Source: Rubrobacter xylanophilus (GTDB lineage Bacteria > Actinomycetota > Rubrobacteria > Rubrobacterales > Rubrobacteraceae). From it: 64,000 bases of DNA. The notes beneath the pieces were generated by a model. The model was not told the origin of the DNA, ran no database searches, and saw nothing but the letters and a program-made list of their open reading frames with translations. The position numbers were made by a program, and so were the translations under genes. Shown here one piece after another: positions 1 to 64,000 of the stretch. Each line of letters begins with the position of its first letter. The stretch's first letter is position 1. The stretch lies in contig NZ_AP019791.1 in the NCBI RefSeq assembly GCF_007164525.1, positions 1,537,501 through 1,601,500 on the forward strand, given 5' to 3'.

Positions 1-417
1 CCGGTAGTAGGGGTTGTGCTCCCACTCCGGGGCGGAGAAGCGCCGGTCGGGGCGCCTCTCCCTCTCCTCAGGGGTCGGGAGTCCCCACGCCCGCGAGACG
101 GCGGCGTTCCAGGACTCCACCGCCGCGCTCCAGGAGCGCAGGTTGTAGTCCACCGCCCGCTGCATGGCCCGTCCAGGATCGGACATCTCCCGCATCCAGA
201 GCCTCTGCAGCGCCCACACCACCTCGGCCCAGTTCACGGGGATGACCCGGTGCAGCGGGTTGGCCTCCCAGGCCATCTCGACCGCCGAGAGCAAGGGATC
301 CCTCACGGCCGCCGAGCGGGCCTGCTCCTCGAAGCCCCGCCTCAACCACTCCCACCAGGCACCGGAAGGCACGGAATGCCCGGAAGAGACCGCCCCAGCA
401 CCGCCGGACTCGCTCAC
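1..417 (-). CDS. phaC: PHA synthase, N-terminal part (runs off left edge)
   Basis: Reading leftward from a GTG at 417 the frame stays open for 139 codons to the window edge. The product starts VSESGGAGAV and carries a stretch DRRFSAPEWEHNPYYR near residues 124-139, which matches the conserved N-terminal D-R-R-F-x-x-P-x-W-x-x-N-P segment of poly(3-hydroxyalkanoate) synthases. These enzymes polymerise 3-hydroxyacyl-CoA on the granule surface. The catalytic lipase-like box lies beyond the window. A strong ribosome site GGAGGAG (424-430) fixes the GTG start. Nearby phaA, phaB, phasin-like and phaQ genes support the call. The class of the synthase cannot be decided from this part. Confidence 0.85.
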   Translation of the reverse strand, partial: MSESGGAGAVSSGHSVPSGAWWEWLRRGFEEQARSAAVRDPLLSAVEMAWEANPLHRVIPVNWAEVVWALQRLWMREMSDPGRAMQRAVDYNLRSWSAAVESWNAAVSRAWGLPTPEERERRPDRRFSAPEWEHNPYYR

Positions 418-492
418 GACAAGCTCCTCCCGAAAGGATCTCTCTCTTCTATCACCCTCGCCGGCAGTTTAACCCCTCCCCTCGCCCCGTGC

Positions 493-522
493 TTGACCGC
501 AGGAGGCGCCCGCGCGTATATT
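493..522 (+). promoter_or_regulatory. Promoter of acyl-CoA dehydrogenase, leaderless type
   Basis: TTGACC (493-498) and TATATT (517-522) are separated by 18 bp. The -10 ends only 10 nt before the ATG at 533 and no ribosome site sits in that gap, so the transcript probably begins at or just before the start codon. Confidence 0.5.
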
Positions 523-532
523 TCCGCCCCGC

Positions 533-1732
533 ATGGGAAAAGGCCGGCACAGCGGCAGAGACCCCGCGGACTTCGCGAAGACCGACCGGCTGCTCTCGGC
601 CGAAGAGTTGGCGGTGCGCGACCGGGTGCGCGCCTTCGTCGAAGAGGAGGTTCTGCCGGTCGCGGCGGATCACTGGGACCGCGCCGAGTTCCCCTTCGGG
701 CTCCTGAAGGGGCTGGGCGGGCTCGGGCTGATGGGCGGCACCTACGAGAGGCGCTACGGCGGCTCGGAGATGAACAACGTGGCCTACGGCCTGGGGGTGG
801 CGGAGCTCGCCCGGGGCTCCGGCAGCCTCTCCACTTTCCTGCACGTCCAGAGCGGGCTGGCGATGGCGGCCATCCACGAGCTCGGCAGCGAGGAGCAGAA
901 GGAAAGGTGGCTGCCGGCGATGGCCCGCTGCGAGAGGATCGGCTGCTTCGCCCTCACCGAGCCGGAGTCCGGCAGCGACCCGGCCTCGATGCGGACCACG
1001 GCAACCCGAACGCCGGGCGGCTACGTGCTCGAAGGTGAGAAGCGCTGGATCGGGAACGCCTCCTTCGCCGACGTGGCCGTGGTGTGGGCGAAGGGCGAGG
1101 ACGGCAGGGTGCGGGGCTTCCTGGTGGAGAAGGAGACCGGGGGCTTCGAGGCCCGCGTGATCCCGCGCAAGGGCTCCCAGCGGGCCGTCTGGCAGGCCCA
1201 CATCCGGCTGCGGCGCTGCTTCGTCCCGGAGGAGAACCGCCTCCCCCTGGCCGAAGGGCTCGGCTCCACGCTCTCCATCCTGACCCACTCCCGCTACGGG
1301 GTGGGCTGGGACGGGCTGGGACAGGCCGCCGACTGCTACGAGCGGGCCCTGTCCTACGCCAGAGACAGGGAGCAGTTCGGCTCCCCCATCGCCGCCTTCC
1401 AACTCGTCCAGAACCGGCTCGCCCGGATGGCGGCCGACCTCGCCCAGCTGCGGCTCCTCGCGGTGCACATGGGCCGCCTGAAGGACGCCGGCGAGCTGGA
1501 CCCGCCGCTGGTCTCGATGTTCAAGATGAGCAGCCTCTCCAAAGCCCGCAGGATCGCCGCCCTCGCCCGCGAAACCCTCGGCGGTAACGGGATCCTGCTG
1601 GACCACCGGATCATGGAGCACATGGCGGATATCGAAGGAGCATACACCTACGAGGGAACCGACGACATAAACGCCCTCATCGTCGGCCAGGCCATAACCG
1701 GCCACCGCGCCTTCGCCCCTCGCCACTCGTAA
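533..1732 (+). CDS. Acyl-CoA dehydrogenase, glutaryl-CoA dehydrogenase-like
   Basis: A 399-residue flavoprotein of the acyl-CoA dehydrogenase family, which introduces a 2,3-double bond into acyl-CoA thioesters and passes electrons to ETF. The FAD/substrate loop CFALTEPESGSDP lies near residues 137-149 and the catalytic-base motif YEGTDDIN places the base at Glu374. That position and the RYGVGWDGLGQA segment resemble glutaryl-CoA dehydrogenases, but decarboxylating activity cannot be read from sequence alone. It is divergent from phaC and has its own promoter (TTGACC/TATATT). The ATG at 533 has no clear ribosome site, consistent with leaderless translation. Confidence 0.85.
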   Translation: MGKGRHSGRDPADFAKTDRLLSAEELAVRDRVRAFVEEEVLPVAADHWDRAEFPFGLLKGLGGLGLMGGTYERRYGGSEMNNVAYGLGVAELARGSGSLSTFLHVQSGLAMAAIHELGSEEQKERWLPAMARCERIGCFALTEPESGSDPASMRTTATRTPGGYVLEGEKRWIGNASFADVAVVWAKGEDGRVRGFLVEKETGGFEARVIPRKGSQRAVWQAHIRLRRCFVPEENRLPLAEGLGSTLSILTHSRYGVGWDGLGQAADCYERALSYARDREQFGSPIAAFQLVQNRLARMAADLAQLRLLAVHMGRLKDAGELDPPLVSMFKMSSLSKARRIAALARETLGGNGILLDHRIMEHMADIEGAYTYEGTDDINALIVGQAITGHRAFAPRHS

Positions 1733-1752
1733 GAGAGTTCACTTCCCAACCC

Positions 1753-1806
1753 TTGCCCACCCCCCGCACCCCGCTAGAATCTACCCGCTATATGCGTTCT
1801 GCATAT
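1753..1806 (+). promoter_or_regulatory. Promoter and PhaQ-type palindromic operator of the GNAT gene
   Basis: TTGCCC (1753-1758) and TAGAAT (1775-1780) are 16 bp apart. Just downstream lies the palindrome ATATGC-GTTCT-GCATAT (1790-1806). The 18-mer TATATGCGTTCTGCATAT at 1789-1806 matches 15 of 18 bases of the site in front of phaQ (4991-5008). Its position at the start of transcription would suit repression. Confidence 0.5.
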
Positions 1807-1833
1807 TGTCATCGGGAGGCATTGCCGGTAGGG

Positions 1834-2337
1834 ATGCAGGAGTGGACGCTCACCCTGAGGGACGGTGTCAGGGTCAGGGTACGGGAGTACCGGCCGGAGG
1901 ATGCTCCGGCGCTGAGGCGGATGTTCGGGCGCCTCAGCGACCGCACCCGCTACCTGCGCTACTTCGGTCCCACCAAGGAGCTCCCGCGGCAGAAGCTCCG
2001 GCGCTTCGCCGGTCCGGACGGGAAGAAGCGGCTCGGGCTGGTGGCGCTGGATCCCGAGGACCCGCGGGAGATCATAGCGTTCGTCTGCTACGACCGGGAG
2101 GGGGAGGAGGCCGCCGCCGAGTACGCCGCGGTGGTGGAGGACCGCTACCAGGGCAGGGGCCTCGGGCTCGGGATGACCCGCCTGCTCGTCGGGGAGGCAA
2201 GGCGCAGGGGCATCCGGCACCTCTACGCCCTCGTCCTCCCCGAGAACCGGCGGATGCTGGGCCTGCTGAGGAAGCTCGAGCTCCCCGACGAGCTCCGCTG
2301 GGAGGACGGCGTGGAGCGGGTGGAGATGCGCCTCTGA
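1834..2337 (+). CDS. GNAT family N-acetyltransferase
   Basis: A 167-residue protein starting MQEWTLTLRDG and containing the GNAT acetyl-CoA loop EDRYQGRGLGLGMTRLLV (about residues 96-113; Q/R-x-x-G-x-G/A pattern). The acceptor is unknown. The fold near the N-terminus (REYRPEDAPALRRMF) is like acetyltransferase domains that sit beside acyl-CoA synthetase domains, but no such domain is present. I chose ATG 1834. An in-frame TTG at 1822 is too close to the GGGAGG at 1814-1819, while the ATG is 14 nt away, so the start is not certain. The operator shared with phaQ suggests it belongs to the PHA regulon. Confidence 0.75.
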   Translation: MQEWTLTLRDGVRVRVREYRPEDAPALRRMFGRLSDRTRYLRYFGPTKELPRQKLRRFAGPDGKKRLGLVALDPEDPREIIAFVCYDREGEEAAAEYAAVVEDRYQGRGLGLGMTRLLVGEARRRGIRHLYALVLPENRRMLGLLRKLELPDELRWEDGVERVEMRL

Positions 2338-2373
2338 GGCGGGTCTAGCGCCCCAGAGGCGCCCGCCGCGGCG

Positions 2374-3582
2374 CTAGATCCGCTCGAAGACCGCCGCTAT
2401 CCCCATCCCTCCGCCGATACACAGGGTGACCAGCCCGTAGCGGCCGCCGGTGCGGGCGAGCTCGTGTAAGATCTTGACCGTCAGGATCGCCCCGGTGGCC
2501 CCGATGGGGTGCCCGAGAGCCACCGCCCCGCCCAGGGGGTTCAGCTTCTCCTCGGGGACCTTGAGCTCCCGTCCCACGGTCACCGCTATGGAAGCGAAGG
2601 CCTCGTTGGCCTCCACGACGTCCATGTCCTCTATGGAGAGCCCGGCCTTCTTCAGCGCCGCCTGCGAGGCCGGGACCATCCCGACCCCCATGATCGCCGG
2701 ATCCACCCCGGCGACCGCCGCCGAGACCAGCCGGCCCGCCACCGGCAGCCCCAGCTCCTCGGCCTTGCGGGCGCTCGAGACCAGCATCAGCGCGGCGCCG
2801 TCGTTGATCCCGCTGGCGTTGCCCGCGGTGACCGTGCCGCCGTCGCGCTTGAAGACCGGCTTGAGCCGGGCCAGCCCCTCCAGCGTGGCGTTCTCCCGGA
2901 CGTGCTCGTCCCTGGTGAACTTCACCGTCTCCTTCTTCTGGCGCACCTCCACGGGGACTATCTGCTCGTCGAAGTAGCCCTCGGCGATGGCCCGGGCGGC
3001 CCGCTGGTGGCTGCGCACCGCATAGGCGTCGGAGTCCTCCCGGCTCACCCCGTAGCGCTCCGCGACGTTCTCGGCGGTCATGCCCATGTGGTAGTCGTTG
3101 AAGATGTCCCACAGCCCGTCGTAGACCATGTGGTCCAGAAGGTCCGCCTTCGGCATCCCCATCCGGTAGCCGTAGCGGCCCTTGGGGAGCAGGAACGGGG
3201 CCTGGTCCATGTTCTCGATCCCGCCGGCCATCACCACCTCGGCGTCCCCGAGCGCTATCTCCTGCGCCGCCGAGACTATGGCCTGAAGCCCCGACCCGCA
3301 CATCCGGTTGAGGGTCATCGCGGGCGCCTCCACCGGTAGGCCGCTCTTCATCCCCACCTGCCGCGCGGGGTTCATCCCCTGCCCGGCCGAGAGGATGTTC
3401 CCGACTATCACCTGGTCGACCCGCTCGGGGTCCACCCCAGAGCGGGAGATGACCTCCCGCCCGACGGTCGCCCCGAGCTCGGTGGCCGGAACGTCCTTCA
3501 GCGAACCACCGAAGGTCCCGATGGCCGTCCTGAGTGGGGTGGAGATGACCACCTCTCTCCCGTTTCCGTTGCCGAAGCTCAT
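2374..3582 (-). CDS. phaA: Acetyl-CoA acetyltransferase (thiolase)
   Basis: A 402-residue thiolase that condenses two acetyl-CoA to acetoacetyl-CoA, the first PHB step, or works in reverse in fatty acid breakdown. The nucleophile is Cys95 in NRMCGSGLQA, the His motif GHPIGATGA has His358, and the second Cys is Cys388 in LCIGGGMG. Length and all three catalytic residues are normal. The start MSFGNGNG is preceded by an AGGAGT-like site. It lies in the same orientation as the two phasin-like genes and phaQ, upstream on the minus strand, and may be co-transcribed with them. Confidence 0.93.
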   Translation of the reverse strand: MSFGNGNGREVVISTPLRTAIGTFGGSLKDVPATELGATVGREVISRSGVDPERVDQVIVGNILSAGQGMNPARQVGMKSGLPVEAPAMTLNRMCGSGLQAIVSAAQEIALGDAEVVMAGGIENMDQAPFLLPKGRYGYRMGMPKADLLDHMVYDGLWDIFNDYHMGMTAENVAERYGVSREDSDAYAVRSHQRAARAIAEGYFDEQIVPVEVRQKKETVKFTRDEHVRENATLEGLARLKPVFKRDGGTVTAGNASGINDGAALMLVSSARKAEELGLPVAGRLVSAAVAGVDPAIMGVGMVPASQAALKKAGLSIEDMDVVEANEAFASIAVTVGRELKVPEEKLNPLGGAVALGHPIGATGAILTVKILHELARTGGRYGLVTLCIGGGMGIAAVFERI

Positions 3583-3691
3583 CTACTCCTCCTTCCCTCG
3601 AAGGACCTCGAAGTTCCCCCGATACACCAGCGGCCCGGACGAGCCTTCCACGCCCGGGCCGCCGCCAGACCAACCCCGGAAGACATCTCCC

Positions 3692-4024
3692 CTACCGTCC
3701 CTGCGCCCGCTGCACGCTCCCCTGGTAGTAGGCGAACATGGAGCTCAGGAACTCCGCGTAGGCGTTCATGGACTGCCGGGCGAGCTCCTGCGCGGCCTCC
3801 TGCTGCCGCCGCTGCTGCTCCATGAGGCTCTGCGCCAGCTCCCGGTTTCCGGCCGCCTGCTCCTGCAGGTTGCGCACCACGCTGTTGAAGAAGGTCTGGG
3901 TGAGCTCGGCGTTGATCTGCTGGGCGGAGACGGCCCGGTTGGCCATCGCCTGGTAGGTCTCGTGCACCGCCTCGGCGAATTTCTCGGCAGCCTCCTCTAT
4001 CTTCCGCTGCTGCGTCTCGTCCAT
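3692..4024 (-). CDS. Phasin-like PHA granule protein
   Basis: A 110-residue, Gln/Glu/Ala-rich, wholly helical protein (MDETQQRKIEEAAEKF...). It has amphipathic heptad-like stretches such as NLQEQAAGNRELAQSLMEQ and no membrane segment. Small proteins of this kind beside phaQ are usually phasins that coat PHA granules (compare the Bacillus PhaP-PhaQ pair). The frame is open further upstream, but ATG 4024 is chosen because an A/G-rich site (AAGAGGAAAGGGG) precedes it and the coiled sequence starts there. Function is inferred from context, since phasins are poorly conserved. Confidence 0.6.
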   Translation of the reverse strand: MDETQQRKIEEAAEKFAEAVHETYQAMANRAVSAQQINAELTQTFFNSVVRNLQEQAAGNRELAQSLMEQQRRQQEAAQELARQSMNAYAEFLSSMFAYYQGSVQRAQGR

Positions 4025-4175
4025 TCCAGAGATCCCCTTTCCTCTTTCCCCGAGAATACCCAGTTTAATACCCGTCCCGGCCTCACTCCACACACGAGAA
4101 GGGGCAGAACCCCCGAGCGGTCCCGCCCCTCCCGAAAGGCACGCAGCCAACCACCGACAGCCGGGCAACGACGCC

Positions 4176-4514
4176 CTAGACGCCCCCGCTACGCCTCCCT
4201 CCGGAGGAGCCTTCCAGCTGCTCCCGGTAGTGGTGCAACGGAGCGTACAGCAGGTCTACGTACGCGTCCGCCGACTCGCACAGCAGCTCGCGCAGAACCT
4301 CCTCCTGCCGGGAGAACCCGCTCGCGAGCCGCCGGGCCGTCTCCCGCTCGTCCTCCACCCTGTCGCGCAGCTCCTCGATCCAGCGGTCCACCATCTCCTG
4401 GGCGAAGCGCACGTTGCGCTGCTGGACGGCCGCCAGATGCTCCAGCATCACCCCGTAGCCCCCCCAAACACCCTCGGCCAGCCTCTCGGCGGCCGTCCCT
4501 TCCGCCTCTGTCAT
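4176..4514 (-). CDS. Second phasin-like helical protein
   Basis: A 112-residue helical, charged protein (MTEAEGTAAERLAEG...). The segment QQRNVRFAQEMVDRWIEELRDRVEDE looks like an amphipathic surface helix. It ends in a Gly/Ser/Arg tail. A TTG nine bases upstream overlaps the ribosome site AAGGAGCT (4523-4530), so ATG 4514 is the better start. It lies between phaQ and the other phasin-like gene on the same strand, probably one operon. It does not obviously align with its neighbour, so this may be a distinct granule protein and not a recent duplicate. Confidence 0.55.
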   Translation of the reverse strand: MTEAEGTAAERLAEGVWGGYGVMLEHLAAVQQRNVRFAQEMVDRWIEELRDRVEDERETARRLASGFSRQEEVLRELLCESADAYVDLLYAPLHHYREQLEGSSGGRRSGGV

Positions 4515-4541
4515 GGCGTACAAGCTCCTTTCCCCGCCGCG

Positions 4542-4988
4542 CTAACGTTCCTCCCGGCCGCCGCGCTCCTCGTCCTCCCGATCCCGCATCGGACGGCCGG
4601 TGTACATCCTGAAGAAGGTGTCCATCATCTGCTGGTACTGCTCCAGAGACTTGGCCCAGAAGTCCAGGTAGGCCCTGCCCGCGTCGGTGATGGAGTACAT
4701 CCTCCGGGCCGGACCACCCTTGGAGGTCTCCCAGGTGGACTTCACGATCCCGTCCTTCTCCATCTGCCGCAGCGTCCGGTAGAGCGTGCCCGGGTTCATC
4801 GCCTCGAAGCCGAACTTCGCCGCACGCTCCATCAGCTCGTAGCCGTAGGAGTTCCAGTCCCGGAGCGACAGCAGGATCACCGGTACCAGCCAGTTCCTGG
4901 GCCGCGCCTCAACCCCCCGGAACTCCTTGCCCTTCTCGGCCCCGGAGCCCCTCTCCCTGTGCTCGTCGTTCATGGATCTCTCTTCCAT
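4542..4988 (-). CDS. phaQ: PadR-type PHB-responsive repressor
   Basis: A 148-residue PadR-family winged-helix protein. The core NWLVPVILLSLRDWNSYGYELMERA, the recognition region MNPGTLYRTLRQMEKDG and the wing ARRMYSITDAGRAYLD (about residues 33-108) fit the PhaQ subgroup, which represses its own gene and the phasin gene until PHB is sensed. The tail after about 130 is a charged, disordered Asp/Glu/Arg stretch. The start may be 4988 or the in-frame ATG at 4973. The palindrome TATATG-CATCCTA-CATATA immediately upstream suits autoregulation. Confidence 0.8.
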   Translation of the reverse strand: MEERSMNDEHRERGSGAEKGKEFRGVEARPRNWLVPVILLSLRDWNSYGYELMERAAKFGFEAMNPGTLYRTLRQMEKDGIVKSTWETSKGGPARRMYSITDAGRAYLDFWAKSLEQYQQMMDTFFRMYTGRPMRDREDEERGGREER

Positions 4989-4990
4989 TG

Positions 4991-5009
4991 TATATGCATC
5001 CTACATATA
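4991..5009 (-). promoter_or_regulatory. Candidate PhaQ operator upstream of phaQ
   Basis: TATATG (4991-4996) and CATATA (5004-5009) form an inverted repeat with a 7-bp spacer, 2 bp from the upstream phaQ start. The sequence is nearly the same as that at 1789-1806. AT-rich bases here would also overlap a -10 element. Confidence 0.5.
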
Positions 5010-5160
5010 TGTTCTGGCTTGTCAAGAGGTCTCTCGGGTTTTCGGGACATTGTAACGCCGATTTTACGGGTGGCGTTTCCGGGGGTTTGAACGGGGTGGA
5101 GGGGGGAAATAGACTGGTGGGTGAAGGGAAGGCGGAGCGTGTGGAAGAGGGAGGAGCTGG

Positions 5161-5904
5161 ATGGGCGAGCTGAGGGGATCGGTAGCGGTGGTGACGGGGG
5201 CGGGGCGCGGCATCGGCCGGGCGATCGCCGAGGAGCTGGCCGGGGGTGGGGCGCGGGTGGTTGTCAACTACTCGCGGAGCAAGGAGCCGGCTGAGGAGCT
5301 GGTGCAGAGGATCTCGTCGTCCGGCGGCGAGGCGGTGGCGATCCAGGGCGACGTCTCCGACGCCGGGCAGGCGGCCCGGCTCATAGAGCGGACCGTGGAG
5401 AGGTTCGGCCGGATCGACGTGCTGGTGAACAACGCCGGGATAAACATAGACCGGACGATGAAGAAGATGACCCCCGAGGACTGGGACAGGGTCGTCCAGG
5501 TGGATCTCAACAGCTGCTTCTACACCGTAAAGGCCGCCCTCCCCCACTTCGTGGAGAACGGAGGGGGCAAGATCATCAACATAAGCTCCTTCGTCGGGCA
5601 GTCGGGAAACTTCGGACAGGCCAACTACGCGGCGGCCAAAGCGGGGATCATAGGCTTCACCAAGACCGCAGCCCTCGAGCTCGCCCGCTACAACGTCTGC
5701 GTGAACGCCGTGTGCCCGGGGTTCATCGAAACGGATATGTTCGCCAGCGTCCCCGAAGAGGTGCAGGAGAAGATAAAGGCCCGCATACCCCTCGGCAGGA
5801 TCGGTAAACCAACGGAGATAGCCCGCGCCGTCCGCTACCTCATAGAGGACGGCGACTATATCACCGGACAGACCCTCAACGTCAACGGCGGCGTGTACAT
5901 GTAA
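5161..5904 (+). CDS. phaB: Acetoacetyl-CoA reductase (SDR, FabG-like)
   Basis: A 247-residue classical short-chain dehydrogenase. NADPH motif TGAGRGIG is at 12-19, NNAG at 90-93, catalytic Ser142/143, Tyr156 and Lys160. It most likely reduces acetoacetyl-CoA to (R)-3-hydroxybutyryl-CoA for PHA synthesis; a 3-oxoacyl-ACP reductase role is the alternative. ATG 5161 follows GGGAGGAGCTGG. It is divergent from phaQ, and a second homologue follows at 6102. Confidence 0.85.
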   Translation: MGELRGSVAVVTGAGRGIGRAIAEELAGGGARVVVNYSRSKEPAEELVQRISSSGGEAVAIQGDVSDAGQAARLIERTVERFGRIDVLVNNAGINIDRTMKKMTPEDWDRVVQVDLNSCFYTVKAALPHFVENGGGKIINISSFVGQSGNFGQANYAAAKAGIIGFTKTAALELARYNVCVNAVCPGFIETDMFASVPEEVQEKIKARIPLGRIGKPTEIARAVRYLIEDGDYITGQTLNVNGGVYM

Positions 5905-5934
5905 GCCATAAAAAACACCCCGGATCCCCACCCC

Positions 5935-5957
5935 ACGGGCCCCGTCAAGGGGCCCGT
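5935..5957. terminator. GC-rich hairpin between the two reductase genes
   Basis: ACGGGCCCC (5935-5943) and GGGGCCCGT (5949-5957) form a perfect 9-bp stem with loop GTCAA, about 30 bp after the phaB stop. There is no T-run on the plus strand (TAAAATC follows), so termination is plausible but not certain. Confidence 0.45.
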
Positions 5958-6101
5958 AAAATCGCCCGCCTCACCCTTCACATCCGACTCATATTGCCCT
6001 GCTGCATTTAAGTGTGCCGGATATATAAGTAATGAATGAATATAATCTGGGGAGACATATACGGCGGTATCGTAGTAGCGAGTTTTCGGAAAGGTGAGGT
6101 T

Positions 6102-6872
6102 ATGGGCAGACTCAGCGGTCGGGTTGCGGTCGTCACCGGGGCGGCGCGGGGCATAGGCGCTGCGGAGGCCATCCGGCTGGCGCAGGACGGGGCGAACGTG
6201 GCGGTGCTGGATCTCTCTGCGGAGGCGTGCAGGGAGACCGTAGAGGCGGTGGAGGCGACCGGGGCTGAGGCGCTCGCCGTCGCGTGCGACGTATCCAGCT
6301 CCAAGCAGGTGGACGCGGCCTTCGAGGAGGTCGTGGGGCGTTTCGGGCGGCTGGACATCCTGGTGAACAACGCCGGGATCATCCGGGACAACCTCTCGTT
6401 CAAGATGAGCGAGGAGGACTGGGATCTCGTGCTCGACGTCCACCTCAAGGGCAGCTTTCTGTGCTCCAGGGCGGCCCAGAAGTATATGGTGGAGCAGAAC
6501 TACGGCAAGATAGTCAACACCAGCTCCGTGGTGGCGCTCGGCAACCGGGGGCAGGCCAACTACTCCTCGGCGAAGGCCGGTCTGCAGGCGCTCACCCGGA
6601 CGCTCGCGCTGGAGCTGGGGCGCTTCAACATAAACGTCAACGCGGTGGCGCCCGGCTGGATAGAGACCGAGATGACCAAGGAGGCCGCCGAGCGGGTGGG
6701 GATGACCATGGAGGAGATGAAGGAGAAGTTCGCCAAGGCCATCCCCCTCAGGCGCTTCGGGCGGGTCGACGATATAGCGAACGTCGTCGCGTTCCTCGTC
6801 TCCGACGAGGCCTCCTACATAAGCGGCGAGACCATCTACGTGGCGGGTGGTCCGGCGAGCGCCGTCGTCTAG
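6102..6872 (+). CDS. Second acetoacetyl-CoA reductase / 3-oxoacyl reductase (SDR)
   Basis: A 256-residue SDR with TGAARGIG at 12-19, NNAG at 89-92, Ser141/142, Tyr154 and Lys158, so it should be active. It shares the PhaB/FabG layout with the preceding gene but ends YVAGGPASAVV. ATG 6102 is chosen because AAAGGTGAGG lies just upstream; the open frame reaches back to 6036. An AT-rich stretch with TATAAT near 6040-6045 could be its promoter. Whether it serves PHA, fatty acid synthesis or another 3-oxoacyl substrate cannot be told. Confidence 0.8.
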   Translation: MGRLSGRVAVVTGAARGIGAAEAIRLAQDGANVAVLDLSAEACRETVEAVEATGAEALAVACDVSSSKQVDAAFEEVVGRFGRLDILVNNAGIIRDNLSFKMSEEDWDLVLDVHLKGSFLCSRAAQKYMVEQNYGKIVNTSSVVALGNRGQANYSSAKAGLQALTRTLALELGRFNINVNAVAPGWIETEMTKEAAERVGMTMEEMKEKFAKAIPLRRFGRVDDIANVVAFLVSDEASYISGETIYVAGGPASAVV

Positions 6873-6910
6873 GGCGCGGGAGACGTCCCGCTGTGGTAGT
6901 ATCGGGTGTG

Positions 6911-6999
6911 TCAGGAGCGCTGGGGGTGCCCCGGCAGGGGCTGAGAACGGAGACCCTTGGAACCTGAACCGGTTAGCACCGGCGTAGGGAAGCGCGGAT
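6911..6999 (+). promoter_or_regulatory. TPP riboswitch (THI element)
   Basis: The conserved THI-box parts appear in order: GGGGTGCC (about 6923-6930), GGGGCTGAGA (6937-6946), ACCCTTGGAACCTGA (6953-6967) and CCGGTTAGCACCGGCGTAGG (6969-6988), then GAAGC. This is the thiamine pyrophosphate aptamer, sitting just ahead of thiE and thiSG, and should reduce their expression when TPP is abundant. I did not find a clear intrinsic terminator after it, so control may be at translation. Confidence 0.95.
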
Positions 7000-7094
7000 A
7001 GGGGTAGCGAGACTGGCGTTGCCGCCGCGCCTCCGCGACGGAGGTTGCGGCGGCTCCCTTTTGCCGGGGCCGCGGGCGGGAGGAGGCCGGCCCT

Positions 7095-7853
7095 GTGGAA
7101 GACCGCTTCCAGATACACCTCATAACCGACCGCAAGCGGGCCCGGATCGGGCTGGAGCCCGCGGTGTTCGCAGCGCTGCGCGGCGGGGTGGACTGGGTGC
7201 AGCTGCGCGAGAAGGGCGGGCCGGCGGCCGGGCTGTACGAAACGGCCCTGCGCGTCATACCGGAGGCGCGCCGGAGGGGCGTGGGGGTGCTCATCAACGA
7301 CCGGGTGGACGTGGCGCTCGCCGCCGGCGCCGACGGGGTGCACCTGGCGGCCAGGAGCCTCCCGCCCGTGGTCGCGCGCTCGCTCATGGCAGAGGGGATG
7401 GTGCTCGGGGTCTCCGTACACGGCCTGGAGGAGGCGCACCGCGCGGTCGAGGCCGGGGCGGACTACGTCACCTTCGGCCACGTCTACCCCACGGCTTCCA
7501 AGCCCGGGCTTCCGCCCCGGGGGGTCAGGGAGCTGGCCCGGATCGTGGAGTCCGTGGAGGTGCCGGTGCTGGCGGTCGGGGGCATAGACGCCTCCAACGC
7601 GGCCGAGGTGCTCTCCACCGGGGCGAGCGGGATAGCGGTGATCTCGGCGATCCTCGCCGCCGGGGACCCGGTGGAGGCGGCGCGGCGGCTGCGCCAGGCC
7701 GTGGACTCTCTCCCCCACCGGCCCAGGCACCCCATGCCGTACCCGAGGAGAGGAGGACGCGATGCGCATAAGGCTCAACCGCGAGAGCGTGGAGCTCGAC
7801 GGCGGCAGGCCCACCGTGCGGCGGCTGCTGGAGGAGAGGAGGATCCCGGATAA
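7095..7853 (+). CDS. thiE: Thiamine phosphate synthase
   Basis: Joins the pyrimidine diphosphate and thiazole phosphate moieties of thiamine. Recognisable segments are LITDR near residue 9, DWVQLREKG at 33-41, [18 protein letters not shown] near 71-88 and [14 protein letters not shown] near 126-139. GTG 7095 follows GGGAGGAGG. The protein has 252 residues, about 40 more than usual. The extra Arg/Pro/Ala-rich tail comes from reading 92 nt into thiSG in another frame, so the tail is probably a lost-stop extension and not a domain. Confidence 0.9.
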
Positions 7854-8742
7854 GGCCATAGTCGTCGCGGTGAACGGAGAGGTCGTCCGCCGGGAGGAGT
7901 GGGACTCGAAGGTCCTCTCCGAGGGGGACGAGGTCGAGATCGTACACGCCGTCGCCGGGGGCAGCGGCGAGGACGAGCTGGAGATAGCCGGCGTCAGGTT
8001 CTCCTCCCGGCTCTTCGTCGGAACCGGTAAGTACGAGGACACGCAGACCATGCGCGAGGCCCTGGAGCGCTCCGGCACCGAGATGGTCACCGTGGCCGTC
8101 CGGTACATGGACCTCTCCGGGGGGCGCTCCATCCTGCAGGAGCTCGACCTCTCCCGCTACCGGCTGCTCCCCAACACCGCCGGAGCGACCACCGCGGAGC
8201 AGGCAGTGAAGATGGCCCGGCTCGCCCGGGAGGCGACGGGGACAAACTGGATCAAGCTGGAGGTCATCGGCGACCAGAAGACCCTCTGGCCGGACACCGC
8301 GGCCACGATCGAGGCCACCGAGACGCTGGTGGAGGAGGGCTTCGTGGTGCTGCCGTACACCAGCACCGACCTGGTGGCCGCCATAAGGCTCGAGGAGGCC
8401 GGGGCGGCCACCGTCATGCCGCTCGCCTCGCCCATCGGCAGCGGGCAAGGGATGCCCGACTGGGCCTCCATCCAGAGGATAGTCGAGAGGATCTCCGTGC
8501 CGGTGGTGGTGGACGCCGGGCTCGGGGTTCCCTCCGACGCGGCCTTCGCCATGGAGCTCGGGGCGGACGCGGTGCTGGTGAACACCGCCATAGCCAAGGC
8601 GCAGGATCCGCCGCGGATGGCCGAGGCCATGAAGCTCGGGGTGAGGGCTGGGCGGCTCGCCTACCTGGCGGGCCGGATGCCCGTGAGCCGGTACGCGGTA
8701 CCCTCGAGCCCAACCCGGGGCGTCCCGGCCGCAACGGGCTGA
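7762..8742 (+). CDS. thiSG: ThiS-ThiG fusion: sulfur carrier plus thiazole synthase
   Basis: Residues 1-67 are a ThiS ubiquitin-like sulfur carrier ending VHAVAGG. Residues about 72-326 are thiazole synthase ThiG (FVGTGKY at 85-91, Schiff-base lysine Lys165 in [10 protein letters not shown], and [16 protein letters not shown]). In stand-alone ThiS the Gly-Gly is the free C-terminus that becomes a thiocarboxylate; here it is followed by [10 protein letters not shown] and the ThiG domain. ATG 7762 follows GAGAGGAGGACGCG. It is co-transcribed with thiE under the TPP riboswitch. No ThiF, ThiO or ThiC lies in the window. Confidence 0.93.
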
Positions 8743-8755
8743 GGGCCGTCCCCGC

Positions 8756-9739
8756 TCACGGCATCAGGAGGAGCTTGCCGGTGGTCCTGCGGCCCTCCAG
8801 ATCGGCGTGAGCGCGGGCGGCCTCCGAGAGCGGGTAGCGCCCCCCGATGTTCAGCCGGAGCTCTCCGGCCGAGAGCCAGGAGAGGATCTCACGCAGGGCC
8901 TCTCCGATCCTGCCCCGCAGCCGGGGTTCTGAGAGGTAGCGGGCGAGCCAGAACCCGCTGACCGTCTGCTGCCCGCGCATCAACTCGAAGAGGGGCACCT
9001 CCGAGCGCTCCCCGCTCGCCGAGCCGTAGACCACCATCCGTCCGCCGGGAGCGAGGCACCGCAGATTCTGGCGCGGGAAGTCCCCGCCGACCATCTCAAG
9101 GATCACGTCCACCCCACGCCCGCCGGTGGCCTCCCGGACGCGCTCGGGCCACCCCTCCTCCGTGTAGTCCACGAGCACGTCCGCCCCCAGCGAGCGGGCC
9201 ACCTCGAGCTTCTCCCCGGTGCTGGCGGTGGCGACGACGGTGCCCGCCCCCAAAAGCCGGGCCATCTGGACGGCGAGATATCCGACCCCGCCGGCCGCGG
9301 CGTGCACCAGCACCGACTCCCCTTCCGCGAGCCGGGCGGAGTCCCGCAGGACGAGGTAGGCAGTGAGTCCCTGCAGGGGTATCGCCGCCGCCTCGTCGAA
9401 GCCCAGGCCCTCAGGCACCGGGATGAGACCCCGGGCAGGAGCCAGAGCGTACTCCGCGTAACCACCCTCCCCGACGAGAGCCGCCACCCGGTCCCCGACC
9501 GAGACGTCCCCCACCGCAGGTCCCGTCTCGGCCACCACCCCGGCGACCTCGGAGCCGGGGATGAAGGGCAGGCTCTGGAGCGCGAGGTAGCGGTTGCGGC
9601 GGCGCATGGCATCCGCGTAGTTCACCCCGGCGGCCCGGACCTCCACCAAAACCTCCCCCTCGCCCGGAGTCGGACGCTCGACCTCGGCGTACTCCAGAAC
9701 CTCCGGGCCGCCGAATTCCCTGACCAGGATCGCCTTCAT
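8756..9739 (-). CDS. NADPH:quinone oxidoreductase-type MDR protein
   Basis: A 327-residue medium-chain dehydrogenase/reductase of the quinone oxidoreductase branch. The GroES-like N-terminal half runs to about 125 (PGSEVAGVVAETG at 61-73) and the NADP-binding AAAGGVGYLAVQMA is at 147-160. No catalytic or structural zinc cysteines are seen. Typical reactions are NADPH-dependent reduction of quinones or enones. It diverges from the CoA-transferase gene; the two starts are 47 bp apart, so promoters must overlap. Confidence 0.85.
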   Translation of the reverse strand: MKAILVREFGGPEVLEYAEVERPTPGEGEVLVEVRAAGVNYADAMRRRNRYLALQSLPFIPGSEVAGVVAETGPAVGDVSVGDRVAALVGEGGYAEYALAPARGLIPVPEGLGFDEAAAIPLQGLTAYLVLRDSARLAEGESVLVHAAAGGVGYLAVQMARLLGAGTVVATASTGEKLEVARSLGADVLVDYTEEGWPERVREATGGRGVDVILEMVGGDFPRQNLRCLAPGGRMVVYGSASGERSEVPLFELMRGQQTVSGFWLARYLSEPRLRGRIGEALREILSWLSAGELRLNIGGRYPLSEAARAHADLEGRRTTGKLLLMP

Positions 9740-9786
9740 CCCGCAGCCTCCCTCTGCTCGACAATCCGCTCCGCTACACTATAGTC

Positions 9787-10950
9787 ATGCGGGGAAAGAT
9801 TGCCGGACTGCCCCTCCGGGGACTCAGGGTGCTGGACCTCTCGCGGGTGCTGGCGGGCCCCTTCGCGACGATGGTGCTCGGGGATCTGGGGGCGGACGTG
9901 ATAAAGGTCGAACACCCCGAGCGCGGCGACGACACCCGCAGCTGGGGCCCGCCCTTCGCCGGAGGCGAGGCGGCGTACTTCCTCGCCGTCAACCGGAACA
10001 AGCGCTCGGTGGCGCTGGATCTCAAGACCGGGGAGGGGCTCGGGCGCGCCAGAGAGCTCGCGCGCACCGCCGACGTGCTCGTCGAGAACATGCGGCGCGG
10101 CGCCCTCGCCAGGCTCGGGCTCGGCTACGAGACGCTGAAGGAGGAGAACCCCGGCCTCGTCTACTGCTCCATCACCGGCTTCGGCCCCGGTCCGGACGAA
10201 GAGAAGCCCGGCTACGACTTCCTCGTGCAGGCGCGGGCCGGGATCATGGGGATCACCGGCTGGCCCGACGGGCCACCGACGAAGGTGGGCGTGGCCGCAG
10301 CGGACATCGTCTGCGGCCTGTACGCCGCGACCGCGATCCTCGCGGCGCTGCACCGGCGCTCGGAGACCGGCGAGGGTGCCCGCATAGAGGTCCCGCTCTT
10401 CGAGAGCACCCTCTCCTGGCTCGCCAACCGCGCCCAGGAGTACCTGGTCTCCGGGGTTGACACCGGCCGGCTGGGGAACGCCCACCCCACCATAGTCCCC
10501 TACCAGACCTTCGAGGCCTCGGACAAGACCTTCGCGGTCGCGGTGGGCAACGACGCCCAGTTCGTCCGGCTGTGCCGGGCAATCGGGCGCGAGGACCTGA
10601 TCGGGGAGGAGCGCTACGCCACCAACCCCGGGCGGGTGGCGAACCGCGAGGAGCTGACCGCAGAGCTGCAGAGAACCTTCTCCGAGCGGACGGCCGAGGA
10701 GTGGATCGAGGCCATACGGAGCGCCGGCGTTCCCAGCGGCCCGGTAAACGAGCTGGCCGAGGTCTTCGCCGACCGGCACGTGCTCGGCTCGGGCATCCTG
10801 CAGGAGATCCCGCACCCGGCGGCGGGAATGCTCGGGATGCTCGCCTCCCCGCTGCTCGTGGACGGAGAGCGGCCCCCCATCCGGCGCCCGCCGCCCACCC
10901 TGGGAGAACACACCGGGGAGGCCGGCTGGGAGCACGGCGAAACCGGATAG
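9787..10950 (+). CDS. Class III (CaiB/BaiF) CoA-transferase
   Basis: A 387-residue family III acyl-CoA transferase: [30 protein letters not shown] at 13-42 and the catalytic aspartate Asp144 in [12 protein letters not shown]. These enzymes move CoA between carboxylic acids through an Asp-acyl anhydride. Substrate is unknown; the neighbouring prp genes suggest a short-chain or dicarboxylic acid. The ATG at 9787 follows AT-rich TACACTATAGTC without a ribosome site, suggesting a very short or absent leader. Confidence 0.87.
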
Positions 10951-11102
10951 CAGAGTCCCCGACGGGGTCATCCTCGCGAACCCGCGGCCGAGCTCCCCGC
11001 GTGACGGAAGCGACGGAGAACGGGGTTCTTACGTTGTATTCTTTTTCGTGCGCCGGAGACAGGCGATGTTCATCCAAGAGGAGGCGGGAAGGAGTGGAAC
11101 GC

Positions 11103-12002
11103 GTGAGCGAGAACGGAGCGGCTCCCTCGCCGGGCGCCCGACTGAGGCGGGCGTGGAGCGAGGAGAGACCGCTGCAGGTCGCGGGGGTCATAAACGCCTA
11201 CGCGGCGATCCTGGCCGAGAGCGCGGGCTTTAAAGCCCTTTATCTTTCAGGGGCGGGGGTGGCGAACGCCTCTTTCGGCCTGCCGGACCTGGGCATGACC
11301 AACCTGAACGACGTGCTCTGCGACGCGCGCAGGATCACTGGGGTGACCGATCTGCCGCTCTTGGTCGACGCGGATACGGGCTTCGGGCCGGCGTTCGTGA
11401 TCGGGCGGACGGTGCGCGAGATGATCCGGGCCGGCGTCGCCGGGATCCACATCGAGGACCAGGTGCAGGCCAAGCGCTGCGGGCACCGGCCCGGCAAGGA
11501 GCTGGTCGAGCCGGAGGAGATGGCCGACCGGGTGAAGGCAGCCACCTCGGCGAAGACCGACCCCGACTTCGTGGTGATGGCCCGCACCGACGCGGTGGCC
11601 GTCGAGGGGCTCGACGCGGCCGTCGAGCGCGCGAGGCTCTACCAGGAGGCCGGGGCCGACGCGATCTTCGCCGAGGCCATAACCGAGCTCGAGGACTACC
11701 GCCGCTTCACCGAGGCGCTCGACGTCCCGGTCCTCGCCAACATCACGGAGTTCGGGAAGACACCGCTCTTCACCACTGCGGAGCTCGCAGATGTCGGGGT
11801 CGGGCTCGCACTCTACCCGCTCTCGGCGTTCCGGGCGATGAGCGCGGCGGCCCTGAAGGTCTACCGGACGATCCGCGAAGAGGGCACCCAGAAGGGCGTC
11901 GTCGAAGAGATGCAGACCCGCAGCGAGCTCTACGGCTTCCTGGGCTATGAGGAGTACGAGAGGGAGCTCGACCGGCTGTTCGCGAGAGGCAGGGAGGGAT
12001 AA
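11103..12002 (+). CDS. prpB: 2-Methylisocitrate lyase
   Basis: Cleaves 2-methylisocitrate to pyruvate and succinate, the last step of the 2-methylcitrate cycle for propionyl-CoA. A 299-residue ICL/PEP-mutase family protein with metal motif [10 protein letters not shown] at 86-95 and signature [10 protein letters not shown] at 123-132 (catalytic Cys126). The GTG at 11103 has AAGGAG 8 nt before it; an in-frame GTG at 11094 is the alternative. It is the first gene of prpBCD, and prpC begins one base after its stop. Confidence 0.92.
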
Positions 12003-12003
12003 G

Positions 12004-13119
12004 TTGGCAAAGAAGAGCGTCGGGCTGTCGGGGGCGATCGCCGGGGACACCGCGATCTGTACGGTCGGAAGCTCGGGCGACAGCCTGGAGTACCGCGGCT
12101 ACCCCATAGAAGACCTCGCAGAGAAGGCCACCTTCGAGGAGGTGATGCACCTCCTCATCCGCGGGGAGCTCCCGAACGAGAGGGAGCTCGAGGAGTACAA
12201 GAGAGAGCTCTCGGGGCTGCGGGGGCTGCCGGACGAGCTGAAGACGGTCCTGGAGCGCATCCCGGCCTCCACCCACCCGATGGAGGTATTGCGCACCGGC
12301 TGCTCGATGCTCGGCACCCTCGAGCACGAGGGCGAGGGGCGGGACGCGCGCCGGATCGGGGAGCGCCTCGTCTCCTGCTTCCCCTCGATGCTCCTCTACT
12401 GGCACCACTTCACCCACAGCGGCAAGAGGATCGAGACCGACACCGGGGAGGACTCCCTCGCCGGACACTTCCTGCGCCTGCTGCACGGCACCGAGCCCGG
12501 GGAGGAGCAGAGGCGGGCGGTCGACGTCTCGCTCATCCTCTACGCCGAGCACGAGTTCAACGCCTCGACGTTCACCGCCAGGATCATCGCCTCCACCGGC
12601 TCGGACTTCTACTCCGCGATAACCGGCGCGATAGGCGCGCTGCGCGGCCCGCTGCACGGCGGGGCGAACGAGGCGGCGATGGAGTTCATCGAGCGCTTCC
12701 GCACCCCCGAGGAGGCCGAGGAGGGCCTGCGCGAGGCGCTCTCGCGCGGCGAGCGGCTGATGGGCTTCGGACACCCGGTCTACACCCGCGTCGATCCCCG
12801 CTCGGACATCATAAAGGGCTGGTCCAGGCGGCTCTCCGAGGGGCACGAGGAGGGATATCTCTACGCCGTGAGCGAGCGGATCGAGCAGATAATGCACGAG
12901 GAGAAGGGCCTCTTCCCCAACCTGGACTTCTACAGCGCCTCGGCGTATCGCTTCTGCGGGATACCGACGGAGATGTTCACCCCGCTCTTCGTCTTCTCCC
13001 GCACCTCGGGGTGGACGGCGCACGTCGTAGAGCAGCGGGAGTCCGGGAAGATCATCCGCCCCTCCGCCAACTACATCGGCCCCGAGCAGCGCGAGTTCGT
13101 CCCCTTGGAGGAGCGCTAG
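12004..13119 (+). CDS. prpC: 2-Methylcitrate synthase / citrate synthase
   Basis: Condenses propionyl-CoA with oxaloacetate. A 371-residue citrate synthase family member with catalytic His218 ([10 protein letters not shown]), His257 ([15 protein letters not shown]) and Asp308. The short length and position between prpB and prpD point to PrpC and not GltA, though both activities are common. The start is TTG 12004 with GGAGGG upstream; the intergenic gap to prpB is one base, so translation is probably coupled. Confidence 0.92.
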
Positions 13120-14532
13120 ATGACGGATCAGGTAATAGAGAGGATCTCCGAGTACGTCTGCACCTACGAGCCGGCCAGTCCGCTCGCGCGCGAGACCGCC
13201 CGTTACTGCCTGATGGACTCTTTGGGCTGTGCCCTCCTCGCGCTGCGCTACCCGGAGTGCGCCAAGCTGCTCGGGCCGGCGGTGCCGGGGACGGTGGTGC
13301 CGCACGGCGCGCGGGTGCCGGGGACCCCCTATGAGCTCGACCCCGTGAAGGCCGCCTTCGACATCGGAGCCTCCATCCGCTGGCTCGACTACAACGACAC
13401 CTGGCTCGCCGCCGAGTGGGGACATCCCTCGGACAACCTCGGCGCGATCCTGGCCGTCTCCGACCACCTGAGCCGCAAGAGGCGCGCGGAGGGCGGGGAG
13501 CCCCTCTACGTGCGCGACGTGCTATCGGCGGCGATAAAGGCGCACGAGATACAGGGGGTGCTGGCGCTCGAGAACGCCTTCAACCGGGTGGGCATCGACC
13601 ACGTGCTGCTGGTGCGAGTGGCCTCGGCGGCGGTGGCGACGCGCCTCCTCGGGGGCGGGCGCGAGGAGGTCGAGAGCGCCGTCTCCGGCGCGTTCATAGA
13701 CGGCGGGCCGCTGCGCACCTACCGCCACGCGCCGAACGTCGGCAGCCGGAAGTCCTGGGCCGCCGGGGACGCCACGAGCCGCGGGGTGAGGCTCGCGATG
13801 ATGGCCATCTGCGGCGAGATGGGCTACCCGACGGCGCTCTCCGCCGAAGGGTGGGGCTTCCAGGACGCTCTTTTCGGGGGGAAGGAGATAAAGCTCGCCC
13901 GCCCGTTCGAGAGCTACGTCATGGAGAACGTGCTCTTCAAGATCTCCTTCCCCGCCGAGTTCCACGCCCAGACCGCGGCCGAGGCCGCCCTCCGGCTGCA
14001 CCTGGAGGTGAGGGACCGGCTGGAGGAGATCGAGCGCGTCGAGATCACCACGCAGGAGCCTGCGATGAGGATCATCGCCAAGGAGGGGCCGCTCAACAAC
14101 CCGGCCGACCGCGACCACTGCATCCAGTACATCACGGCCGTCGGCCTGATCTTCGGCGAGATCACCGCCGATTCCTACGAGGACTCCTTCGCCGAAGACC
14201 CCCGCATAGACGAGCTGCGGGCGAAGACGACCGTGAAGGAGGACGAACGCTACAGCCGGGACTACCTCGACCCCGAGAAGCGCTCGATCGCGAACGCCGT
14301 GCAGGTCTTCTTCCGCGACGGCACCTCGACGCAGAAGGTCGAGGTCGAGTACCCAATCGGACACCGCCGCCGCAGAAAAGAGGGCATCCCGCTGCTGGAG
14401 GAGAAGTTCCGCGCCAACGCCGCGACCCGGCTGCCCAGGAAGAAGCTCGCGGCGCTCGAGGAGCTCCTCTCGGAGCAGGAGCGGCTCGAGGAGAGCCCGG
14501 TCGACGAGCTCATGGAGCTGCTGGCCATGTAG
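13120..14532 (+). CDS. prpD: 2-Methylcitrate dehydratase
   Basis: MmgE/PrpD family, 470 residues. Dehydrates 2-methylcitrate to 2-methyl-cis-aconitate. Diagnostic segments are [21 protein letters not shown] near 86-106 and [16 protein letters not shown] near 210-225. ATG 13120 follows the prpC stop directly (TAGATG), so it is translationally coupled. Together prpBCD form a complete propionyl-CoA oxidation module apart from the acid-CoA ligase and aconitase steps. Confidence 0.93.
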
Positions 14533-14619
14533 CATCGGGAGCGGGCCGCGGCTTGACAGCGCGCCCCGGCAGGGATATTGTGGCGCTTGCTCCAAGGTGA
14601 GAAGGGGAAAGGAGGCGCC

Positions 14620-15615
14620 ATGACCGAGGTCGCCGGCTCCACCGAGCTCGGCAGGGAGCAGTTGCTCGACGCCTACCGGACGATGCGCACCATCCGGGAG
14701 TTCGAAGAGCGGCTGCACGTGGAGTTCGCCACGGGTGAGATCCCGGGCTTCGTCCACCTCTACGCGGGCGAGGAGGCCATAGCCGCCGGCGTCTGCGCCC
14801 ACCTGGACGAGGACGATTACATCGCCTCGACCCACCGCGGGCACGGGCACGCCATCGCCAAGGGCTGCGACGTCAAGGCGATGATGAAGGAGATCTACGG
14901 CAAAGCCGAGGGCATCTGCCACGGCAAGGGCGGCTCGATGCACATCGCCGACCTCGACAAGGGCATGCTCGGCGCCAACGGGATCGTCGGCGGCGGGCCG
15001 CCGCTGGTCTGCGGGGCCGGGCTCTCCGCGAAGGTGCGCGGCACCGGGCAGGTCGCCGTCTCCTTCACCGGCGACGGCGGCTCCAACCAGGGCACGTTCC
15101 TCGAGAGCCTCAACCTCGCCGCCGTCTGGGGGCTGCCCTGCGTCTTCGTCATCGAGAACAACGGCTACGCCGAGGCCACCTCGACCAACTTCTCCGTCCG
15201 GGGCCTGGACATCGCCAAGCGGGCCGACGGCTTCGGCATCCCCGGGGTGGTGGTCGACGGGCACGACTTCTTCGCCGTGCACGAGGCCGCGGGCGAGGCC
15301 GTGGAGCGCGCCAGAAGCGGCGGCGGCCCCACCCTCATCGAGTGCAAGGTCAACCGCTACTACGGTCACTTCGAGGGCGACGCCCAGACCTACCGCGCCC
15401 CCAACGAGGTGGAGGAGATAAGGCGCGAGAAGGACTGCCTGATGCTCTTCCGCAGGCGCGTCACCTCCGCCGGGCTGCTCGAGGAGGAGGAGCTCGACCG
15501 CATCGACGCGGAGGTAAAGCGGCTCATAGACGAAGCCGTCGAGGAGGCCAAGGCCGCCCCGGAACCGGCCCCGGATGAGCTGCTGACCGACGTGTACGTG
15601 AGCTACCAGGGCTAG
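14620..15615 (+). CDS. acoA: Thiamine-PP-dependent dehydrogenase E1 alpha (acetoin/pyruvate type)
   Basis: A 331-residue E1 alpha subunit. The TPP/Mg motif GDGGSNQG begins at 151 and closes with ENN at 179-181; the phosphorylation-loop-like YYGHFEGD is near 247. It oxidatively cleaves acetoin or decarboxylates a 2-oxoacid with the beta subunit. The AcoC-like and AcoX genes behind it favour acetoin dehydrogenase. ATG 14620 has AAAGGAGG 6 nt upstream. Confidence 0.85.
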   Translation: MTEVAGSTELGREQLLDAYRTMRTIREFEERLHVEFATGEIPGFVHLYAGEEAIAAGVCAHLDEDDYIASTHRGHGHAIAKGCDVKAMMKEIYGKAEGICHGKGGSMHIADLDKGMLGANGIVGGGPPLVCGAGLSAKVRGTGQVAVSFTGDGGSNQGTFLESLNLAAVWGLPCVFVIENNGYAEATSTNFSVRGLDIAKRADGFGIPGVVVDGHDFFAVHEAAGEAVERARSGGGPTLIECKVNRYYGHFEGDAQTYRAPNEVEEIRREKDCLMLFRRRVTSAGLLEEEELDRIDAEVKRLIDEAVEEAKAAPEPAPDELLTDVYVSYQG

Positions 15616-15645
15616 GGAACGCCCGAGCGCAGCGGGAGGAGAGAG

Positions 15646-16665
15646 ATGGCGCGCAGGATGACCTTCATGCAGGCGATAAACGAGGCGCTTCGGCAGGAGA
15701 TGGAGCGCGACGAGACCGTGGTGGTCTTCGGCGAGGACAACGCCGGCGGCGCGGGAGCGCCGGGCGAGGACGACGCCTGGGGCGGCGTCATGGGCGTCAC
15801 CAAGGGTCTCTACCCCTCCTTCCCCGGCCGGGTGCTCGACACCCCGATCAGCGAGTCCGCGTTCATCGGGGCGGCGGCCGGGGCGGCGTGCTCGGGCCTG
15901 AGGCCGGTCGCCGAGCTGATGTTCGTGGACTTCATGGGGGTCTGCTTCGACCAGATCTTCAACCAGGCCGCCAAGTTCCGCTACATGTTCGGCGGCAAGG
16001 CCAAAACCCCCATGGTCATAAGGACGATGTACGGGGCGGGGATAAGGGCCGCGAGCCAGCACTCCCAGAGTCTCTACCCCATCTTCACGCACATCCCCGG
16101 CCTGAAGGTCGTGGTTCCCTCCAACCCCTACGACGCCAAGGGGCTCATGATCTCCTCGATCCGGGACGACGACCCCGTGATCTTCTTCGAGAACAAGGTG
16201 CTCTACCAGGTGGAAGGCGAGGTTCCTGAGGAACCCTACACCATCCCCCTGGGAGAGGCCGAGTACGTGCGGGAGGGCGACGACGTCACGATCGTCGCCA
16301 TAGGGCGCATGGTCTCGATGGCCGAGCAGGCAGCCGAGGCGCTCGCCGACGAGGGGATAGAGTGCGAGATCATAGACCCCCGCACCACCTCGCCGCTGGA
16401 CACCGAGACGATCTACGAGAGCGTCGAGAACACCGGAAGGCTCGTGGTCGTGGACGAGTCCAACCCGCGCTGCAGCCTCGCGGCGGACATCTGCGCGCAG
16501 GTCTCCCAGAACCGCTTCGACGACCTGAAGGCCGCACCGAAGATGGTCACCGCCCCCCACACCCCGCCGCCCTTCAGCCCGACGCTCGAAGACCTCTACG
16601 TGCCGGACCCCGAACGCATAGCCGCCGCCGTGCGCGAGGTCGCCGGCGCGGGCGCCCGGGCGTAA
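15646..16665 (+). CDS. acoB: Dehydrogenase E1 beta subunit (acetoin/pyruvate type)
   Basis: A 339-residue E1 beta partner of the preceding gene. Typical features: MTFMQAINEALRQEMERDE near the start, VVVFGEDNAGG, DTPISESAFIGAAAGAA near 64-80 and the C-terminal transketolase domain VREGDDVTIVAIGRMV. An insertion (GAGAPGEDDAWGGVMGVT) after FGEDNAGG is a feature of the acetoin branch. GGGAGGAGAGAG precedes ATG 15646. Confidence 0.87.
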   Translation: MARRMTFMQAINEALRQEMERDETVVVFGEDNAGGAGAPGEDDAWGGVMGVTKGLYPSFPGRVLDTPISESAFIGAAAGAACSGLRPVAELMFVDFMGVCFDQIFNQAAKFRYMFGGKAKTPMVIRTMYGAGIRAASQHSQSLYPIFTHIPGLKVVVPSNPYDAKGLMISSIRDDDPVIFFENKVLYQVEGEVPEEPYTIPLGEAEYVREGDDVTIVAIGRMVSMAEQAAEALADEGIECEIIDPRTTSPLDTETIYESVENTGRLVVVDESNPRCSLAADICAQVSQNRFDDLKAAPKMVTAPHTPPPFSPTLEDLYVPDPERIAAAVREVAGAGARA

Positions 16666-16675
16666 GGGAGCGCGC

Positions 16676-17788
16676 GTGAGCGAGACCCGGCAGATAACGA
16701 AGCTCGGCATGCCCAAGTGGGGCCTCACCATGACCGAGGGGACGGTCGTGCGGTGGCTCGTGGAGGAGGGCGCCGAGCTCGAGAGTGGTGACGAGGTCGT
16801 CGAGGTCGAGAGCGAGAAGATAAACAACGCCGTCGAGTCCCCAGCCGCCGGCGTGCTCCGGCGCCGGGTGGCGCAGGAGGGCGAGGTGATCCCGGTCGGA
16901 GGGCTGCTCGGGGTCATAGCCGACCCTTCCGTCCCCGACGCCGAGATAGACGCCTTCGTGGAGGAGTTCCAGGCCACCTTCGTCCCCGAGGAGGCCGGGG
17001 AGGCCGTGGGCCCGGAGCCGCAGAGCGTCGAGGTGGCCGGAAGGAGGATCCAGTACCTCGGGATGGGCGAGGGCGAGCCTCCGCTCCTCCTGATCCACGG
17101 CTTCGGCGGCGACATGAACATCTTCGTCTTCAACCAGGAGACCCTCTCCGCCGACCGCGCCGTCTACGCCCTGGACCTCCCCGGACACGGAGGATCCTCC
17201 AAGGACGTCGGCGCAGGAGATCTGGACTTCTTCGCCTCGGTCGTGGAGGGCTTCATGGACGCCCTCGGGATAGAGCGGGCCCACCTGGCGGGACACTCAA
17301 TGGGCGGCGCGGTGGCCGGCGCGTTCGCGCTCGCACACCCGGAAAGGGTCGCCTCGCTCGTCCTCATCGCCAGCGCCGGGCTCGGGGAAGAGATCAACGC
17401 CGGGTACATCGAGGGTTTCATAGCGGCGAACCGCCGCAGGGAGATGCGCGACGCGCTCAGGATGCTCTTCGCCGACCCGGAGCTCGTCACCCGCGACCTG
17501 GTCAACGACGTGCTGGCGTACAAGCGCCTCGACGGCGTGGAGGAGGCGCTGCGCACGGTGGCGGGACGGCTCTTCCCCGGCGGGCGCCAGGCACGGGTGC
17601 TCGACCTCTCGGGGGTGGAAGCCCCGATCCTGGCGGTCTGGGGTTCGGAGGACCGCATCGTCCCCGCCGCCCACGCGGAGAACCTGCCCGGCGGAGCACG
17701 GGTGGAGATCATAGAGGGCAAGGGGCACATGGTGCACATGGAGGCCGCCGGCGAGGTGAACCGGCTCATCGCGGATTTCGTTGGCTGA
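16676..17788 (+). CDS. acoC: Lipoyl-domain alpha/beta-hydrolase (AcoC-type E2)
   Basis: Residues 1-82 are a biotinyl/lipoyl domain with the acceptor Lys48 in VESEKINNAV. Residues about 117-370 are an alpha/beta-hydrolase with Ser208 in AGHSMGGAV, Asp326 in GSEDRIVP and His351 in KGHMVHME. This two-domain form is the AcoC-type dihydrolipoamide acetyltransferase, where the hydrolase fold replaces the usual catalytic E2 domain. No separate peripheral-subunit domain is evident. GTG 16676 lies 11 nt after acoB with GGGAG between. No lipoamide dehydrogenase (E3) gene is present here. Confidence 0.85.
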   Translation: MSETRQITKLGMPKWGLTMTEGTVVRWLVEEGAELESGDEVVEVESEKINNAVESPAAGVLRRRVAQEGEVIPVGGLLGVIADPSVPDAEIDAFVEEFQATFVPEEAGEAVGPEPQSVEVAGRRIQYLGMGEGEPPLLLIHGFGGDMNIFVFNQETLSADRAVYALDLPGHGGSSKDVGAGDLDFFASVVEGFMDALGIERAHLAGHSMGGAVAGAFALAHPERVASLVLIASAGLGEEINAGYIEGFIAANRRREMRDALRMLFADPELVTRDLVNDVLAYKRLDGVEEALRTVAGRLFPGGRQARVLDLSGVEAPILAVWGSEDRIVPAAHAENLPGGARVEIIEGKGHMVHMEAAGEVNRLIADFVG

Positions 17789-18782
17789 GACCACCGTCGG
17801 CATAGTCGCGAACCCGGCCTCGGGGCGCGACATCCGGCGGCTGGTGGCCGGGGCCTCGGTCTTCGACAACGCCGAGAAGGGCAGCATGGTCTACCGGCTC
17901 ATGGTGGGCCTGGGGGCGGTGGGCGTGAGACGCGTCCTGATGATGCCCGCAGCCTCCGGGCTCTACGACGCGCTGGAGCGCAACCTGCGCAGCCACGGGA
18001 GGGACGCGCGCCTCCCGGAGCTCGAACTCCTGGAGATGCCCCTCCGCCACGACGCCCAGGACACCGTGGAGGCCGTGGAGTGCATGCTCGGCAAGGGGGT
18101 GTCGGCCATCGCCGTGCTCGGGGGCGACGGGACCAGCCGGCTCGTGGCCCGCCACTGCGGGGAGGTGCCGATCTGTCCCCTCTCCACCGGCACCAACAAC
18201 GCCTTCCCCGAGATGCGGGAGGCGACCGTGGCGGGACTGGCCACTGGGCTCGTGGCCACGGGCCGGCTGCGCGCGGTGCGGCGGAAGAAGATCCTGCGGG
18301 TTCGCATGAACGGCCACGAAGACTGCGCTCTGGTGGACGTGGCGGCGAGCGGGGAGCGCTTCGTCGGGGCCCGCGCGCTCTGGAGGCCGGAGTCCGTCTA
18401 CGAGATCGTCGTAGCCTCCGCCGCCCCCGACGCGGTGGGCCTCTCGGCGGTTGCCGGGCTCCTCGCTCCGCTCTCGCGGGAGGATCCCTTCGGGCTGCAC
18501 CTCCGCCTCGCGCCGCCGGAGAAGGCCCGCCGGGTTCTCAAAGTCCCCCTGGCCCCCGGGCTCGTCGTCCCGGTGGGGGTCACGGAGGTCCAGAGGATCC
18601 CCCTGGGGGAGGAGGTGGAGCTCGAGCCCCGGGCGGGCGTCGTGGCCCTGGACGGGGAGCGGGAGATGGAGCGGGGCCCGGAGGATCGGGTGGGCGTCGT
18701 TCCGGAGGGCGAAGGACCGCTCGTGGTGGACGTGGCGGCCGCGATGCGCAGGGCCGCGCGGGAGGGGCTGCTGGAGGGGTGA
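17781..18782 (+). CDS. acoX: AcoX-like ATP-NAD kinase family protein
   Basis: A 333-residue protein with the NAD/diacylglycerol kinase-like motif GGDGTSR at 114-120 and STGTNNAFP near 134-142. Proteins of this family (AcoX) accompany acetoin dehydrogenase operons, and their reaction is not settled. TTG 17781 overlaps the acoC stop (TTGGCTGA), so it is translationally coupled. The C-terminal 60 residues are Glu/Arg/Val-rich and probably form the beta-sandwich half of the fold. Confidence 0.8.
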   Translation: MAETTVGIVANPASGRDIRRLVAGASVFDNAEKGSMVYRLMVGLGAVGVRRVLMMPAASGLYDALERNLRSHGRDARLPELELLEMPLRHDAQDTVEAVECMLGKGVSAIAVLGGDGTSRLVARHCGEVPICPLSTGTNNAFPEMREATVAGLATGLVATGRLRAVRRKKILRVRMNGHEDCALVDVAASGERFVGARALWRPESVYEIVVASAAPDAVGLSAVAGLLAPLSREDPFGLHLRLAPPEKARRVLKVPLAPGLVVPVGVTEVQRIPLGEEVELEPRAGVVALDGEREMERGPEDRVGVVPEGEGPLVVDVAAAMRRAAREGLLEG

Positions 18783-18806
18783 ACGGGCCCGCGTAGGATC
18801 CGTAAG

Positions 18807-19310
18807 CTAGCGGACCACCTCCCCGGCCGGCGGCAGCTCCGCCGTGCGGGCCAGGATCGCGTCCTTGCCCGCCGCCTCCACCTGCTCCACCGGCAGGAAC
18901 CTGCGTCCTTTGAGGTCGCTCAGCAGACCGCGGCTCACCTCGTATCCGGCGACGGCACCCGAATCGTCGACGAAGATGTCCGAGACGGAGCCGATCTTCT
19001 CCCCGGCGTGGATCACGGCGGTCCCGGTGATCGTTTGGGAGTTCTTGTGGAGTTCTCTGATCTCCGGGTCGTCCCTGAGCCGGGGAAACTCCGCGCCGGC
19101 CCGCACGACAACCACGTCCCCAAGCCCGGAGATCTCCTCCCAGCGCACGAAGTCGCGGCCGCCGAAGAGCCCGCCTCTGACGAGCAGGGCGACCACCCGG
19201 CGATTCTCCCCGTCGAAGACCACGTCCTCCACCTTCGCCCGGCGCTCTCCGGTGTCCTCGACCACCACGTCCTTCCCGAAGAGCCCGTTGACGGCGTGCA
19301 GCGTCCGCAT
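18807..19310 (-). CDS. PRC-barrel domain protein
   Basis: A 167-residue soluble protein with two PRC-barrel-like repeats. The first is KDVVVEDTGERRAKVEDVVFD and following (about 14-70), the second KIGSVSDIFVDDSGAVAGYEVS (about 104-125). PRC barrels bind RNA, electron-transfer partners or polymers, so no reaction is assigned. The start ATG 19310 has AGGGG, which overlaps the stop of a tiny upstream reading frame (19320-19379). Confidence 0.75.
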   Translation of the reverse strand: MRTLHAVNGLFGKDVVVEDTGERRAKVEDVVFDGENRRVVALLVRGGLFGGRDFVRWEEISGLGDVVVVRAGAEFPRLRDDPEIRELHKNSQTITGTAVIHAGEKIGSVSDIFVDDSGAVAGYEVSRGLLSDLKGRRFLPVEQVEAAGKDAILARTAELPPAGEVVR

Positions 19311-19319
19311 ACGCCGCCC

Positions 19320-19379
19320 CTAGCCCGCCCCCGGGCCACGCAGGCTGCGGATGCGCTCGACGACCACGGCCTTCGGCAT
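19320..19379 (-). CDS. Possible 19-residue leader peptide before PRC-barrel gene
   Basis: ATG 19379 opens a frame MPKAVVVERIRSLRGPGAG that stops at 19320, nine bases before the PRC-barrel start. GAGAGGAGG lies upstream and the stop codon overlaps the next gene's AGGGG. It could be a coupling peptide or chance; composition alone cannot decide. Confidence 0.3.
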   Translation of the reverse strand: MPKAVVVERIRSLRGPGAG

Positions 19380-19422
19380 CTCCACCGCTGCCTCCTCTCC
19401 CTCTCGCGGGTGCGCCCCCATG

Positions 19423-20229
19423 CTACCAGCTCTCCACCGCCACGGGCCGGACCGGCGAGCCCGTGGCCCCGACCAGCTTGAGCGGGGTGCAGACGAACCG
19501 GAAACGGTGAACCCCGGCGGCGGCCAGCTCCTCCAGCATGAGGTTCTCGATGATGTAGATGCCGTACCGGGCCAGCAGGATGAGGTGCCCGGGCAGGGTG
19601 CATCCGAGCTCTGGATCCTTCACTCCCGGCACGTCCCAGGCCATGTTGTCCGCCCCCACGGCCAGCGGTCGGGCGCCGGCGAGCCACCGCGAGGCGTCCG
19701 CCGAGATCCCCGGCCCGGCCAGGTAGCGCTCCGGGTCGCCCCAGTGACGGGCGTTGCCGGTGCGCACGAGCACCACGCTGCCGGGCTCCACGGCCACTCC
19801 CTGCCGGGCGCAGCACTCCTCCAGGTCCGCCACCGTCACGGCATAGCCCGGCTCCAGACAGTCCACGCCCCTCACCGAGGCCGCGTCCAGCAGCACCCCG
19901 GGGGCGACGATGGGCGGTATCTCCTCCACCCCGAGCCGGGTGAAGCCGCGGGAGGTCTGCACGCGACCGTCGACCGGGATGCCGCCGTAGAGCCGCAGGG
20001 CATCCGACTGGTGGCAGAGGGCGTCGATGTGGGTACCGGTGTGCTCCATGCAGATGATCACGCCCGAGGCGCTGGTGCGCGGTCCCCCCTCCTCCGGGTC
20101 GTACTCGTCCTCGTGGTGGCGGTGCAGGAGATACGAGTAACCCGGCCGGTGCGAGGGATAGACCGGCATCTCGGCGGTCCGCGGCTGCTCCAGGTCGAAG
20201 ACCCTCGGCCCCCCTCCGGAACCTTGCAT
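19423..20229 (-). CDS. Cyclase-family metal hydrolase (kynurenine formamidase-like)
   Basis: A 268-residue member of the cyclase/KynB superfamily. The metal-binding motif HTGTHID is at 63-69 with His73 following (ALCHQ). Family members hydrolyse N-formylkynurenine, isatin or cyclic amides. It is divergent from the MFS/HyuAB operon, so a role in opening a cyclic amide or imide in the same pathway is an attractive inference. ATG 20229 is preceded by AGGAGGGAGCG. Confidence 0.82.
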   Translation of the reverse strand: MQGSGGGPRVFDLEQPRTAEMPVYPSHRPGYSYLLHRHHEDEYDPEEGGPRTSASGVIICMEHTGTHIDALCHQSDALRLYGGIPVDGRVQTSRGFTRLGVEEIPPIVAPGVLLDAASVRGVDCLEPGYAVTVADLEECCARQGVAVEPGSVVLVRTGNARHWGDPERYLAGPGISADASRWLAGARPLAVGADNMAWDVPGVKDPELGCTLPGHLILLARYGIYIIENLMLEELAAAGVHRFRFVCTPLKLVGATGSPVRPVAVESW

Positions 20230-20339
20230 GCGCTCCCTCCTCTCGTTTTTCCCGCAGTCTCTCCGAGCGGCGACCCGAGGTCAACGCTTGACCGGGGGAC
20301 GAGAGACGCCTAGCATCCTCTTGTAGAGGAGCGGCACGG

Positions 20340-21650
20340 ATGGCAGAGGCAGAACCGCAGAGGGCGGCGGAGCGCGGCATCCTCAACCTGGAGTGGTACA
20401 GGTCCCTCCGGGGCAACGCCCGGCACGCCTTCTGGGCGGCGTTCTTCGGGTGGGCGCTCGACGCCTTCGACTTCATGGTCCTCTCCTTCTCCCTCTCCGC
20501 CATAACCGCGACCTTCGCCCTCTCTTCGGGGCAGGCCGGGCTCATCGGGACGGTTACGCTGGTGGTCTCGGCGCTCGGCGGGGTGCTCGCCGGGGTGCTG
20601 GCGGACAGGATCGGGCGGGTGAAGACCCTCATGATCACGGTGGCCGTCTTCTCGGTGTTCACCTTCCTCTCGGGGCTGGCCCAGAGCTACTGGCAGCTGC
20701 TGCTCTTCCGTTCGCTGCAGGGGCTCGGCTTCGGCGGTGAGTGGGCCGCCGGCGCCATCCTGCTGGCCGAGGTCTCGGACCCCGTCCAGCGGGGCCGGGT
20801 GCTGGGGGTGATACAGAGCGCCTGGGCCGTCGGGTGGGGGCTCGCGGCGGTGGCGTTCACCGCGGTGTTCAGCCTGGCCGACCCCGAGCTGGCCTGGAGG
20901 ATCCTCTTCTGGCTCGGCATCCTGCCCGCGCTCCTCATCCTCTACATCCGCGCCCGGGTGGAGGAGCCGCGCGTCTGGGTGGAGACGAACCGGGCGCGCC
21001 TTGGGAGAACCCGGGAGGCGCTCGAGAGGGGCGCCACCGCGAGCCCTCTCGTCCAGATCTTCCGGCGCGACCTGCTCGGAACGACCGCCGCTGCCTCGCT
21101 CCTCTCCATCGGGGCCCAGGGGGGCTACTACGCCATCTTCTTCTGGCTCCCCTCCTTCCTGGAGAGCGAGCGCAACCTGGAGGTGGTGGGCACCGGCTCC
21201 TACCTGGCCGTGGTGATAGCGGGGTCGTTTATCGGGTACGTGACGGCGGGCTACGTGCACGACTGGCTGGGACGGAGACCCACCTTCGCCCTGTTCTCGG
21301 TTTTGAGCGCCGTCCTGATCTTCCTGTACACCCGAATGCCCGAGGGGGCGAACACGCTGCTTTTGTTCCTGGGCTTCCCGCTGGGTTTCTTCGCTTCGGG
21401 GATCTTCAGCGGCTTCGGCTCGTTCCTGGCCGAGCTCTACCCGAGCCGGGCCCGCGGCGCGGGACAGGGCTTCTGCTACAACTTCGGACGGGCGATGGGG
21501 GCCTTCTTCCCCACGGTCATCGGGGTGCTCTCTTCCTCCATCGGGCTGGCCGGAGCCATCGGTTTCGGAGCCGCAGCCTACGGGCTGTGCCTCATAGCGC
21601 TGCTCCTGCTGCCCGAGACCCGCGGCAAGGAGCTGGTGGCGCTGGACTGA
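20340..21650 (+). CDS. MFS transporter, metabolite:H+ symporter type
   Basis: A 436-residue, 12-helix major facilitator. Motif A copies are LADRIGRVKT near 86-95 and DWLGRRPT near 305. FGWALDAFDFMVLSF in helix 1 is typical of the aromatic-acid/sialic-acid symporters. GAGGAG lies upstream of ATG 20340. Its stop overlaps the next start (TGATG), so it is coupled to the DUF1445 and hyuAB genes and probably imports their substrate. Confidence 0.87.
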   Translation: MAEAEPQRAAERGILNLEWYRSLRGNARHAFWAAFFGWALDAFDFMVLSFSLSAITATFALSSGQAGLIGTVTLVVSALGGVLAGVLADRIGRVKTLMITVAVFSVFTFLSGLAQSYWQLLLFRSLQGLGFGGEWAAGAILLAEVSDPVQRGRVLGVIQSAWAVGWGLAAVAFTAVFSLADPELAWRILFWLGILPALLILYIRARVEEPRVWVETNRARLGRTREALERGATASPLVQIFRRDLLGTTAAASLLSIGAQGGYYAIFFWLPSFLESERNLEVVGTGSYLAVVIAGSFIGYVTAGYVHDWLGRRPTFALFSVLSAVLIFLYTRMPEGANTLLLFLGFPLGFFASGIFSGFGSFLAELYPSRARGAGQGFCYNFGRAMGAFFPTVIGVLSSSIGLAGAIGFGAAAYGLCLIALLLLPETRGKELVALD

Positions 21651-22435
21651 TGGCGGGACCGGGCGTCACGGCGGCGGAGGCGCGGGAGAGAATCCGGCAC
21701 GGAGAGCACACCGGCCCCACGGTCGGTCTCGCCCCCGGCCACGTGCAGGCCAACCTGGTCATCATCCCGGAGGAGCATGCCCTGGATTTCTCCAGGTTCT
21801 GCGTCAGGAACCCGAAGCCCTGCCCGGTCCTGGAGATCACCGAGGCCGGCTCCCCTGTCCCGCGAACGCTGGCCCCCGGGGCGGACCTGCGCACCGACGT
21901 TCCGAGGTACCGCGTTTATGAAGCGGGCGAGCTGGTAGACGAACCGGTGGAGATCCGGAACTACTGGCGCGGGGATCTCGTCTGCTTCCTGCTGGGGTGC
22001 AGCTTCACCTTTGAAGCGGCACTGCTCGCCGCCGGGCTGCGGCTGGCGCATCTGGACCAGGGAAGGAACGTTCCGATGTACGCAACGAACAGGGAGTGCG
22101 TGCCCTCCGGCCCCTTCCGCAGGCCGCTGGTGGTGAGCATGCGCCCCTACCGACCGAAGGGGGTGCCGCGCGCCGTCTCCATCACCGCACGCTACCCGAT
22201 GATGCACGGGTCGCCGGTGCACATCGGGGATCCGGAAGCCCTGGGGATAGGGGACCTCGAGCAGCCGGACTTCGGGGACCCCGTCGACGTGCACGACGGG
22301 GAGATACCGGTCTTCTGGGCCTGCGGGGTCACCCCGCAGGCGGCCGCGCTGGAGGCCGGGCTGCCGCTCGTGATCACCCACAGCCCGGGACACATGTTCA
22401 TCACCGACCGACGGGATGCGGAGTACGCGCTGTGA
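21650..22435 (+). CDS. DUF1445 family protein (putative hydro-lyase / D-glutamate cyclase-like)
   Basis: A 261-residue protein of the UPF0317/DUF1445 family. Marks are GHVQANLVIIP near 32-42, NPKPCPVLEIT near 55-65, FLLGCSFTFEAAL near 114-126 and FWACGVTPQAAA near 223-234. In animals the homologous domain is D-glutamate cyclase, which forms 5-oxo-D-proline; bacterial copies are annotated only as putative hydro-lyases. Linkage to HyuAB (5-oxoprolinase/hydantoinase type) fits that activity. ATG 21650 overlaps the MFS stop by one base. Confidence 0.78.
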   Translation: MAGPGVTAAEARERIRHGEHTGPTVGLAPGHVQANLVIIPEEHALDFSRFCVRNPKPCPVLEITEAGSPVPRTLAPGADLRTDVPRYRVYEAGELVDEPVEIRNYWRGDLVCFLLGCSFTFEAALLAAGLRLAHLDQGRNVPMYATNRECVPSGPFRRPLVVSMRPYRPKGVPRAVSITARYPMMHGSPVHIGDPEALGIGDLEQPDFGDPVDVHDGEIPVFWACGVTPQAAALEAGLPLVITHSPGHMFITDRRDAEYAL

Positions 22436-24414
22436 GCCCGGACGAGCTCCGCCTCGGCGTAGACGTCGGCGGGACCTTCACCGACCTCGTCGCCCTGGGA
22501 AGCGGCGACGTGATCACCGCGAAGGTCCCCTCCACCCCCCGCGACCAGTCCGAGGGCGTGATGCGCGCCGTGGAGGCCGCCGGCATCGAAGCCGCCGCGG
22601 TGGCGGCGCTGGCCCACGGGATGACGGTCGCAACGAACGCCCTGCTGGAGCGGCGCGGCGCCAGGACCGCCCTCGTCACCACGGAGGGCTTCCGCGACGT
22701 GCTGGAGATAGCCCGCCAGAACCGCCCCTCCCTCTACGACCTCACGCAGGACCGTCCCCCGCCCCTCGTCCCCCGCGAGCTGCGCTTCACCGTGAGAGAA
22801 AGGATGGGGCCGGAAGGGGAGATAGAGCCGCTCGACGAGGAGAGCCTCAGGGAGGCGGTGTCCGCCCTGAGGGAGGCGGGGGTGGAGGCGGTGGCGGTCT
22901 GCCTGCTCTTCGCCTTCGCGTATCCCGAGCACGAGCGGCGGGTCGGGGCGGCGCTCAGGGAGGCGCTGCCCGGCGTGCACGTCTCGCTCTCGAGCGAGGT
23001 GCTGCCGGAGTTCCGCGAGTACGAGCGGTTCTCGACGACCGCCGCCGACGCCTACCTCGCCCCGAGGCTCGCCGCCTACCTGAAGAACCTGGCAGAGAAG
23101 GCCGAGAAGGCCGGGCTCCCGCCCCCCCTGATCATGCAGTCCTCCGGCGGCGTCGTGAGGGTGGAGGATGCGATCTCGGACGCCGCAGGATGCGTCCTCT
23201 CCGGACCCGCCGGGGGCGTCGTCGGGGCCGCCTACGTGGGCTCCCTCTCCGGCCACCGCGACCTCCTCACCTTCGACATGGGCGGCACCTCCACGGACGT
23301 AGCCCCGATCCTGAACGGAGAGGCGCAGACCACGACGGAGACGGTCGTCGCCGGCGTCCCCATAAAGCTGCCCATGGTGGACGTGCACACCGTGAGCGCG
23401 GGCGGCGGCTCGATCGCCTGGGCCGACGCGGGCGGCGCCCTGCGCGTCGGTCCCCACTCGGCGGGCGCCGAGCCCGGCCCTGCGGCCTACGACAAGGGCG
23501 GCAGGGAGCCGACCGTGACCGACGCGAACCTCTACCTCGGCTACCTGGCCGACGGCGCACAGCTCGGCGGCGAGGTCGTCCTGCGGCGCAGGCTCTCGGA
23601 GGAGGCCCTCGAACGGCTCGGCAGGAAACTCGGCCTCGGAGCCGAGGAGGCGGCTTTGGGCATCGTGCGCGTCGCCAACGCCCAGATGGCGCGCGCCCTG
23701 CGCGTCATAAGCGTCGAGCGCGGCCTCGACCCGCGGGAGTTCGCCCTCTTCGCCTTCGGAGGGGCGGGCGGGATGCACGCCTGCGCGCTCGCCGACGAGC
23801 TCGGCGTGCGGACCGTCCTCGTCCCCCGGGCGGGCGGCGTCCTCAGCGCCCTGGGGCTCGCCATCTCCGACCTGCGCCGCGACTACGTGCGCCCGTACCT
23901 CTCGTCGCTGGAGGAGGCGGACGAGAAGGACCTGGAAGAGCGCTTCGCGGAGATGGAGGAGGCGGCAGTAAAGGAACTGGAGGACCCGGAATACACCCGC
24001 CGGGCCGACCTGCGCTACCGGGGGCAGTCCTTCGAGCTCACCGTGGAGGCGGACGACCTGCGGGGGCTCGCGGAGCGCTTCCACGCCGTGCACGAGCGGC
24101 GCTACGGCTACCGGATGGAGGACGAGCCCGTCGAGCTCGTGAACCTGCGCCTCACCGCCACCGTCTCCGTCGGGAAGCCGGAGCTTGACGAACCGGAGCC
24201 GGAGCCCGAAACGGAGACCGGAAGGCGAAAAGCGAACTTCGACGGCGAGTGGCTGGAGGTGCCGGTGCTGGCCCGGGAGAGGATGGGCGAGGGCTCGGAG
24301 GTCGAGGGCCCCGCGATAGTGGAGTTCCGGGAGTCCACCTGCGTGGTGCGGCCCGGCTGGGGCGGGCGCGTGGACGGCGTGGGGACGCTCGTGCTGGAGA
24401 AGCGGGATGGATAG
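22432..24414 (+). CDS. hyuA: Hydantoinase/oxoprolinase subunit A
   Basis: A 660-residue HyuA family protein, the ATP-binding subunit of N-methylhydantoinase, 5-oxoprolinase or acetone-carboxylase-type enzymes. The actin-like phosphate motifs are LGVDVGGTFTDLV at 8-20 and TFDMGGTSTDVAP near 280. GTG 22432 overlaps the upstream stop (GTGA), and its own end overlaps hyuB, so the three genes are tightly coupled. It performs ATP-dependent ring opening of a cyclic amide with HyuB; the precise ring is unknown. Confidence 0.88.
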   Translation: MSPDELRLGVDVGGTFTDLVALGSGDVITAKVPSTPRDQSEGVMRAVEAAGIEAAAVAALAHGMTVATNALLERRGARTALVTTEGFRDVLEIARQNRPSLYDLTQDRPPPLVPRELRFTVRERMGPEGEIEPLDEESLREAVSALREAGVEAVAVCLLFAFAYPEHERRVGAALREALPGVHVSLSSEVLPEFREYERFSTTAADAYLAPRLAAYLKNLAEKAEKAGLPPPLIMQSSGGVVRVEDAISDAAGCVLSGPAGGVVGAAYVGSLSGHRDLLTFDMGGTSTDVAPILNGEAQTTTETVVAGVPIKLPMVDVHTVSAGGGSIAWADAGGALRVGPHSAGAEPGPAAYDKGGREPTVTDANLYLGYLADGAQLGGEVVLRRRLSEEALERLGRKLGLGAEEAALGIVRVANAQMARALRVISVERGLDPREFALFAFGGAGGMHACALADELGVRTVLVPRAGGVLSALGLAISDLRRDYVRPYLSSLEEADEKDLEERFAEMEEAAVKELEDPEYTRRADLRYRGQSFELTVEADDLRGLAERFHAVHERRYGYRMEDEPVELVNLRLTATVSVGKPELDEPEPEPETETGRRKANFDGEWLEVPVLARERMGEGSEVEGPAIVEFRESTCVVRPGWGGRVDGVGTLVLEKRDG

Positions 24415-25945
24415 GCTCGACCCGGTCACCCTCTCGGTGCTGGCGAGCGCGCTCGCGGGCATAGCCGAGGAGATGGGCGCCGTCCTCATCCGGGGGGCCT
24501 ACTCCTCAAACATAAAGGAGCGGCGCGACTGCTCGGCGGCCCTCTTCGACGCAGAAGGGAGGATGGTCGCCCAGGCCGAGCACATCCCCGTCCACCTCGG
24601 CGCGATGCCCGAGGCGGTCGCGGCGGTGATGCGCCGCGACCCCGAGCCGGGCGACGTCTTCGCCATAAACGACCCCTACTCCGGTGGGACGCACCTGCCG
24701 GACATAACGCTCGTCTCGCCGGTGGCCTATGACGGAGAGATCGTCGGCTACGCCGTAACAAGGGCGCACCACTCCGACGTGGGCGGGATGCGCCCCGGGA
24801 GCATGCCTTCGGACTCCCGCGAGATCTACCAGGAGGGCCTCATCATCCCGCCGGTCAGGCTCGTGCGCGGCGGTGAGTACGTCACCGACGTGCTGGAGCT
24901 CCTGCTCGCCAACGTGCGCACACCGGAGCTCAGACGCGGGGACCTGCGCGCCCAGATCGCCGCGAACAACATCGCCGGGAAGCGCATCGGCGAGCTCATC
25001 GAGCGGCGGGGCAGGGAGACGGTTCTGGCGGCTTTCGAGGAGGTGATCTCCTACACCGAGCGCCGCACCCGCGACGCCATAGGCGCCCTCCCCGACGGGG
25101 AGCATTCCGCCGAGGACTTCCTGGAGGGCGACGGGACGACCGACGAGGACATCCCCATCCGCGCCACCGTCAGGGTGGAGGGCGAGGAGATGGAGATAGA
25201 CTTCACCGGCACCGCCGGTACGGTGGCGGGCAACGTGAACTGCCCGCTGCCCGTCACCCGCTCGGCCTGCTACTTCGCCCTGCGCGTCCTCCTGCCGAAG
25301 GACATCCTCCCCAACGCCGGGACCTACGCCCCCCTCAGGATAGAGGCCCCCGAGGGTTCGCTGGTCAACGCGAGGAGCCCCTCGGCGGTCGTCGCGGGCA
25401 ACGTGGAGACCTCGAACCGCATCGCCGACACGGTGCTCCTGGCGCTCTCGGGATTTGCGCCGGAGGGGATCCCGGCCCAGGGTCAGGGCACGATGAACAA
25501 CCTCGTCATCGGAGGCCGCGGCTGGACCTACTACGAGACCATCGGCGGCGGCCAGGGCGCGAGCGCAAAGGGACCGGGCCCCTCCGGCGTCCACGTCGGC
25601 ATGTCCAACACCCTCAACACCCCCGTGGAGGCCTTCGAGCTGGAGTACCCCATGCGCGTCGAGCGCTACGAGCTCCTCTACGGCTCGGGCGGCGCCGGAA
25701 GGCACCGCGGCGGCGACGGCATCGTGCGGTCGGTCAGGGTGCTCGAGCCCGCGAGCCTCTCGCTGCTTACCGACCGCAGGCGCCACCCCCCGAAGGGGGC
25801 CGCGGGCGGCGAGCCTGGCAGGAGGGGCCGCAACCTCCTCGACGGCGAGGAGCTCCCCGCGAAAACGAGCCGGGAGCTCGCGGCGGGCAGCGTCATCACA
25901 ATCGAGACGCCGGGCGGCGGCGGTTACGGGCCCCCGGAGGGGTAG
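24407..25945 (+). CDS. hyuB: Hydantoinase/oxoprolinase subunit B
   Basis: A 512-residue HyuB family protein. Conserved stretches are SSNIKERRDCSAALFD near 34-49, DVFAINDPYSGGTHLPD near 82-98, AHHSDVGGMRPGSMP near 119-133 and the Gly-rich GGGQGAS near 379. It is the catalytic partner of HyuA. ATG 24407 lies inside the end of hyuA (8-nt overlap). Length is normal for the bacterial two-subunit form. Confidence 0.88.
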   Translation: MDRLDPVTLSVLASALAGIAEEMGAVLIRGAYSSNIKERRDCSAALFDAEGRMVAQAEHIPVHLGAMPEAVAAVMRRDPEPGDVFAINDPYSGGTHLPDITLVSPVAYDGEIVGYAVTRAHHSDVGGMRPGSMPSDSREIYQEGLIIPPVRLVRGGEYVTDVLELLLANVRTPELRRGDLRAQIAANNIAGKRIGELIERRGRETVLAAFEEVISYTERRTRDAIGALPDGEHSAEDFLEGDGTTDEDIPIRATVRVEGEEMEIDFTGTAGTVAGNVNCPLPVTRSACYFALRVLLPKDILPNAGTYAPLRIEAPEGSLVNARSPSAVVAGNVETSNRIADTVLLALSGFAPEGIPAQGQGTMNNLVIGGRGWTYYETIGGGQGASAKGPGPSGVHVGMSNTLNTPVEAFELEYPMRVERYELLYGSGGAGRHRGGDGIVRSVRVLEPASLSLLTDRRRHPPKGAAGGEPGRRGRNLLDGEELPAKTSRELAAGSVITIETPGGGGYGPPEG

Positions 25946-25995
25946 AGCCCGTGGCAGAATGTGCGTCGGAGCCAGCTTTTCCCAGGAGGTGTGCG

Positions 25996-26457
25996 TTGGA
26001 GGGCATGGTCGAGGAGATCTACGTCACGAGCGAGGGCAGCGCCCCGATGCGGCGCGTCTCGGAGGTGGAGACGGTCGCGGGCTGCGGCATCCGGGGCGAC
26101 CGCTACTGCGAGGGGACCGGCTACTGGACGTCCTACGGCGACGTCTGCGAGGTCACCCTGATCTCCGCGGAGGACCTGGACCACATCGAGGATGAGTTCG
26201 GTATCAGCGTAAAGAACGGCGAGCACCGGCGCAACCTCGTCGTGCGCGGTCTCGACCTCTCCTCCCTGCGCGGCAGGCGCTTCCGCGTCGGGGAGGCGGT
26301 GCTGGAATACGACCGGCCGCGCCCGCCGTGCCGCCACGTGCAGGATCTCTCCGAGCCCGGGATGACGCGCGCCCTGAAGGGACGCGGCGGCATCTGCGCC
26401 CGGGTGGTGGAGGCCGGCAGGATCCGGGCCGGCGATCGCATAGAGCCGCTCGGCTAG
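25996..26457 (+). CDS. MOSC domain protein
   Basis: A 153-residue stand-alone MOSC domain (C-terminal domain of molybdenum cofactor sulfurases). Marks are GIRGDRYCEG near 34-43, TLISAEDL, HRRNLVVRGLDL near 78-89 and the Cys-bearing RPRPPCRHVQDL near 108-119. Such proteins bind or transfer the Mo cofactor, as in YiiM-type reductases. TTG 25996 is preferred because AGGAGG (25984-25989) is 6 nt away; ATG 26005 is the alternative. Its last 4 nt overlap the convergent GH15 gene. Confidence 0.8.
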   Translation: MEGMVEEIYVTSEGSAPMRRVSEVETVAGCGIRGDRYCEGTGYWTSYGDVCEVTLISAEDLDHIEDEFGISVKNGEHRRNLVVRGLDLSSLRGRRFRVGEAVLEYDRPRPPCRHVQDLSEPGMTRALKGRGGICARVVEAGRIRAGDRIEPLG

Positions 26458-27833
26458 CCCCGGGGAACCGGGGGCACCGGCACCCACCCCTCCTCCGCCG
26501 CCAGCGCGAGCACCACAATGGCCTCGGTCCAGCCCAGAGGGGCCGCGGAGCCCGGTCTTCCGGCGGGCCCCACCTTCTCGGGGAACGCCCCGAGCTGCGT
26601 CCGGTGGGCGGCCAGCCACCCGAGCCACCGGTCCGCCGCCCTCCCGCGCCCGGAGGCCGCCGCCGAGAGCATGAAGAGCGCCGTCGCCGGAGTCCAGGCC
26701 ACCTCGCGCCCGGCCGGCCAGCGCTCGCCGGGGACGGCGCCTCCGTTCGGCGCGAGCAGCCGCCCGGCCGTCTCCCGCACGGCCCGCCCCACCTCCTTCT
26801 CGGGCGGGGCGAAGGGCGGGGCCAGGAAGTTGACCGCCGCGTCCGCCCCGCTGCCCGATGCAGTGGTCCGGGGATAGCCGTGCGGCGCGAACCCGTGCTC
26901 TATGGCCGCGTCGAGCCAGACGGCCGCCCGGGCGTAGCGCCGGGCCTCCCGGTGATGCCCGAGACGCCGGGCCATGTCCCAGGCGGCCCGCAACCCCGCT
27001 CGCAGCGGGGCCGCGGTGCCCAGGTTGGGACGGAGGGTCCCGCGCTCCCAGTAGTCCGCCCCGGGCGGGGGGAGCCCGTCCGGGCCGAGGGAGCCGGCCG
27101 CGGCGTCGGCTGCCCGTCGGGCGGCGGGCCAGAGCGCGCGGGCGTCCTCCCAACGGTTCCCCATCTGCGCGTGCACCCACAGGGCCCACAGGAACCAGCC
27201 GTTGGCGTCGAGCTGGGGCGCCCGGCCGTCGAGGACCGGCGAGCCGTCCGGACGGTAGCGGGCCTCCCAGGTCCCGTCCGGCCGCTGAACGCCGGCGAGG
27301 AAGCCCAGGATCTCACGGGATTCCTCGTGGTGGCCGGTGGCGGCGAGCGCCGCCGCCATCCAGCCCGCGTCGCGCGGCCACACGTAGTCCCAGCGGTCGC
27401 GCGCGGCGGCGACGGCGGCCCCGCCCGGCAGCACGAGCAGGCGGATGTTGAGCAGCGAACGGGCGGCGATGTCCCGCTCCGCACCGTTCGAGCCCGGCAC
27501 CCGTCCGCTCTCTAGCCAGGCCCTCGTGCGCGCCGCGGCGGCGAGGGCGCCGGGGTCGTCGGGCGGGACGGTGACCGGACCGGAGCCTCCCGCCGGAACG
27601 TAGCGCAGCCGCCCGTCCGGGAGACGCAGGACGTCGCTGCCCGGCAGGTAGGAGGCGCCGGTCAGCCCGGGGGGAAGGGGTACGATGGTTCCGGCCCCGT
27701 CCCCGAGCAGCCCGGCCGCGTGCAGGCGCACCCGTCCCCCGCCCCCCTCCCGCCCGGCACCGGAGCCGAACAGGACGGCGAACAGGAGAAAGAGGAGCAC
27801 CCATGTCCGAAAAGGGCGCCGGCAGGAACACAA
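26454..27833 (-). CDS. Exported GH15-like glycoside hydrolase
   Basis: A 459-residue protein with an N-terminal hydrophobic segment (VLLFLLFAVLFGSGAG, 12-27) suggesting export. The (alpha/alpha)6 core has RWDYVWPRDAGW at 147-158, QLDANGWFLWAL at 207-218, a likely general acid Glu263 in ADYWERG and a likely base Glu418 in AFPEKVG. This matches glucoamylase/glucodextranase-type GH15 enzymes acting on alpha-glucans or trehalose. Length is short, as the usual N-terminal beta-sandwich is reduced. TTG 27833 follows GGGAGGGAGG. Confidence 0.75.
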   Translation of the reverse strand: MCSCRRPFRTWVLLFLLFAVLFGSGAGREGGGGRVRLHAAGLLGDGAGTIVPLPPGLTGASYLPGSDVLRLPDGRLRYVPAGGSGPVTVPPDDPGALAAAARTRAWLESGRVPGSNGAERDIAARSLLNIRLLVLPGGAAVAAARDRWDYVWPRDAGWMAAALAATGHHEESREILGFLAGVQRPDGTWEARYRPDGSPVLDGRAPQLDANGWFLWALWVHAQMGNRWEDARALWPAARRAADAAAGSLGPDGLPPPGADYWERGTLRPNLGTAAPLRAGLRAAWDMARRLGHHREARRYARAAVWLDAAIEHGFAPHGYPRTTASGSGADAAVNFLAPPFAPPEKEVGRAVRETAGRLLAPNGGAVPGERWPAGREVAWTPATALFMLSAAASGRGRAADRWLGWLAAHRTQLGAFPEKVGPAGRPGSAAPLGWTEAIVVLALAAEEGWVPVPPVPRG

Positions 27834-27883
27834 AAGCGCAACCTCCCTCCCGAGGCCTCACATACTAGAGCATCCGGCGTCTC

Positions 27884-29083
27884 CTAGCCCCGCCGGAGAG
27901 AGGGCGGCAACCCTCCCAGAAGCAGGGCCCGCCCGGTGAGGATGGCGGCGAGCGCGGCGAGCGCGGCCGCCGCAGAGACGATCCAGGCCGCTTCGTAGGA
28001 GGCTGCCTCCACCACGGCACCGAAGAGCAGCGGCCCGAAGGCCGCCCCGCTCGAGGCCCCCGTCTGGGTGATGCCGGTGGCCGCCGCCGGAGCCCCCGGG
28101 CTGGTCTTCACCACGGCGAAGTTGAAGAGCCCCGGCCATCCCCACCCGGCCCCGAAGGCCACGAGGGCTCCGGCCACGAACAGAGCCCCCGAGCCTACAG
28201 CCAGCATCAGGAAGCCGGCCACCCCGGCGGCGAGCATCCCGGCCACCAGCCGGAGCCGCCCGCCGCTCATCATGTCCGCCAGGTAGCCGAAGACCACCCG
28301 CACGGCTATGCTGCAGGCGCTTCCGGTGGCCAGCAGGAGTCCGGCCGCCTCCACCCGCATCCCCTCCTCCACGGCGGAGTTCACTATGAAAGCCCCCAGG
28401 GGCGTAGCCGCCGTGGAGCCGAGCCCGATCCCCAGGGCGAGGACGGCGAGCGGAAGGATCGGGGCGTCGCCACGCCGGTCCTCCTCCGCCACCCGCTCCG
28501 CGCCGCGCTCCTTCCTCCGCGGGACCAGCAGGGCCACCAGCAGGGCGAGGGTCGCACCCCCGACGAAGGCCCACCGCCAACCGAAGGTGACGGCGACGAG
28601 GGGGACGGCCAGCCCGGCGAGCAGGGTCGCCGCCGGCAGAGCGGCCTGCTTTATCCCGAAAGAGAGCCCCAGGCGTCCGGGGGGTATCTCGCGGGCCAGC
28701 GAGAGGTTCGCCGCCGGGTGCGAGACGGCGTTGGCCAGCCCGCCGAGCACCAGGCAAACCACGAGGGCGGGCCAGGAACGGGCCAGGAGGGCCACGCCGA
28801 GCAGCGAAAGTGCGCTGACCGCCGCGGCCAGGCGCATCCCGCGGGACGCCCCGATCCTCTCCACCAGCCGCCCCATGAGCGCGGAGGTGGCGGCCGAGGA
28901 GAGGAAGAAGAGCGCCACGGCCAGCCCGAGCGCTGCCGCTCCGAAGTGCAGCTCCTCCTGAATCTGCACGGCGAGCCCGCCTGTCAGGAAGGCGGGGAGC
29001 GCCCCCGCGGTGGCCACGGCGATGGCCAGAGAGACGGCCCGGTAGCTCGCTCCCCCGCTCTCCGGAACCATGTGTGAGATCAT
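27884..29083 (-). CDS. MFS transporter
   Basis: A 399-residue, 12-helix major facilitator of the small-drug/organic-ion exporter kind, with motif-A-like MGRLVERIGASRG near 69-81 and a Gly/Ala-rich helix 11. No substrate can be named. It lies 51 bp upstream of the GH15 gene on the same strand and could be in one transcript with it. The start MISHMVPES has no strong ribosome site, and an in-frame ATG four codons later is possible. Confidence 0.8.
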   Translation of the reverse strand: MISHMVPESGGASYRAVSLAIAVATAGALPAFLTGGLAVQIQEELHFGAAALGLAVALFFLSSAATSALMGRLVERIGASRGMRLAAAVSALSLLGVALLARSWPALVVCLVLGGLANAVSHPAANLSLAREIPPGRLGLSFGIKQAALPAATLLAGLAVPLVAVTFGWRWAFVGGATLALLVALLVPRRKERGAERVAEEDRRGDAPILPLAVLALGIGLGSTAATPLGAFIVNSAVEEGMRVEAAGLLLATGSACSIAVRVVFGYLADMMSGGRLRLVAGMLAAGVAGFLMLAVGSGALFVAGALVAFGAGWGWPGLFNFAVVKTSPGAPAAATGITQTGASSGAAFGPLLFGAVVEAASYEAAWIVSAAAALAALAAILTGRALLLGGLPPSLRRG

Positions 29084-29160
29084 AGCACCGGTGCGAAGGA
29101 TCCGGTAAGGTTTCGCGGCGCAGGTGGCAGATATGCCGGAAGAGAGGGAGGATACGGAAG

Positions 29161-29928
29161 TTGGACCTCGAGTTGGAGGGGAAGGCCTTTGTCGTAGGAG
29201 GGGCGAGCCGGGGCATCGGCCGGGCCGTGGCCCGGGAGCTGGTCTCCGCGGGCGCGCGGGTGCTCCTCGTGGCCCGGGATACGGCGGCCCTCGAGGAGAC
29301 CGCCGGGGAGCTGGGGGAGCGGGCCGAGCCCTGCGCGGCGGACCTCGCCGACCGGGCGGGCGTCGACAAGGTGGCCGCCGCCGCGGGACGCATGGGGAGC
29401 CTGGACGGGGTGCTGGTGAACGCCGGCGGGCCGCCCTTCGGGAACGCCCTGGAGCTCAGCGACGAGCAGTGGCTCGACGCCTTCCGGCTGCTCATCGGGG
29501 GACCGGTGCGCCTGCTGCGGGACCTCGTCCCGCTCATGAACGAGGGGGCCTCGGTCCTGTTCGTGACCTCCTCCTCGGTCCGCCAGCCGATAGCGGGGCT
29601 GGACGCCTCGAACGTCCTGCGCCCCGGGGTGGCGGCGCTGGCCAAGTGCCTGTCGCGGGAGCTGGGGCCGCGGGTGCGGGTCAACAGCCTGGCCCCCGGC
29701 AGGATCGACACCGCCCGCTCCCGCGCCCTGGACGAGGCGCACGCGGCCGAGCGCGGGGTTCCCCTGGAGGAGTACCGCCGCGCCTTCGCCGGCGACATCC
29801 CGCTCGGGCGCTACGGACGGCCGGAGGAGCTGGCGCGAGCCGCGGCCTTCCTCCTCTCCCCCGCCGCCTCGTACATCACCGGGGTCTCGCTGCAGGTGGA
29901 CGGGGGGCTGATCTCCGCGATCCCCTGA
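29161..29928 (+). CDS. SDR-family protein with altered catalytic Tyr/Lys
   Basis: A 255-residue short-chain dehydrogenase fold with the cofactor motif GGASRGIG at 13-20, NAGG at 87-90 and active-site Ser138/139. Where YxxxK is expected the sequence is ASNVLRPGVAAL: Asn151 replaces Tyr and Arg154/Pro155 occupy the Lys area. The rest (NSLAPGRIDT, SYITGVSLQVDGG) is normal. It may be a non-classical reductase or a binding protein. TTG 29161 has GGGAGG 9-10 nt upstream. Its last 53 nt overlap the convergent gene. Confidence 0.8.
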   Translation: MDLELEGKAFVVGGASRGIGRAVARELVSAGARVLLVARDTAALEETAGELGERAEPCAADLADRAGVDKVAAAAGRMGSLDGVLVNAGGPPFGNALELSDEQWLDAFRLLIGGPVRLLRDLVPLMNEGASVLFVTSSSVRQPIAGLDASNVLRPGVAALAKCLSRELGPRVRVNSLAPGRIDTARSRALDEAHAAERGVPLEEYRRAFAGDIPLGRYGRPEELARAAAFLLSPAASYITGVSLQVDGGLISAIP

Positions 29929-31351
29929 GCAGCCGGAGCGCGGAGCGGGCGGCAAGGTAGCCGCAGAGGCCGTGCACGCCCCCGCCGGGGGGCGTGGAGG
30001 AGGAGCAGATGTACAGTCCCCGAACGGGGGTGGAGTAGGGGTCGAGCCGCCGGGCGGGGCGGGTGAGGAGCTGACCGAGATCCATCACCCCCCCGTTTAT
30101 GTCCCCGCCGACGAGGTTGGGGTTCTCCCGCTCCAAATCGGCCGGCCCCGCCGACCGCCGCGTCAGCACGCGCTCCCGGAAGCCGGGGGCGAAGCGTTCT
30201 ATCTGGCGCTCTATCCTCCCGGTCATGTCGAAGGTGGAGCCGTTGGGCACGTGACAGTAGGCCCACACGGTGTGGCGTCCCTCCGGAGCCCGGGAGGGAT
30301 CGAAGAGGGTGTGCTGCGCGAGCAGCACGAAGGGCCGCTCCGGATGGCCTCCGCGCCACACCTCCCTCTCCCCGGCGGCTATCTCCTCCAGAGCGCCGCC
30401 GAGGTGCACGGTTCCGGCCCGGGCACACCGCCCGTCGGCCCAGGGAATTGGCCCGTCGAGGGCGAAGTCCACCTTGAAGGCGCCGGGACCGTAGCGGTAG
30501 CGGGCGAGCGCCCGCCGGTAACGGCCGGGAAGGCGCTCGCCGGCGATGCGAAGCAGCTGCCGGGGGGTCACGTCGAAGAGCACGGCCCGCGCCGGAGGAA
30601 CCTCCTCCAGAGAGCCCACCGGAAAGCCGGTGAGGAGCTCACCGCCCAGCGCGCGCAGGCAGGAGACGAGCGCCCGGGCGAGCCGCCCGGCACCCCCCTC
30701 CGGGAAGGGCCAGCCCACCGCGTGTCCCAGCGCCCCCAGCGCGAGGCCGAAGAGGGCCGAGGGCCGCCGCTCCAGCGGCAGGAAGGAGTGGGCCGCGTTG
30801 CCGGCGAAGAGGGCGCGGGCCCTCCCGCCGCGGAAGGCGGCGCGGGCCAGGGAGACCGCCGGACGCAGGGCCCGGAGGGCGGAGGCGCCGAGCGCGGCGG
30901 GGTGTCGGGGGAGAGCGGGCCTCCCCGCGGCGAGGTTCGCAAGCCGTTCGAGGTCCGCAGCCAGCGGGGACATAAGGCGCAGGTAGGCCTCCCCGTCCTC
31001 CCCCAGACCGGCCGCGGTCTCCTCCAAGGAGCGCTCCAGCAGCACTACCTCCTCCCCTTCGAGCGGGTGGGCCAGCGGGGCCGGGGGATGGACCCAGCGC
31101 ACACCGTACCGCTCCAGGGAGAGGCTCCGGAAGAAGGGCGAGGCGACCGCCAGGGGGTGGATGGCGGAGCCGACGTCGTGGACGAAGCCGGGAAGGGTCG
31201 TCTCCGCGGAGCGCAGCGCCCCACCGGGCTCCCCCGCGGCCTCCAGCACCGCCACCGAGAGCCCGTTCCGGGCCAGCTCTATGGCGGCGGCGAGCCCGTT
31301 GGGTCCGGAGCCTACCACCACTGCATCGTAGGACCTCCCGCCGGCAAACAC
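29876..31351 (-). CDS. Phytoene dehydrogenase-like FAD oxidoreductase
   Basis: A 491-residue NAD(P)/FAD protein. The dinucleotide motif VVVGSGPNGLAAAIELARNG is at 11-30 followed by LEAAGEPGGALRS; the C-terminal GGDINGG and PPGGGVHGLCGYLAA match the CrtI/amine-oxidase-like family. It may desaturate or isomerise a carotenoid or another lipid, but the CrtI-like family is broad. GTG 31351 lies 6 nt after TAGAAT (31358-31363, complement) without a ribosome site, suggesting leaderless expression. Confidence 0.8.
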   Translation of the reverse strand: MFAGGRSYDAVVVGSGPNGLAAAIELARNGLSVAVLEAAGEPGGALRSAETTLPGFVHDVGSAIHPLAVASPFFRSLSLERYGVRWVHPPAPLAHPLEGEEVVLLERSLEETAAGLGEDGEAYLRLMSPLAADLERLANLAAGRPALPRHPAALGASALRALRPAVSLARAAFRGGRARALFAGNAAHSFLPLERRPSALFGLALGALGHAVGWPFPEGGAGRLARALVSCLRALGGELLTGFPVGSLEEVPPARAVLFDVTPRQLLRIAGERLPGRYRRALARYRYGPGAFKVDFALDGPIPWADGRCARAGTVHLGGALEEIAAGEREVWRGGHPERPFVLLAQHTLFDPSRAPEGRHTVWAYCHVPNGSTFDMTGRIERQIERFAPGFRERVLTRRSAGPADLERENPNLVGGDINGGVMDLGQLLTRPARRLDPYSTPVRGLYICSSSTPPGGGVHGLCGYLAARSALRLLRGSRRSAPRPPAARPR

Positions 31352-31391
31352 ACACGGATTCTATCCTCTCCGGGGGTCTCCACCGCCCGCC

Positions 31392-32186
31392 TTACCAGGC
31401 GCTCTGTCCGCCGCCAACGACGATGGTCTAATCCCGTGATGTACGCGCCGGCGCGCGAGGCCAGAGGCAACACCCCGCACTTTATGTCCTCCGGCTCCCC
31501 GAAGCGCTTCAGGGGGATGTGCTCCAGCATCTCTTTTTCGTGCCGTTCGATGAGGGGACCGCTCATCCTCGTCGGGAACCATCCCGGGGCCAGGGCGTTG
31601 ACCGTGATCCCATGCCGGGCAAAGCCGGTCGCCGGATCCCGGGTCATGGAGATGACGGTCCCCCTGGAGGCGCCATAGCCGACGGCCTGCATGTACCCCG
31701 GGCGCCCTCTCAGAAGCCCGGCGACCGAGGCGACGCTGACGATGGCGCCGCCGCTTCCGCGCTCGATCATGCGCCGGGCAACCGAGCGGCTCATCAGGAA
31801 GGTACCGCGGATGTTGACCTGCATGACGCGCTCGACCCGCTCCGGCGGCATCTCCAGCGGCGGGGCACCCCAGGTGGCGCCGGCGTTGTTGACGAGCACG
31901 TCGACGGCTCCGAAGCCCCCTACCGCCTCCTCGACGACTTCCTCGACCTGCTCCGGGTCGGTCACATCGCACTCGAGGGCGAGAGCCCGGCCGCCACGGC
32001 CCTCTATTCCGGCCCGCACCTCCTCGCACGCCTCGACCCTGCGGGAGCAGAGGACGACCGCAGCCCCTGCGTCGGCCAGGGCCTCGGCCATGTAGCGCCC
32101 AAGCCCCCGTCCCCGCCGGTGACCACCGCGGTCCTTCCGTCCAGCCGGAAGAGGTCGAGGGCGCTCTCTTCGGCCCCGGATCTCAT
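31392..32186 (-). pseudogene. Frameshifted SDR (two frameshifts)
   Basis: Begins ATG 32186, overlapping the enoyl-CoA hydratase stop. The first 31 codons read FRLDGRTAVVTGGDGGLG, then one base is missing inside the cofactor motif; the protein resumes as YMAEALADAGAAVVLCSRR in another frame near 32095. NNAG, Ser, Tyr and Lys segments (VDVLVNNAGATWG, SVASVAGL, YGASRG) follow. Near 31430 an extra base throws off the end, which otherwise would read TIVVGGGQSAW and stop at 31392. The unrepaired downstream frame runs to 31312, into the next gene. Either a true pseudogene or two sequence errors. Confidence 0.8.
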
Positions 32187-32971
32187 CTCCCCCGGAACTC
32201 CGGCGGGCGCTTCTCCACGAAGGCGGCCGTCCCCTCCCGCTTGTCCTCGCTGGCGAAGAGCACCGCCTGGGCGAGCCGTTCGATGAGCAGCCCGGTTCCC
32301 TGGTCGGCCTCGTACCCGGCCCTCACGGCCAGCCTGGCCAGCCGGACGGCGAGCGGGCCGCGGGAGAGGATCTGAGCGGCCAGCTCCCCCGCCGCGCTCA
32401 AAAGCTCCTCCTGCGGAACGACCCGCGAGACGAGCCCGGCGGAGAGCGCCTCCCGGGCGTCCATGAGCCGCCCGGTCATCACCAGCTCCAGAGCCCGCCC
32501 CTTGCCGATGAGGCGGGAGAGGCGTTGGGTCCCGCCGGCCCCGGGCAGGATGCCCAAGGAGACCTCGGGAAGACCGAAACGGGCGTTCTCCGCGGCGATG
32601 CGGATGTCGCAGGCCATCGCCAGCTCGCAGCCGCCGCCCAGAGCGTAGCCGTTGACCGCGGCGATGGTGGGTTTGTCCGAGCCCTCGATCTCCTCGCAGA
32701 GGGCCTGCATCGCCGGGGAGAGCGCATCGAGCATGGTTTTTTCGCGAAGCTCCGTTATGTCCGCGCCAGCGGCGAAGGCCCTCTCTCCGGCCCCGGTGAA
32801 GACGAGGACGCCCACCCTCTCGTCCTCCCCGAGCTCCCGCAGCGCCTCCCGCAGCTCGGAGACGACCCGCGAGCTCAGGGCGTTGCGCTTCTCGGGGCGG
32901 TTCAGGGTTATGGTCCCGACTCGGTCCTCCCCGACCTCCACGAGTAACGTCTCGTAACCCGGTACCTTCAA
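32183..32971 (-). CDS. Enoyl-CoA hydratase/isomerase family protein
   Basis: A 262-residue crotonase. The oxyanion-hole motif is FAAGADITEL near 69-78 and ALGGGCELAMACD near 109-121, with Glu-bearing LPEVSLGILPGAGGTQR near 133-149, as in active hydratases. It hydrates 2-enoyl-CoA in fatty acid or branched acid breakdown. TTG 32971 follows GGGAGG. It lies between two damaged genes in the same orientation and is itself intact. Confidence 0.88.
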   Translation of the reverse strand: MKVPGYETLLVEVGEDRVGTITLNRPEKRNALSSRVVSELREALRELGEDERVGVLVFTGAGERAFAAGADITELREKTMLDALSPAMQALCEEIEGSDKPTIAAVNGYALGGGCELAMACDIRIAAENARFGLPEVSLGILPGAGGTQRLSRLIGKGRALELVMTGRLMDAREALSAGLVSRVVPQEELLSAAGELAAQILSRGPLAVRLARLAVRAGYEADQGTGLLIERLAQAVLFASEDKREGTAAFVEKRPPEFRGR

Positions 32972-33975
32972 GTTCCCGACCTCCCGTCCACGCTCAGCGT
33001 TCCGCAGCTCTCCCGGCCACCGTCCCGGCGGAGGCGGCCTCCTTTCCGGCGAGGTCCCGGCGGTAGGTCTCGCTCAAGAGATAACTGGAGATGAAGGAGG
33101 GCGGAGAGCAAGGTGTTGGCCCCGAGCACGGTCGTCCGCTCGTAGCCGACCTGCCCGGTGGCGTAGGAGACCATCCAGACGGTGGCCACGTAGAAGGTGG
33201 CGTGCGTCCCGATGAAAGAGCCGGTCGCGAGCGCGATGGTCTTGGGGTATGCGCGCAGCGCCTCCAGCACCGGCATCCGCGCCTCCTCACGCCGCTCCAT
33301 CACCCGCTCGAAGACGGGGCTCTCGCTGATCTTGAGCCGGATGAAGAGCCCCACCACGATGAGCAGGGCGCTCAGCAGGAACGGCACCCGCCAGCCCCAC
33401 GCCGTAAACTGCGCGTCGGTGACGAGCGACGAGACGAGAGCGAAGACTCCTGTCCCGAGCAGGAGTCCCGTCGGCACCCCGACCTGCGGCCAGCTCCCGT
33501 AGAAGCCCCTGCGACCGCTCGGGGCGTGCTCGACGCTCATCAGCGCCGCTCCGCCCCACTCCCCCCCGACGCCGATGCCCTGCATGAAGCGCAGCGCGAC
33601 GAGCAGGATGGGCGCCCACACCCCTATCGCCTCGTAGGTCGGCAGGAGCCCCATGAGCAACGTCGCGACCCCCATGATCATGAGCGACCACACCAGCATC
33701 GGCTTGCGCCCCACCCGGTCGCCGAAGTGCGCGAAGATCACACCCCCCAGCGGCCGCGCTATAAAACCCACCGCAAACGAAGCAAACGCCGCCAGAGTGC
33801 CCGCGAGCTCGCTGAAGCCCGGGAAAAAGAGCTGCCCGAAGACCAGCGCCGCCGCCGTCCCGTAGATGAAGAAGTCATACCACTCGATCGTCGTCCCGAT
33901 AAAGCTCGCAAACGCAACCCTGCGCGCCTCCCCGGAAGACACCCCGCTTCCCCCTTCCCGCTCGCCTCCTCTCAT
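32968..33975 (-). pseudogene. Internally deleted MHS-type MFS transporter
   Basis: The first about 285 residues are a normal metabolite:H+ symporter half (TTIEWYDFFIYGTAAALVFG in helix 1, GDRVGRKPML motif A, MQGIGVGGEWGGAALM). At TTVLGANTLLSAL the sequence jumps: the next frame reads FISSYLLSETYRRDLAG, which is the usual far C-terminus of this family. About 120-140 residues (helices 8-12) are missing and the join is out of frame, giving an aberrant 335-residue product. It should not transport. Confidence 0.82.
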
Positions 33976-33980
33976 GTGAT

Positions 33981-34005
33981 TAAAGTATGACTTTTTAAAG
34001 TATGA
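33981..34005. repeat. Tandem TAAAGTATGA repeats in divergent promoter region
   Basis: TAAAGTATGA occurs at 33981-33990 and again, exactly 15 bp on, at 33996-34005. On the minus strand these supply CATACTTTAAT just before the transporter ATG, so they overlap its likely -10 region. A short palindrome TGTC-T-GACA lies further along, before the GntR gene. Confidence 0.45.
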
Positions 34006-34101
34006 TCTTCAAGGTGCACGGGGCGTTGGGCTGGGTTATTTTGTCTTTTGCTTTCCGGTGTATTGTCTGACAGCACAACCCGGAGGACGGAAAGGAGAGC
34101 G

Positions 34102-34821
34102 ATGGGCTTCGAGCCGGCTCCGGTAAGGCGGGCGCGGGAGCAGGTAGAGCTACAGTTGAGGGAGGCGATTCTCTCTGGGGCGTTGCGCAGTGGGGAGCGG
34201 CTGCCCAGCGAGCTTGAGCTGGCCAGGAGCTTCGGGGTGAGTCGGGCGACGGTACGGGAGGCGTTGGGGAGGCTGGCTTCGGCCGGTTTGATCTCCCGGG
34301 TACCTGGGGCATCCGGGGGAAGCTTCGTGCGGTCGGTGGACCACGCCTCGCTGGGGAAGGCTCTCGGCGAGTCCATAGACAACACCTTCAGGTTCGGGAG
34401 CATCAGCTTCGAGGAGCTCAACCGGGTCCGCAGGCTGCTCGAGGTGCCCGCCGCGCGCGAGGCGGCCCTGCGCCGGAGCGAGGAGGACATAGAGAGGCTC
34501 CGGCACAACATCGAGCGGCAGAAGAACGCCTCCGTCGAGGACCCGCGGCTCGCCGAGCTGGACTCCGGGTTTCACACGGCCATCGCCGAGGCCTCCGGCA
34601 ACCGGGTCCTCGCCGCGTTCGTCTACGCGCTGCACAGCGTCATCCGGGAGGTTCTCTACCTCAACATCTCCCCCGAGGAGGGGAGGGAGGTCGTTCGGCA
34701 ACACATCGCCGTGGCCCGCGAGATCATCCGCGGAGATCCCGAGGGCGCCGCCCGGGCCATGGAGGAGCACCTGGACTACATAGACCGGCTGCAGGTGTGG
34801 CGCCGGCGCGACGAGGGCTGA
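34102..34821 (+). CDS. FadR-type GntR regulator
   Basis: A 239-residue GntR regulator. The winged helix is about residues 10-72 ([19 protein letters not shown], then [20 protein letters not shown]) and the FCD ligand domain runs from about 95 to 230 with metal-type residues [22 protein letters not shown] and HIAVAREI. Substrates sensed by FCD regulators are small organic acids or acyl-CoA. AAAGGAGAGCG precedes ATG 34102. It diverges from the damaged transporter and precedes an acyl-CoA dehydrogenase, so these are the expected targets. Confidence 0.85.
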
Positions 34822-34898
34822 GTAGCCGGGTTGCGGAGATCCGGCCGCTGTGCCACGCTGTGCGCGAGACGTCGGCCAGGGAGAGGGAGGAAGAGCTT

Positions 34899-36128
<1,230 letters not shown>

Positions 36129-36453
36129 TCTCTCCTTCACCCCGCGGAGGTCGGACGGAGGCTCCGGCGGAAGATTTGAAACGCACCCGCGATCGCGAGG
36201 AGCACCCTCTTTCATCCGGATGTGCCACCAGCAGTAGCGGGATGGTAGCCATCACCAGGCCACATGCGGCTCCGTTCGGCTCACGACGAGCACAAGCCGG
36301 CCGGGCTACGGCTCCTCCAGCGGGCAGCACCACTCCCCCCTCTCCTCCGCTTCCCCTCTCCGCCGGAGATAGAATACGGCGGTGCACGGAGGGAGCCAAA
36401 AACTCCCTTTTGCGGAAGGTCCGGACGCACACGGAGGCTGGGAGAGCATCCAT
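36129..36453. other. Intergenic region, no gene seen
   Basis: The 325 bp between the acyl-CoA dehydrogenase and the zinc-ribbon gene contain no convincing coding frame. The only structure I see is a TAGAAT (36370-36375) with a short hairpin downstream. Confidence 0.6.
36370..36411 (+). promoter_or_regulatory. Possible promoter plus attenuator-like hairpin
   Basis: TAGAAT (36370-36375) could be a -10. About 15 bp on, AGGGAG (36390-36395) and CTCCCT (36403-36408) pair around loop CCAAAAA and are followed by TTT (36409-36411). The order promoter, hairpin, T-run, gene resembles an attenuator. There is no good -35. Confidence 0.35.
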
Positions 36454-36666
36454 ATGGCCATAGAGATGATCGGGGGCGTGATCGTAAACGAGCGGGGCAC
36501 GGTCGTCACCTTCCGCCAGAAGTGCGAGGAGTGCGGCTACGTCTTCGACTTCAACAAGACGACCATAGTACCGGCCTACGCCTCGCGGAAGGTTCGCCCG
36601 TTCACCTGTCCACAGTGCGGCAACCGGCAGGAGGTGATCGCCCGACACTACCGCGAGGACGCCTAG
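36454..36666 (+). CDS. Small zinc-ribbon protein
   Basis: A 70-residue protein starting MAIEMIGGVIVNERGTVV. Two CxxC pairs, CEEC near 27-30 and CPQC near 55-58, indicate one zinc ribbon. No reaction is known. The open frame extends upstream, but ATG 36454 gives the natural start. It overlaps the convergent sortase gene by 4 nt at the stop codons. Confidence 0.65.
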   Translation: MAIEMIGGVIVNERGTVVTFRQKCEECGYVFDFNKTTIVPAYASRKVRPFTCPQCGNRQEVIARHYREDA

Positions 36667-37307
36667 CCCGCCGCGGCGCTGGCCTGCACCGGGGGTTCGA
36701 CCACCTCCACAAGCTCCGCCTGCACGACGAGACGCCTGGAGTAGTCCGGGAGGGTGCAGGCCTGTAGCGAGACGATGTTCTTGCCGGGGATGGGGCGGGT
36801 CACGGAGGTCTTGTCCGGCGGAACCACCAGCCTGCGGAACACGCTGTAGACGTACCGGCGCCCCTCGGCGTCCCTGAGCACCACCTTGTCGCCCTTCCCG
36901 AGCTTGTGCAGGTCATAGAAGACCAAAAAGCTCCCGGTCCCCCAGTATCCCAGCCGGTGGCCGGCGATGTACACGTTGGCCTCCCGCTCCCAGGGAAAGC
37001 CGGTCCCCTTCAGGTGGATGGCCCCCGCGTTCAGGGCAGCCTCGTTCGCGGAGGATGCGGTGTAGACCGGGATGTTCTTCACGCGCTTCATCTTGGGTAC
37101 CGTCAGACGCAGGGTGTGGTCGCTGGGGGCGGAGGCGACCCGGGCGTGCCCCGAGACCCGCATGTCCACGAAGAGCCACACGAAGGCGAAGAGCACCAGC
37201 CCGATGCCGCAGGCGGCGATCATCCGCCGCCGGTGAAAGTCCCTGCGCCTCCTCCTCCCACGCCGGCGCCCGCGGCTGGTCCAGTCTCCGAAACGCTCGG
37301 CCTTCAC
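36663..37307 (-). CDS. Class E-like sortase
   Basis: A 214-residue membrane-anchored transpeptidase. After an Arg-rich stretch (RGRRRGRRRRRDFHRRR) comes one transmembrane helix (MIAACGIGLVLFAFVWLFV, about 29-47), then the sortase barrel with His in YIAGHRLGYWG, Cys in SLQACTLPDYS and the following Arg pair. It cleaves sorting-signal proteins and joins them to the cell wall or pili. No substrate with a sorting signal is in the window. GTG 37307 is likely, as TATCAT (37316-37321, complement) lies 8 nt upstream with no ribosome site. Confidence 0.8.
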   Translation of the reverse strand: MKAERFGDWTSRGRRRGRRRRRDFHRRRMIAACGIGLVLFAFVWLFVDMRVSGHARVASAPSDHTLRLTVPKMKRVKNIPVYTASSANEAALNAGAIHLKGTGFPWEREANVYIAGHRLGYWGTGSFLVFYDLHKLGKGDKVVLRDAEGRRYVYSVFRRLVVPPDKTSVTRPIPGKNIVSLQACTLPDYSRRLVVQAELVEVVEPPVQASAAAG

Positions 37308-37335
37308 GGGCGCATATGATACAGCACCGGGGACC

Positions 37336-38271
37336 CTACCTGCGGTGACGCGGGTCGAGGGCGTCCCGCAGCCCATCACCGATGAAGTTCACCGAGAGCA
37401 CCGCCAGCGCGATTGCTATGCCGGGGAAGAGGATGGCGTGCTGGCCGTTGACGAAGACCCCAAAGCCGCTGCGGAAGGCGTCGGTGAGCATCGCTCCCCA
37501 CTCCGGGGTCGGCGGCTGGGCTCCGAGCCCCAGGAAGGAGAGGGCGGCGACGTCCAGGATCGCGGTGGCCAGCGCCAGGGTTGCCTGCACGATCAGGGGG
37601 GCCATGCTGTTCGGGAGGATGGCGGAGAAGACGATGCGGGCGTGCGAAGCCCCTATGGCCCGTTCGGCCTCCACGTAGTCCCGCTCCCGGACGCTGATGA
37701 CCGAGGAGCGAACCACCCGGGCTATCTGCGGCAGCAGCACTATCCCCACCGCCAGCATCGCGTTGGTGAGCCCCTGCCCGAGGATGGTGACGATCACGAT
37801 GGCCAGCAGGATGCTGGGGAAGGCCAGAAGCACGTCCATAAGGCGCATCAGCACCGAGTCCACCCATCCTCCGGCGTATCCGGACACCACCCCCACCAGC
37901 GTACCGACCACCGTGGCGAAGGCGACGGCGGCTATCCCGGCGGTGAGCGAGATCCTCGCACCGTAGATGATCCTGGAGAGGATGTCCCGTCCCAGCTCGT
38001 CCTGGCCGAGCGGGTGCTCCGCACTCGGCGGAGCGAACTTCTCGGTGAGGTTCTGGGCCAGCGGGTCGTAGGGGGCTATGAGCGGGGCGAAGACCGCCAT
38101 GAGCACGAAAGCCGCCATGACGACAGCCCCGGCGACCGCCAGCCGGTTGGAGACGAACGCCCGCCGGAAGTCGCTCCAGCGGGAGCGGGTCCTGACGGCC
38201 TGCGGGGTGGCGAGCTCCGGACCGGCGACCGGTCCGCCCCCCGAACCCTTGGGAAGCCTGGCCTCGGCCAT
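37336..38271 (-). CDS. dppC: Dipeptide/oligopeptide-type ABC permease (DppC)
   Basis: A 311-residue inner-membrane permease. N-terminal helix AVAGAVVMAAFVLMAVFAPLIAPYDP, the signature HPLGQDELGRDILSRIIYGARISL near 90-113 and the EAA loop YVEAERAIGASHARIVFSAILP near 200-221 are those of DppC/OppC. It forms a heterodimer channel with the next gene. The start is 2 bp after the dppB stop. No ATPase genes (dppD/F) are next to it. Confidence 0.9.
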   Translation of the reverse strand: MAEARLPKGSGGGPVAGPELATPQAVRTRSRWSDFRRAFVSNRLAVAGAVVMAAFVLMAVFAPLIAPYDPLAQNLTEKFAPPSAEHPLGQDELGRDILSRIIYGARISLTAGIAAVAFATVVGTLVGVVSGYAGGWVDSVLMRLMDVLLAFPSILLAIVIVTILGQGLTNAMLAVGIVLLPQIARVVRSSVISVRERDYVEAERAIGASHARIVFSAILPNSMAPLIVQATLALATAILDVAALSFLGLGAQPPTPEWGAMLTDAFRSGFGVFVNGQHAILFPGIAIALAVLSVNFIGDGLRDALDPRHRR

Positions 38272-38273
38272 CC

Positions 38274-39275
38274 CTAGTACCTCACCCGCGGGTCCAGCAC
38301 CGCGTACAGGATGTCCACCACCAGGTTCACCATCACGAAGAAGGACGCCCCGTAGAGGACCACACCCTGGATCATGGGGTAATCCCGCCGGTAGATGGAC
38401 TCAAGCGCGATCTGCCCTATCCCGTCCCACGAGAAGATGGTCTCGGTGAGCACCGCACCGCCCATGAGCAGGCCGAACTGCAACCCTATTACGGTGACCA
38501 CCGGGAGCATGGCGTTCCTGAGCGCGTGCTTGAAGACCACCCGCCAGGGGGTCACCCCCTTGGCGTGGGCGGTGCGGATGTAGTCCTCCCCCATCACCTC
38601 CAGCATTGCGCTGCGGGTCATCCGGGTGACCACCGCCATCGGAATGGTCCCGAGCGCCACCGCCGGCAGGACGAGGTGCTTTATCCCGTCCCACAGCCCG
38701 GCGAAGTTGCCCGTCAGGATGGCGTCGGGAACGACCATCCCGGTGATCCGGACGATCTCCACCCCGCTGCTCAGCCGCCCCGGGAACGGCAGGAGGTCGA
38801 GCCTGACGGTGAAGATCACCACGAGCACCAGCGCAAGCCAGAAGATGGGCATGGAGACCCCGGTGAGCGCCACCACGGAGGTGAGCCGGTCTATCCAGGA
38901 GTACTGCCGGACCGCGGCGAGCACCCCCACCGGGATGCCCACCGCCACCGCGAAGAGGAGCGCCGCCAGGGTGAGCTCCAGGGTGGCCGGGAAGCGGTCG
39001 AGCAGCTCCACGGTGACCGGCCGGCCGGTGACGATGGATTCGCCCAGATCCCCGGTGAGCGCGTCCCGGAGGAAGATGACGTACTGGGTCAGCGGGTCCT
39101 CGTTGAGCCCGAGCTGCTCCCTCAGCCGCTCGACCTGCTCCGGGGTGGCCTGCTGGCCCAGCAGGATCTGGGCCGGGTCCCCGGGGATGGCCCGGACCAT
39201 GAAGAACACGATGACCGACACCCCGAAGAGCACCGGGATGATCTGCAGCAGCCGCCGTCCGATGTAGGTGGCCAG
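38274..39275 (-). CDS. dppB: Dipeptide/oligopeptide-type ABC permease (DppB), CTG start
   Basis: A 333-residue permease when read from CTG 39275: LATYIGRRLLQIIPVLFGVSVIVFF is the standard DppB N-terminus. Starting at the first conventional codon (GTG 39233) would remove the positively charged lead-in to helix 1. AGGAGG is at 39287-39292, 11 nt before the CTG, and a stop TAG precedes it, leaving no other ATG, GTG or TTG. The EAA loop (DYIRTAHAKGVTPWRVVFKHALRNA) is intact. Alternatively a start codon is altered. Confidence 0.85.
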   Translation of the reverse strand: MATYIGRRLLQIIPVLFGVSVIVFFMVRAIPGDPAQILLGQQATPEQVERLREQLGLNEDPLTQYVIFLRDALTGDLGESIVTGRPVTVELLDRFPATLELTLAALLFAVAVGIPVGVLAAVRQYSWIDRLTSVVALTGVSMPIFWLALVLVVIFTVRLDLLPFPGRLSSGVEIVRITGMVVPDAILTGNFAGLWDGIKHLVLPAVALGTIPMAVVTRMTRSAMLEVMGEDYIRTAHAKGVTPWRVVFKHALRNAMLPVVTVIGLQFGLLMGGAVLTETIFSWDGIGQIALESIYRRDYPMIQGVVLYGASFFVMVNLVVDILYAVLDPRVRY

Positions 39276-39319
39276 GGTCCGCTACACCTCCTCTCGCCGG
39301 GACTCCTCCGGAGAAGGGC

Positions 39320-41017
39320 CTACCCGGAGATCCTCACGGAGTTGAACGACTCGCCGCCGGTCGGGCTCGGATGGTAGCCCTGCACGGAGTTCTGGAAGCC
39401 CAGCGGGGGCTCGGCGTAGGCTATGGGAGCCCAGGGCGCGTCTTCGTGGACGATCTCCTGCGCCCGGACGTAGAGCCCGCGCCGCTCGTCCTCGTCTATG
39501 GTGGAGGCGGCCCGCTCCAGGATCCTGTCGAGCTCCGGGTTCTTGTAGTAGGCGACGTTCTGGGCGTCGGTCTCCGTGGCGGTCTTGCTGGAGAGCAAGA
39601 CGTTGAGGAAGTTGTCCGGGTCGCCGTTGTCCCCGGTCCACCCGAGCAGGCACATGTCGTGGGCCCCCCGGCCGGTCTCCTCCAGGTAGGTCCCCCACTC
39701 CCGGGTGACGAGCCGCACGTCTATGCCGACCTCCCTGAGATCCCGCTGCATCGCCTGGGCTATTCCCTTGCCGTCGGGCATGTACGGGCGCGGGATGGGC
39801 ATGTACCACAACTCGGCCTCGAACCCGTCCCCGAGCCCCGCTTCCCGCAGCAGCTCCCGCGCCCGCTCCGGGTCGTACTCGTAGGGCTCGGTCTCCTCCC
39901 GGAAGTACGGGATGGTGGGCGGATAGGGATTGGAAGCCACCTGACCGGTGTCCCCGAAGAAGGCCTCCACGATCTCGGGCATGTTTATGGCGTGCACCAC
40001 CGCCAGCCGCACCCGCCGGTCGTTGAAGGGCTCTTTCTGGACGTTCATCGCCAGATATCCCACGTTCATCGGCGGCCGGGTGATGACTTTGAGGTTGGGA
40101 TCCTCCTCGATGGTCGGCACGTCGTCCGGGGTGAGCCCATCGGCCCCGGAGAGCTGGCCGCCGGAGAGGGCGGCCACCCGCGCGGTGTTGTCCGGGATGG
40201 AGCGGAAGACGACCCGGTCCACGAACGGTCCTCCCCCACCCTCCTCCTCCGGCAGGTCGGTCCCCCACCAGTCGGGGTTCTTCTCCAGCCTGACAGTGGC
40301 GCCTTGGTCCCAGGAGACGAACTTGAAGGGTCCGGTGCCCACCGGGTTCTTCCAGAACTGCTCGACGTTCTCCCTTATGGCCCGGGGCGAGGCGATCCCG
40401 AAGGGGCTCATGGCGATGTTGCGCAGGAAGGGGGCCTGCACCTCCCTGAGAGTGAACCGGACGGTGTACTCGTCGACGGCCTCCACGCTCTCTATGACGG
40501 AGTCGTCGTCGAAACCGCCGAACATCCCCGAGTAGTAGGCGAAGTTGGAGCTCTGGCTCCCACCCCCCTTGTGATACTGGTTGTCCGTGTTCTTCCAGCG
40601 CTCGAAGTTGAAGACGACCGCCTCGGCGTTGAAGGGCTCCCCGTCGTGGAACTTCACCCCCTCGCGCAGCCTGAAGGTGTAGACCCGGCCGCCCTCCTCG
40701 GGCTCGGGGACCTCGGCGGCGAGCGCGGGTACGAGGTCGGTGGTCTCGGGCTTGAAGTCCAGCAGCCCGTCGAAGACCTGCCGGCACACGATGAGCGACT
40801 CGCCGTCGGTGACGTTTATGGGGTCCAGCCCCACGGAATCCGCACCACGCCCGAAGGTGAAGACGCCCTCCTCACCGCCGCCCTGCTGACCGCCGCCGAT
40901 GGTCTCCCCACCACCGCACCCGGCCACGCCGAGCAGGGCGGCGCCGGCTAGACCAGCACCTCCGAGCTGGAGAAACTCCTTCCGGCTAAGCCCTCTTATC
41001 CCGCTTGCCTTTGCCAT
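39320..41017 (-). CDS. Peptide/nickel-type ABC substrate-binding lipoprotein
   Basis: A 565-residue family 5 extracellular solute-binding protein. The N-terminus SRKEFLQLGGAGLAGAALLGVAGCGG carries a Tat-like RK motif and a lipobox with Cys near residue 34. SBP_bac_5 segments FRLREGVKFHDGEPFNAE and DWWGTDLP follow. Ligand may be oligopeptides or other compounds. AAGGAG precedes ATG 41017. It is the first gene of the SBP-dppB-dppC operon. Confidence 0.9.
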   Translation of the reverse strand: MAKASGIRGLSRKEFLQLGGAGLAGAALLGVAGCGGGETIGGGQQGGGEEGVFTFGRGADSVGLDPINVTDGESLIVCRQVFDGLLDFKPETTDLVPALAAEVPEPEEGGRVYTFRLREGVKFHDGEPFNAEAVVFNFERWKNTDNQYHKGGGSQSSNFAYYSGMFGGFDDDSVIESVEAVDEYTVRFTLREVQAPFLRNIAMSPFGIASPRAIRENVEQFWKNPVGTGPFKFVSWDQGATVRLEKNPDWWGTDLPEEEGGGGPFVDRVVFRSIPDNTARVAALSGGQLSGADGLTPDDVPTIEEDPNLKVITRPPMNVGYLAMNVQKEPFNDRRVRLAVVHAINMPEIVEAFFGDTGQVASNPYPPTIPYFREETEPYEYDPERARELLREAGLGDGFEAELWYMPIPRPYMPDGKGIAQAMQRDLREVGIDVRLVTREWGTYLEETGRGAHDMCLLGWTGDNGDPDNFLNVLLSSKTATETDAQNVAYYKNPELDRILERAASTIDEDERRGLYVRAQEIVHEDAPWAPIAYAEPPLGFQNSVQGYHPSPTGGESFNSVRISG

Positions 41018-41114
41018 CTCACCGGCTCCTTTCGCTCGAGCCCCGCGCAGGGCGAAACTTTCTCACACGAAACCCATACGAAGCGAGTAACTTAGCATCC
41101 CTCACGGCCCCTCG

Positions 41115-41804
41115 CTACAGCAGCCCCATCTGCCCCTCCCTCCGCAGCCGGTTGGCCGCGTTGTGCGCCTGCCTTACGGGCTCGGGCAGCCGATAGCGGG
41201 TGCAGCAGGCGAGCACGAGCTCCACCGCGCTCCCCAGATCCATCCGGTTGCCCACGGAGACGAAGACGGGTGAGACGCCATCCCGCGTCCGCACGACCCT
41301 CCCCACCACCTCGCCGCCGTGCAAGAGGTCGGAGACGCTGCCCTTCTCTTCGCCGGGCTCCCGGAAATCCCCCACGAGCCGGCTCTTGGCACACCCGACG
41401 GTGGGAACGTCGACGAAGAGCCCCACGTGGCAGGCGAGCCCCATCCGTCGCGGATGCGCCCGCCCCTGCGCGTCGCAGATGAGCGCGTCCACCGGCGTCT
41501 CGACCTCCCTGAGCGCCCCGATCACGGCCGGCACCTCCCGGAAGGCGAGAAGCCCGGGAACGTAGGGGAAACGCAGCGGAGCCTCAAAGCCCCGCACCTC
41601 GACCACCGAGAGCCCCGGGAAATCCAGCACGGCGACGGTGGCATACGCCATGCCCCTCCCGGTCGAAACATCGGCACCGGCTACGTGCCGTACCTCCCCG
41701 ATCTCCAGCGGCGGCCCCTCCTCCACCCGGCCCGCAAGCTCCTCCTGCAGCCTGCGCGCCTCGACCGGCGTGAGGTCGAAGCCGTGCACCTCACGAACCC
41801 TCAC
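41115..41804 (-). CDS. nfi: Endonuclease V
   Basis: A 229-residue Nfi protein that nicks DNA 3' to hypoxanthine (deaminated adenine). Signature stretches are AGADVSTGRGMAYATVAVLDF near 42-62 (metal Asp), FPYVPGLLAFREVP near 79-92, DALICDAQGRAHPRRMGLACHVG near 105-127. GTG 41804 has only a weak GGGGG upstream. The 5' leader contains an 11-bp hairpin, and four GTTACG boxes lie 100-160 bp upstream. Confidence 0.9.
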   Translation of the reverse strand: MRVREVHGFDLTPVEARRLQEELAGRVEEGPPLEIGEVRHVAGADVSTGRGMAYATVAVLDFPGLSVVEVRGFEAPLRFPYVPGLLAFREVPAVIGALREVETPVDALICDAQGRAHPRRMGLACHVGLFVDVPTVGCAKSRLVGDFREPGEEKGSVSDLLHGGEVVGRVVRTRDGVSPVFVSVGNRMDLGSAVELVLACCTRYRLPEPVRQAHNAANRLRREGQMGLL

Positions 41805-41828
41805 GATGGCCCCCGAAAAAGAGAAGTC

Positions 41829-41871
41829 CCGGCCGACGGTATCTGGAGGGGGGAACGGTCCCGTCGGCCGG
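41829..41871 (-). promoter_or_regulatory. Stem-loop in nfi 5' leader
   Basis: CCGGCCGACGG (41829-41839) and CCGTCGGCCGG (41861-41871) form a perfect 11-bp stem with a 21-nt loop. No T-run follows on either strand. It could be a terminator of the molybdoenzyme transcript or a structured leader of nfi, 25 nt from its start. Confidence 0.5.
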
Positions 41872-41905
41872 AAACTGATCTACGCTTTAATCTTACCTTT
41901 AGCCC

Positions 41906-41966
41906 GTTACGTTGGAATTTCCGCCGGGTTACGATTCTGTTACGCTCCGGAAACACTTCGGTTACG
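41906..41966. promoter_or_regulatory. Four helically phased GTTACG repeats
   Basis: GTTACG starts at 41906, 41928, 41939 and 41961, that is spaced 22, 11 and 22 bp. Eleven-bp direct-repeat spacing is typical of OmpR/PhoB-family response regulators. Reading toward nfi (minus strand), TAAGAT near 41889-41894 could be the -10, with the nearest repeat about 17 bp away in place of a -35. This fits an activator site. Confidence 0.55.
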
Positions 41967-42051
41967 CCCTCTCTCCGCGCGTTCGTATACGGCATCCGGT
42001 GCTCCGCAACCATGAAGTTAAGCTTAAAGATAACAGGACACCGGAGTGGTT

Positions 42052-43671
42052 TCAGAGCACGGCGACGCGGAGGGTGTGGTATCCGGTGGCCCCGGATGGG
42101 TGGGGCGGGGTTTTCCTGGCGGTCTGGGTGCGGCCCTCGCCGTCGGTAGCGCGGACCTGGAGGGTATATTCGCCGGGGCGAGCGTCCCACTCGTAGAGGT
42201 ACTGTCTCCAGGAGTCGGGATCCAGCTGGGCGGCGAGGCGGGCCCCGTGCCAGGTCTCTCCGCCGTCGGTGGAGACCTCCACCCTGGAGATACCGCGGTG
42301 CGGGGCCCAGGCGACGCCGCCGACGGGGATTTTGCCGGCGGGCAGGGTCTCGCCGTCCCTCACGGTGTCTATGCGGGACTGGATCTTCACGGGCCCCTCC
42401 TTCGCCCAGCCGCGCTGTATCCAGTAGGCGTCGAAGTCCCAGTCGGTGAGCTCTATCTCCGAGAGCCACTTTGTGGCCGAGACGTATCCGTAGAGGCCGG
42501 GGACCACCAGGCGGGCCGGGTAGCCGTGTTCGAGGGGCAGCTCGCTGCCGTTGAGGCCGAAGGCGACCAGCGCCTCCCGCCCGTCGAAGGCCAGTTCGGT
42601 ACGGAAACCCGCGGTCCAGCCGTCCACGCTGCGCCCCACGATCTGGGCGGAGGAGTCGGTGATGCGTCCGGGATCCACCCCGGCCTCCCGCAGCACGTCG
42701 GAGAGAAGCACGCCGGTCCAGCGGCCGTTGGAGACCAGTCCGCCCCCGACCTCGTTGGAGACGCACGAGAGGGTTATGTCCGCCTCGCGGATGGGCATGG
42801 AGAGGAGGTCGGAGTAGGAGAGCTCGAGCGGGTTCTTCACCGCGCCCCCGACCCTGAGCGACCATTCCCTGACGTCCACCCGCGGGGAGATGAGGGCCGT
42901 GTCGATCAGGTAGAAATCCCCGGCCGGGGTGATGAGGGGCGGCATGCCCGGGGCCTCTATGGAGGCGGTCTCGGGCGGGGGCGGGAGCGTGCGGTGTCCG
43001 GCCCCGTCGCCGGAGGGCCGGCCCTCCGGCAGCCGGAGCGGCCTCGCGGCCTCCGGAGGGGCTTCCCGGGAAGCGAGCAGGCGGCCGGCTCCACCCGCGG
43101 CCGCCCCGGCAGCGACGGCGGCGCCCGCGAGCAATACGAAGTTCCTGCGCCCGAGCTCCGTACCGGGCGCCCCGGCCTCCCGGCGGCGGGTCGCCGGAGG
43201 GCTGTGAGCGGCGGGCCGTGGCGAGCGTCCGGCGCGCAGGAGCAGGCGTGAAGCCCCTGCGCCGCAGGTCAGCGCGAGGAGAAGCGCTGCGGCGGTCGGA
43301 AGGAGAGCCGCGGAGGGCTCGGCGAGGGCGGCGGCACAACCGAGCAGCCAGAGCCCCGCGACCCCGGCGAGGGCCGCCGCCGGATGCCTCAGGGAGAGCA
43401 GGGAGAGCAGGGCTCCGGCGGCGAGCGATCCACAGATCAGGCAGAAGACCAGGAACGGGATGTCCGCCCCGCCGAGCGCCTCTATCGCCCGGGTGGCCAG
43501 ACCGCCGGGAACGAGCTCTATAACCCGCTGGCCGAGCGCAGCGAGCACCGAGGGAACTGCGTCATCGGAGAGCCCGTGAAGCAGCTCCGCGACCCCCAGC
43601 GCCACGACGGCCCCGGCGCCTCCGGCGAGCAAGGCCCTCCTCCGGGCGTTCAATGACGGGATCTGCCACAC
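42052..43671 (-). CDS. Membrane-anchored sulfite-oxidase-like molybdoenzyme
   Basis: A 539-residue protein. The first about 140 residues hold roughly four hydrophobic helices; then GRRNFVLLAGAAVAAGAAAGG (174-194) is a twin-Arg-like segment and a further helix. The molybdopterin domain spans about 240-430 with the Mo-ligand Cys303 in TLSCVSNEVGG; the C-terminal Mo-co dimerisation domain follows (VEVSTDGGETW). It probably oxidises sulfite or reduces a sulfoxide outside the membrane. GTG 43671 sits one base from AGGAGG, so the true start is doubtful. Confidence 0.85.
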   Translation of the reverse strand: MWQIPSLNARRRALLAGGAGAVVALGVAELLHGLSDDAVPSVLAALGQRVIELVPGGLATRAIEALGGADIPFLVFCLICGSLAAGALLSLLSLRHPAAALAGVAGLWLLGCAAALAEPSAALLPTAAALLLALTCGAGASRLLLRAGRSPRPAAHSPPATRRREAGAPGTELGRRNFVLLAGAAVAAGAAAGGAGRLLASREAPPEAARPLRLPEGRPSGDGAGHRTLPPPPETASIEAPGMPPLITPAGDFYLIDTALISPRVDVREWSLRVGGAVKNPLELSYSDLLSMPIREADITLSCVSNEVGGGLVSNGRWTGVLLSDVLREAGVDPGRITDSSAQIVGRSVDGWTAGFRTELAFDGREALVAFGLNGSELPLEHGYPARLVVPGLYGYVSATKWLSEIELTDWDFDAYWIQRGWAKEGPVKIQSRIDTVRDGETLPAGKIPVGGVAWAPHRGISRVEVSTDGGETWHGARLAAQLDPDSWRQYLYEWDARPGEYTLQVRATDGEGRTQTARKTPPHPSGATGYHTLRVAVL

Positions 43672-43746
43672 CTCCTCTCGGCGGGCTTTTTATGAGGTTC
43701 TACGCGGCGGGGGCGCCTTCCGGATCACGCATCCTCGCGGGGACCC

Positions 43747-43775
43747 TTGACACATACGAAATTTGCCGCTACAAA
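43747..43775 (+). promoter_or_regulatory. Promoter of the ileS T-box transcript
   Basis: TTGACA (43747-43752) and TACAAA (43770-43775) are 17 bp apart, just before the T-box leader. Confidence 0.65.
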
Positions 43776-43785
43776 CCTGTTCTAC

Positions 43786-44115
43786 AAAGGCGATGACGGG
43801 AACGAGTAGGTCCGTCCCTCCCGCCGCAGCGAGCCGGGGACGGTGCGAGCCCGGTGCGGGAAGCGGTCCGAAAATCCTCCCCGAGCCGCCCGCCGAAAGC
43901 GAAGGGGCCTCTCGCGCCTCAGGCGTCAAGTAGGCCGGGCCGGGTTCGCCCGTTACAGCGAGAGGGTGTGTCATCGTGCACCCGTGGAGGGGTCCGGAGC
44001 CGCGAGGCTCCGGGCAAGCAGGGTGGTACCGCGAGAGCCGCTCCGCGAGGAGGTCAAAGAAGAGGCTCCCGTCCCTGCGGCCGGAGAGGTCGCCGGGGCG
44101 GGAGCTTTGGCTTTT
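43786..44115 (+). promoter_or_regulatory. T-box leader with isoleucine specifier and terminator
   Basis: Stem I elements are visible: CGAGTAGG (about 43808-43815), CAGCGAGCCGGGGACGGTGC and the specifier context GAAAATCCTCC with ATC (Ile) at 43874-43876. The T-box core GGGTGGTACCGCG is at 44021-44033 and can pair with the uncharged tRNA end. A terminator follows: GCTCCCGTCCC (44065-44075) pairs with GGGGCGGGAGC (44095-44105), then TTTGGCTTTT. Uncharged tRNA-Ile should allow read-through into ileS. Confidence 0.9.
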
Positions 44116-44136
44116 GACAGGAGGGTTTGGAGGCGG

Positions 44137-47100
44137 ATGAAGTTCGAGAAGGTCAGCCCGCAGGTGGATTTTCCGAAGCTCGAGCACGAGGTGCTCGGGT
44201 ACTGGGAGGAGATCGGGGCGTTCAAAAAATCCGTGGAACGGAGGCCAAAGGAGAGGCCCTTCGTCTTCTACGAAGGTCCGCCGACCGCCAACGGGAGGCC
44301 CGGCTTCCACCACGTCCCCGCCAGGACGCTCAAAGACCTCATCCCCCGCTACAAGACCATGCGGGGCTACCGGGTGGAGCGCAAGGGCGGCTGGGACTGC
44401 CATGGGCTGCCCGTGGAGCTGGAGGTGGAGAAGGAGCTCGGGCTTTCCGGGAAGAAAGACGTCGAGCGGTACGGCATAGAGGAGTTCAACCGCCTGTGCC
44501 GCCGCTCCGTCTTCCGCTACGTGGACGACTGGCGGAGGATGAGCGACCGGATGGGCTTCTGGGTGGACATGGAGAACGCCTACCGGACGCTCGACAATTC
44601 CTACATAGAGAGCGTGTGGTGGGCGCTCAAGACCCTGCACGAGCGGGGGCTGCTCTACGAGGACTACAAGGTCGCCCCGCACTGCCCCCGCGACCAGACC
44701 TCCCTCTCCTCCCACGAGGTCGCCCAGGGATACAAGGACGTGGTGGATCCCTCAATCTACGTCCGGCTGCCGCTCCGGGACGAGGAGGGGACGAGCCTCC
44801 TGGTGTGGACCACCACGCCGTGGACGCTCGTCTCCAACGCAGCGGTGGCGGCCCATCCGGAGGTTGAGTACGCGCTGGTAGAGACGGGCGGGGAGCGGCT
44901 CGTGCTCGCCGCGGAGCTGCTGGAGAGAGTCCTCGGCGAGGGTGGCTACGAGGTTCTCGACAAGTTCAAGGGGCGGGAGCTCGAGGGCAGGAAGTACCGC
45001 CGCCCCTTCGACTACGTCCCGGTGGAGGAGACGGAGAACCTCTGGAGCGTCGTGCTCGGGGACTACGTCACCACTAAGGAGGGGACCGGGCTCGTGCACA
45101 CCGCGCCGGCCTACGGCGAGGACGACGCCCGCACCGGGCGGGCCTACGGGCTGCCCGTCATCCACCCGGTGCGGCCCGACGGAACCTTCGATGAGCGGGT
45201 GGGACCCTTCGCCGGGAGGTTCGTCAAGGACGCGGACGAGGGGCTGGTGAGGGAGCTCGAGGAGAGGGGATTGCTGTTCAGGGCCGAGGAGTACGAGCAC
45301 GCCTACCCGCACTGCTGGCGGTGCGGGACGCCGCTTCTGTACTACGCCAAGCGGGCCTGGTACGCCAGGACCACCGCCGTCCTGGACCGGCTGCTGGAGG
45401 AGAACGAGCGCATAAACTGGGTACCCGAGCACATAAAGTGGGGCCGCTTCGGCGACTGGCTCAAGAACAACGTGGACTGGGCGCTCTCGCGGGAGCGCTA
45501 CTGGGGGACGCCGCTCCCGATCTGGCGGACCGAGTCCGGAGCGGTGGTGGTCGTGGGCAGCCTGAAGGAGCTGGAGGAGCTCGCGGTGGACCCCGTCCCG
45601 GACGACCTGCACCGGCCGTACATAGACCGGGTCCGCATCCGGCATCCGGAGACCGGTGAGATCGCCAGGCGCATCCCGGAGGTGCTCGACGTGTGGTTCG
45701 ACTCCGGGAGCATGCCCTTCGCCCAGTGGGGCTACCCGCGAGAGGGGGGCGAGGACTTCGAGCGGCAGTTCCCCGCGGACTTCATCTGCGAGGGGGTGGA
45801 CCAGACCAGGGGCTGGTTCTACTCGCTGCTCGCCGTCTCCACCATGCTCTTCGGGGAGAGCTCCTACAGGACGTGCATGGCGCTCGGGATAATCCTGGAC
45901 GCCGAGGGCCGGAAGATGAGCAAGTCGCTCGGCAACGTGATAGACCCCTGGACCCTCTTCGAGAAGCAGGGGGCGGACGCCCTCCGGTGGGCGCTGTGCA
46001 CCGCCTCGAGCCCGGTCAACACCCGGCGCTTCAGCGAGGAGCAGGTGGACGAGGCGGTCCGCAAGTACCTGCTGACCCTCTGGAACACCTACTCCTTCTT
46101 CGTGACCTACGCCCGCATCGACGGCTTCGACCCCGAGAGGGACCGCGTTCCCTATGGGGAGCGGGGCCTGATGGACCGGTGGGTCCTCTCCCGGCTGCAC
46201 GAGACCATCCGGACCGTCACCGGGCGGCTCGACGCCTACGACGTCACCACCGCGGGGAGGGCCATCCAGGACTTCGTGGACGAGCTCTCCAACTGGTACG
46301 TGCGCAGGAGCCGGCGCAGGTTCTGGAAAGGCGAGGAGGACACCGACAAGAAGGCCGCCCACTCCACCCTCTACGAGTGCCTGACGGCCGTGATTCGGCT
46401 GACCGCGCCCTTCACCCCGTTCGTGGCGGAGGCGATCTACCGGAACCTGGAGAGGGGCGCCGGCGCGCCGGAGAGCGTTCACCTCGCCGACTGGCCGGAG
46501 TACCGCGAGGAGCTGGTGGACGAGGGGCTGCTGGAGAGGATGGAGGCGGCGCGGAGGGTGGTCTCGCTGGGGCGGGCGGCCCGCAACGCCGCCGCCATAA
46601 AGACCCGCCAGCCCCTGCGGGAGGTGGTGGTCGTCGCGGACGGGAACCTGCGGGAGAACCTGGCGGGGCTCGAGGAGATCGTGCTGGAGGAGCTCAACGT
46701 CAAAAAGCTGCGCTTCGGCGGCGAAGAGGACGTCCTGCGGTACTCGCTCAAGCCCAACCTCTCGGTGGTGGGCCCGAAGTACGGGAGGCTGGTGCCCGGG
46801 ATCCGCCGGGCGCTCGAGGAGGCTCCCCAGGAGGTCGCGAGAAGGGCGGCCTCCGGCGAGCCGGTGACCGTGAGCGTCGAGGGCAAGGAGATCCCGCTGC
46901 AGCCCGAGGAGCTCCTGGTTGAGAGCGGTCCCAGGGAGGGTTACGCCGTCGAGAGCGAGACCGGGCTCTCGGTGGCGCTGAGCACGGAGCTGAATCCGGA
47001 GCTCGTGGACGAGGGGCTCGTGCGGGAGCTGGTGCACAAGGTGCAGAACCTCCGGCGGGAGAAGGGCTTCGAGATAGAGGAGAGCATCGCCGTGAGCCTC

Positions 47101-47274
47101 TCCGCGGGCAGCCGGCTCAGAGAGCTCCTCGAAGGGCCCTGGGGCGACTACTTCAGGAGAGAGGTCCTGGCCGGGGAGCTGGACCTCGGCGGCGAAGGTG
47201 AAGACGTCCTCACGGTGGACGGGGAGGAGGTCAGGATCTCCCTCAGGCCCCTCTCCGAGGATGTCCCGGGATAG
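44137..47274 (+). CDS. ileS: Isoleucyl-tRNA synthetase, type 2 (long)
   Basis: A 1045-residue class I synthetase. The HIGH-type motif is FHHVPARTLKD at 57-67, preceded by EGPPTANGRPG; WDCHG follows; the KMSKS loop begins at Lys593 in RKMSKSLGN. The editing domain with TTPWTL lies between. The length, GxPGxHH form and C-terminal half put it nearest the eukaryote-like, mupirocin-tolerant IleS2 group. ATG 44137 follows GGAGGGTTTGGAGGCGG. It is controlled by the T-box ahead of it. Confidence 0.95.
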   Translation: MKFEKVSPQVDFPKLEHEVLGYWEEIGAFKKSVERRPKERPFVFYEGPPTANGRPGFHHVPARTLKDLIPRYKTMRGYRVERKGGWDCHGLPVELEVEKELGLSGKKDVERYGIEEFNRLCRRSVFRYVDDWRRMSDRMGFWVDMENAYRTLDNSYIESVWWALKTLHERGLLYEDYKVAPHCPRDQTSLSSHEVAQGYKDVVDPSIYVRLPLRDEEGTSLLVWTTTPWTLVSNAAVAAHPEVEYALVETGGERLVLAAELLERVLGEGGYEVLDKFKGRELEGRKYRRPFDYVPVEETENLWSVVLGDYVTTKEGTGLVHTAPAYGEDDARTGRAYGLPVIHPVRPDGTFDERVGPFAGRFVKDADEGLVRELEERGLLFRAEEYEHAYPHCWRCGTPLLYYAKRAWYARTTAVLDRLLEENERINWVPEHIKWGRFGDWLKNNVDWALSRERYWGTPLPIWRTESGAVVVVGSLKELEELAVDPVPDDLHRPYIDRVRIRHPETGEIARRIPEVLDVWFDSGSMPFAQWGYPREGGEDFERQFPADFICEGVDQTRGWFYSLLAVSTMLFGESSYRTCMALGIILDAEGRKMSKSLGNVIDPWTLFEKQGADALRWALCTASSPVNTRRFSEEQVDEAVRKYLLTLWNTYSFFVTYARIDGFDPERDRVPYGERGLMDRWVLSRLHETIRTVTGRLDAYDVTTAGRAIQDFVDELSNWYVRRSRRRFWKGEEDTDKKAAHSTLYECLTAVIRLTAPFTPFVAEAIYRNLERGAGAPESVHLADWPEYREELVDEGLLERMEAARRVVSLGRAARNAAAIKTRQPLREVVVVADGNLRENLAGLEEIVLEELNVKKLRFGGEEDVLRYSLKPNLSVVGPKYGRLVPGIRRALEEAPQEVARRAASGEPVTVSVEGKEIPLQPEELLVESGPREGYAVESETGLSVALSTELNPELVDEGLVRELVHKVQNLRREKGFEIEESIAVSLSAGSRLRELLEGPWGDYFRREVLAGELDLGGEGEDVLTVDGEEVRISLRPLSEDVPG

Positions 47275-47349
47275 CCGCGCGGCGAAACGGGTATTATGTA
47301 GGGCGTCGGTAAGGCAAGGGACGTCGGAAGAGGAGAGACGGAGGTACAG

Positions 47350-47799
47350 GTGTTTTTTGGGAGAAAGAGCCGGGCAGAGAGACTCAAGGAACGGGCCGAG
47401 TCCCGGGCGGTCATCCCGCTCGGCAGCCTAGCGGCCGCCTACGCCGGCGCAAGGCCGCTGCTCGAGCGGCTGCTCTACGACGACGACCTCAGGGACAACA
47501 TCCGGACCTTCATAGAGGCCGCTCACAACATCCTGCAGGAGCTCTCGGGCGAGCGTCCCGGGGAGGTGGTCGCCAGGCTCTGGGACGACGACAAGCTGCG
47601 CAGGCAGGTCGAGACCGCGGCGGGCGCCGCCCAGCAGGGCAGCCGGCGGCTGCGCGGCGAGCGGGTGCGGGAGGGCGGCTCCGGCAAGTGGCTGCTACTG
47701 CTGCTGGGCGCGGGCGCGGCCTTCCTGTTCCTGAACCCGAAGACCGGCCCCGAGGCCCGCAGGCTGGCCCGCGAGGCCTACAGCGCGGTCACCGGCTAG
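47350..47799 (+). CDS. Small protein with C-terminal membrane helix
   Basis: A 149-residue protein not recognised. The N-terminal part is charged and helical (LLYDDDLRDNIRTFIEAAHNILQEL at about 41-65); residues about 112-128 (WLLLLLGAGAAFLFLNP) form one transmembrane helix, followed by a basic tail. GTG 47350 has GGAGG upstream. It lies 75 bp after ileS, and may belong to the same transcript. Envelope-associated function is only a guess. Confidence 0.7.
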   Translation: MFFGRKSRAERLKERAESRAVIPLGSLAAAYAGARPLLERLLYDDDLRDNIRTFIEAAHNILQELSGERPGEVVARLWDDDKLRRQVETAAGAAQQGSRRLRGERVREGGSGKWLLLLLGAGAAFLFLNPKTGPEARRLAREAYSAVTG

Positions 47800-47807
47800 G
47801 AGCCTTC

Positions 47808-48221
47808 TCAGGAGGAGCCCCTTCTGCCGGGGTATACCCCGAAGGTGGGGGCGAAGCGCTCCAGCTCCAGCTCGAAGGCTTCGAGGGCTTCCCGGCCGGA
47901 GGCGGCGAAGGAGTCGCGAAGCGCCCCCAGCCCGGCCTCTATCTCTCTGCGTGCCCGCTCGGCCCGGTTGCGGACGCTCTCACTGGGTGTCCCCTCCCTC
48001 TCCAGCCGCTCGGCACGGGCGGCGAGCCGGGCAGCCCGATCCAAGAGATCCGCGTTGGTCCGGGCGTAGTGAGCCAGCGCGGCGGCGGCCCGGGCCCGCA
48101 GCTCCGGCGCGGGGCTGCGGTGCCGCAGGCGCGAAAGCAACCGGGAGAGCCGCCGACGGAAGGCGCCGGAGAAGGAGCGCAGGGCCCCGAGCAACGGAGG
48201 CGGTATACTTCCCTCGCTCAT
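47808..48221 (-). CDS. Arg-rich helical protein of unknown function
   Basis: A 137-residue protein with long Ala/Arg/Glu helices (LRSFSGAFRRRLSRLLSRLRHRSP and AHYARTNADLLDRAARLAARAERLE). No membrane helix and no known family. TATCAT (complement of 48229-48234) ends 7 nt before ATG 48221, so its transcript is probably leaderless. Its start codon shares CATG with the divergent lipoprotein gene. Confidence 0.6.
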   Translation of the reverse strand: MSEGSIPPPLLGALRSFSGAFRRRLSRLLSRLRHRSPAPELRARAAAALAHYARTNADLLDRAARLAARAERLEREGTPSESVRNRAERARREIEAGLGALRDSFAASGREALEAFELELERFAPTFGVYPGRRGSS

Positions 48222-48804
48222 GGCGCAAATGATAAACCCAAGAGCGGCGGTCGTCGTGGTGCTGGTCACCCTGCTGGTCCTGGCGGGTGGCTGTGGAGGT
48301 CTGCTTCAGGATCCGCAGGAGGAGGCCAACCGGGCCATCTCGCAGGCCAACGAGGCCATCGCCGAGCACAACCGGCACTTCGAGCGGGCCCGCAGCACCT
48401 ACGAGGAGGTCAAGCGGAGGATAGAGGCCGGGGAGGACCCAACGGGGGAGCGGGAGGAGATCCGGCGGGCCAGAGAATCCCTGCGGGAGGCCCGCAGCCG
48501 CCTGCGTGAGGCCCGGGAGGCGCTCTCCGGGGTGCAGGAGCTCGACGTCGACCCCGCCGTGAAGCGGTACGCCCGGCTGCTCTCCGAGGCCATGGAGGCC
48601 CAGCTCGCGGCCGAGTCCCGGGAGCTGGACTTCTACGAGCTGCTGGAGGAGGACCCCGCCCTCGAAGAGAACCGGGAGCGGGCGCTCGAGATACTGGAGG
48701 AGGTCGGCCGGGGCTACGAGCGGGCCGAGAGGTCCTACGACGAAGCCCGCGAGCTCGCCGAGTCCAACCCGGACGTCCTGAGATCCGGGCGCCAGGGCGG
48801 CTAG
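48220..48804 (+). CDS. Putative lipoprotein with coiled coil
   Basis: A 194-residue exported protein. Signal peptide AVVVVLVTLLVLAGGCGG with lipobox Cys near residue 25 predicts lipid anchoring. The mature part is Glu/Arg/Ala-rich and coiled (ARESLREARSRLREAREAL near 86-104). No known enzyme domain. TATACT (48204-48209) ends 10 nt before the ATG and there is no nearby ribosome site. A start three codons later (ATG 48229) is also possible. Confidence 0.7.
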   Translation: MAQMINPRAAVVVVLVTLLVLAGGCGGLLQDPQEEANRAISQANEAIAEHNRHFERARSTYEEVKRRIEAGEDPTGEREEIRRARESLREARSRLREAREALSGVQELDVDPAVKRYARLLSEAMEAQLAAESRELDFYELLEEDPALEENRERALEILEEVGRGYERAERSYDEARELAESNPDVLRSGRQGG

Positions 48805-48879
48805 GGGGCTCTTGCTCCGATTCCCCACCCGGTGTATAAGCCGGGGGCCGGGGAAAGCGGAGAAGAAGAGGCGGCCGCC

Positions 48880-49215
48880 ATGCTGGTCTTCGCCGACATC
48901 CGCGTCAACCCCAAAGACCTCTCGCCAGAGGAGCTCTGGAACGTCTGGGAGGAGGAGACCCGGGCCGCGCTGGGCGACATGGAGGCCGGCAAGGTCGTCG
49001 CCCTCTACAAGGTCTCCGGGCAGCACCGGGTACTCGCGGTGCTGGACGTGGACTCGCACGACGAGCTGGACCGGATCCTCATGGCCGGGCTCCCGATGGC
49101 CGAGGTGCTGCCGGTGCGCGAGTACACCGCCTTCGCCGAGGACATCAGGCGCCGCTGGCAGCAGGCGGGCTCTGGCAGGCCGGGCAGACGTGCGTCCCCC
49201 GGCCCGCCACCCTGA
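48880..49215 (+). CDS. Muconolactone isomerase-like small protein
   Basis: A 111-residue protein beginning MLVFADIRVNPKDLSPEELW with a ferredoxin-like alpha-beta layout (residues 1-90), similar to the muconolactone delta-isomerase family. Whether it acts in catechol breakdown cannot be said, as no other such genes are near. The tail RPGRRASPGPPP lies inside the 71-nt overlap with the convergent fpg gene and may be accidental. Confidence 0.6.
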   Translation: MLVFADIRVNPKDLSPEELWNVWEEETRAALGDMEAGKVVALYKVSGQHRVLAVLDVDSHDELDRILMAGLPMAEVLPVREYTAFAEDIRRRWQQAGSGRPGRRASPGPPP

Positions 49216-49978
49216 GCTTGGCGATGCGGGCGCCGCAGGAGGGGCAGGGCTCCCCCGCCCGGGAGAAGACCTTCAGCTCGCGCTGGTAGCCACCGGACTC
49301 CCCGAAGGCGTCGTGGTAGGAGTCGAAGGTGGTGCCGCGCAGCTCTATGGCCCGGCGCAGGATGTCGCGGGTCGCGGCGTGGATGGCGCGGATCTCCCCC
49401 TCGCTCAGCGTGTCCGCCCGGCGCCGGGGATGGACCCGGGCGGCGAAGAGCACCTCGTCCACGTAGATGTTCCCCAGCCCGGCGACGACCGACTGGTCCA
49501 GCAGGAGCCCCTTCACCGCCGCCCGCCGCCGGAAGGCCCGTGCCAGGTAGTCGGGGGTGAAATCCTCCGAGAACGGGTCCGGTCCCAGCCGGGCGAGCAG
49601 CGGGTGCTCCTCCACCCGGTCCGGCGCGTAGAGGTGGAAGTAGCCCAGCCAGAGCTTCGCGAAGGACAGGACGGGACCGTCCTCGAACTCCAGGACCGCC
49701 GTGTTGATGCGGTCCGGCTCCGTCCACGCGGGGAGCCTCAGGACGCGGCCCGAGATCACCAGGTGCACCAGCCCCACCACCCCGCCGAAGTCCAGCAGGA
49801 TCACCTTGCCCCGCCGGCCCGTGCCTTCCAGCACCCGCCCCCGCAGCCGCCCAGAGAACTCCTCGGGTGGGACGTTCGTCACGTCGGGGCGGAAGACCTC
49901 CGCCCGCACCACCCGGCGGCCCGCCGCGAGGCGCCGGATATCCTCCGAGATGACCGTCGTCTCCGGGAGCTCGGGCAC
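49145..49978 (-). CDS. mutM: Formamidopyrimidine-DNA glycosylase family protein
   Basis: A 277-residue Fpg/Nei enzyme removing oxidised bases such as 8-oxoguanine. N-terminal PELPETTVI supplies the catalytic Pro2 and Glu3. The lysine in GRRGKVILLDF near 59, helix-two-turn-helix with LLLDQSVVAGLGNIYVDEVL near 158-177, and a zinc finger CPSC...CPAC near the end are intact. ETTVI replaces the more common EVETV. The gene starts 3 bp after the HAD stop, so they form an operon. Confidence 0.9.
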   Translation of the reverse strand: MPELPETTVISEDIRRLAAGRRVVRAEVFRPDVTNVPPEEFSGRLRGRVLEGTGRRGKVILLDFGGVVGLVHLVISGRVLRLPAWTEPDRINTAVLEFEDGPVLSFAKLWLGYFHLYAPDRVEEHPLLARLGPDPFSEDFTPDYLARAFRRRAAVKGLLLDQSVVAGLGNIYVDEVLFAARVHPRRRADTLSEGEIRAIHAATRDILRRAIELRGTTFDSYHDAFGESGGYQRELKVFSRAGEPCPSCGARIAKLRVAGRGTHVCPACQSPPAASGA

Positions 49979-49981
49979 CCC

Positions 49982-50824
49982 TCAGGCCTCCCCCAGGAGC
50001 CGTCCGATGTAGCGGGCGACCCCATCCTCCTCTATGGGAGCGGCCACGGCGTCCGCCGCCTCCCGCACCGCTGCGTTCATCCCCCCCACCGCCACCCCGT
50101 GCCCGGCGAAACGGAGCATGTCTATGTCGTTCTCGGCGTCCCCGAAGGCCAGAACCTCCTCCCGCTCCAATCCCCACCGCTCGCACAGAAAGGCCAGGGC
50201 CTTCGACTTGGTGCCCGCGGGGTTGCCGACCTCCACGTAGTGCGGCAGGCTGCGGGTCACGAAGAGCCTTCCCCGGAAGGCCTCGCGGGCCTCCCCGAGC
50301 CAGTTGCCGATCTCCTCCGGGTGGTCCACGAACACGATCTTCACGGGCCGCTCGCCGCTGCGCTCGAGCCACTCGGCGGGCGAGTCCACGACCGAGAGGC
50401 CGGGCTCCTTTAGGTAGCGCATGTGCCGCACCACGGCGCTGGTGTTCGGCGAGGAGACGATCCCGCCGTCCAGGAACACGCGGGCGTGCAGCCCGCGCTC
50501 GGCGGCCCAGCGGAGCACTTCCAGGCTCGTCTTCACCGGGAGGGTGCGGTGCAAAAGCGTCTCGCCGTTCATCCTCCGGACCATGGAGCCCCCGTAGCAG
50601 ATCACCGGGTCCCCGCCGCCGAACCCCAGGCGTCGGGCGTACTCCCGGGCCCCCTCGTAGCGCCGCCCCGTGGCCACCACGAGCCGCATCCCGATTCCCC
50701 GCAGCCTCTCCAGGGACTCGAGGGTCGCCTCCGTGATCGTCAGGTCGCGGCGCAGCACGGTGCCGTCGAGGTCGAAGGCCCCGAGCGCGAACCTGAAGCC
50801 GTTCCTGTCAGCCGCAACCGCCAA
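49982..50824 (-). CDS. Cof-type HAD phosphatase
   Basis: A 280-residue HAD hydrolase of the Cof/YidA subfamily. Motif I is FDLDGTVLRRD at 18-28 (nucleophile Asp19 or Asp21 region), the threonine motif is VVATGRR near 53-59, and motif IV GDAENDIDMLRFAG is near 231-244. These enzymes dephosphorylate sugar phosphates or flavin precursors. Located immediately upstream of mutM on the minus strand. Confidence 0.87.
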   Translation of the reverse strand: MAVAADRNGFRFALGAFDLDGTVLRRDLTITEATLESLERLRGIGMRLVVATGRRYEGAREYARRLGFGGGDPVICYGGSMVRRMNGETLLHRTLPVKTSLEVLRWAAERGLHARVFLDGGIVSSPNTSAVVRHMRYLKEPGLSVVDSPAEWLERSGERPVKIVFVDHPEEIGNWLGEAREAFRGRLFVTRSLPHYVEVGNPAGTKSKALAFLCERWGLEREEVLAFGDAENDIDMLRFAGHGVAVGGMNAAVREAADAVAAPIEEDGVARYIGRLLGEA

Positions 50825-50887
50825 AGGGAAGACCCGCGCGGGATCCCACCGCGCGGCGGCAGAGAGTTTACCGGAGCGGCCCGCCCT

Positions 50888-51946
50888 TTACAAAGCCCTT
50901 CCATCCTTCGGGACCGGGACGAGCCGTTCCCTCAGCCCCTCGAGCCACAGGGCCTCATCCCTCGCCCCGGAACCCCACACGAGGAGCACGGCCATCACCC
51001 CGTAGACCGGCAGGTGACCGATGAGCTCCTCCCACAGAAAGAGCGTGAGGGTCAGGTTGATCGGGAACCACGCCACGATGACTATCTCGCGCAAGAAGAT
51101 GCCAAGCACGAGCCAAAGACCGACCAGAAGCTCCACCGAACCCGCGAGCAGGACGAAGACCTCATCGGAGAGCGGCACCCCGAGGTGGGGGGTGAAGTTC
51201 AGGCCGGAGTCCCGCAGAAAGTCCACCGCGAGCGGTATGTTGGCGAACTTCTCGGTGAAGGACGCCACGACCAGGCTCGCTCCCACACCGATGCGGGCCG
51301 CGGGAAGGGAGAGGCGGGCGTAGCGGGCCGGTGGCTCGAGCGCCGGGAAGAGCAGGCGGTCGACCGAGAGCGGCCCGCGCCCTGCCAGAAAGAAGAAGGC
51401 GGCGAACCCCAGAAACATCACGTTGTCCAGCATCGGCTGCAACCCCACCAGCGGAATCCCGGCGAACCACAGCCCGGCGAGCACCACCGCCGCCGGCCGG
51501 GTGAACCCGCCGTAGAACAGCGAGAGCGCAACACCGGTCTGTGCCAGCCCGATGAAGTTGGCCCAGGCCCCGGGAAGCTCGTTGTCCGGGGAGAAGAGGG
51601 TTCCCTGCACCCCGTTGACCAGCAGGGGAACGGCCACGTGGATGCCCAGGATGGCCGGGACCAGCGCGTAGAACAGGCTCCGCGCTCCATCACCCGCCCC
51701 GAAGGCCTCGGGGCCCGGCAAGATCCCGCGCCCCCTGCGACGCCACAGGAGAGCGGCGAGGAGCGAGAGCAGGAACACCCCTCCTGCGAACCCGAGCGGC
51801 AGGGGACGGAAGAAGAGGTCCCACCTGAGGGGGTAACCCTCGTTCTCGAAGAACCACTTCACGTGCGCCGCGGCGGGGTGCGCCACAACACCGAGCATCA
51901 GGCCCGCTGTCGCCAGCGCGCCCCCTCCTCTTCGGAGAGCCTTCAC
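50888..51946 (-). CDS. DoxX-like membrane protein
   Basis: A 352-residue polytopic membrane protein. A signal-like first helix ends HPAAAHVKWFF; about eight hydrophobic helices follow. The C-terminal part (RIGVGASLVVASFTEKFANIPLA, LLAGSVELLVGLWLVLGIFLRE) resembles DoxX/DoxD family segments. No catalytic residue is evident. Role unknown. It precedes the HAD gene on the minus strand by 63 bp. Confidence 0.65.
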   Translation of the reverse strand: MKALRRGGGALATAGLMLGVVAHPAAAHVKWFFENEGYPLRWDLFFRPLPLGFAGGVFLLSLLAALLWRRRGRGILPGPEAFGAGDGARSLFYALVPAILGIHVAVPLLVNGVQGTLFSPDNELPGAWANFIGLAQTGVALSLFYGGFTRPAAVVLAGLWFAGIPLVGLQPMLDNVMFLGFAAFFFLAGRGPLSVDRLLFPALEPPARYARLSLPAARIGVGASLVVASFTEKFANIPLAVDFLRDSGLNFTPHLGVPLSDEVFVLLAGSVELLVGLWLVLGIFLREIVIVAWFPINLTLTLFLWEELIGHLPVYGVMAVLLVWGSGARDEALWLEGLRERLVPVPKDGRAL

Positions 51947-52142
51947 GGCCGAGAACCTCCTGCGTGGTTGCCGGTACGGAACGCCTCTCGCTACCGCTGG
52001 TGTACACTCCCGGCGTGCTCCCGACAGCCGAAGCTTTCACGCGGGAGCTTCCGGGATGGCGGCGTTCTCCGGAAGGCAGGTGGAAGAAGCGGACGCACTA
52101 CCGGACGGCGCCCCACGCAGGCATCGTGGGCGATCGAGACGC

Positions 52143-52173
52143 CGCGGGCGGTCGGAGTCTCGGACCGCCCGCG
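52143..52173 (-). terminator. Hairpin just after manganese catalase
   Basis: CGCGGGCGGTC (52143-52153) and GACCGCCCGCG (52163-52173) form a perfect 11-bp stem with a 9-nt loop, starting 1 bp after the catalase stop. No T-run follows on the minus strand. Confidence 0.6.
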
Positions 52174-52174
52174 A

Positions 52175-53056
52175 TCAGGAAGACTCCGGAGGCATCGGCC
52201 GCTTGGGGGTGCCGTAGAGGCGCGGGTCCACCTGCGCCAGCTCTTCCACCCTCTCGCCGAGCGGGCGCGGGTCGGCCACGTACTCGAACTCACCCTTGCC
52301 GTCGACGGAGGGACCGCTCGCCCAGCGCCCCTGCTCGCTCTCCGTGCCCTCCGAGAAGTTCATGTACTTGTAGGCCACCTGCGAGAACTCGCGCTCCTGC
52401 GGGAAGTTGCTCGGGACGGGGGTCTCCTCCAGGCCGTCCTTCTCCAGCTCCTCTATGGCGGCCAGCCACTGGTTCTGGTGCATGGTGTCGCGGGCGATCA
52501 GGAACGAGAGCATGTCCCGCACGCCCGGGTCGTCGGTCATCTGGTAGAGACGGCAGACCTGCAGCCTCCCCTGCGACTCGGCGGTGACGTTGTAGCGGAA
52601 GTCCGCCAGCAGGTTGCCGCTGGCGATCGTGTACCTGGAGTTCCAGGGATAGCCCTGGCTGTCCGTAGGCGCGGCTCCGCCCCCGGTGACGATGACATGC
52701 TGGGGGTTCATCCCGGCCAGTATCGCCTCCTGAGTGTCGCCGCCGCCCAGCACCGACCCGACGACCGAGCTACTCTGCGCGGCCTCCTCCTGCACCTCTA
52801 CGGGCGAGGTCTCGAGGAGGCGGGCAATCATGGTCGCGAGCATCTCGACGTGCGCCATCTCCTCGGTACCGATGTCCAGTATCATGTCGCGGTACTTGGC
52901 CGGTCCGCGGCAGTTCCATCCCTGAAAGAGATAGCTCATCATGACGCTAATCTCCCCCCACTGCCCGCCGAGCACCTCCTGCAACTGCTTGGCGAAGATC
53001 GGGTCCGGACGCTCCGGCCTTGCGTTGTACTGCAGGTCTTTGGTCCTGAAGAACAC
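52175..53056 (-). CDS. Manganese catalase
   Basis: A 293-residue dimanganese catalase that removes hydrogen peroxide. The four-helix metal ligands are in LGGQWGEISVMMSYLFQGWN (Glu), DIGTEEMAHVEMLA (Glu and His) and LIARDTMHQNQWLAAIEEL (His and Glu). VFFRTKDLQYNARPERPDP at the N-terminus is typical. GTG 53056 has AGGAGGG 7-8 nt before it; the frame is open further upstream but without homology. Confidence 0.92.
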   Translation of the reverse strand: MFFRTKDLQYNARPERPDPIFAKQLQEVLGGQWGEISVMMSYLFQGWNCRGPAKYRDMILDIGTEEMAHVEMLATMIARLLETSPVEVQEEAAQSSSVVGSVLGGGDTQEAILAGMNPQHVIVTGGGAAPTDSQGYPWNSRYTIASGNLLADFRYNVTAESQGRLQVCRLYQMTDDPGVRDMLSFLIARDTMHQNQWLAAIEELEKDGLEETPVPSNFPQEREFSQVAYKYMNFSEGTESEQGRWASGPSVDGKGEFEYVADPRPLGERVEELAQVDPRLYGTPKRPMPPESS

Positions 53057-53278
53057 GTCACTCCCTCCTGAACGCCGGATGCAACGACGACAACCTCCTG
53101 CCCCCGAGACGGCAGGAATAAACGCCGGCGACGACCCACACCCCAAAAGTGGTCCGAAAGATGCAACCGGGACGCAGCATCCGGAAGATCCCCAACCATC
53201 GAGCAGCCCAGGCCCTTCGCCACACCACCCCCCAAGCCGACAGCCACAGGGGATGAACCCGGCTCCGGGCGAGGGTAT

Positions 53279-53297
53279 TATTTCGCTGCACGAAATA
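53279..53297 (+). promoter_or_regulatory. Candidate IclR operator before the IclR gene
   Basis: TATTTCG-CTGCA-CGAAATA is a perfect 7-bp inverted repeat with a 5-bp spacer, 55 bp before the IclR start. Its TTTCG/CGAAA arms resemble IclR-family sites and suit autoregulation. Confidence 0.5.
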
Positions 53298-53351
53298 GAA
53301 TGCAAACGCCCCGGGTCGATCTGGAATCGTGAGAGCTAGGGAGAAGGCACT

Positions 53352-54143
53352 TTGAAAAGAGCAGCGGGACGCGGTGAGGCGTACCAGGTGAGAGCCGTGG
53401 AGCGCGCCTCCAGCATTCTCGAGGCACTGAGGATCTGTGGCAAGGCGACGCTGCACGATCTGGCACGGCGCTCGGGGCTGCCCAAGCCCTCCGCCTTCCG
53501 CATGCTACGCACCCTGGAGAACGCCGGGCTGGTCGAGCGTCTGCCGGACACGGATCTCTACCGGCTGGGGGTGAGGTGTCTGATCCTCGGGCAGGCTTAC
53601 CTGGAGCAAACCGATCTGCGCGCGGAGGCCCGTCCCATCCTGGAACGCCTCAGGGAGGAGTTCGACGAAACGGTTCACCTCGCCGTACTCGACGGCGAGC
53701 TCAGGGTAGTCTACCTCGACAAGCTCGAGACGGCCCACGCCGTCGGCCTCATGATGTCCAGAGTGGGCAGAACCGTTCCATCCTATTGCACCGGAATAGG
53801 AAAGGCCCTCCTGGCAAACCAGACAGGAGACCCCGTCTCCTGTCTCGAGGAGAACGGCATGCTACTCCGCTACACACCCAATACCATCTGTGACCCGCAT
53901 GCGCTCAGGAAAGAGCTGAAATCCGTACGCGAGCGCGGTTACGCCCTGGATCTCGAGGAGCACGAACCCGGCGTGAGATGCGTGGCTAGCCCAGTCTTTG
54001 GCCCGGACGGATCAGTGGTCGCAGGAATCTCCATAGCAGGACCAGCTAACCGACTTCCGAAGAAACTACTGCAGGGAAAACTGGCCGAGGCAACAATGCG
54101 CGCAGCCCGCGAGATCAGCTACCGTATGGGCGCCTCATGTTAG
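53352..54143 (+). CDS. IclR family transcriptional regulator
   Basis: A 263-residue regulator. The winged helix spans about 15-80 (VERASSILEALRICGKATLHDLARRSGLPKPSAFRMLRTLENAGLV in order), followed by the GAF-like effector domain with SYCTGIGKALLAN near 140-152 and ASPVFGPDGSVVAGISIAGP near 219-238. It likely controls the downstream lyase-transporter-kinase operon in response to its sugar acid. TTG 53352 follows GGGAGAAGG. Confidence 0.9.
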   Translation: MKRAAGRGEAYQVRAVERASSILEALRICGKATLHDLARRSGLPKPSAFRMLRTLENAGLVERLPDTDLYRLGVRCLILGQAYLEQTDLRAEARPILERLREEFDETVHLAVLDGELRVVYLDKLETAHAVGLMMSRVGRTVPSYCTGIGKALLANQTGDPVSCLEENGMLLRYTPNTICDPHALRKELKSVRERGYALDLEEHEPGVRCVASPVFGPDGSVVAGISIAGPANRLPKKLLQGKLAEATMRAAREISYRMGASC

Positions 54144-54227
54144 CCTAACCACCCAACCGCAAGCGGGGCCTTGATCCACATCGACCTCAGGAGTATACTT
54201 GTCTTCGTTTCGTGGAGTGATTATATG

Positions 54228-54242
54228 TTTCATTCTATGAAA
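54228..54242 (+). promoter_or_regulatory. Candidate IclR operator before the DapA-family gene
   Basis: TTTCAT-TCT-ATGAAA is a perfect 6-bp inverted repeat 22 bp before the start of the lyase gene. A related half-site GTTTCGT occurs at about 54207-54213. Confidence 0.45.
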
Positions 54243-54264
54243 TAACAACCGGGGAAGGGAAGCT

Positions 54265-55152
54265 TTGAGCGAGGACCACGGTGGGATCCGGGGCATCTAC
54301 GTCGCCTCCGTGACGCCGTTCAGGGAGGATGCCTCTCTGACGCTGGACGTGAGGGCCTATGTGGAGCACGTCGTCTGGTTGAGCGAGAGCGGCGTGCGGG
54401 GGATCGTGGCGTTCGGGACCAACGGCGAGGGACCTTCCGTATCTCTGCGGGAAAAGATGGAGGTCCTTGAGGAGCTTTTTGCCCGGGGGCTGCCCGTCGA
54501 CGTGGTGCCCACGGTGGCTCAGGGCAACCTGCCGGAGACGCTGGAGATATTGCGTTTCCTGGAAGAATATCCTGCTCGGGCGATCATGGTGCTTCCCCCC
54601 TACTACTTCAAGCCGGTCTCTCCGGAGGGACTCGCGAGCTTCTATGAGAGGGTGATGGGAGCCACCCGGCATCCGGTGATCCTCTACCACGTTCCCAAGT
54701 ACGCCGTTCCGGTTCCTCCAGAGCTCGTGGAGCGATTGCCGGTGTGGGGTGTAAAGGACTCCGGGGGGGAACCGGGCTATGCAGAGGCCGTACTCGCGTC
54801 CGGCAAGGGAGTGTTGGCGGGGACGGAGGATGATCTCTGGAGGAGAATCACCGGCGGGAGTTCGGGGGTGGTCTCTGCGCTGGCGAACTTTGTTCCGGAG
54901 CTAATCGTGGAGACATACGAGGCGGCAAGAAGCGGGGACGAACATAGAGGCCGGGCGCTCTCGGAACGGCTGAAAGAGGTGCGCGCCATGACCAAGGAGC
55001 ACGACTCCAGGGCGGCACTCAAGCGACTCGCTGAGGCCCGGCACGGCGTACCGCTGGGCACGGTACGCCCACCTCTGGTGCCGGCACCGGACGGGTACGA
55101 CCCGGATCGGGTATTGCGAGCGGTCATGAAGACGTGGGGAAAGGAGGACTGA
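54265..55152 (+). CDS. DapA/NanA-family lyase or aldolase
   Basis: A 295-residue class I aldolase-type protein. Schiff-base lysine in VWGVKDSGG near 155-163, the GTNGEGPS loop near 51-58 and Tyr in VILYHVPKY near 132-140 match the DHDPS/NAL superfamily. With a KDG-kinase-like gene and TctCBA in the same operon, it probably cleaves or dehydrates a sugar acid, not lysine biosynthesis; KDG aldolase or 5-keto-4-deoxyglucarate dehydratase are candidates. TTG 54265 follows GGGAAGGGAAGC. Confidence 0.82.
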   Translation: MSEDHGGIRGIYVASVTPFREDASLTLDVRAYVEHVVWLSESGVRGIVAFGTNGEGPSVSLREKMEVLEELFARGLPVDVVPTVAQGNLPETLEILRFLEEYPARAIMVLPPYYFKPVSPEGLASFYERVMGATRHPVILYHVPKYAVPVPPELVERLPVWGVKDSGGEPGYAEAVLASGKGVLAGTEDDLWRRITGGSSGVVSALANFVPELIVETYEAARSGDEHRGRALSERLKEVRAMTKEHDSRAALKRLAEARHGVPLGTVRPPLVPAPDGYDPDRVLRAVMKTWGKED

Positions 55153-55154
55153 GC

Positions 55155-56159
55155 TTGTTGAACGGCGAAGCAAGAAACGGGGGCGTGCTCCGGCTTTGTG
55201 CGCTCTGCTGCGCCATGGTGCTCGGAGCCGTGCTCGCGGCCTGTGGAGGAGGCGGCGGTGCCGAAGAGGAGTTTCCCTCCAAGCAGATCGAGATCATAGT
55301 CCCCTGGGATCCGGGCGGCGGCACCGATCAGACGGCCCGACAGCTCGCCTCGGTGGCCGAGGAGACCTGCGGCACCAACATCATCGTGAGCAACCAGACC
55401 GGCAGCACCGGCGCGGTGGGCTTCCAGGCTGCGGCCAACGCAGAGCCGGACGGGCACACCATAGGGCTTGCGACGGTCGAGATCTCCATGATCAACCACC
55501 TGGGCGTCGCTGAGGTGACGCCCGAGGACGTCAGGGGCGTCATGCAGTACAACTTCGACCCCGCTGCCATCAGCGTCGGGGCGGACACGGACTACCGGTC
55601 CATAGACGACCTCATCTCTGCGGCGGAATCCGGGCAGAACATCCGGGTCGGCACCAGCGGCACCGGTTCGATCTGGCACGTGGCCTTCGCCGGCATGGCG
55701 CAGAAAGCCGGGGTGGCGGAGAACATGACCAACGTGCCCTTCGACGGCGCCGCGCCTGCCATCCAGGCGGTACTCGGCGGGCAGATAGAGGCAACCTCCG
55801 CAAGCGGCGCCGAGGTGCGGCCGCAGGTCGAGTCCGGCGACCTGCGGCCGCTCGCCGTGATGGCCGACGAGAGGCTGGACATCCTGCCGGACACGCCGAC
55901 CCTCAAAGAAGAAGGGATAGACTGGACCACCGGGGCCTGGCGCGGGCTCGTCGTTCCCAACGACACTCCGGACGACAGGGTCGAGACGCTCAACCGATGC
56001 TTCAAGGAAGCCTACGACAGCGAACAGTTCCGGCAGTTCATGGAGCAGAACGGCTTCGGGATGCAGTACAAGCCCGCGGACGAGTTCGAGGCGTTCATGG
56101 ACGAGGAGTACGAGCGGTTCGGCAGGATCATAGAGTCCCTGGACATAAGGCAGCAGTGA
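55155..56159 (+). CDS. tctC: TctC-type tripartite tricarboxylate transporter binding lipoprotein
   Basis: A 334-residue Bug-family solute-binding protein. A signal peptide with lipobox VLAACGG (Cys about 30) anchors it. FPSKQIEIIVPWDPGGGTD and the DNITQ-like AAQ-rich core of the family follow. AAAGGAGG (55140-55147) fixes TTG 55155. It binds a carboxylate such as a sugar acid outside the membrane and hands it to TctA/TctB. Confidence 0.88.
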   Translation: MLNGEARNGGVLRLCALCCAMVLGAVLAACGGGGGAEEEFPSKQIEIIVPWDPGGGTDQTARQLASVAEETCGTNIIVSNQTGSTGAVGFQAAANAEPDGHTIGLATVEISMINHLGVAEVTPEDVRGVMQYNFDPAAISVGADTDYRSIDDLISAAESGQNIRVGTSGTGSIWHVAFAGMAQKAGVAENMTNVPFDGAAPAIQAVLGGQIEATSASGAEVRPQVESGDLRPLAVMADERLDILPDTPTLKEEGIDWTTGAWRGLVVPNDTPDDRVETLNRCFKEAYDSEQFRQFMEQNGFGMQYKPADEFEAFMDEEYERFGRIIESLDIRQQ

Positions 56160-56617
56160 GGGTGCGGGACCGTCTCGCCGACAGCGTCACGGCCGGGCTC
56201 TTGCTGGTCCTCGCCGTAGCCACGTTCGCCCTCACGCTGGGCTTCCCGGCTCCGGGTCAGCCCAACGACCCCGGCTCCGCAGCTTTCCCGCGCATCATCG
56301 CTGTCGCGCTCGCGGCGCTCGCGATCCTGCAGCTCGCGCGCCCACAGCGGGCCTGGGACCTGCCGAAAGGTGCTGCGTCTGCGAGGGTCGCGGGCGTGGT
56401 GGCCCTGCTCGCGGCCTACGCCGCGTTGCTCGAACCGTTGGGCTTCATTCTCGCCAGCTTCGGCTTTCTGCTGGCCACGTTCTCGGTAGCGGGCGTTCGC
56501 CGGCCGCTGTTCCTGGCGGTCCTGCCGGCGGCGATCAGCGTAACGCTCTACTACGCGTTCTACAGGCTACTGGAGGTTCCGCTGCCGCAGGGGTTGATCG
56601 AGGGACTGCTGCCTTGA
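56156..56617 (+). CDS. tctB: TctB-type small membrane subunit
   Basis: A 153-residue protein with four hydrophobic helices: TAGLLLVLAVATFALTLGF near 12-30, AFPRIIAVALAALAILQLA near 43-61, VAGVVALLAAYAALLEPLGFILASFGFLLATF and FLAVLPAAISVTLYYAFY. GTG 56156 overlaps the tctC stop by 4 nt (GTGA). It works with TctA in the transporter. Confidence 0.85.
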   Translation: MRVRDRLADSVTAGLLLVLAVATFALTLGFPAPGQPNDPGSAAFPRIIAVALAALAILQLARPQRAWDLPKGAASARVAGVVALLAAYAALLEPLGFILASFGFLLATFSVAGVRRPLFLAVLPAAISVTLYYAFYRLLEVPLPQGLIEGLLP

Positions 56618-58089
56618 GCGGATGGGCCGCGGGCATCGAGGCGGTGCTGCAGCCGCTTCCGGCACTCATGATCTTCGTGGGCCTCGCCGTCGGGCTGGTG
56701 GTCGGGGCGCTGCCGGGACTAACTGCGACCATGGCGGTCGCCGTGCTGCTCCCGTTCACCTTCGCGCTGGAGCCGGTCCCCGGCATGATGCTGCTAGTGG
56801 GCGTCTACGGTGGTGCCCTCTACGCCGGGTCGATACCCGCGATCCTGATCAACACGCCCGGCACTCCCTCGGCGGCTGCGACCCTGATCGACGGCCATCC
56901 CATGGCCCGGCGAGGAGAGGCCGGACAGGCCCTGAGCATCTCCGTGGTCGCCTCGGCCGTCGGTGGCATGCTCGGTGCGGTCATGCTCGCCCTGTTCGCT
57001 CCGCGACTGGCCGACTTCGCGCTCTCGTTCGGGCCGGCGGAGTACTTCATGCTCGCCGTCTTCGCCCTGACGATAATCGCCTCGCTCTCGGAGGGCATGC
57101 TCGTGAAGGGCCTCATAAGCGGGTTTCTGGGCTTAGGGATAGCGACGATCGGGGTCGACCCGATCCAGGCTTACCCCCGCTTCTCGTTCGGGAACCCACA
57201 GCTTGGCGCCGGCATCGAGTTCATCGCGGTGCTCATAGGGCTCTTCGGCGTCGCCGAGGCGCTAACCCAGTTCGAGCGGCTGCGCGGAGGCGCCAGCATG
57301 GGCACCACCCTCGGGAGCTTCCGACTCGATCTCGGGCGGCTGCGCCGACTCCTTCCCACGACGCTGGGCTCCACGCTGCTAGGCTTCTTCGTCGGAGTCC
57401 TCCCGGGCACGGGAGGCGACATAGGCTCCTTCGTAGCCTACAACGAGGCCCGGCGCTTCGCCCGCGGCGAGAAGAAGTTCGGGCGCGGCGACCCGCGCGG
57501 CGTCGCAGCGGCGGAGTCGGCCAATAACGCAAGCACCGCGGGTGCGCTGGTCCCCATGCTGACGCTGGGGATACCGGGCGACTCCGTCTCCGCGATCCTC
57601 ATCGGGGCCATCACCGTGCACGGCCTGAGACCCGGGCCGCAGCTCTTTACAGGGAGCCCGGACCTCGTCTACGGCATCTTCATCGGGTTCTTTCTAGCCT
57701 ACGCGATCCTGTTGGTGCTGGGACTGGCCGGCATAAGGCTCTGGGCACAGATGATGCGGGTGCCGACGCGGTTTCTCTGGCCCACGGTCCTCGTGCTGAG
57801 CGTGGTCGGCTCCTACGCGCTGCGCACCAGCGCGTTCGACGTCTTCGTCATGCTGCTGGCGGGGGTCTTGGGCTACTTCATGCTCAAGGGCGGTTACCCC
57901 CTCGCTCCCCTCGTCATAGGCATCATTGTCGGCCCGATAGCCGAGACGGGCTTCAGAAGGGCAATGATCATCAGCGGCGGCAGCTACGAGTGGCTGCTCC
58001 AGCCGATCCCGCTCGTCCTGCTGGCGTTGACGGTGGCCTCGCTGGCGCTGTCCCTGCTCCGAAGCAGGAGATCCGGGGGAGATGTCTAG
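56614..58089 (+). CDS. tctA: TctA-type large permease subunit
   Basis: A 491-residue permease with about 12 helices. Conserved TctA motifs are LVVGALPGLTATMAVAVLLPFTF near 29-51, YAGSIPAILINTPGTPSAAATLIDGHPMA near 69-97, and FVGVLPGTGGDIGSFVAYNEARRFAR near 257. TTG 56614 overlaps the tctB stop by 4 nt (TTGA), so the three transporter genes are coupled. Confidence 0.93.
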   Translation: MSGWAAGIEAVLQPLPALMIFVGLAVGLVVGALPGLTATMAVAVLLPFTFALEPVPGMMLLVGVYGGALYAGSIPAILINTPGTPSAAATLIDGHPMARRGEAGQALSISVVASAVGGMLGAVMLALFAPRLADFALSFGPAEYFMLAVFALTIIASLSEGMLVKGLISGFLGLGIATIGVDPIQAYPRFSFGNPQLGAGIEFIAVLIGLFGVAEALTQFERLRGGASMGTTLGSFRLDLGRLRRLLPTTLGSTLLGFFVGVLPGTGGDIGSFVAYNEARRFARGEKKFGRGDPRGVAAAESANNASTAGALVPMLTLGIPGDSVSAILIGAITVHGLRPGPQLFTGSPDLVYGIFIGFFLAYAILLVLGLAGIRLWAQMMRVPTRFLWPTVLVLSVVGSYALRTSAFDVFVMLLAGVLGYFMLKGGYPLAPLVIGIIVGPIAETGFRRAMIISGGSYEWLLQPIPLVLLALTVASLALSLLRSRRSGGDV

Positions 58090-58131
58090 GGGAGCAGGTG
58101 ATGTTTCACGCCGCGCCACCACCGAACCGCC

Positions 58132-59073
58132 GTGCCTGAGGTACTGACCGCGGGCGAGACGATGGTGCTCGGCGTCCCGCCGAGACCGGGACGCCTGCGC
58201 CACGCCTCGAGCCTGGAGCTGAGGATCGGCGGCGCGGAGTCCAACGTGGCGATAGCCCTCTCCCGGCTCGGCCTCTCCGCCGGCTGGATCAGCCTCCTTG
58301 GCGACGACGAGCCCGGACAGCTGGTGCTCGACCGCGTGAGGGCCGAAGGGGTGGACACCTCACTCGTGTCACGTCTGCCAGGCAGAAGCACGGGACTCTA
58401 CCTGCGCGAGTACGTCGCTGGCGCCGCGCGTGCCTACTACTACCGCCGGGGTTCGGCGGCCTCGGCCATGTCTCCGGGGCTCTTCGATCCCACCCGGCTG
58501 GAGGGAGCGTCGTTCATGCACCTCACCGGCATCACGCCGGCTCTCTCCGAGGACTGTCTCCGCTTCAACCTTTGGGCGGCGAAGGAGGCCAACACCCGCG
58601 GCGTACGCCTGAGCTTCGACGTGAACTACCGCTCGAAGCTCTGGCCTCCAGAGCAGGCCCGGGCCTTCGTCGAAGAGATCCTGCCCCTTGTAGACCTGCT
58701 CTTCGTCGGCGATGACGAGGCCCGTGCGCTGTGGGGCAGCGACGACGTTGGACTCCTTCGCAGGCTACACGACCACGGTCCGGCCGAGGTGGTGCTAAAG
58801 CGCGGAGACAGGGGCAGCATGTTCTTCGATGGCGAGCTCATCCTGAAACACCCCGGGTTCGACGTCGACGAGGTAGATCCGATCGGGGCCGGCGACGCCT
58901 TCGCCGCCGGCTACCTTGCAGGACACCTATGGGGTCTGCCAGCGGAGGAGCGGCTACGGCTGGGGAACGCCATGGGAGCTCTGTGCGTCTCGACCGTGGG
59001 TGACTACGAAGGGTTGCCGGACCGCAAGGAGCTGGAAACGTTCCTGCGGGGCATCAGAATGCCCGGAAGATGA
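58132..59073 (+). CDS. PfkB-family sugar kinase, KDG kinase-like
   Basis: A 313-residue ribokinase-like kinase. N-terminal GGAESNVAIALSRLG near 37-51 binds sugar; DPIGAGDAFAAGYLAG near 253-268 contains the catalytic Asp. The YYYRRGSAAS segment is typical of 2-keto-3-deoxygluconate kinases. In this operon it probably phosphorylates the 2-keto-3-deoxy acid taken in by TctCBA. GTG 58132 has no clear ribosome site. Confidence 0.82.
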   Translation: MPEVLTAGETMVLGVPPRPGRLRHASSLELRIGGAESNVAIALSRLGLSAGWISLLGDDEPGQLVLDRVRAEGVDTSLVSRLPGRSTGLYLREYVAGAARAYYYRRGSAASAMSPGLFDPTRLEGASFMHLTGITPALSEDCLRFNLWAAKEANTRGVRLSFDVNYRSKLWPPEQARAFVEEILPLVDLLFVGDDEARALWGSDDVGLLRRLHDHGPAEVVLKRGDRGSMFFDGELILKHPGFDVDEVDPIGAGDAFAAGYLAGHLWGLPAEERLRLGNAMGALCVSTVGDYEGLPDRKELETFLRGIRMPGR

Positions 59074-59164
59074 CCCCAAAAAGAGCGCAAAGCACACTCC
59101 AACCGATACATAGAACCGCCGGTCCCGCCGCGAGGCGCCATTCCGGGGTGTACCCACCGAAACC

Positions 59165-59590
59165 TCATGTCGTCCGCTCGTAGTAACGCTCCACGTTCAC
59201 GCGCCTGATCAGCAGCCAGAAGACGAACGCCAGCTCCGCCACGACGGTGGGGACGATGATGATCTGGGCGATCATCGCCTCGCATCCGGGAAGAGGAAAC
59301 CCGAAAAGCTGTCCGACAGATAGCTCAGAGACGTAACCACCAGCAAGACGCCCAGAACCCTCGGGAAGCAACCAGATCTGTAAACCAGATACCCAAGGAC
59401 CAACAGATGAAGGCCGAAGAACACCAGTGCGATGTCGTATCCGTACTCGAACGCACCAAGGAACAACAAAGCTAGGGCCTGCAACTGGTTGGCATCGAAC
59501 ACCGCCAGATAGTCGGCGCCACTCAGAAGCATCAGGGCGGTGAGCTGGTTGAGCAGGTTGATCCCCATGATGGCGGCCATGGCCGGCCAT
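59165..59590 (-). pseudogene. Broken DUF4386-like membrane protein
   Basis: About 130 codons of hydrophobic sequence remain: NLLNQLTALMLLSGADYLAVFDANQLQ, VFFGLHLLVLGYLVYRSG and LGVLLVVTSLSYLSD in one frame, then IAQIIIVPTVVAELAFVFWLLIRR in another after a frameshift near 59280. This matches the C-terminal half of DUF4386 proteins, and the N-terminal half is absent. Confidence 0.65.
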
Positions 59591-59686
59591 GCATAACTAC
59601 CATGGCGAAACGTTGCTTACAGGCCTGAGCAAAACGTAAAGGAGTACCGGCTGCACTATCTCGATCAGAAACACGCTAGTCCTCCG

Positions 59687-60904
59687 TCACACTTCCGTTG
59701 ACGGGTAGAGGCTGCGCAGCTTGGTGCGTGCATCTTCCGTCCTGAAGCACCAATCCACGCTCGCGCCGAGCCGATTGCGCTCCCCGCACCACGCCTTGGT
59801 CTCCCGTTCTAGCGTCTCCATGTCCGCCAGCCTTCTCTTGAGGCACTGCCTCACCAATACCGAGATCTCCACCTCCACCATGTTCAGCCACGAGCCGTGC
59901 ACCGGTGTGTAGACGAATTCGATCCTTCGGGCCAGATCCCGGGCTACCTCCGCGGGGAAGATCTCGTAGAAGGCTGAGCCCGTGTGGGTGGAGAGGTTGT
60001 CCAACACTATGCGCGGATCTTCCGGGCTCTCGGGCAGCGCTCCTGTGCCAGGCGCCGCATCGAGTGGGCGAACTCTCGCTTTCTACAGCGTTCTGTGACC
60101 ACCAGCTCTCGCCAGCCTGCTCAAAAGCTCGAAGCTCATAAACACCCAGAGCACACCCCTCCTCGCTCGTACTCCGAGTCGAAGCGTTCGATGCATCCCG
60201 GCTTCATCGGCAAAGTAGGGTCTCTCACATCTCCTCTATGAGCTGGCACAAGGTCTCTCGTCGAAGCAGAGACCACCGGTCGCAGGGGGTCGTAGGGCTC
60301 CTCGTAGAGGTCCAGAACCTCCTTCATCCTCCACACGAAGGCAGCACTCTTTCTTGGAGGGATCACCCACTGGCGCTTGAGGTGTGGCTCGAGGGAGTTT
60401 TTTTGAGCGTGCGCCTTACTACGGTCTCGTGGGAGACCGTATCCACGTGTCCGAGCTCCACCATCCGATCTGCCAGCAACCTCATGCTCCACCTCTCTCT
60501 GCCCTCCGGAGGATCAGAGCACGAGAGGGCGATCGGATGAGCTTCGGCTCGCCCATCCAGAACCCTTCTTCTGGGCCTGCCGGGCTTCTTTGGCATCAAA
60601 GCCACCCCAAGCCCCTCCTCGCAAAAGCGCCGCCTCTCACGCGCCACAGTAGCGGTGGAAACCTCCAAAGCCTCGGCGATCCTCTCGTCGGTCCAGCGGT
60701 CGGGACCGGAGGCGTCAGCCTTGAGCAGGATGCAGGCGTAGAGCAGCTTGCGGGCGTGCGCCCTGCCGCGGCCACGAGCGTTTGGAGTTTTCTACGCTCC
60801 TGATCGGTGAGGCGAACTACGTACTTCTTGTACGTGGGAGAACCTCCCAGATTTGGCCTGCTCTGCCGACGAGGGTGCCCGTCCTCTTCAAACCATGCGA
60901 CCAA
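59687..60904 (-). pseudogene. Remnant IS630-family transposase
   Basis: Order along the minus strand: KKYVVRLTDQERRKLQTLV (N-terminal), VSTATVARERRRFCEEGL (helix-turn-helix), LEPHLKRQWVIPPRKSAAFV, VLDLYEEPYDPLRPVV and finally LDNLSTHTGSAFYEIFP with FVYTPVHGSWLNMVEVEIS (DDE domain). These are spread over three frames. The change near 60398-60404 falls on a run of seven A (minus strand) and could be programmed -1 slippage, but the loss between 60136 and 60007 is real damage. No terminal repeats were identified. Confidence 0.8.
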
Positions 60905-60972
60905 ACCGTGGCAGAGGGCTACCGATGGTTGGAGAGGTTGCTATTGGAAGAAGGCGTGCGGGTTTCTTATGC

Positions 60973-61094
60973 TCAAAGTTGACGAGCAACTTGTCTACTA
61001 TAACCGCAAAAACGAAGACGGTCGGCGCTTGGGCTACAGACCTCCGTATGAGGTAGTTTCAGAGGCGATAAACGGAGAATATAGACGCCGCTAG
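60973..61094 (+). pseudogene. Possible integrase/transposase C-terminal fragment
   Basis: The 3' end of a frame reads VDEQLVYYNRKNEDGRRLGYRPPYEVVSEA, resembling the Y-N...LGYxTPxEV tail of IS3/IS481-like integrases. Nothing upstream continues it. Confidence 0.3.
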
Positions 61095-61129
61095 CTTTGG
61101 TCGAGATTGGCGCTCCAACTGGAGCGAAA

Positions 61130-61550
61130 ATGCGGGCTCATATCCGATCTCTGGGCCTGATCAGCACCGCCCCTGAACAACGCTACGGCGAGAGAGACTT
61201 CTTGCTTGTGGCCGAAGGTCTGGCCTCCTGTGCCGCCTTGACCATCGGCCACATGCTCGGCTCCCCCTCCAAGATGGAACGAACCGGTGGGACCTCAGTC
61301 CGGACGGGCGAAGACAGAGCTCCAATCGACGCACCAACCCCCGGCGAAGCCGTCCCGGAACTCACCCCTCGCCAGGGAGAGATACTCGAGTTGGTCGCCC
61401 ACGGCCGTTCGAGCAGGGAGATCAAAGCGAAACTGGGTATCTGATGACCACGGTGCGTGGTCACATCCGTCTGGTCCTGCAGGCCTCGAAGCCCACTCCC
61501 AACTCGAAGCCGTGGCACGGGCCAGGGAACTGGGCCTGCCGCCCACCTGA
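61130..61550 (+). pseudogene. Degenerate GAF-LuxR regulator fragment
   Basis: Read across frames: SLGLISTAPEQRYGERDFLLVAEGLASCAALTI looks like the end of a GAF domain; LTPRQGEILELVAHGRSSREIKAKLGI starts a LuxR helix-turn-helix; it then shifts to TTVRGHIRLVLQA and again to LEAHSQLEAVARARELGLPPT, where it stops at 61550. At least two frameshifts and a missing N-terminus. Confidence 0.65.
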
Positions 61551-61608
61551 CCGTGAAACATCAGCGAACACACATCCGCAACGCTCCTGTCCGGAAAGTC
61601 CGGGAATA

Positions 61609-61684
61609 TGGTGGACCCGAGGGGATTCGAACCCCTGACCTCCGCCGTGCAAAGGCGGCGCTCTCCCATCTGAGCTACGGGCCC
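61609..61684 (-). tRNA. tRNA-Ala (anticodon TGC)
   Basis: Acceptor stem GGGCCCG (61678-61684) pairs with CGGGTCC (one G-U), and CCA is encoded at 61609-61611. Anticodon arm CCGCC-TTTGCAC-GGCGG gives TGC. T arm AGGGGTTCGAATCCCCT is perfect. Confidence 0.97.
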
Positions 61685-61782
61685 GCAAGCGCAGAGTTTA
61701 CGCCCCGTCGCAACCCGCTTCAACGCGACGCGGTAGAATGTGATTCGTACAGGCAGGTCGTCCGGAAGAGAGGTGGAGAGGC

Positions 61783-62013
61783 ATGGCCCTCTACGAGTAC
61801 AAGTGCTCAGACTGCGAGGAGAGGTTCGAGCTGATGCGGCCGATGAGCGCCGCCGACGACCCGGCCGAGTGCCCGGAGTGCGGATCGGAGGAATCGCTGC
61901 GTGTGATCTCCAGCTTCGCCTCCATAACCCCCGGGGCCTCGGCCGAGGGCGCCGCCGCTCCGCAGCCCCGGATGGGCGGCGGGTGCTGCGGCGGAGCCTG
62001 CGGCTGCGGCTGA
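61783..62013 (+). CDS. FmdB-type zinc-ribbon protein
   Basis: A 76-residue protein beginning MALYEYKCSDCEERFELM; zinc ligands are CSDC at 8-11 and CPEC near 30-33, as in FmdB putative regulatory proteins. The C-terminal tail is unusual, GGGCCGGACGCG, with four further cysteines which might bind metal. Ribosome site GAGAGG precedes. The next gene starts 7 bp after. Confidence 0.85.
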   Translation: MALYEYKCSDCEERFELMRPMSAADDPAECPECGSEESLRVISSFASITPGASAEGAAAPQPRMGGGCCGGACGCG

Positions 62014-62020
62014 AGGGGAG

Positions 62021-62422
62021 ATGCCGGAAGCCCCGCCTCCCGAAAGTCCCCCGGCTTCCGCCCTCAAGGGGATAGAGGAGTTCAACCGGGGCGAATTCTA
62101 CGAGTGCCACGAGCACCTGGAGGAGGCCTGGCGAGCCGAGACGCGCAGGATCCGCTACCTCTACCAGGGTATCCTGCAGGTCGGCGTCGGCTTCCATCAC
62201 CTCCAGAACGGCAACTGGCGCGGCGCGCTCGCGCTGCTGCGCCGCGGCATAGAGAGGCTCAGGGAATTCGAACCCGAAGCACTCGGGATAGACGTCTCCG
62301 CCCTCGTGCGCGAGAGCGCAGCGTGCCTAGCGGAGCTCGAACGCCTCGGCAGCGAGCGGGCACAGGACTTCGACCGCACGAAGATTCCCAAGGTGAGGTG
62401 GAACCCACCCAGGACACATTAG
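62021..62422 (+). CDS. DUF309 family protein
   Basis: A 133-residue helical protein with the DUF309 signature FNRGEFYECHEHLEEAW near 22-38 and LYQGILQVGVGFHHLQNGNWRGA near 47-69. The His/Glu pattern might bind metal. No function is known for the family. AGGGGAG lies upstream of ATG 62021. It follows the FmdB-like gene closely and is probably co-transcribed. Confidence 0.88.
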   Translation: MPEAPPPESPPASALKGIEEFNRGEFYECHEHLEEAWRAETRRIRYLYQGILQVGVGFHHLQNGNWRGALALLRRGIERLREFEPEALGIDVSALVRESAACLAELERLGSERAQDFDRTKIPKVRWNPPRTH

Positions 62423-62623
62423 CGCCCCGCGAGAAGCCGAACGCTCCCATACCTCGTAACAGAAACTTGAAATTTGAAATATCTGTGTTACAAATCTGAT
62501 CGAGTCCGGCGTCCGGTCGGGACTCCCCACCATGGAGCTCTACCTCCTTCCTCTTCCCTCCCCCATGCCTACACCCCTTCCCCAGAGCCAGAGACGGACG
62601 GGCGCCGGGCTCGCTTCTTTTTC
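62423..62623. other. Intergenic region with AT-rich inverted repeat
   Basis: GTAACA near 62455-62460 pairs with TGTTAC near 62485-62490 around an AT-rich loop that repeats TTGAAAT. It may be a weak terminator for the DUF309 transcript. No gene seen. Confidence 0.4.
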
Positions 62624-62625
62624 GG

Positions 62626-62653
62626 CTGACGGCCGCCGGTCATCTGTTAGAAT
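62626..62653 (+). promoter_or_regulatory. Promoter of SRP RNA
   Basis: CTGACG (62626-62631) and TAGAAT (62648-62653), 16 bp apart. The predicted start, about 62658-62660, coincides with the first base of the RNA's closing helix. Confidence 0.55.
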
Positions 62654-62657
62654 CTCT

Positions 62658-62936
62658 GGTGTGCCGCGCTAAGCGGGGAGCTGGCGATGCCCTGAACCTG
62701 CGATCGCCTAGCAGGGCCTAGATCCCCGCCCGAGGCGGTCCGGGTTCGGTGGAGGCCGGTGACACTGCGGCGTCGATGGTCCGGTCCCGGGCAATGGGGG
62801 CTCGTGAACCGTGTCAGGGCCGGGAGGCAGCAGCACTAAGCGGGTTACCCCATGTGCTTCGGGGCAGCCGGGCCGGAGCTGGCGGCCGGATGCTCGCCGG
62901 GTTCGGTCCCGTCGACGGCGGGGTGCGCGGCACACC
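62658..62936 (+). ncRNA. ffs: Signal recognition particle RNA, long Bacillus type
   Basis: GTGTCAGGGCCGGGAGGCAG near 62813-62832 is the SRP54/Ffh-binding core with its tetraloop, followed by CAGCACTAAG. The 5' part GTGCCGCGCTAAGCGGGGAG is the Alu-domain start. The ends pair perfectly: GGTGTGCCGCGC (62658-62669) with GCGCGGCACACC (62925-62936). The total of 279 nt and the Alu domain mark the long form known from Bacillus scRNA, not the short 4.5S type. It works with Ffh in membrane targeting. Confidence 0.95.
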
Positions 62937-63009
62937 CTTTCTCTCTGCTTTTGGGACCGCCGGTCTCCGGTATACTAGCTCTCGTGTACGGTCCGAGCAT
63001 TCGCGGCGC

Positions 63010-64000
63010 ATGAAGCACGCCACCCTCTACCGCAGGTGGCGACCCCGGACCTTCGGGGAGATAGCAGGCCAGGAGCCGGTGGTCCGCACGCTTCGGAGGG
63101 CCATAGAGACGGGGAGGGTGGCCCACGCCTACCTGTTCAGCGGGCCGCGGGGCACCGGGAAGACCTCGACGGCCAAGGTGCTGGCCATGGGTCTCAACTG
63201 TGCGCGGGGCCCCACGCCCGAGCCGTGCGGGCGGTGCGAGAGCTGCCGGTCCATCGTGGCCGGCTCCTCCATGGACGTCATCGAGATGGACGCCGCCTCC
63301 AACCGGGGGATAGACGAGATCCGGGAGCTCCGCGACCGGGTGAACCTCGCACCGGCGGCCGGACGGGCCAAGGTGTACATCATAGACGAGGTCCACATGC
63401 TCACCACCGAGGCGTTCAACGCCCTGCTCAAGATGCTGGAGGAGCCGCCGGAGCACGTGGTCTTCGTGCTGGCCACCACGGAGAAGCACAAGGTGCTGCC
63501 CACCATCATCAGCCGCTGCCAGAGCTTCGACTTCCGCCGGCCCGGGGTGGGGACGCTGGTGGAGAAGCTCTCCGAGATAGCCCGGGCCGAGGGGATGGAG
63601 GCCGAGCGGGAGGCTCTGACCGCCATCGCCCGGGCGAGCGGGGGATCCTTCCGGGATGCGGAGGGGATGCTGGACCAGATCTCCTCGTTCTCCGAGGGCA
63701 GGATCACCGCGGCGCTGGTGCGCGAGCTCCTGGGCAGCGCAGGGCCGGAGATCCTCGCCGAGGCGGTGGCCGCCCTGCACGAGCGCCGGGCGGCGGACGC
63801 CCTGCGGGTGGTGGACCGGCTCTCCTCCGAGGGGAGGGATCTCGGGCAATTCGCGTCGGAGATGATCTCCCACCTGCGGGTCTTGATGTTGCTTCCCCAC
63901 GCACCGGAGGTCGCCCTGGCCGAGACAGGCCCCGAGGAGCGCCCGGCGCTGGAGGAGCAGGCCGGGAGGATCCCCACCGGCGAGGTCGTCCGCATGATAG
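63010..64000 (+). CDS. dnaX: DNA polymerase III gamma/tau subunit, N-terminal part (runs off right edge)
   Basis: The clamp-loader ATPase. Walker A GPRGTGKTS at 45-53, zinc cysteines Cys64, Cys73, Cys76 and Cys79 (LNCARG, PCGRCESC), Walker B VYIIDEVHML near 123-132 and sensor LATTEKHKVLPTIISRCQ near 157-174. The frame is open to the window end (330 codons). ATG 63010 follows a TATACT (62971-62976). Position right after the SRP RNA is the same as in Bacillus. Confidence 0.95.
   Translation, partial: MKHATLYRRWRPRTFGEIAGQEPVVRTLRRAIETGRVAHAYLFSGPRGTGKTSTAKVLAMGLNCARGPTPEPCGRCESCRSIVAGSSMDVIEMDAASNRGIDEIRELRDRVNLAPAAGRAKVYIIDEVHMLTTEAFNALLKMLEEPPEHVVFVLATTEKHKVLPTIISRCQSFDFRRPGVGTLVEKLSEIARAEGMEAEREALTAIARASGGSFRDAEGMLDQISSFSEGRITAALVRELLGSAGPEILAEAVAALHERRAADALRVVDRLSSEGRDLGQFASEMISHLRVLMLLPHAPEVALAETGPEERPALEEQAGRIPTGEVVRMI

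Follow-up and report, generated by a model that had tools for sequence, protein, structure and literature searches.

In Mycobacterium marinum, the C-rich terminator loop of the small RNA B11 has been shown experimentally to pair with the G-tracks of ribosome-binding sites (RBS) and to impede translation (PMC12395582). In Agrobacterium, the small RNA PmaR also exposes an accessible C-rich loop and controls cell-wall genes, but its regulation is mostly positive and its pairing occurs mostly away from the RBS (PMC6234868). Regarding transcriptional control, WalR (YycF) of the Firmicutes, whose regulon includes cell-wall hydrolases, recognizes 11-bp direct repeats with the consensus TGTWAH-N5-TGTWAH (PMC9210968), and the sites of MtrA, which in actinobacteria is linked to cell division and wall genes, are two short direct repeats (PMC5650626). 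A third type, the PHO box of PhoB, PhoP and RegX3, consists of tandem 11-bp units that overlap the -35 region.

Here we analyzed a locus of Rubrobacter xylanophilus contained in a stretch of 64,000 nucleotides (the window), in which a regulator-type array precedes a predicted small RNA (sRNA). This sRNA resembles 6C and B11 in having a C-rich loop on a terminator hairpin, a predicted pairing with the G-tracks of target RBSs, an actinobacterial host and a relation to cell-envelope functions (PMC12395582). However, it is formed by one hairpin, whereas B11 has three stem-loops and 6C more than one, two of them C-rich; in addition, its loop continues into CUCCAGAU, its predicted targets are wall hydrolases, and its promoter carries a six-half-site array. 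Since the 6C model gave no match and only one hairpin is present, we did not file it as 6C; the Rubrobacter sRNA most likely works like 6C/B11, and homology is not claimed. With PmaR it shares the accessible C-rich loop and the connection to cell-wall genes, but PmaR is alphaproteobacterial, acts positively and pairs mostly outside the RBS. The array shares the 11-bp direct repeats of WalR sites and the short direct repeats of MtrA sites, but has six tandem half-sites instead of the two of WalR, would drive an sRNA, and shows a sharply conserved GTAAC that distinguishes it from MtrA sites. It also resembles the PHO box in its tandem 11-bp units over the -35 region; however, its unit differs from the GTTCACC quoted in an earlier note on this sequence, and no phosphate gene was found among the secondary matches of the array. 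Unchecked peptidoglycan hydrolases cause cell lysis. To our knowledge, the known control of these enzymes is mostly transcriptional or proteolytic, and almost no regulatory RNAs have been described in the Rubrobacter lineage, which comprises deep-branching, heat- and radiation-tolerant actinobacteria; a literature search for named Rubrobacter small RNAs found nothing relevant.

Six half-sites in a strict 11-bp register

On the plus strand of the window, GTTACG starts at positions 41906, 41928, 41939 and 41961, exactly the four boxes with 22-11-22 bp spacing that the earlier note had reported. Its description of the array was incomplete, since two positions of the grid had been overlooked: GAAAC at 41950 and ATTTC at 41917 fill them, giving six half-sites with strict 11-bp spacing. 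Because nfi (endonuclease V) is encoded on the minus strand, the boxes read CGTAAC toward this gene, and the half-sites follow in the order GTAAC, GTTTC, GTAAC, GTAAC, GAAAT, GTAAC.

The same geometry was observed across the family. In a half-site logo of 32 loci, the 11-bp register was ungapped in all of them and the six half-sites were recognizable in most; the exceptions are a few loci, AT-rich or diverged, in which the promoter-proximal half-sites alone are well kept. All half-sites are given on the minus strand. Half-site 1, at the distal end of the array (41961..41965, GTAAC), is kept in most loci but has degenerated in the g2 and g11 genomes, which are AT-rich, and half-site 2 (41950..41954, GTTTC) is present in nearly all. 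Half-sites 3 (41939..41943) and 4 (41928..41932), both GTAAC, are near-invariant in the 32 loci. Half-site 5 (41917..41921) is GAAAT here and GnAA(g/t) in the family, with its two central A residues invariant (32/32), and in half-site 6 (41906..41910, GTAAC), located in the -35 region, the G and both A residues are likewise invariant in the 32 loci. Invariant bases are thus found within half-sites 4, 5 and 6.

The earlier note had named frequent random spacing as an argument that would count against the array. When the intergenic region (41805-42051) was shuffled 20,000 times with its dinucleotide composition preserved, pairs of GTTACG in register appeared 12 times, and three or four copies never did; likewise, none of 3,000 shuffles of this region contained any 6-mer with three copies on an 11-bp grid. 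The array is therefore far beyond chance. A genome scan for paired boxes, which the same note had proposed, identified this locus as the only occurrence of GTTACG-N5-GTTACG in the whole 3.02-Mb single-contig genome. Direct repeats in one helical register of about 11 bp are the arrangement of OmpR/PhoB-type tandem operators, and the architecture suggested in the earlier note is in this respect well supported; we consider the array a putative operator with the architecture of those bound by response regulators of the OmpR/PhoB family.

A -10 element, TAAGAT (41890..41895, minus strand), lies 10 bp past half-site 6, that is, 15 bp from first base to first base. Relatives carry TATAGT, TATATT or TAATAT, and the distance was constant in the family loci inspected. 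The array is thus placed upstream of and over the -35 region of a candidate promoter. The assignment of the proximal box to the -35 and of TAAGAT to the -10 had already been made, and this placement stands; the attribution of the promoter to nfi does not, as discussed below. A generic scan for consensus promoters and terminators returned no match in this region because of its loop-length limit and its sigma-70 rule.

A predicted small RNA between the array and nfi

On the minus strand, the array and the -10 element are followed by CCGGCCGACGG, a 21-base loop containing TTCCCCCCTCCAGAT, CCGTCGGCCGG, TTCTCTTTTT, and nfi, which begins at 41804. The same order was found in the loci of relatives fetched via nfi, where the array, the -10 element and the loop are strongly conserved. 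The segment between the promoter and nfi contains a perfect 11-bp GC hairpin with a T-run (41816-41871), and the best-conserved stretch of the whole locus lies within it. Sequence and fold define the 5' arm CCGGCCGACGG (41861..41871) and the 3' arm CCGTCGGCCGG (41829..41839); the exposed loop UUCCCCCCUCCAGAU (41841..41855), the predicted seed for target RBSs, is unpaired in the fold and is the most conserved stretch of the alignment. The T-run TTCTCTTTTT (41816..41825) has a counterpart in most relatives as a T-rich tract after the stem. From this arrangement, we infer that a hairpin RNA of about 68 nt (41816..41883, minus strand) is transcribed from a start near 41883 and ends with the T-run of an intrinsic terminator. 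On the upstream side, the locus is bordered by a gene whose sequence suggests a sulfite-oxidase-like molybdopterin protein (42052..43671, minus strand), and this gene is the neighbor in several relatives as well.

Since single-sequence folding is uninformative in GC-rich DNA (z = 0.12 against shuffles), we used covariation in place of fold energy. An alignment of 18 sequences showed a single stem with pair-preserving changes, and some covariation measures did not exceed those of shuffles. A larger alignment revealed two-sided changes at 13 of the 18 pairs, with every covariation measure above all 500 shuffles, figures that lean upward because a few of the aligned sequences are weak or antisense matches. 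In a register (slide) control on the larger alignment, covariation showed a sharp peak at zero.

The covariance model (R1) detected the sRNA in 35 of 39 genomes of the Rubrobacteraceae, covering all 13 genera and 21 of the 22 good genomes, and the array, the -10 element and the hairpin are conserved together throughout the family. The genomes lacking a match are mostly fragmented; in one of them, G012, only 58 bp of contig precede nfi. G046 has the sRNA at two loci, each with a full array (L033 and L068), and G004 carries a tandem duplicate of the hairpin (L061, 1501-1633). Separately, a hairpin formed by GGGCGACACCC and GTGTGGCCC around ATTTCCCCCCTCCAG, which the covariance model did not report, could be a diverged second copy in another genome (L158; G016:C35:3542-3557).

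In the searches made, no clear homologue was found outside this family: among 296 genomes of the phylum, no match above 26 bits was obtained outside the Rubrobacteraceae, compared with 49-88 bits for clear copies within it. A search for the array and loop pattern in 84,980 species genomes returned 11 stretches, ten with Rubrobacter or Rubrobacteraceae in their titles and one with only Actinobacteria bacterium. In the window and 16 relatives, the sRNA matched no Rfam family at gathering score, and the 6C model gave no match at its gathering threshold in these sequences or in three permissive scans. The best permissive matches, to Scr3202 (E 7.4) and, in a relative, to ar14 (E 0.57), were rejected as noise. 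Elsewhere in the window, ordinary Rfam matches were the large bacterial SRP RNA (62664-62930), a TPP riboswitch (6912-7007) and a tRNA (61612-61684).

As expected for an independent gene encoding a trans-acting sRNA, the candidate has its own conserved array, -10 element, hairpin and T-run, which are kept where nfi is missing, and it presents an accessible conserved loop with predicted complementarity to target mRNAs. Judged by sequence comparison, it appears to represent a new, previously undescribed family whose predicted regulon consists of cell-wall hydrolases.

The loop is complementary to the start sites of cell-wall hydrolase genes

The loop was back-complemented and searched for at start codons in the 39 genomes, regardless of gene function, as CTGGAGGGGGG-N2-12-ATG and ATCTGGAGGGG-N3-13-DTG, removing hits inside genes and the sRNA itself. 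This search yielded 33 distinct gene starts, 27 of which belong to secreted peptidoglycan hydrolases (RlpA/DPBB, NlpC/P60 and Amidase_2). By Pfam domain, these starts comprised 16 DPBB_1 (RlpA-like), eight NLPC_P60, three Amidase_2 and one CAP; three others, two HpcH/HpaI and one polyprenyl synthetase, appear to be false starts inside genes. A control motif that shares the GGAGGGG core retrieved 10 starts, none of them in the hydrolase families (one-sided p ~4e-6 against 27/33). These counts are not independent, given the shared ancestry within genera, and involve three unrelated enzyme families. The control motif itself, ACAAGGAGGGG, was seen repeatedly at the RBS in a family of secreted proteins of ~170 aa (L218, L227, L230, L238), of which the member displayed has no Pfam domain; this recurrence may reflect another shared RBS code or simple orthology.

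The association was also observed in the reverse direction. When NlpC/P60 genes were identified by profile, blind to their RBS, a complement of at least 9 nt was present near the start in 27 of 70, compared with 8 of the 244 remaining ORFs (p = 1.6e-13); of these eight, at least four are NlpC/P60 ORFs missed by the filter. Given that a strong Shine-Dalgarno (SD) sequence alone could yield GGAGGGG, we evaluated the flanking TCT, which is not needed for pairing with the anti-SD of the ribosome: TCT preceded GGAGG in 10 of 32 NlpC genes and in 1 of 30 others (p = 0.004). The predicted duplexes of target RBSs with the sRNA (-25 to -33 kcal/mol) had about double the stability of duplexes with the anti-SD (-11 to -16 kcal/mol).

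The window's own genome offers few targets. Two genes stand out as clear candidates, one for a secreted beta-helix protein (L160, 13-nt match) and one of the NlpC/P60 type (L336, 9-nt match); a 9-nt match to the loop also precedes a fabI-like gene (L309). A few genomes have a G to A change in the loop; in one of these, G011, two targets were seen and neither has a matching change.

Proposed mechanism and alternative explanations

We consider it likely that the six-half-site array, bound by an OmpR-family regulator most likely of the WalR/MtrA class, activates a trans-acting sRNA of ~68 nt that masks the SD sequences of peptidoglycan hydrolase mRNAs. According to this model, phosphorylated regulator dimers would bind three adjacent 22-bp units of the array and bring RNA polymerase to a class II promoter, with the array over the -35 and TAAGAT as the -10. 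The transcript would form one long hairpin, which would also serve as its own terminator, presenting the loop UUCCCCCCUCCAGAU for pairing with AUCUGGAGGGGGG-type SD sequences in the mRNAs of secreted RlpA-like lytic transglycosylases, NlpC/P60 endopeptidases and N-acetylmuramoyl-L-alanine amidases. The seed covers the SD sequence, and repression of translation is therefore expected: the paired loop would block ribosome access and reduce hydrolase synthesis. Some RlpA-like genes have array pairs in their own promoters as well, which may place them under two-level control. Taken more broadly, it seems reasonably probable that a family-specific sRNA under a six-site two-component promoter is a dedicated post-transcriptional brake on the secreted hydrolases of the Rubrobacteraceae, with one seed reaching enzymes of three unrelated classes by way of a common, extended SD code and the same regulator also acting directly on some genes. 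One conserved RNA seems to act on the RlpA, NlpC/P60 and amidase families together through a common RBS sequence, and the length and specificity of the predicted pairing make it amenable to testing.

The earlier note had assigned the array to nfi (41115..41804, minus strand), and according to this explanation the array would activate nfi directly, the hairpin being an mRNA leader or a weak terminator, perhaps a read-through attenuator. The presence of nfi downstream in most genomes and, in the window, its start only ~12 nt past the T-run agree with this idea. However, G017 has no match to nfi, and the array and the RNA are kept there between genes for a sulfite-oxidase-like protein and an oligopeptide-binding protein; in G010 both lie between this oligopeptide-binding-protein gene and an isoleucyl-tRNA-synthetase-like gene, and nfi is on a separate contig, preceded by coding DNA and with no array, which indicates that nfi does not need it. 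Moreover, the conserved loop matches other genes and not nfi. We therefore rejected nfi as the target; it is probably a neighbor wrongly taken as the regulated gene, into which limited read-through may occur, and direct activation seems quite improbable. The case shows that a promoter motif beside a DNA-repair gene can be credited to the wrong gene. We also give little credence to the idea that the RNA is terminator-derived or binds proteins, as a decoy for the ribosome or an RNA-binding protein, with the G-rich RBSs of the hydrolase genes being just strong SD sites. The loop does contain CCUCC, like the 16S anti-SD, and G-rich RBSs are common in high-GC genomes, but the match extends into the TCT that SD pairing does not require and that is enriched in hydrolase genes, and the control motif with the same core retrieved none of the hydrolase families. 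There is likewise only a small chance that the sRNA activates its targets, for instance by opening an inhibitory structure or protecting the mRNA. Some sRNAs with C-rich loops are positive regulators, such as PmaR on most of its targets (PMC6234868); nevertheless, most PmaR sites lie outside the RBS, whereas the pairing predicted here covers the SD itself, an arrangement that is repressive in B11.

The candidate regulator

For the preferred reading, in which the array drives a repressive sRNA, the six OmpR-type regulators encoded in the genome were compared as candidates, none of which exceeded an NCBIfam equivalog cut-off. The regulator L073 is closest to MtrA, RpaB and YycF, with MtrA as its best match, and is followed by a kinase whose nearest family is WalK. 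Its scores are below the cut-offs of both MtrA (257.6 versus 300) and YycF (253.3 versus 340), and for this reason we claim only that it is of that class. The family consensus of the array, (C/T)GTAAC-N5-(C/T)GTAAC, fits the WalR consensus (PMC9210968) at five of six positions, with C in place of the first T in most half-sites. On its plus strand the array has GTTAC-N6-GAAAC, a sequence similar to GlnR boxes, but GlnR was not among the best family matches of any of the six regulators and is not favored.

With the profile of the whole array, only the sRNA promoter scored strongly, and the window's genome gave one match even at E 10. Weak secondary matches were observed before RlpA, NlpC/P60 and other envelope genes. 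Array pairs preceded 5 of 11 RlpA-like genes and 11 of 298 controls (p = 7e-5), an enrichment that is conservative because the high-scoring controls are largely array-bearing nfi promoters; before NlpC genes they were not clearly enriched (4/48, p = 0.14).

These data somewhat favor a regulator of the WalR/MtrA class; one of some other class is doubtful, and one of the PhoB class rather unlikely. The latter would leave the sRNA unchanged and place it under a phosphate regulator of the PhoB/RegX3 type, linking phosphate limitation to wall turnover, a scheme to which we assign a low probability. It agrees with the presence of a PhoB-like regulator with a PnpS/PhoR-like kinase (L076), and with the RegX3 score of L073, which equals its MtrA score. 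In addition, the phosphate regulators of Gram-positive bacteria bind related sequences repeated every 11 bp, and the similarity of the repeats recognized by PhoB/RegX3-type proteins counts against the WalR/MtrA assignment. On the other hand, array pairs precede RlpA-like genes, and phosphate genes were absent from the secondary array matches. The likeness to a PHO box proposed earlier holds for the tandem 11-bp geometry but is not favored as an identification, given the approximate fit of the half-site to the WalR consensus (PMC9210968) and the cell-wall genes among the predicted targets.

A second recurrent array, CTGTTACCnAACTGTTACC...GTAGCGGTACTGTAACTTCG, was observed upstream of genes for CPBP-family membrane proteases (L108, L109, L113 and L122, with L113 of the CPBP/Rce1 type). 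Related sites precede a FUSC-like exporter gene (L110), and a similar pair is present in the window's genome (L031, 1501-1516).

What the first reader, a model, noticed from the sequence alone, without database searches (positions are those of the whole stretch)
43786..47274. T-box control of a type 2 IleS in a high-GC actinobacterium
Actinobacterial ileS T-boxes are usually translational, but here a GC-rich stem followed by TTTGGCTTTT looks like a transcriptional terminator, as in Firmicutes. The synthetase is the long IleS2-like form. Either the module came from Firmicutes or this deep lineage keeps the older mode.
Basis: partly seen in the sequence, partly recalled or inferred. Interest (0 to 1): 0.5.

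Follow-up and report, generated by a model that had tools for sequence, protein, structure and literature searches.

The report
Transcription-stopping T-box before isoleucine synthetase
An actinobacterium, probably a Rubrobacter, controls its isoleucine-tRNA synthetase with an RNA leader that senses uncharged tRNA and most likely works by stopping or releasing transcription, whereas the actinobacteria studied so far mostly use the same kind of sensor to hide the ribosome site, so this lineage offers a way to ask which mode came first.

Summary
Window 43784-44079 is a full-length T-box leader (Rfam RF00230, 75.9 bits, E 1e-16, below the curated cut-off of 93) upstream of the genome's only ileS. 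It has a long Stem I, an AUC specifier, and an antiterminator that is mutually exclusive with a strong GC-rich hairpin followed by TTTGGCTTTT; the Shine-Dalgarno site lies beyond that hairpin. In the same family, 31 of 36 genomes carry a T-box and 33 of 34 matches sit just before ileS. The antiterminator covaries clearly, the terminator mainly at one pair. Transcription attenuation is the best reading; nothing was tested in a cell.

The synthetase is type 2 with a GFHH signature, ordinary in this phylum. Import from Firmicutes is not supported: IleS groups with other actinobacterial IleS2 and the sensor is most like those of families f27, f8 and f13. Terminator-type ileS T-boxes were also found in f27, f8, Chloroflexota, Bacillota and gammaproteobacterial MAGs; SD-sequestering ones only in Actinomycetota (plus one unclassified row inside that clade). 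This favours 'older mode kept', with the translational mode derived, but the root is weak and a part of the platform calls was made by eye.

The parts
43747..43775 (+). candidate promoter TTGACA-17-TACAAA
   Evidence: read from sequence; a similar TTGACA ... GCTACAAA/GCTAAAAA precedes Stem I in L010, L019, L021, L024, L037, L040 and L042; the scanner reported no promoter (its -10 rule demands a final T)
43784..44079 (+). T-box leader, full length (RF00230 positions 1-219)
   Evidence: only T-box match in the genome at E up to 10
43828..43849 (+). distal Stem I motif AGCGA ... GGTGCGAG (double T-loop that binds the tRNA elbow in known long Stem I), i.e. a long Stem I
   Evidence: aligned to the model's AGAGA ... 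UUGGUGaaA; role from PMC7583486 passages
43874..43876 (+). specifier codon ATC (Ile) in GAAAATCC
   Evidence: the genome has tRNA-Ile(GAT)
43927..43955 (+). Stem II S-turn AAGTA and Stem IIA/B CCGTTA conserved positions
   Evidence: model alignment; the names of the elements are recalled
44018..44078 (+). antiterminator: GCAGGG / CCCTGC plus GCG-A-GAGCC / GGCTC-C-CGT, with TGGT bulge at 44024-44027
   Evidence: covariation
44020..44033 (+). T-box sequence AGGGTGGTACCGCG
44062..44108 (+). terminator hairpin, core GCTCCCGTCCC / GGGGCGGGAGC (44065-44075 / 44095-44105)
   Evidence: pair counts
44106..44115 (+). T-rich tract TTTGGCTTTT (its first three bases can pair at the foot of the hairpin)
   Evidence: family tails
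44119..44125 (+). Shine-Dalgarno AGGAGGG, outside the terminator hairpin
44137..47274 (+). ileS, type 2 isoleucyl-tRNA synthetase, only IleS in the genome
44302..44313 (+). class I signature GFHH in place of HIGH
   Evidence: meaning from PMC10485003 (passages)

Best explanation
The leader is an isoleucine-specific, class I (long Stem I) T-box riboswitch that controls ileS by transcription attenuation. When tRNA-Ile(GAU) is uncharged, its anticodon pairs with the AUC specifier, its elbow docks on the Stem I double T-loop and its ACCA end pairs with UGGU. That holds the antiterminator (44018-44078), so RNA polymerase reads into ileS. When the tRNA is charged, the strand GCTCCCGTCCC pairs instead with GGGGCGGGAGC and polymerase stops at the U tract. 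Shown here: sequence, fold, conservation, pair counts for both helices, the matching tRNA gene, and an SD site outside the hairpin. Inferred: tRNA binding, termination, and sensing of charge.
For: Full-length RF00230 match. Specifier ATC and a tRNA-Ile(GAT) gene with discriminator A and no encoded CCA, so ACCA after CCA addition fits the UGGU bulge. Hairpin z -4.65. In 32 aligned family leaders the terminator core pairs in 94.8% of cells, with 14 double-change cells (0 of 500 shuffles), against 52-62% when slid by 1-3 columns; the antiterminator pairs in 96.9%, with 37 double-change cells over 6 pairs (0 of 500), against 47-57% slid. The antiterminator 3' strand pairs better, by more than 2 kcal/mol, with a partner upstream of the SD than with the SD region in 32 of 32 leaders, mean -29.0 against -11.5; the window is -30.8 against -16.3 (the 33rd, L014, left out because the script took a wrong start codon). 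Tails T-rich in 26 of 33. As a contrast, in 4 leaders of f19 and f13 the SD is unpaired 0.12, or 0.42 with the antisequestrator forced.
Against: The T tract is interrupted by GGC here and poor in some relatives: L027/L035 CTCTCGTCTTCG, L036 CGGTCGTCTTCG, the same-genus L040 CTGGCTTTTCAA. Terminator covariation rests almost wholly on one pair (UA 16, CG 13 cells); pairs with a change on both sides number 2 (19 of 500 shuffles reach that) and further pair types do not exceed the shuffles (500 of 500). The terminator scanner did not list it; it allows loops of 3-8 only. In this genome the SD is partly paired in the unforced fold (0.35 unpaired) and freer with the antiterminator forced (0.87); over 33 leaders the means are 0.36 and 0.49, rising by more than 0.2 in 13 and falling by more than 0.2 in 4. 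The rule as scripted called 31 of 33 f1 leaders terminator, 1 ambiguous (L011) and 1 sequestering (L014); the MFE classification gave mixed calls (15 of 32 terminator in f1) and was dropped. No termination or tRNA-binding data exist here.
Confidence: 0.85

Rival explanations
1. Dual mode (not exclusive of the best explanation): the terminator acts first, and in transcripts that escape it the same off-state fold also hides the SD, so control is part transcriptional and part translational in this species.
For: The unforced fold of the window's 3' domain pairs CUCC of the antiterminator loop with the SD; SD unpaired 0.35, rising to 0.87 when the antiterminator is forced.
Against: The pairing uses a loop segment (GCTCCGCGAGGAGG) that I do not see in the other family rows; family means differ only mildly, 0.36 against 0.49.
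Confidence: 0.15
2. Translational T-box like those of Mycobacterium, Nocardia and Streptomyces; the hairpin is a sequestrator and the T run is chance.
For: It is the mode reported for actinobacterial ileS in the papers seen (PMC1262725, PMC7583486; passages). SD accessibility rises by more than 0.2 with the antiterminator forced in 13 of 33 leaders.
Against: The SD lies outside the alternative hairpin; the best partner of the antiterminator 3' strand is upstream of the SD in 32 of 32 leaders; tails are T-rich in 26 of 33; Stem I is long.
Confidence: 0.05
3. The ileS-T-box module was acquired from Firmicutes.
For: The platform works like that of Firmicutes; Paenibacillus and clostridial rows have it too.
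Against: IleS sits in the actinobacterial clade; f1 with Bacillota as one clade rejected, p-AU 1.9e-35 (the Bacillota rows were not one clade in that tree to begin with, which inflates the penalty); mean sensor score 58 for 7 Bacillota rows against 157, 153 and 136 for f27, f8 and f13, shuffled mean 49 and maximum 77 (a GC-rich reference may favour GC-rich leaders).
Confidence: 0.04

Closest known systems
Class I transcriptional T-box riboswitches of Firmicutes aaRS genes (e.g. glyQS)
   Same: long Stem I with distal motif, specifier, Stem II and IIA/B conserved positions, UGGN bulge, competing antiterminator and terminator
   Different: very GC-rich, weaker interrupted U tract, in an actinobacterium; sensor sequence closest to leaders of actinobacterial families f27, f8 and f13
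Class II translational ileS T-boxes of Actinobacteria (Nocardia farcinica, Mycobacterium tuberculosis; Streptomyces rows read here)
   Same: same gene, same amino acid; the Stem I/II sensor of the one SD-sequestering f13 row scored is 86% identical to the window's over 145 aligned bases
   Different: in those the alternative hairpin contains the SD; here it ends before it and a T tract follows; most known ones have an intermediate or ultrashort Stem I (PMC7583486, passages)
Corynebacterium glutamicum his operon T-box (transcription attenuation)
   Same: a transcriptional T-box in an actinobacterium, already in print (PMC9413887, passage)
   Different: histidine operon, not ileS
IleRS2 with G/AXHH signature (Streptomyces griseus, Deinococcus radiodurans ALHH)
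   Same: type 2 IleRS with swapped HIGH motif, tied to mupirocin hyper-resistance (PMC10485003, passages)
   Different: this protein itself is untested

Membership tests
T-box riboswitch (RF00230) | covariance-model match over the whole model | tested here: met
   1-219 of 219, 75.9 bits, E 1e-16, but below the curated gathering score of 93
T-box riboswitch (RF00230) | specifier codon matching the downstream synthetase and a tRNA of the genome | tested here: met
   ATC at 43874-43876; tRNA-Ile(GAT)
T-box riboswitch (RF00230) | UGGN bulge complementary to the tRNA 3' end | tested here: met
   UGGU against discriminator A plus added CCA
T-box riboswitch (RF00230) | binds tRNA and senses its charge | not testable with these tools
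   needs binding or transcription assays
Class I (transcriptional) T-box | terminator mutually exclusive with the antiterminator, followed by a U tract | tested here: met
   shared strand 44065-44078; the U tract is interrupted
Class I (transcriptional) T-box | long Stem I with distal double T-loop | tested here: met
   alignment
Class I (transcriptional) T-box | tRNA-dependent read-through | not testable with these tools
   no in vitro data
Class II (translational) T-box | SD sequestered by the hairpin that competes with the antisequestrator | tested here: not met
   SD 44119-44125 lies beyond the hairpin end 44108. Partial pairing of the SD with another segment remains possible
IleRS type 2 | sequence closer to IleRS2 than IleRS1 | tested here: met
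   best PDB matches 8c8w, 8c8u, 8c8v, 8c9d (1000-1013 bits) and 1ile (968), against 1ffy (404) and 8c9f/8c9e (412/404); that these are P. megaterium IleRS2, Thermus IleRS, S. aureus IleRS and P. megaterium IleRS1 is recalled or inferred, not printed by the call
IleRS type 2 | HXGH or G/AXHH signature; G/AXHH found only in type 2 | tested here: met
   GFHH in 15 of 15 family rows examined; rule from PMC10485003 passages
IleRS type 2 | mupirocin resistance | not testable with these tools
   not assayed

The most novel reading that the evidence does not exclude
The translational ileS T-box of actinobacteria arose by replacing the expression platform of an older transcriptional ileS T-box while the tRNA sensor stayed. 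The window's family (f1), f27 and f8 preserve the older state; f13 (SD-sequestering) and f8 (terminator) have nearly the same sensor, which places a swap inside the phylum.
Probability: 0.5. Interest if true: 0.55.

Novelty: new member of a known kind. Interest (0 to 1): 0.4.

Why it matters
[quoted passage not shown] xylanophilus in its genome list reported no classical T-boxes in Actinobacteria (PMC1262725, passages). A family with conserved terminator-type ileS T-boxes, beside families with a closely similar sensor on a sequestering platform, turns that question into a phylogenetic and biochemical test. It also shows that the curated Rfam threshold hides these leaders: in family f1 one of 34 matches passes it.

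Tried and rejected
Automatic MFE classification of the expression platform over-extended helices and contradicted plain reading for established and new rows alike; dropped in favour of the duplex rule. That rule failed on some rows too (wrong start codon or wrong arm) or left them ambiguous. In one search I set by eye L011, L014, L111, L112 and L164 to terminator, L223 to uncertain, and L130, L134, L135, L146, L165, L192 and L207 to sequestering; of these last seven, all scored ambiguous, and L130, L146, L165 and L207 leaned slightly to a partner outside the SD, without a T tail. The 18 state-assigned rows added were called by eye; L255 (f27) was left unassigned, and L113 (f27) has no recognisable core.

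The tail metric mislocated the 3' arm for all seven f27 and f8 rows and for L037 and L043 of f1; only its f1 numbers are used, those two rows included. The 'no T-box' state of genome contigs rows rests on a regular expression; for L109-L148 it was checked with Rfam at E 0.01. A terminator scan of the whole window had no shuffle control and did not pick up this hairpin; not used. The ValS outgroup attempt picked a wrong frame and was dropped. The clade test did not finish and its f1 set was wrongly selected by name (23 rows, other families included); it was replaced by the 68-row test. One search failed on a file name, on string length.

Considered and rejected: chance hairpin, translational mode, Firmicutes import.
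Full report
What is there. The window is G000:C1:1537501-1601500 of a 3.02 Mb single-contig genome. The nearest relative, G001, has a contig of 3,225,748 bases, which from recall is the length of the Rubrobacter xylanophilus DSM 9941 chromosome; no call names either genome. Upstream of ileS lies a TTGACA-17-TACAAA pair, then a full-length T-box (RF00230, 43784-44079, 75.9 bits, E 1e-16), then ileS 44137-47274. It is the only T-box match at E up to 10 in the genome, and this is the only IleS: the other matches are partial, 26-34% identical and at two other places, which I take to be other class I synthetases. The model alignment shows the long Stem I with the distal AGCGA/GGTGCGAG motif, specifier ATC, Stem II and IIA/B conserved positions, and the TGGT bulge.

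Expression platform. The strand CTCCCGTCCCTGC is shared by two folds. In one, GCAGGG pairs with CCCTGC around the TGGT bulge, and GCG-A-GAGCC with GGCTC-C-CGT (antiterminator). In the other, GCTCCCGTCCC pairs with GGGGCGGGAGC, followed by TTTGGCTTTT (terminator; -40.9 kcal/mol, z -4.65, 0 of 200 shuffles). Ten bases lie between the hairpin end (44108) and the SD AGGAGGG (44119-44125). One reservation: with the SD included, it pairs partly with a CUCC in the antiterminator loop (unpaired 0.35, or 0.87 with the antiterminator forced). Over 33 family leaders the means are 0.36 and 0.49 (rise over 0.2 in 13, fall over 0.2 in 4), against 0.12 and 0.42 in four f19/f13 leaders. So SD hiding is not a consistent design in the family; a backup effect in this species is possible.

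Conservation. Of 36 genomes of family f1 (own genome included), 31 have a T-box match at E 0.01; the five without are 75-83% complete. In one search, limited to completeness of 90 or more, 23 of 23 have one. The 31 hold 34 matches, of which 33 lie just upstream of IleS (with L042's core read); the exception is L045 in G006. One of the 34 exceeds Rfam's cut-off (G021). As I read, the 33 show T-box, shared strand, GC-rich hairpin, SD and start in that order; the tail is T-rich in 26 of 33 by script (mean 4.5 T in 8, background 0.99; L037 and L043 mislocated). Weak tails include the same-genus G001. In 32 aligned leaders (L035, identical to L027 in this stretch, left out) the antiterminator pairs in 96.9% of cells, with 6 pairs and 37 cells changed on both sides (0 of 500 shuffles) against at most 57.3% paired when slid. 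The terminator core pairs in 94.8% with 14 double-change cells (0 of 500) against at most 61.9% slid, but 13 of the 14 are at one pair, and the number of changed pairs (2; 19 of 500) and of pair types (500 of 500) are not striking. Shuffles ignore relatedness.

The tRNA. G000 has tRNA-Ile(GAT) (L249), ending in discriminator A without encoded CCA, so after CCA addition its ACCA fits UGGU.

The synthetase. NCBIfam ileS 988 bits; the MupA model matches over 9-1022 of 1024 positions and MupB over 9-980 of 1033, both far below their exception cut-offs. PDB ranking puts it with the 1032-residue chains of 8c8u-8c9d and with 1ile, well away from 1ffy. Its signature is GFHH, which PMC10485003 (passages) ties to mupirocin hyper-resistance in IleRS2. 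Of 29 other Actinomycetota rows, 28 read GXHH (one not found by the pattern), so neither length nor motif is unusual.

Origin. A tree of 124 IleS proteins (quick LG+G4, midpoint root) puts f1 among actinobacterial IleS2 (57-row clade, support 100); in a 68-row tree the 32 rows of that group are again one clade (97). Three phylum families (f4, f5, f24) fall outside it, and a second IleS2 lineage appears. f1 (6 rows) + Bacillota (17 rows) as one clade is rejected (p-AU 1.9e-35), with the caveat that Bacillota rows were not one clade to begin with. Whether f1 groups with f27/f21 is open (p-AU 0.28). Sensor comparison: mean local score to the window's Stem I/II is 219 for f1 (33), 157 f27 (4), 153 f8 (4), 136 f13 (1), 112 f19 (3), 100 Pseudomonadota (4), 95 named Actinomycetota (12), 90 Chloroflexota (5), 90 f10 (4), 77 unclassified (1), 58 Bacillota (7, plus one uncertain row at 23); 30 shuffles mean 49, maximum 77. 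So the three nearest families are actinobacterial, but Pseudomonadota score above some actinobacteria, and a GC-rich reference may favour GC-rich leaders. The leader tree of the same call is weakly supported with long branches; it groups f8 with f13.

Which mode is older. Terminator-type ileS T-boxes: f1; f27 (4 of 6 loci read: L109 and L110 by rule, L111 and L112 by eye; L113 and L255 unclear); f8 (7 of 7: L048, L131-L133, L256, L257, L259, the last three by eye); Chloroflexota (L149, L151, L152, L160, L224); Bacillota (7 rows, plus L223 uncertain); proteobacterial MAGs (L164 by eye, L171, L173, L220). SD-sequestering, by rule or by eye: f13, f10, f19, f23, f25, f28, f30, f54, f56, f75 and named Actinomycetes such as Streptomyces, plus the unclassified L169 inside that clade. 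On the 124-row tree the two states need 1 change (36 terminator, 18 sequestering rows); with 'no T-box found' as a third state (66 rows) the count is 16. In an 87-row tree with 18 further state-assigned rows, 14 of them in a second, distant IleS2 lineage, the two states need 3 changes among 49 rows, against a shuffled mean of 16.6 and minimum of 9 in 300. In that tree, holding together 14 rows of the main lineage without f8 (11 sequestering, 3 without a T-box found) gives a likelihood 24 units higher than the free search found (p-AU 0.83), so a single switch there is compatible. Terminator-type rows also lie outside the actinobacteria, so the terminator is the more likely older state; but rooting is weak, many rows lack a T-box, leader and gene may have separate histories, and several platform calls were made by eye.

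Literature. 2005 survey (PMC1262725, passages): ileS T-boxes of several actinobacteria sequester the SD; [quoted passage not shown] R. xylanophilus is in its genome list. A full-text search of the held library for T-box with Rubrobacter returned that paper alone. [quoted passage not shown] which class came first is unknown. TBDB (PMC7778990, passages) took its translational class from a search of actinobacterial genomes. C. glutamicum his is a transcriptional T-box in an actinobacterium (PMC9413887, passage), so transcriptional T-boxes in the phylum are not new as such. Sherwood 2015 and Vitreschak 2008 were not held, so an earlier listing of Rubrobacter ileS there cannot be excluded.

Verdict. 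By mechanism most likely an ordinary class I T-box, in a lineage where the expectation from the papers seen is class II. It is a conserved family trait rather than an oddity of one genome, and most useful as a test case for how T-box expression platforms are exchanged.

Noticed in passing
L171:3221-3451, L173:3196-3452 (also L164, L220 upstream of ileS): ileS T-boxes with GC-rich hairpin and T run in MAGs labelled Proteobacteria or Gammaproteobacteria (Chromatiales, Woeseiaceae); RF00230 1-219 at 79.7 bits E 1.3e-17 and 61 bits E 8.7e-13. T-boxes in Gammaproteobacteria are unexpected to me; among the 15 papers listed I saw no title reporting one. Four of the six rows of that IleS clade have it.
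   Followed up: partly
window 6912-7250: TPP riboswitch (RF00059, 71.9 bits); by eye, a GC-rich hairpin followed by TCCCTTTTG lies between the aptamer and an SD-like GGGAGGAGG before a possible GTG start near 7095, so this genome may use a similar terminator platform for a second riboswitch.
   Followed up: no
window 62664-62930: Large bacterial SRP RNA (RF01854, 148 bits); the large form is, from recall, more typical of Firmicutes than of most actinobacteria.
   Followed up: no
L112:31-467 and L113:167-321 (family f27): In L112 Rfam gives two separate T-box hits (31-138 and 415-467), and in L113 a T-box match ends about 300 bases before ileS without a recognisable T-box core: long inserts, a tandem, or a decaying leader.
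   Followed up: no
L045 (G006:C304:4240-4581): A second T-box in one family member, with no IleS match in the 1315 bases held, on a short contig; possibly contamination.
   Followed up: no
L261-L274 (families f23, f25, f28, f30, f54, f56, f75): A second, distant IleS2 lineage (41-43% identical to the window's IleS) in Actinomycetota also carries T-boxes that I read as SD-sequestering, so gene and leader need not share one history.
   Followed up: partly
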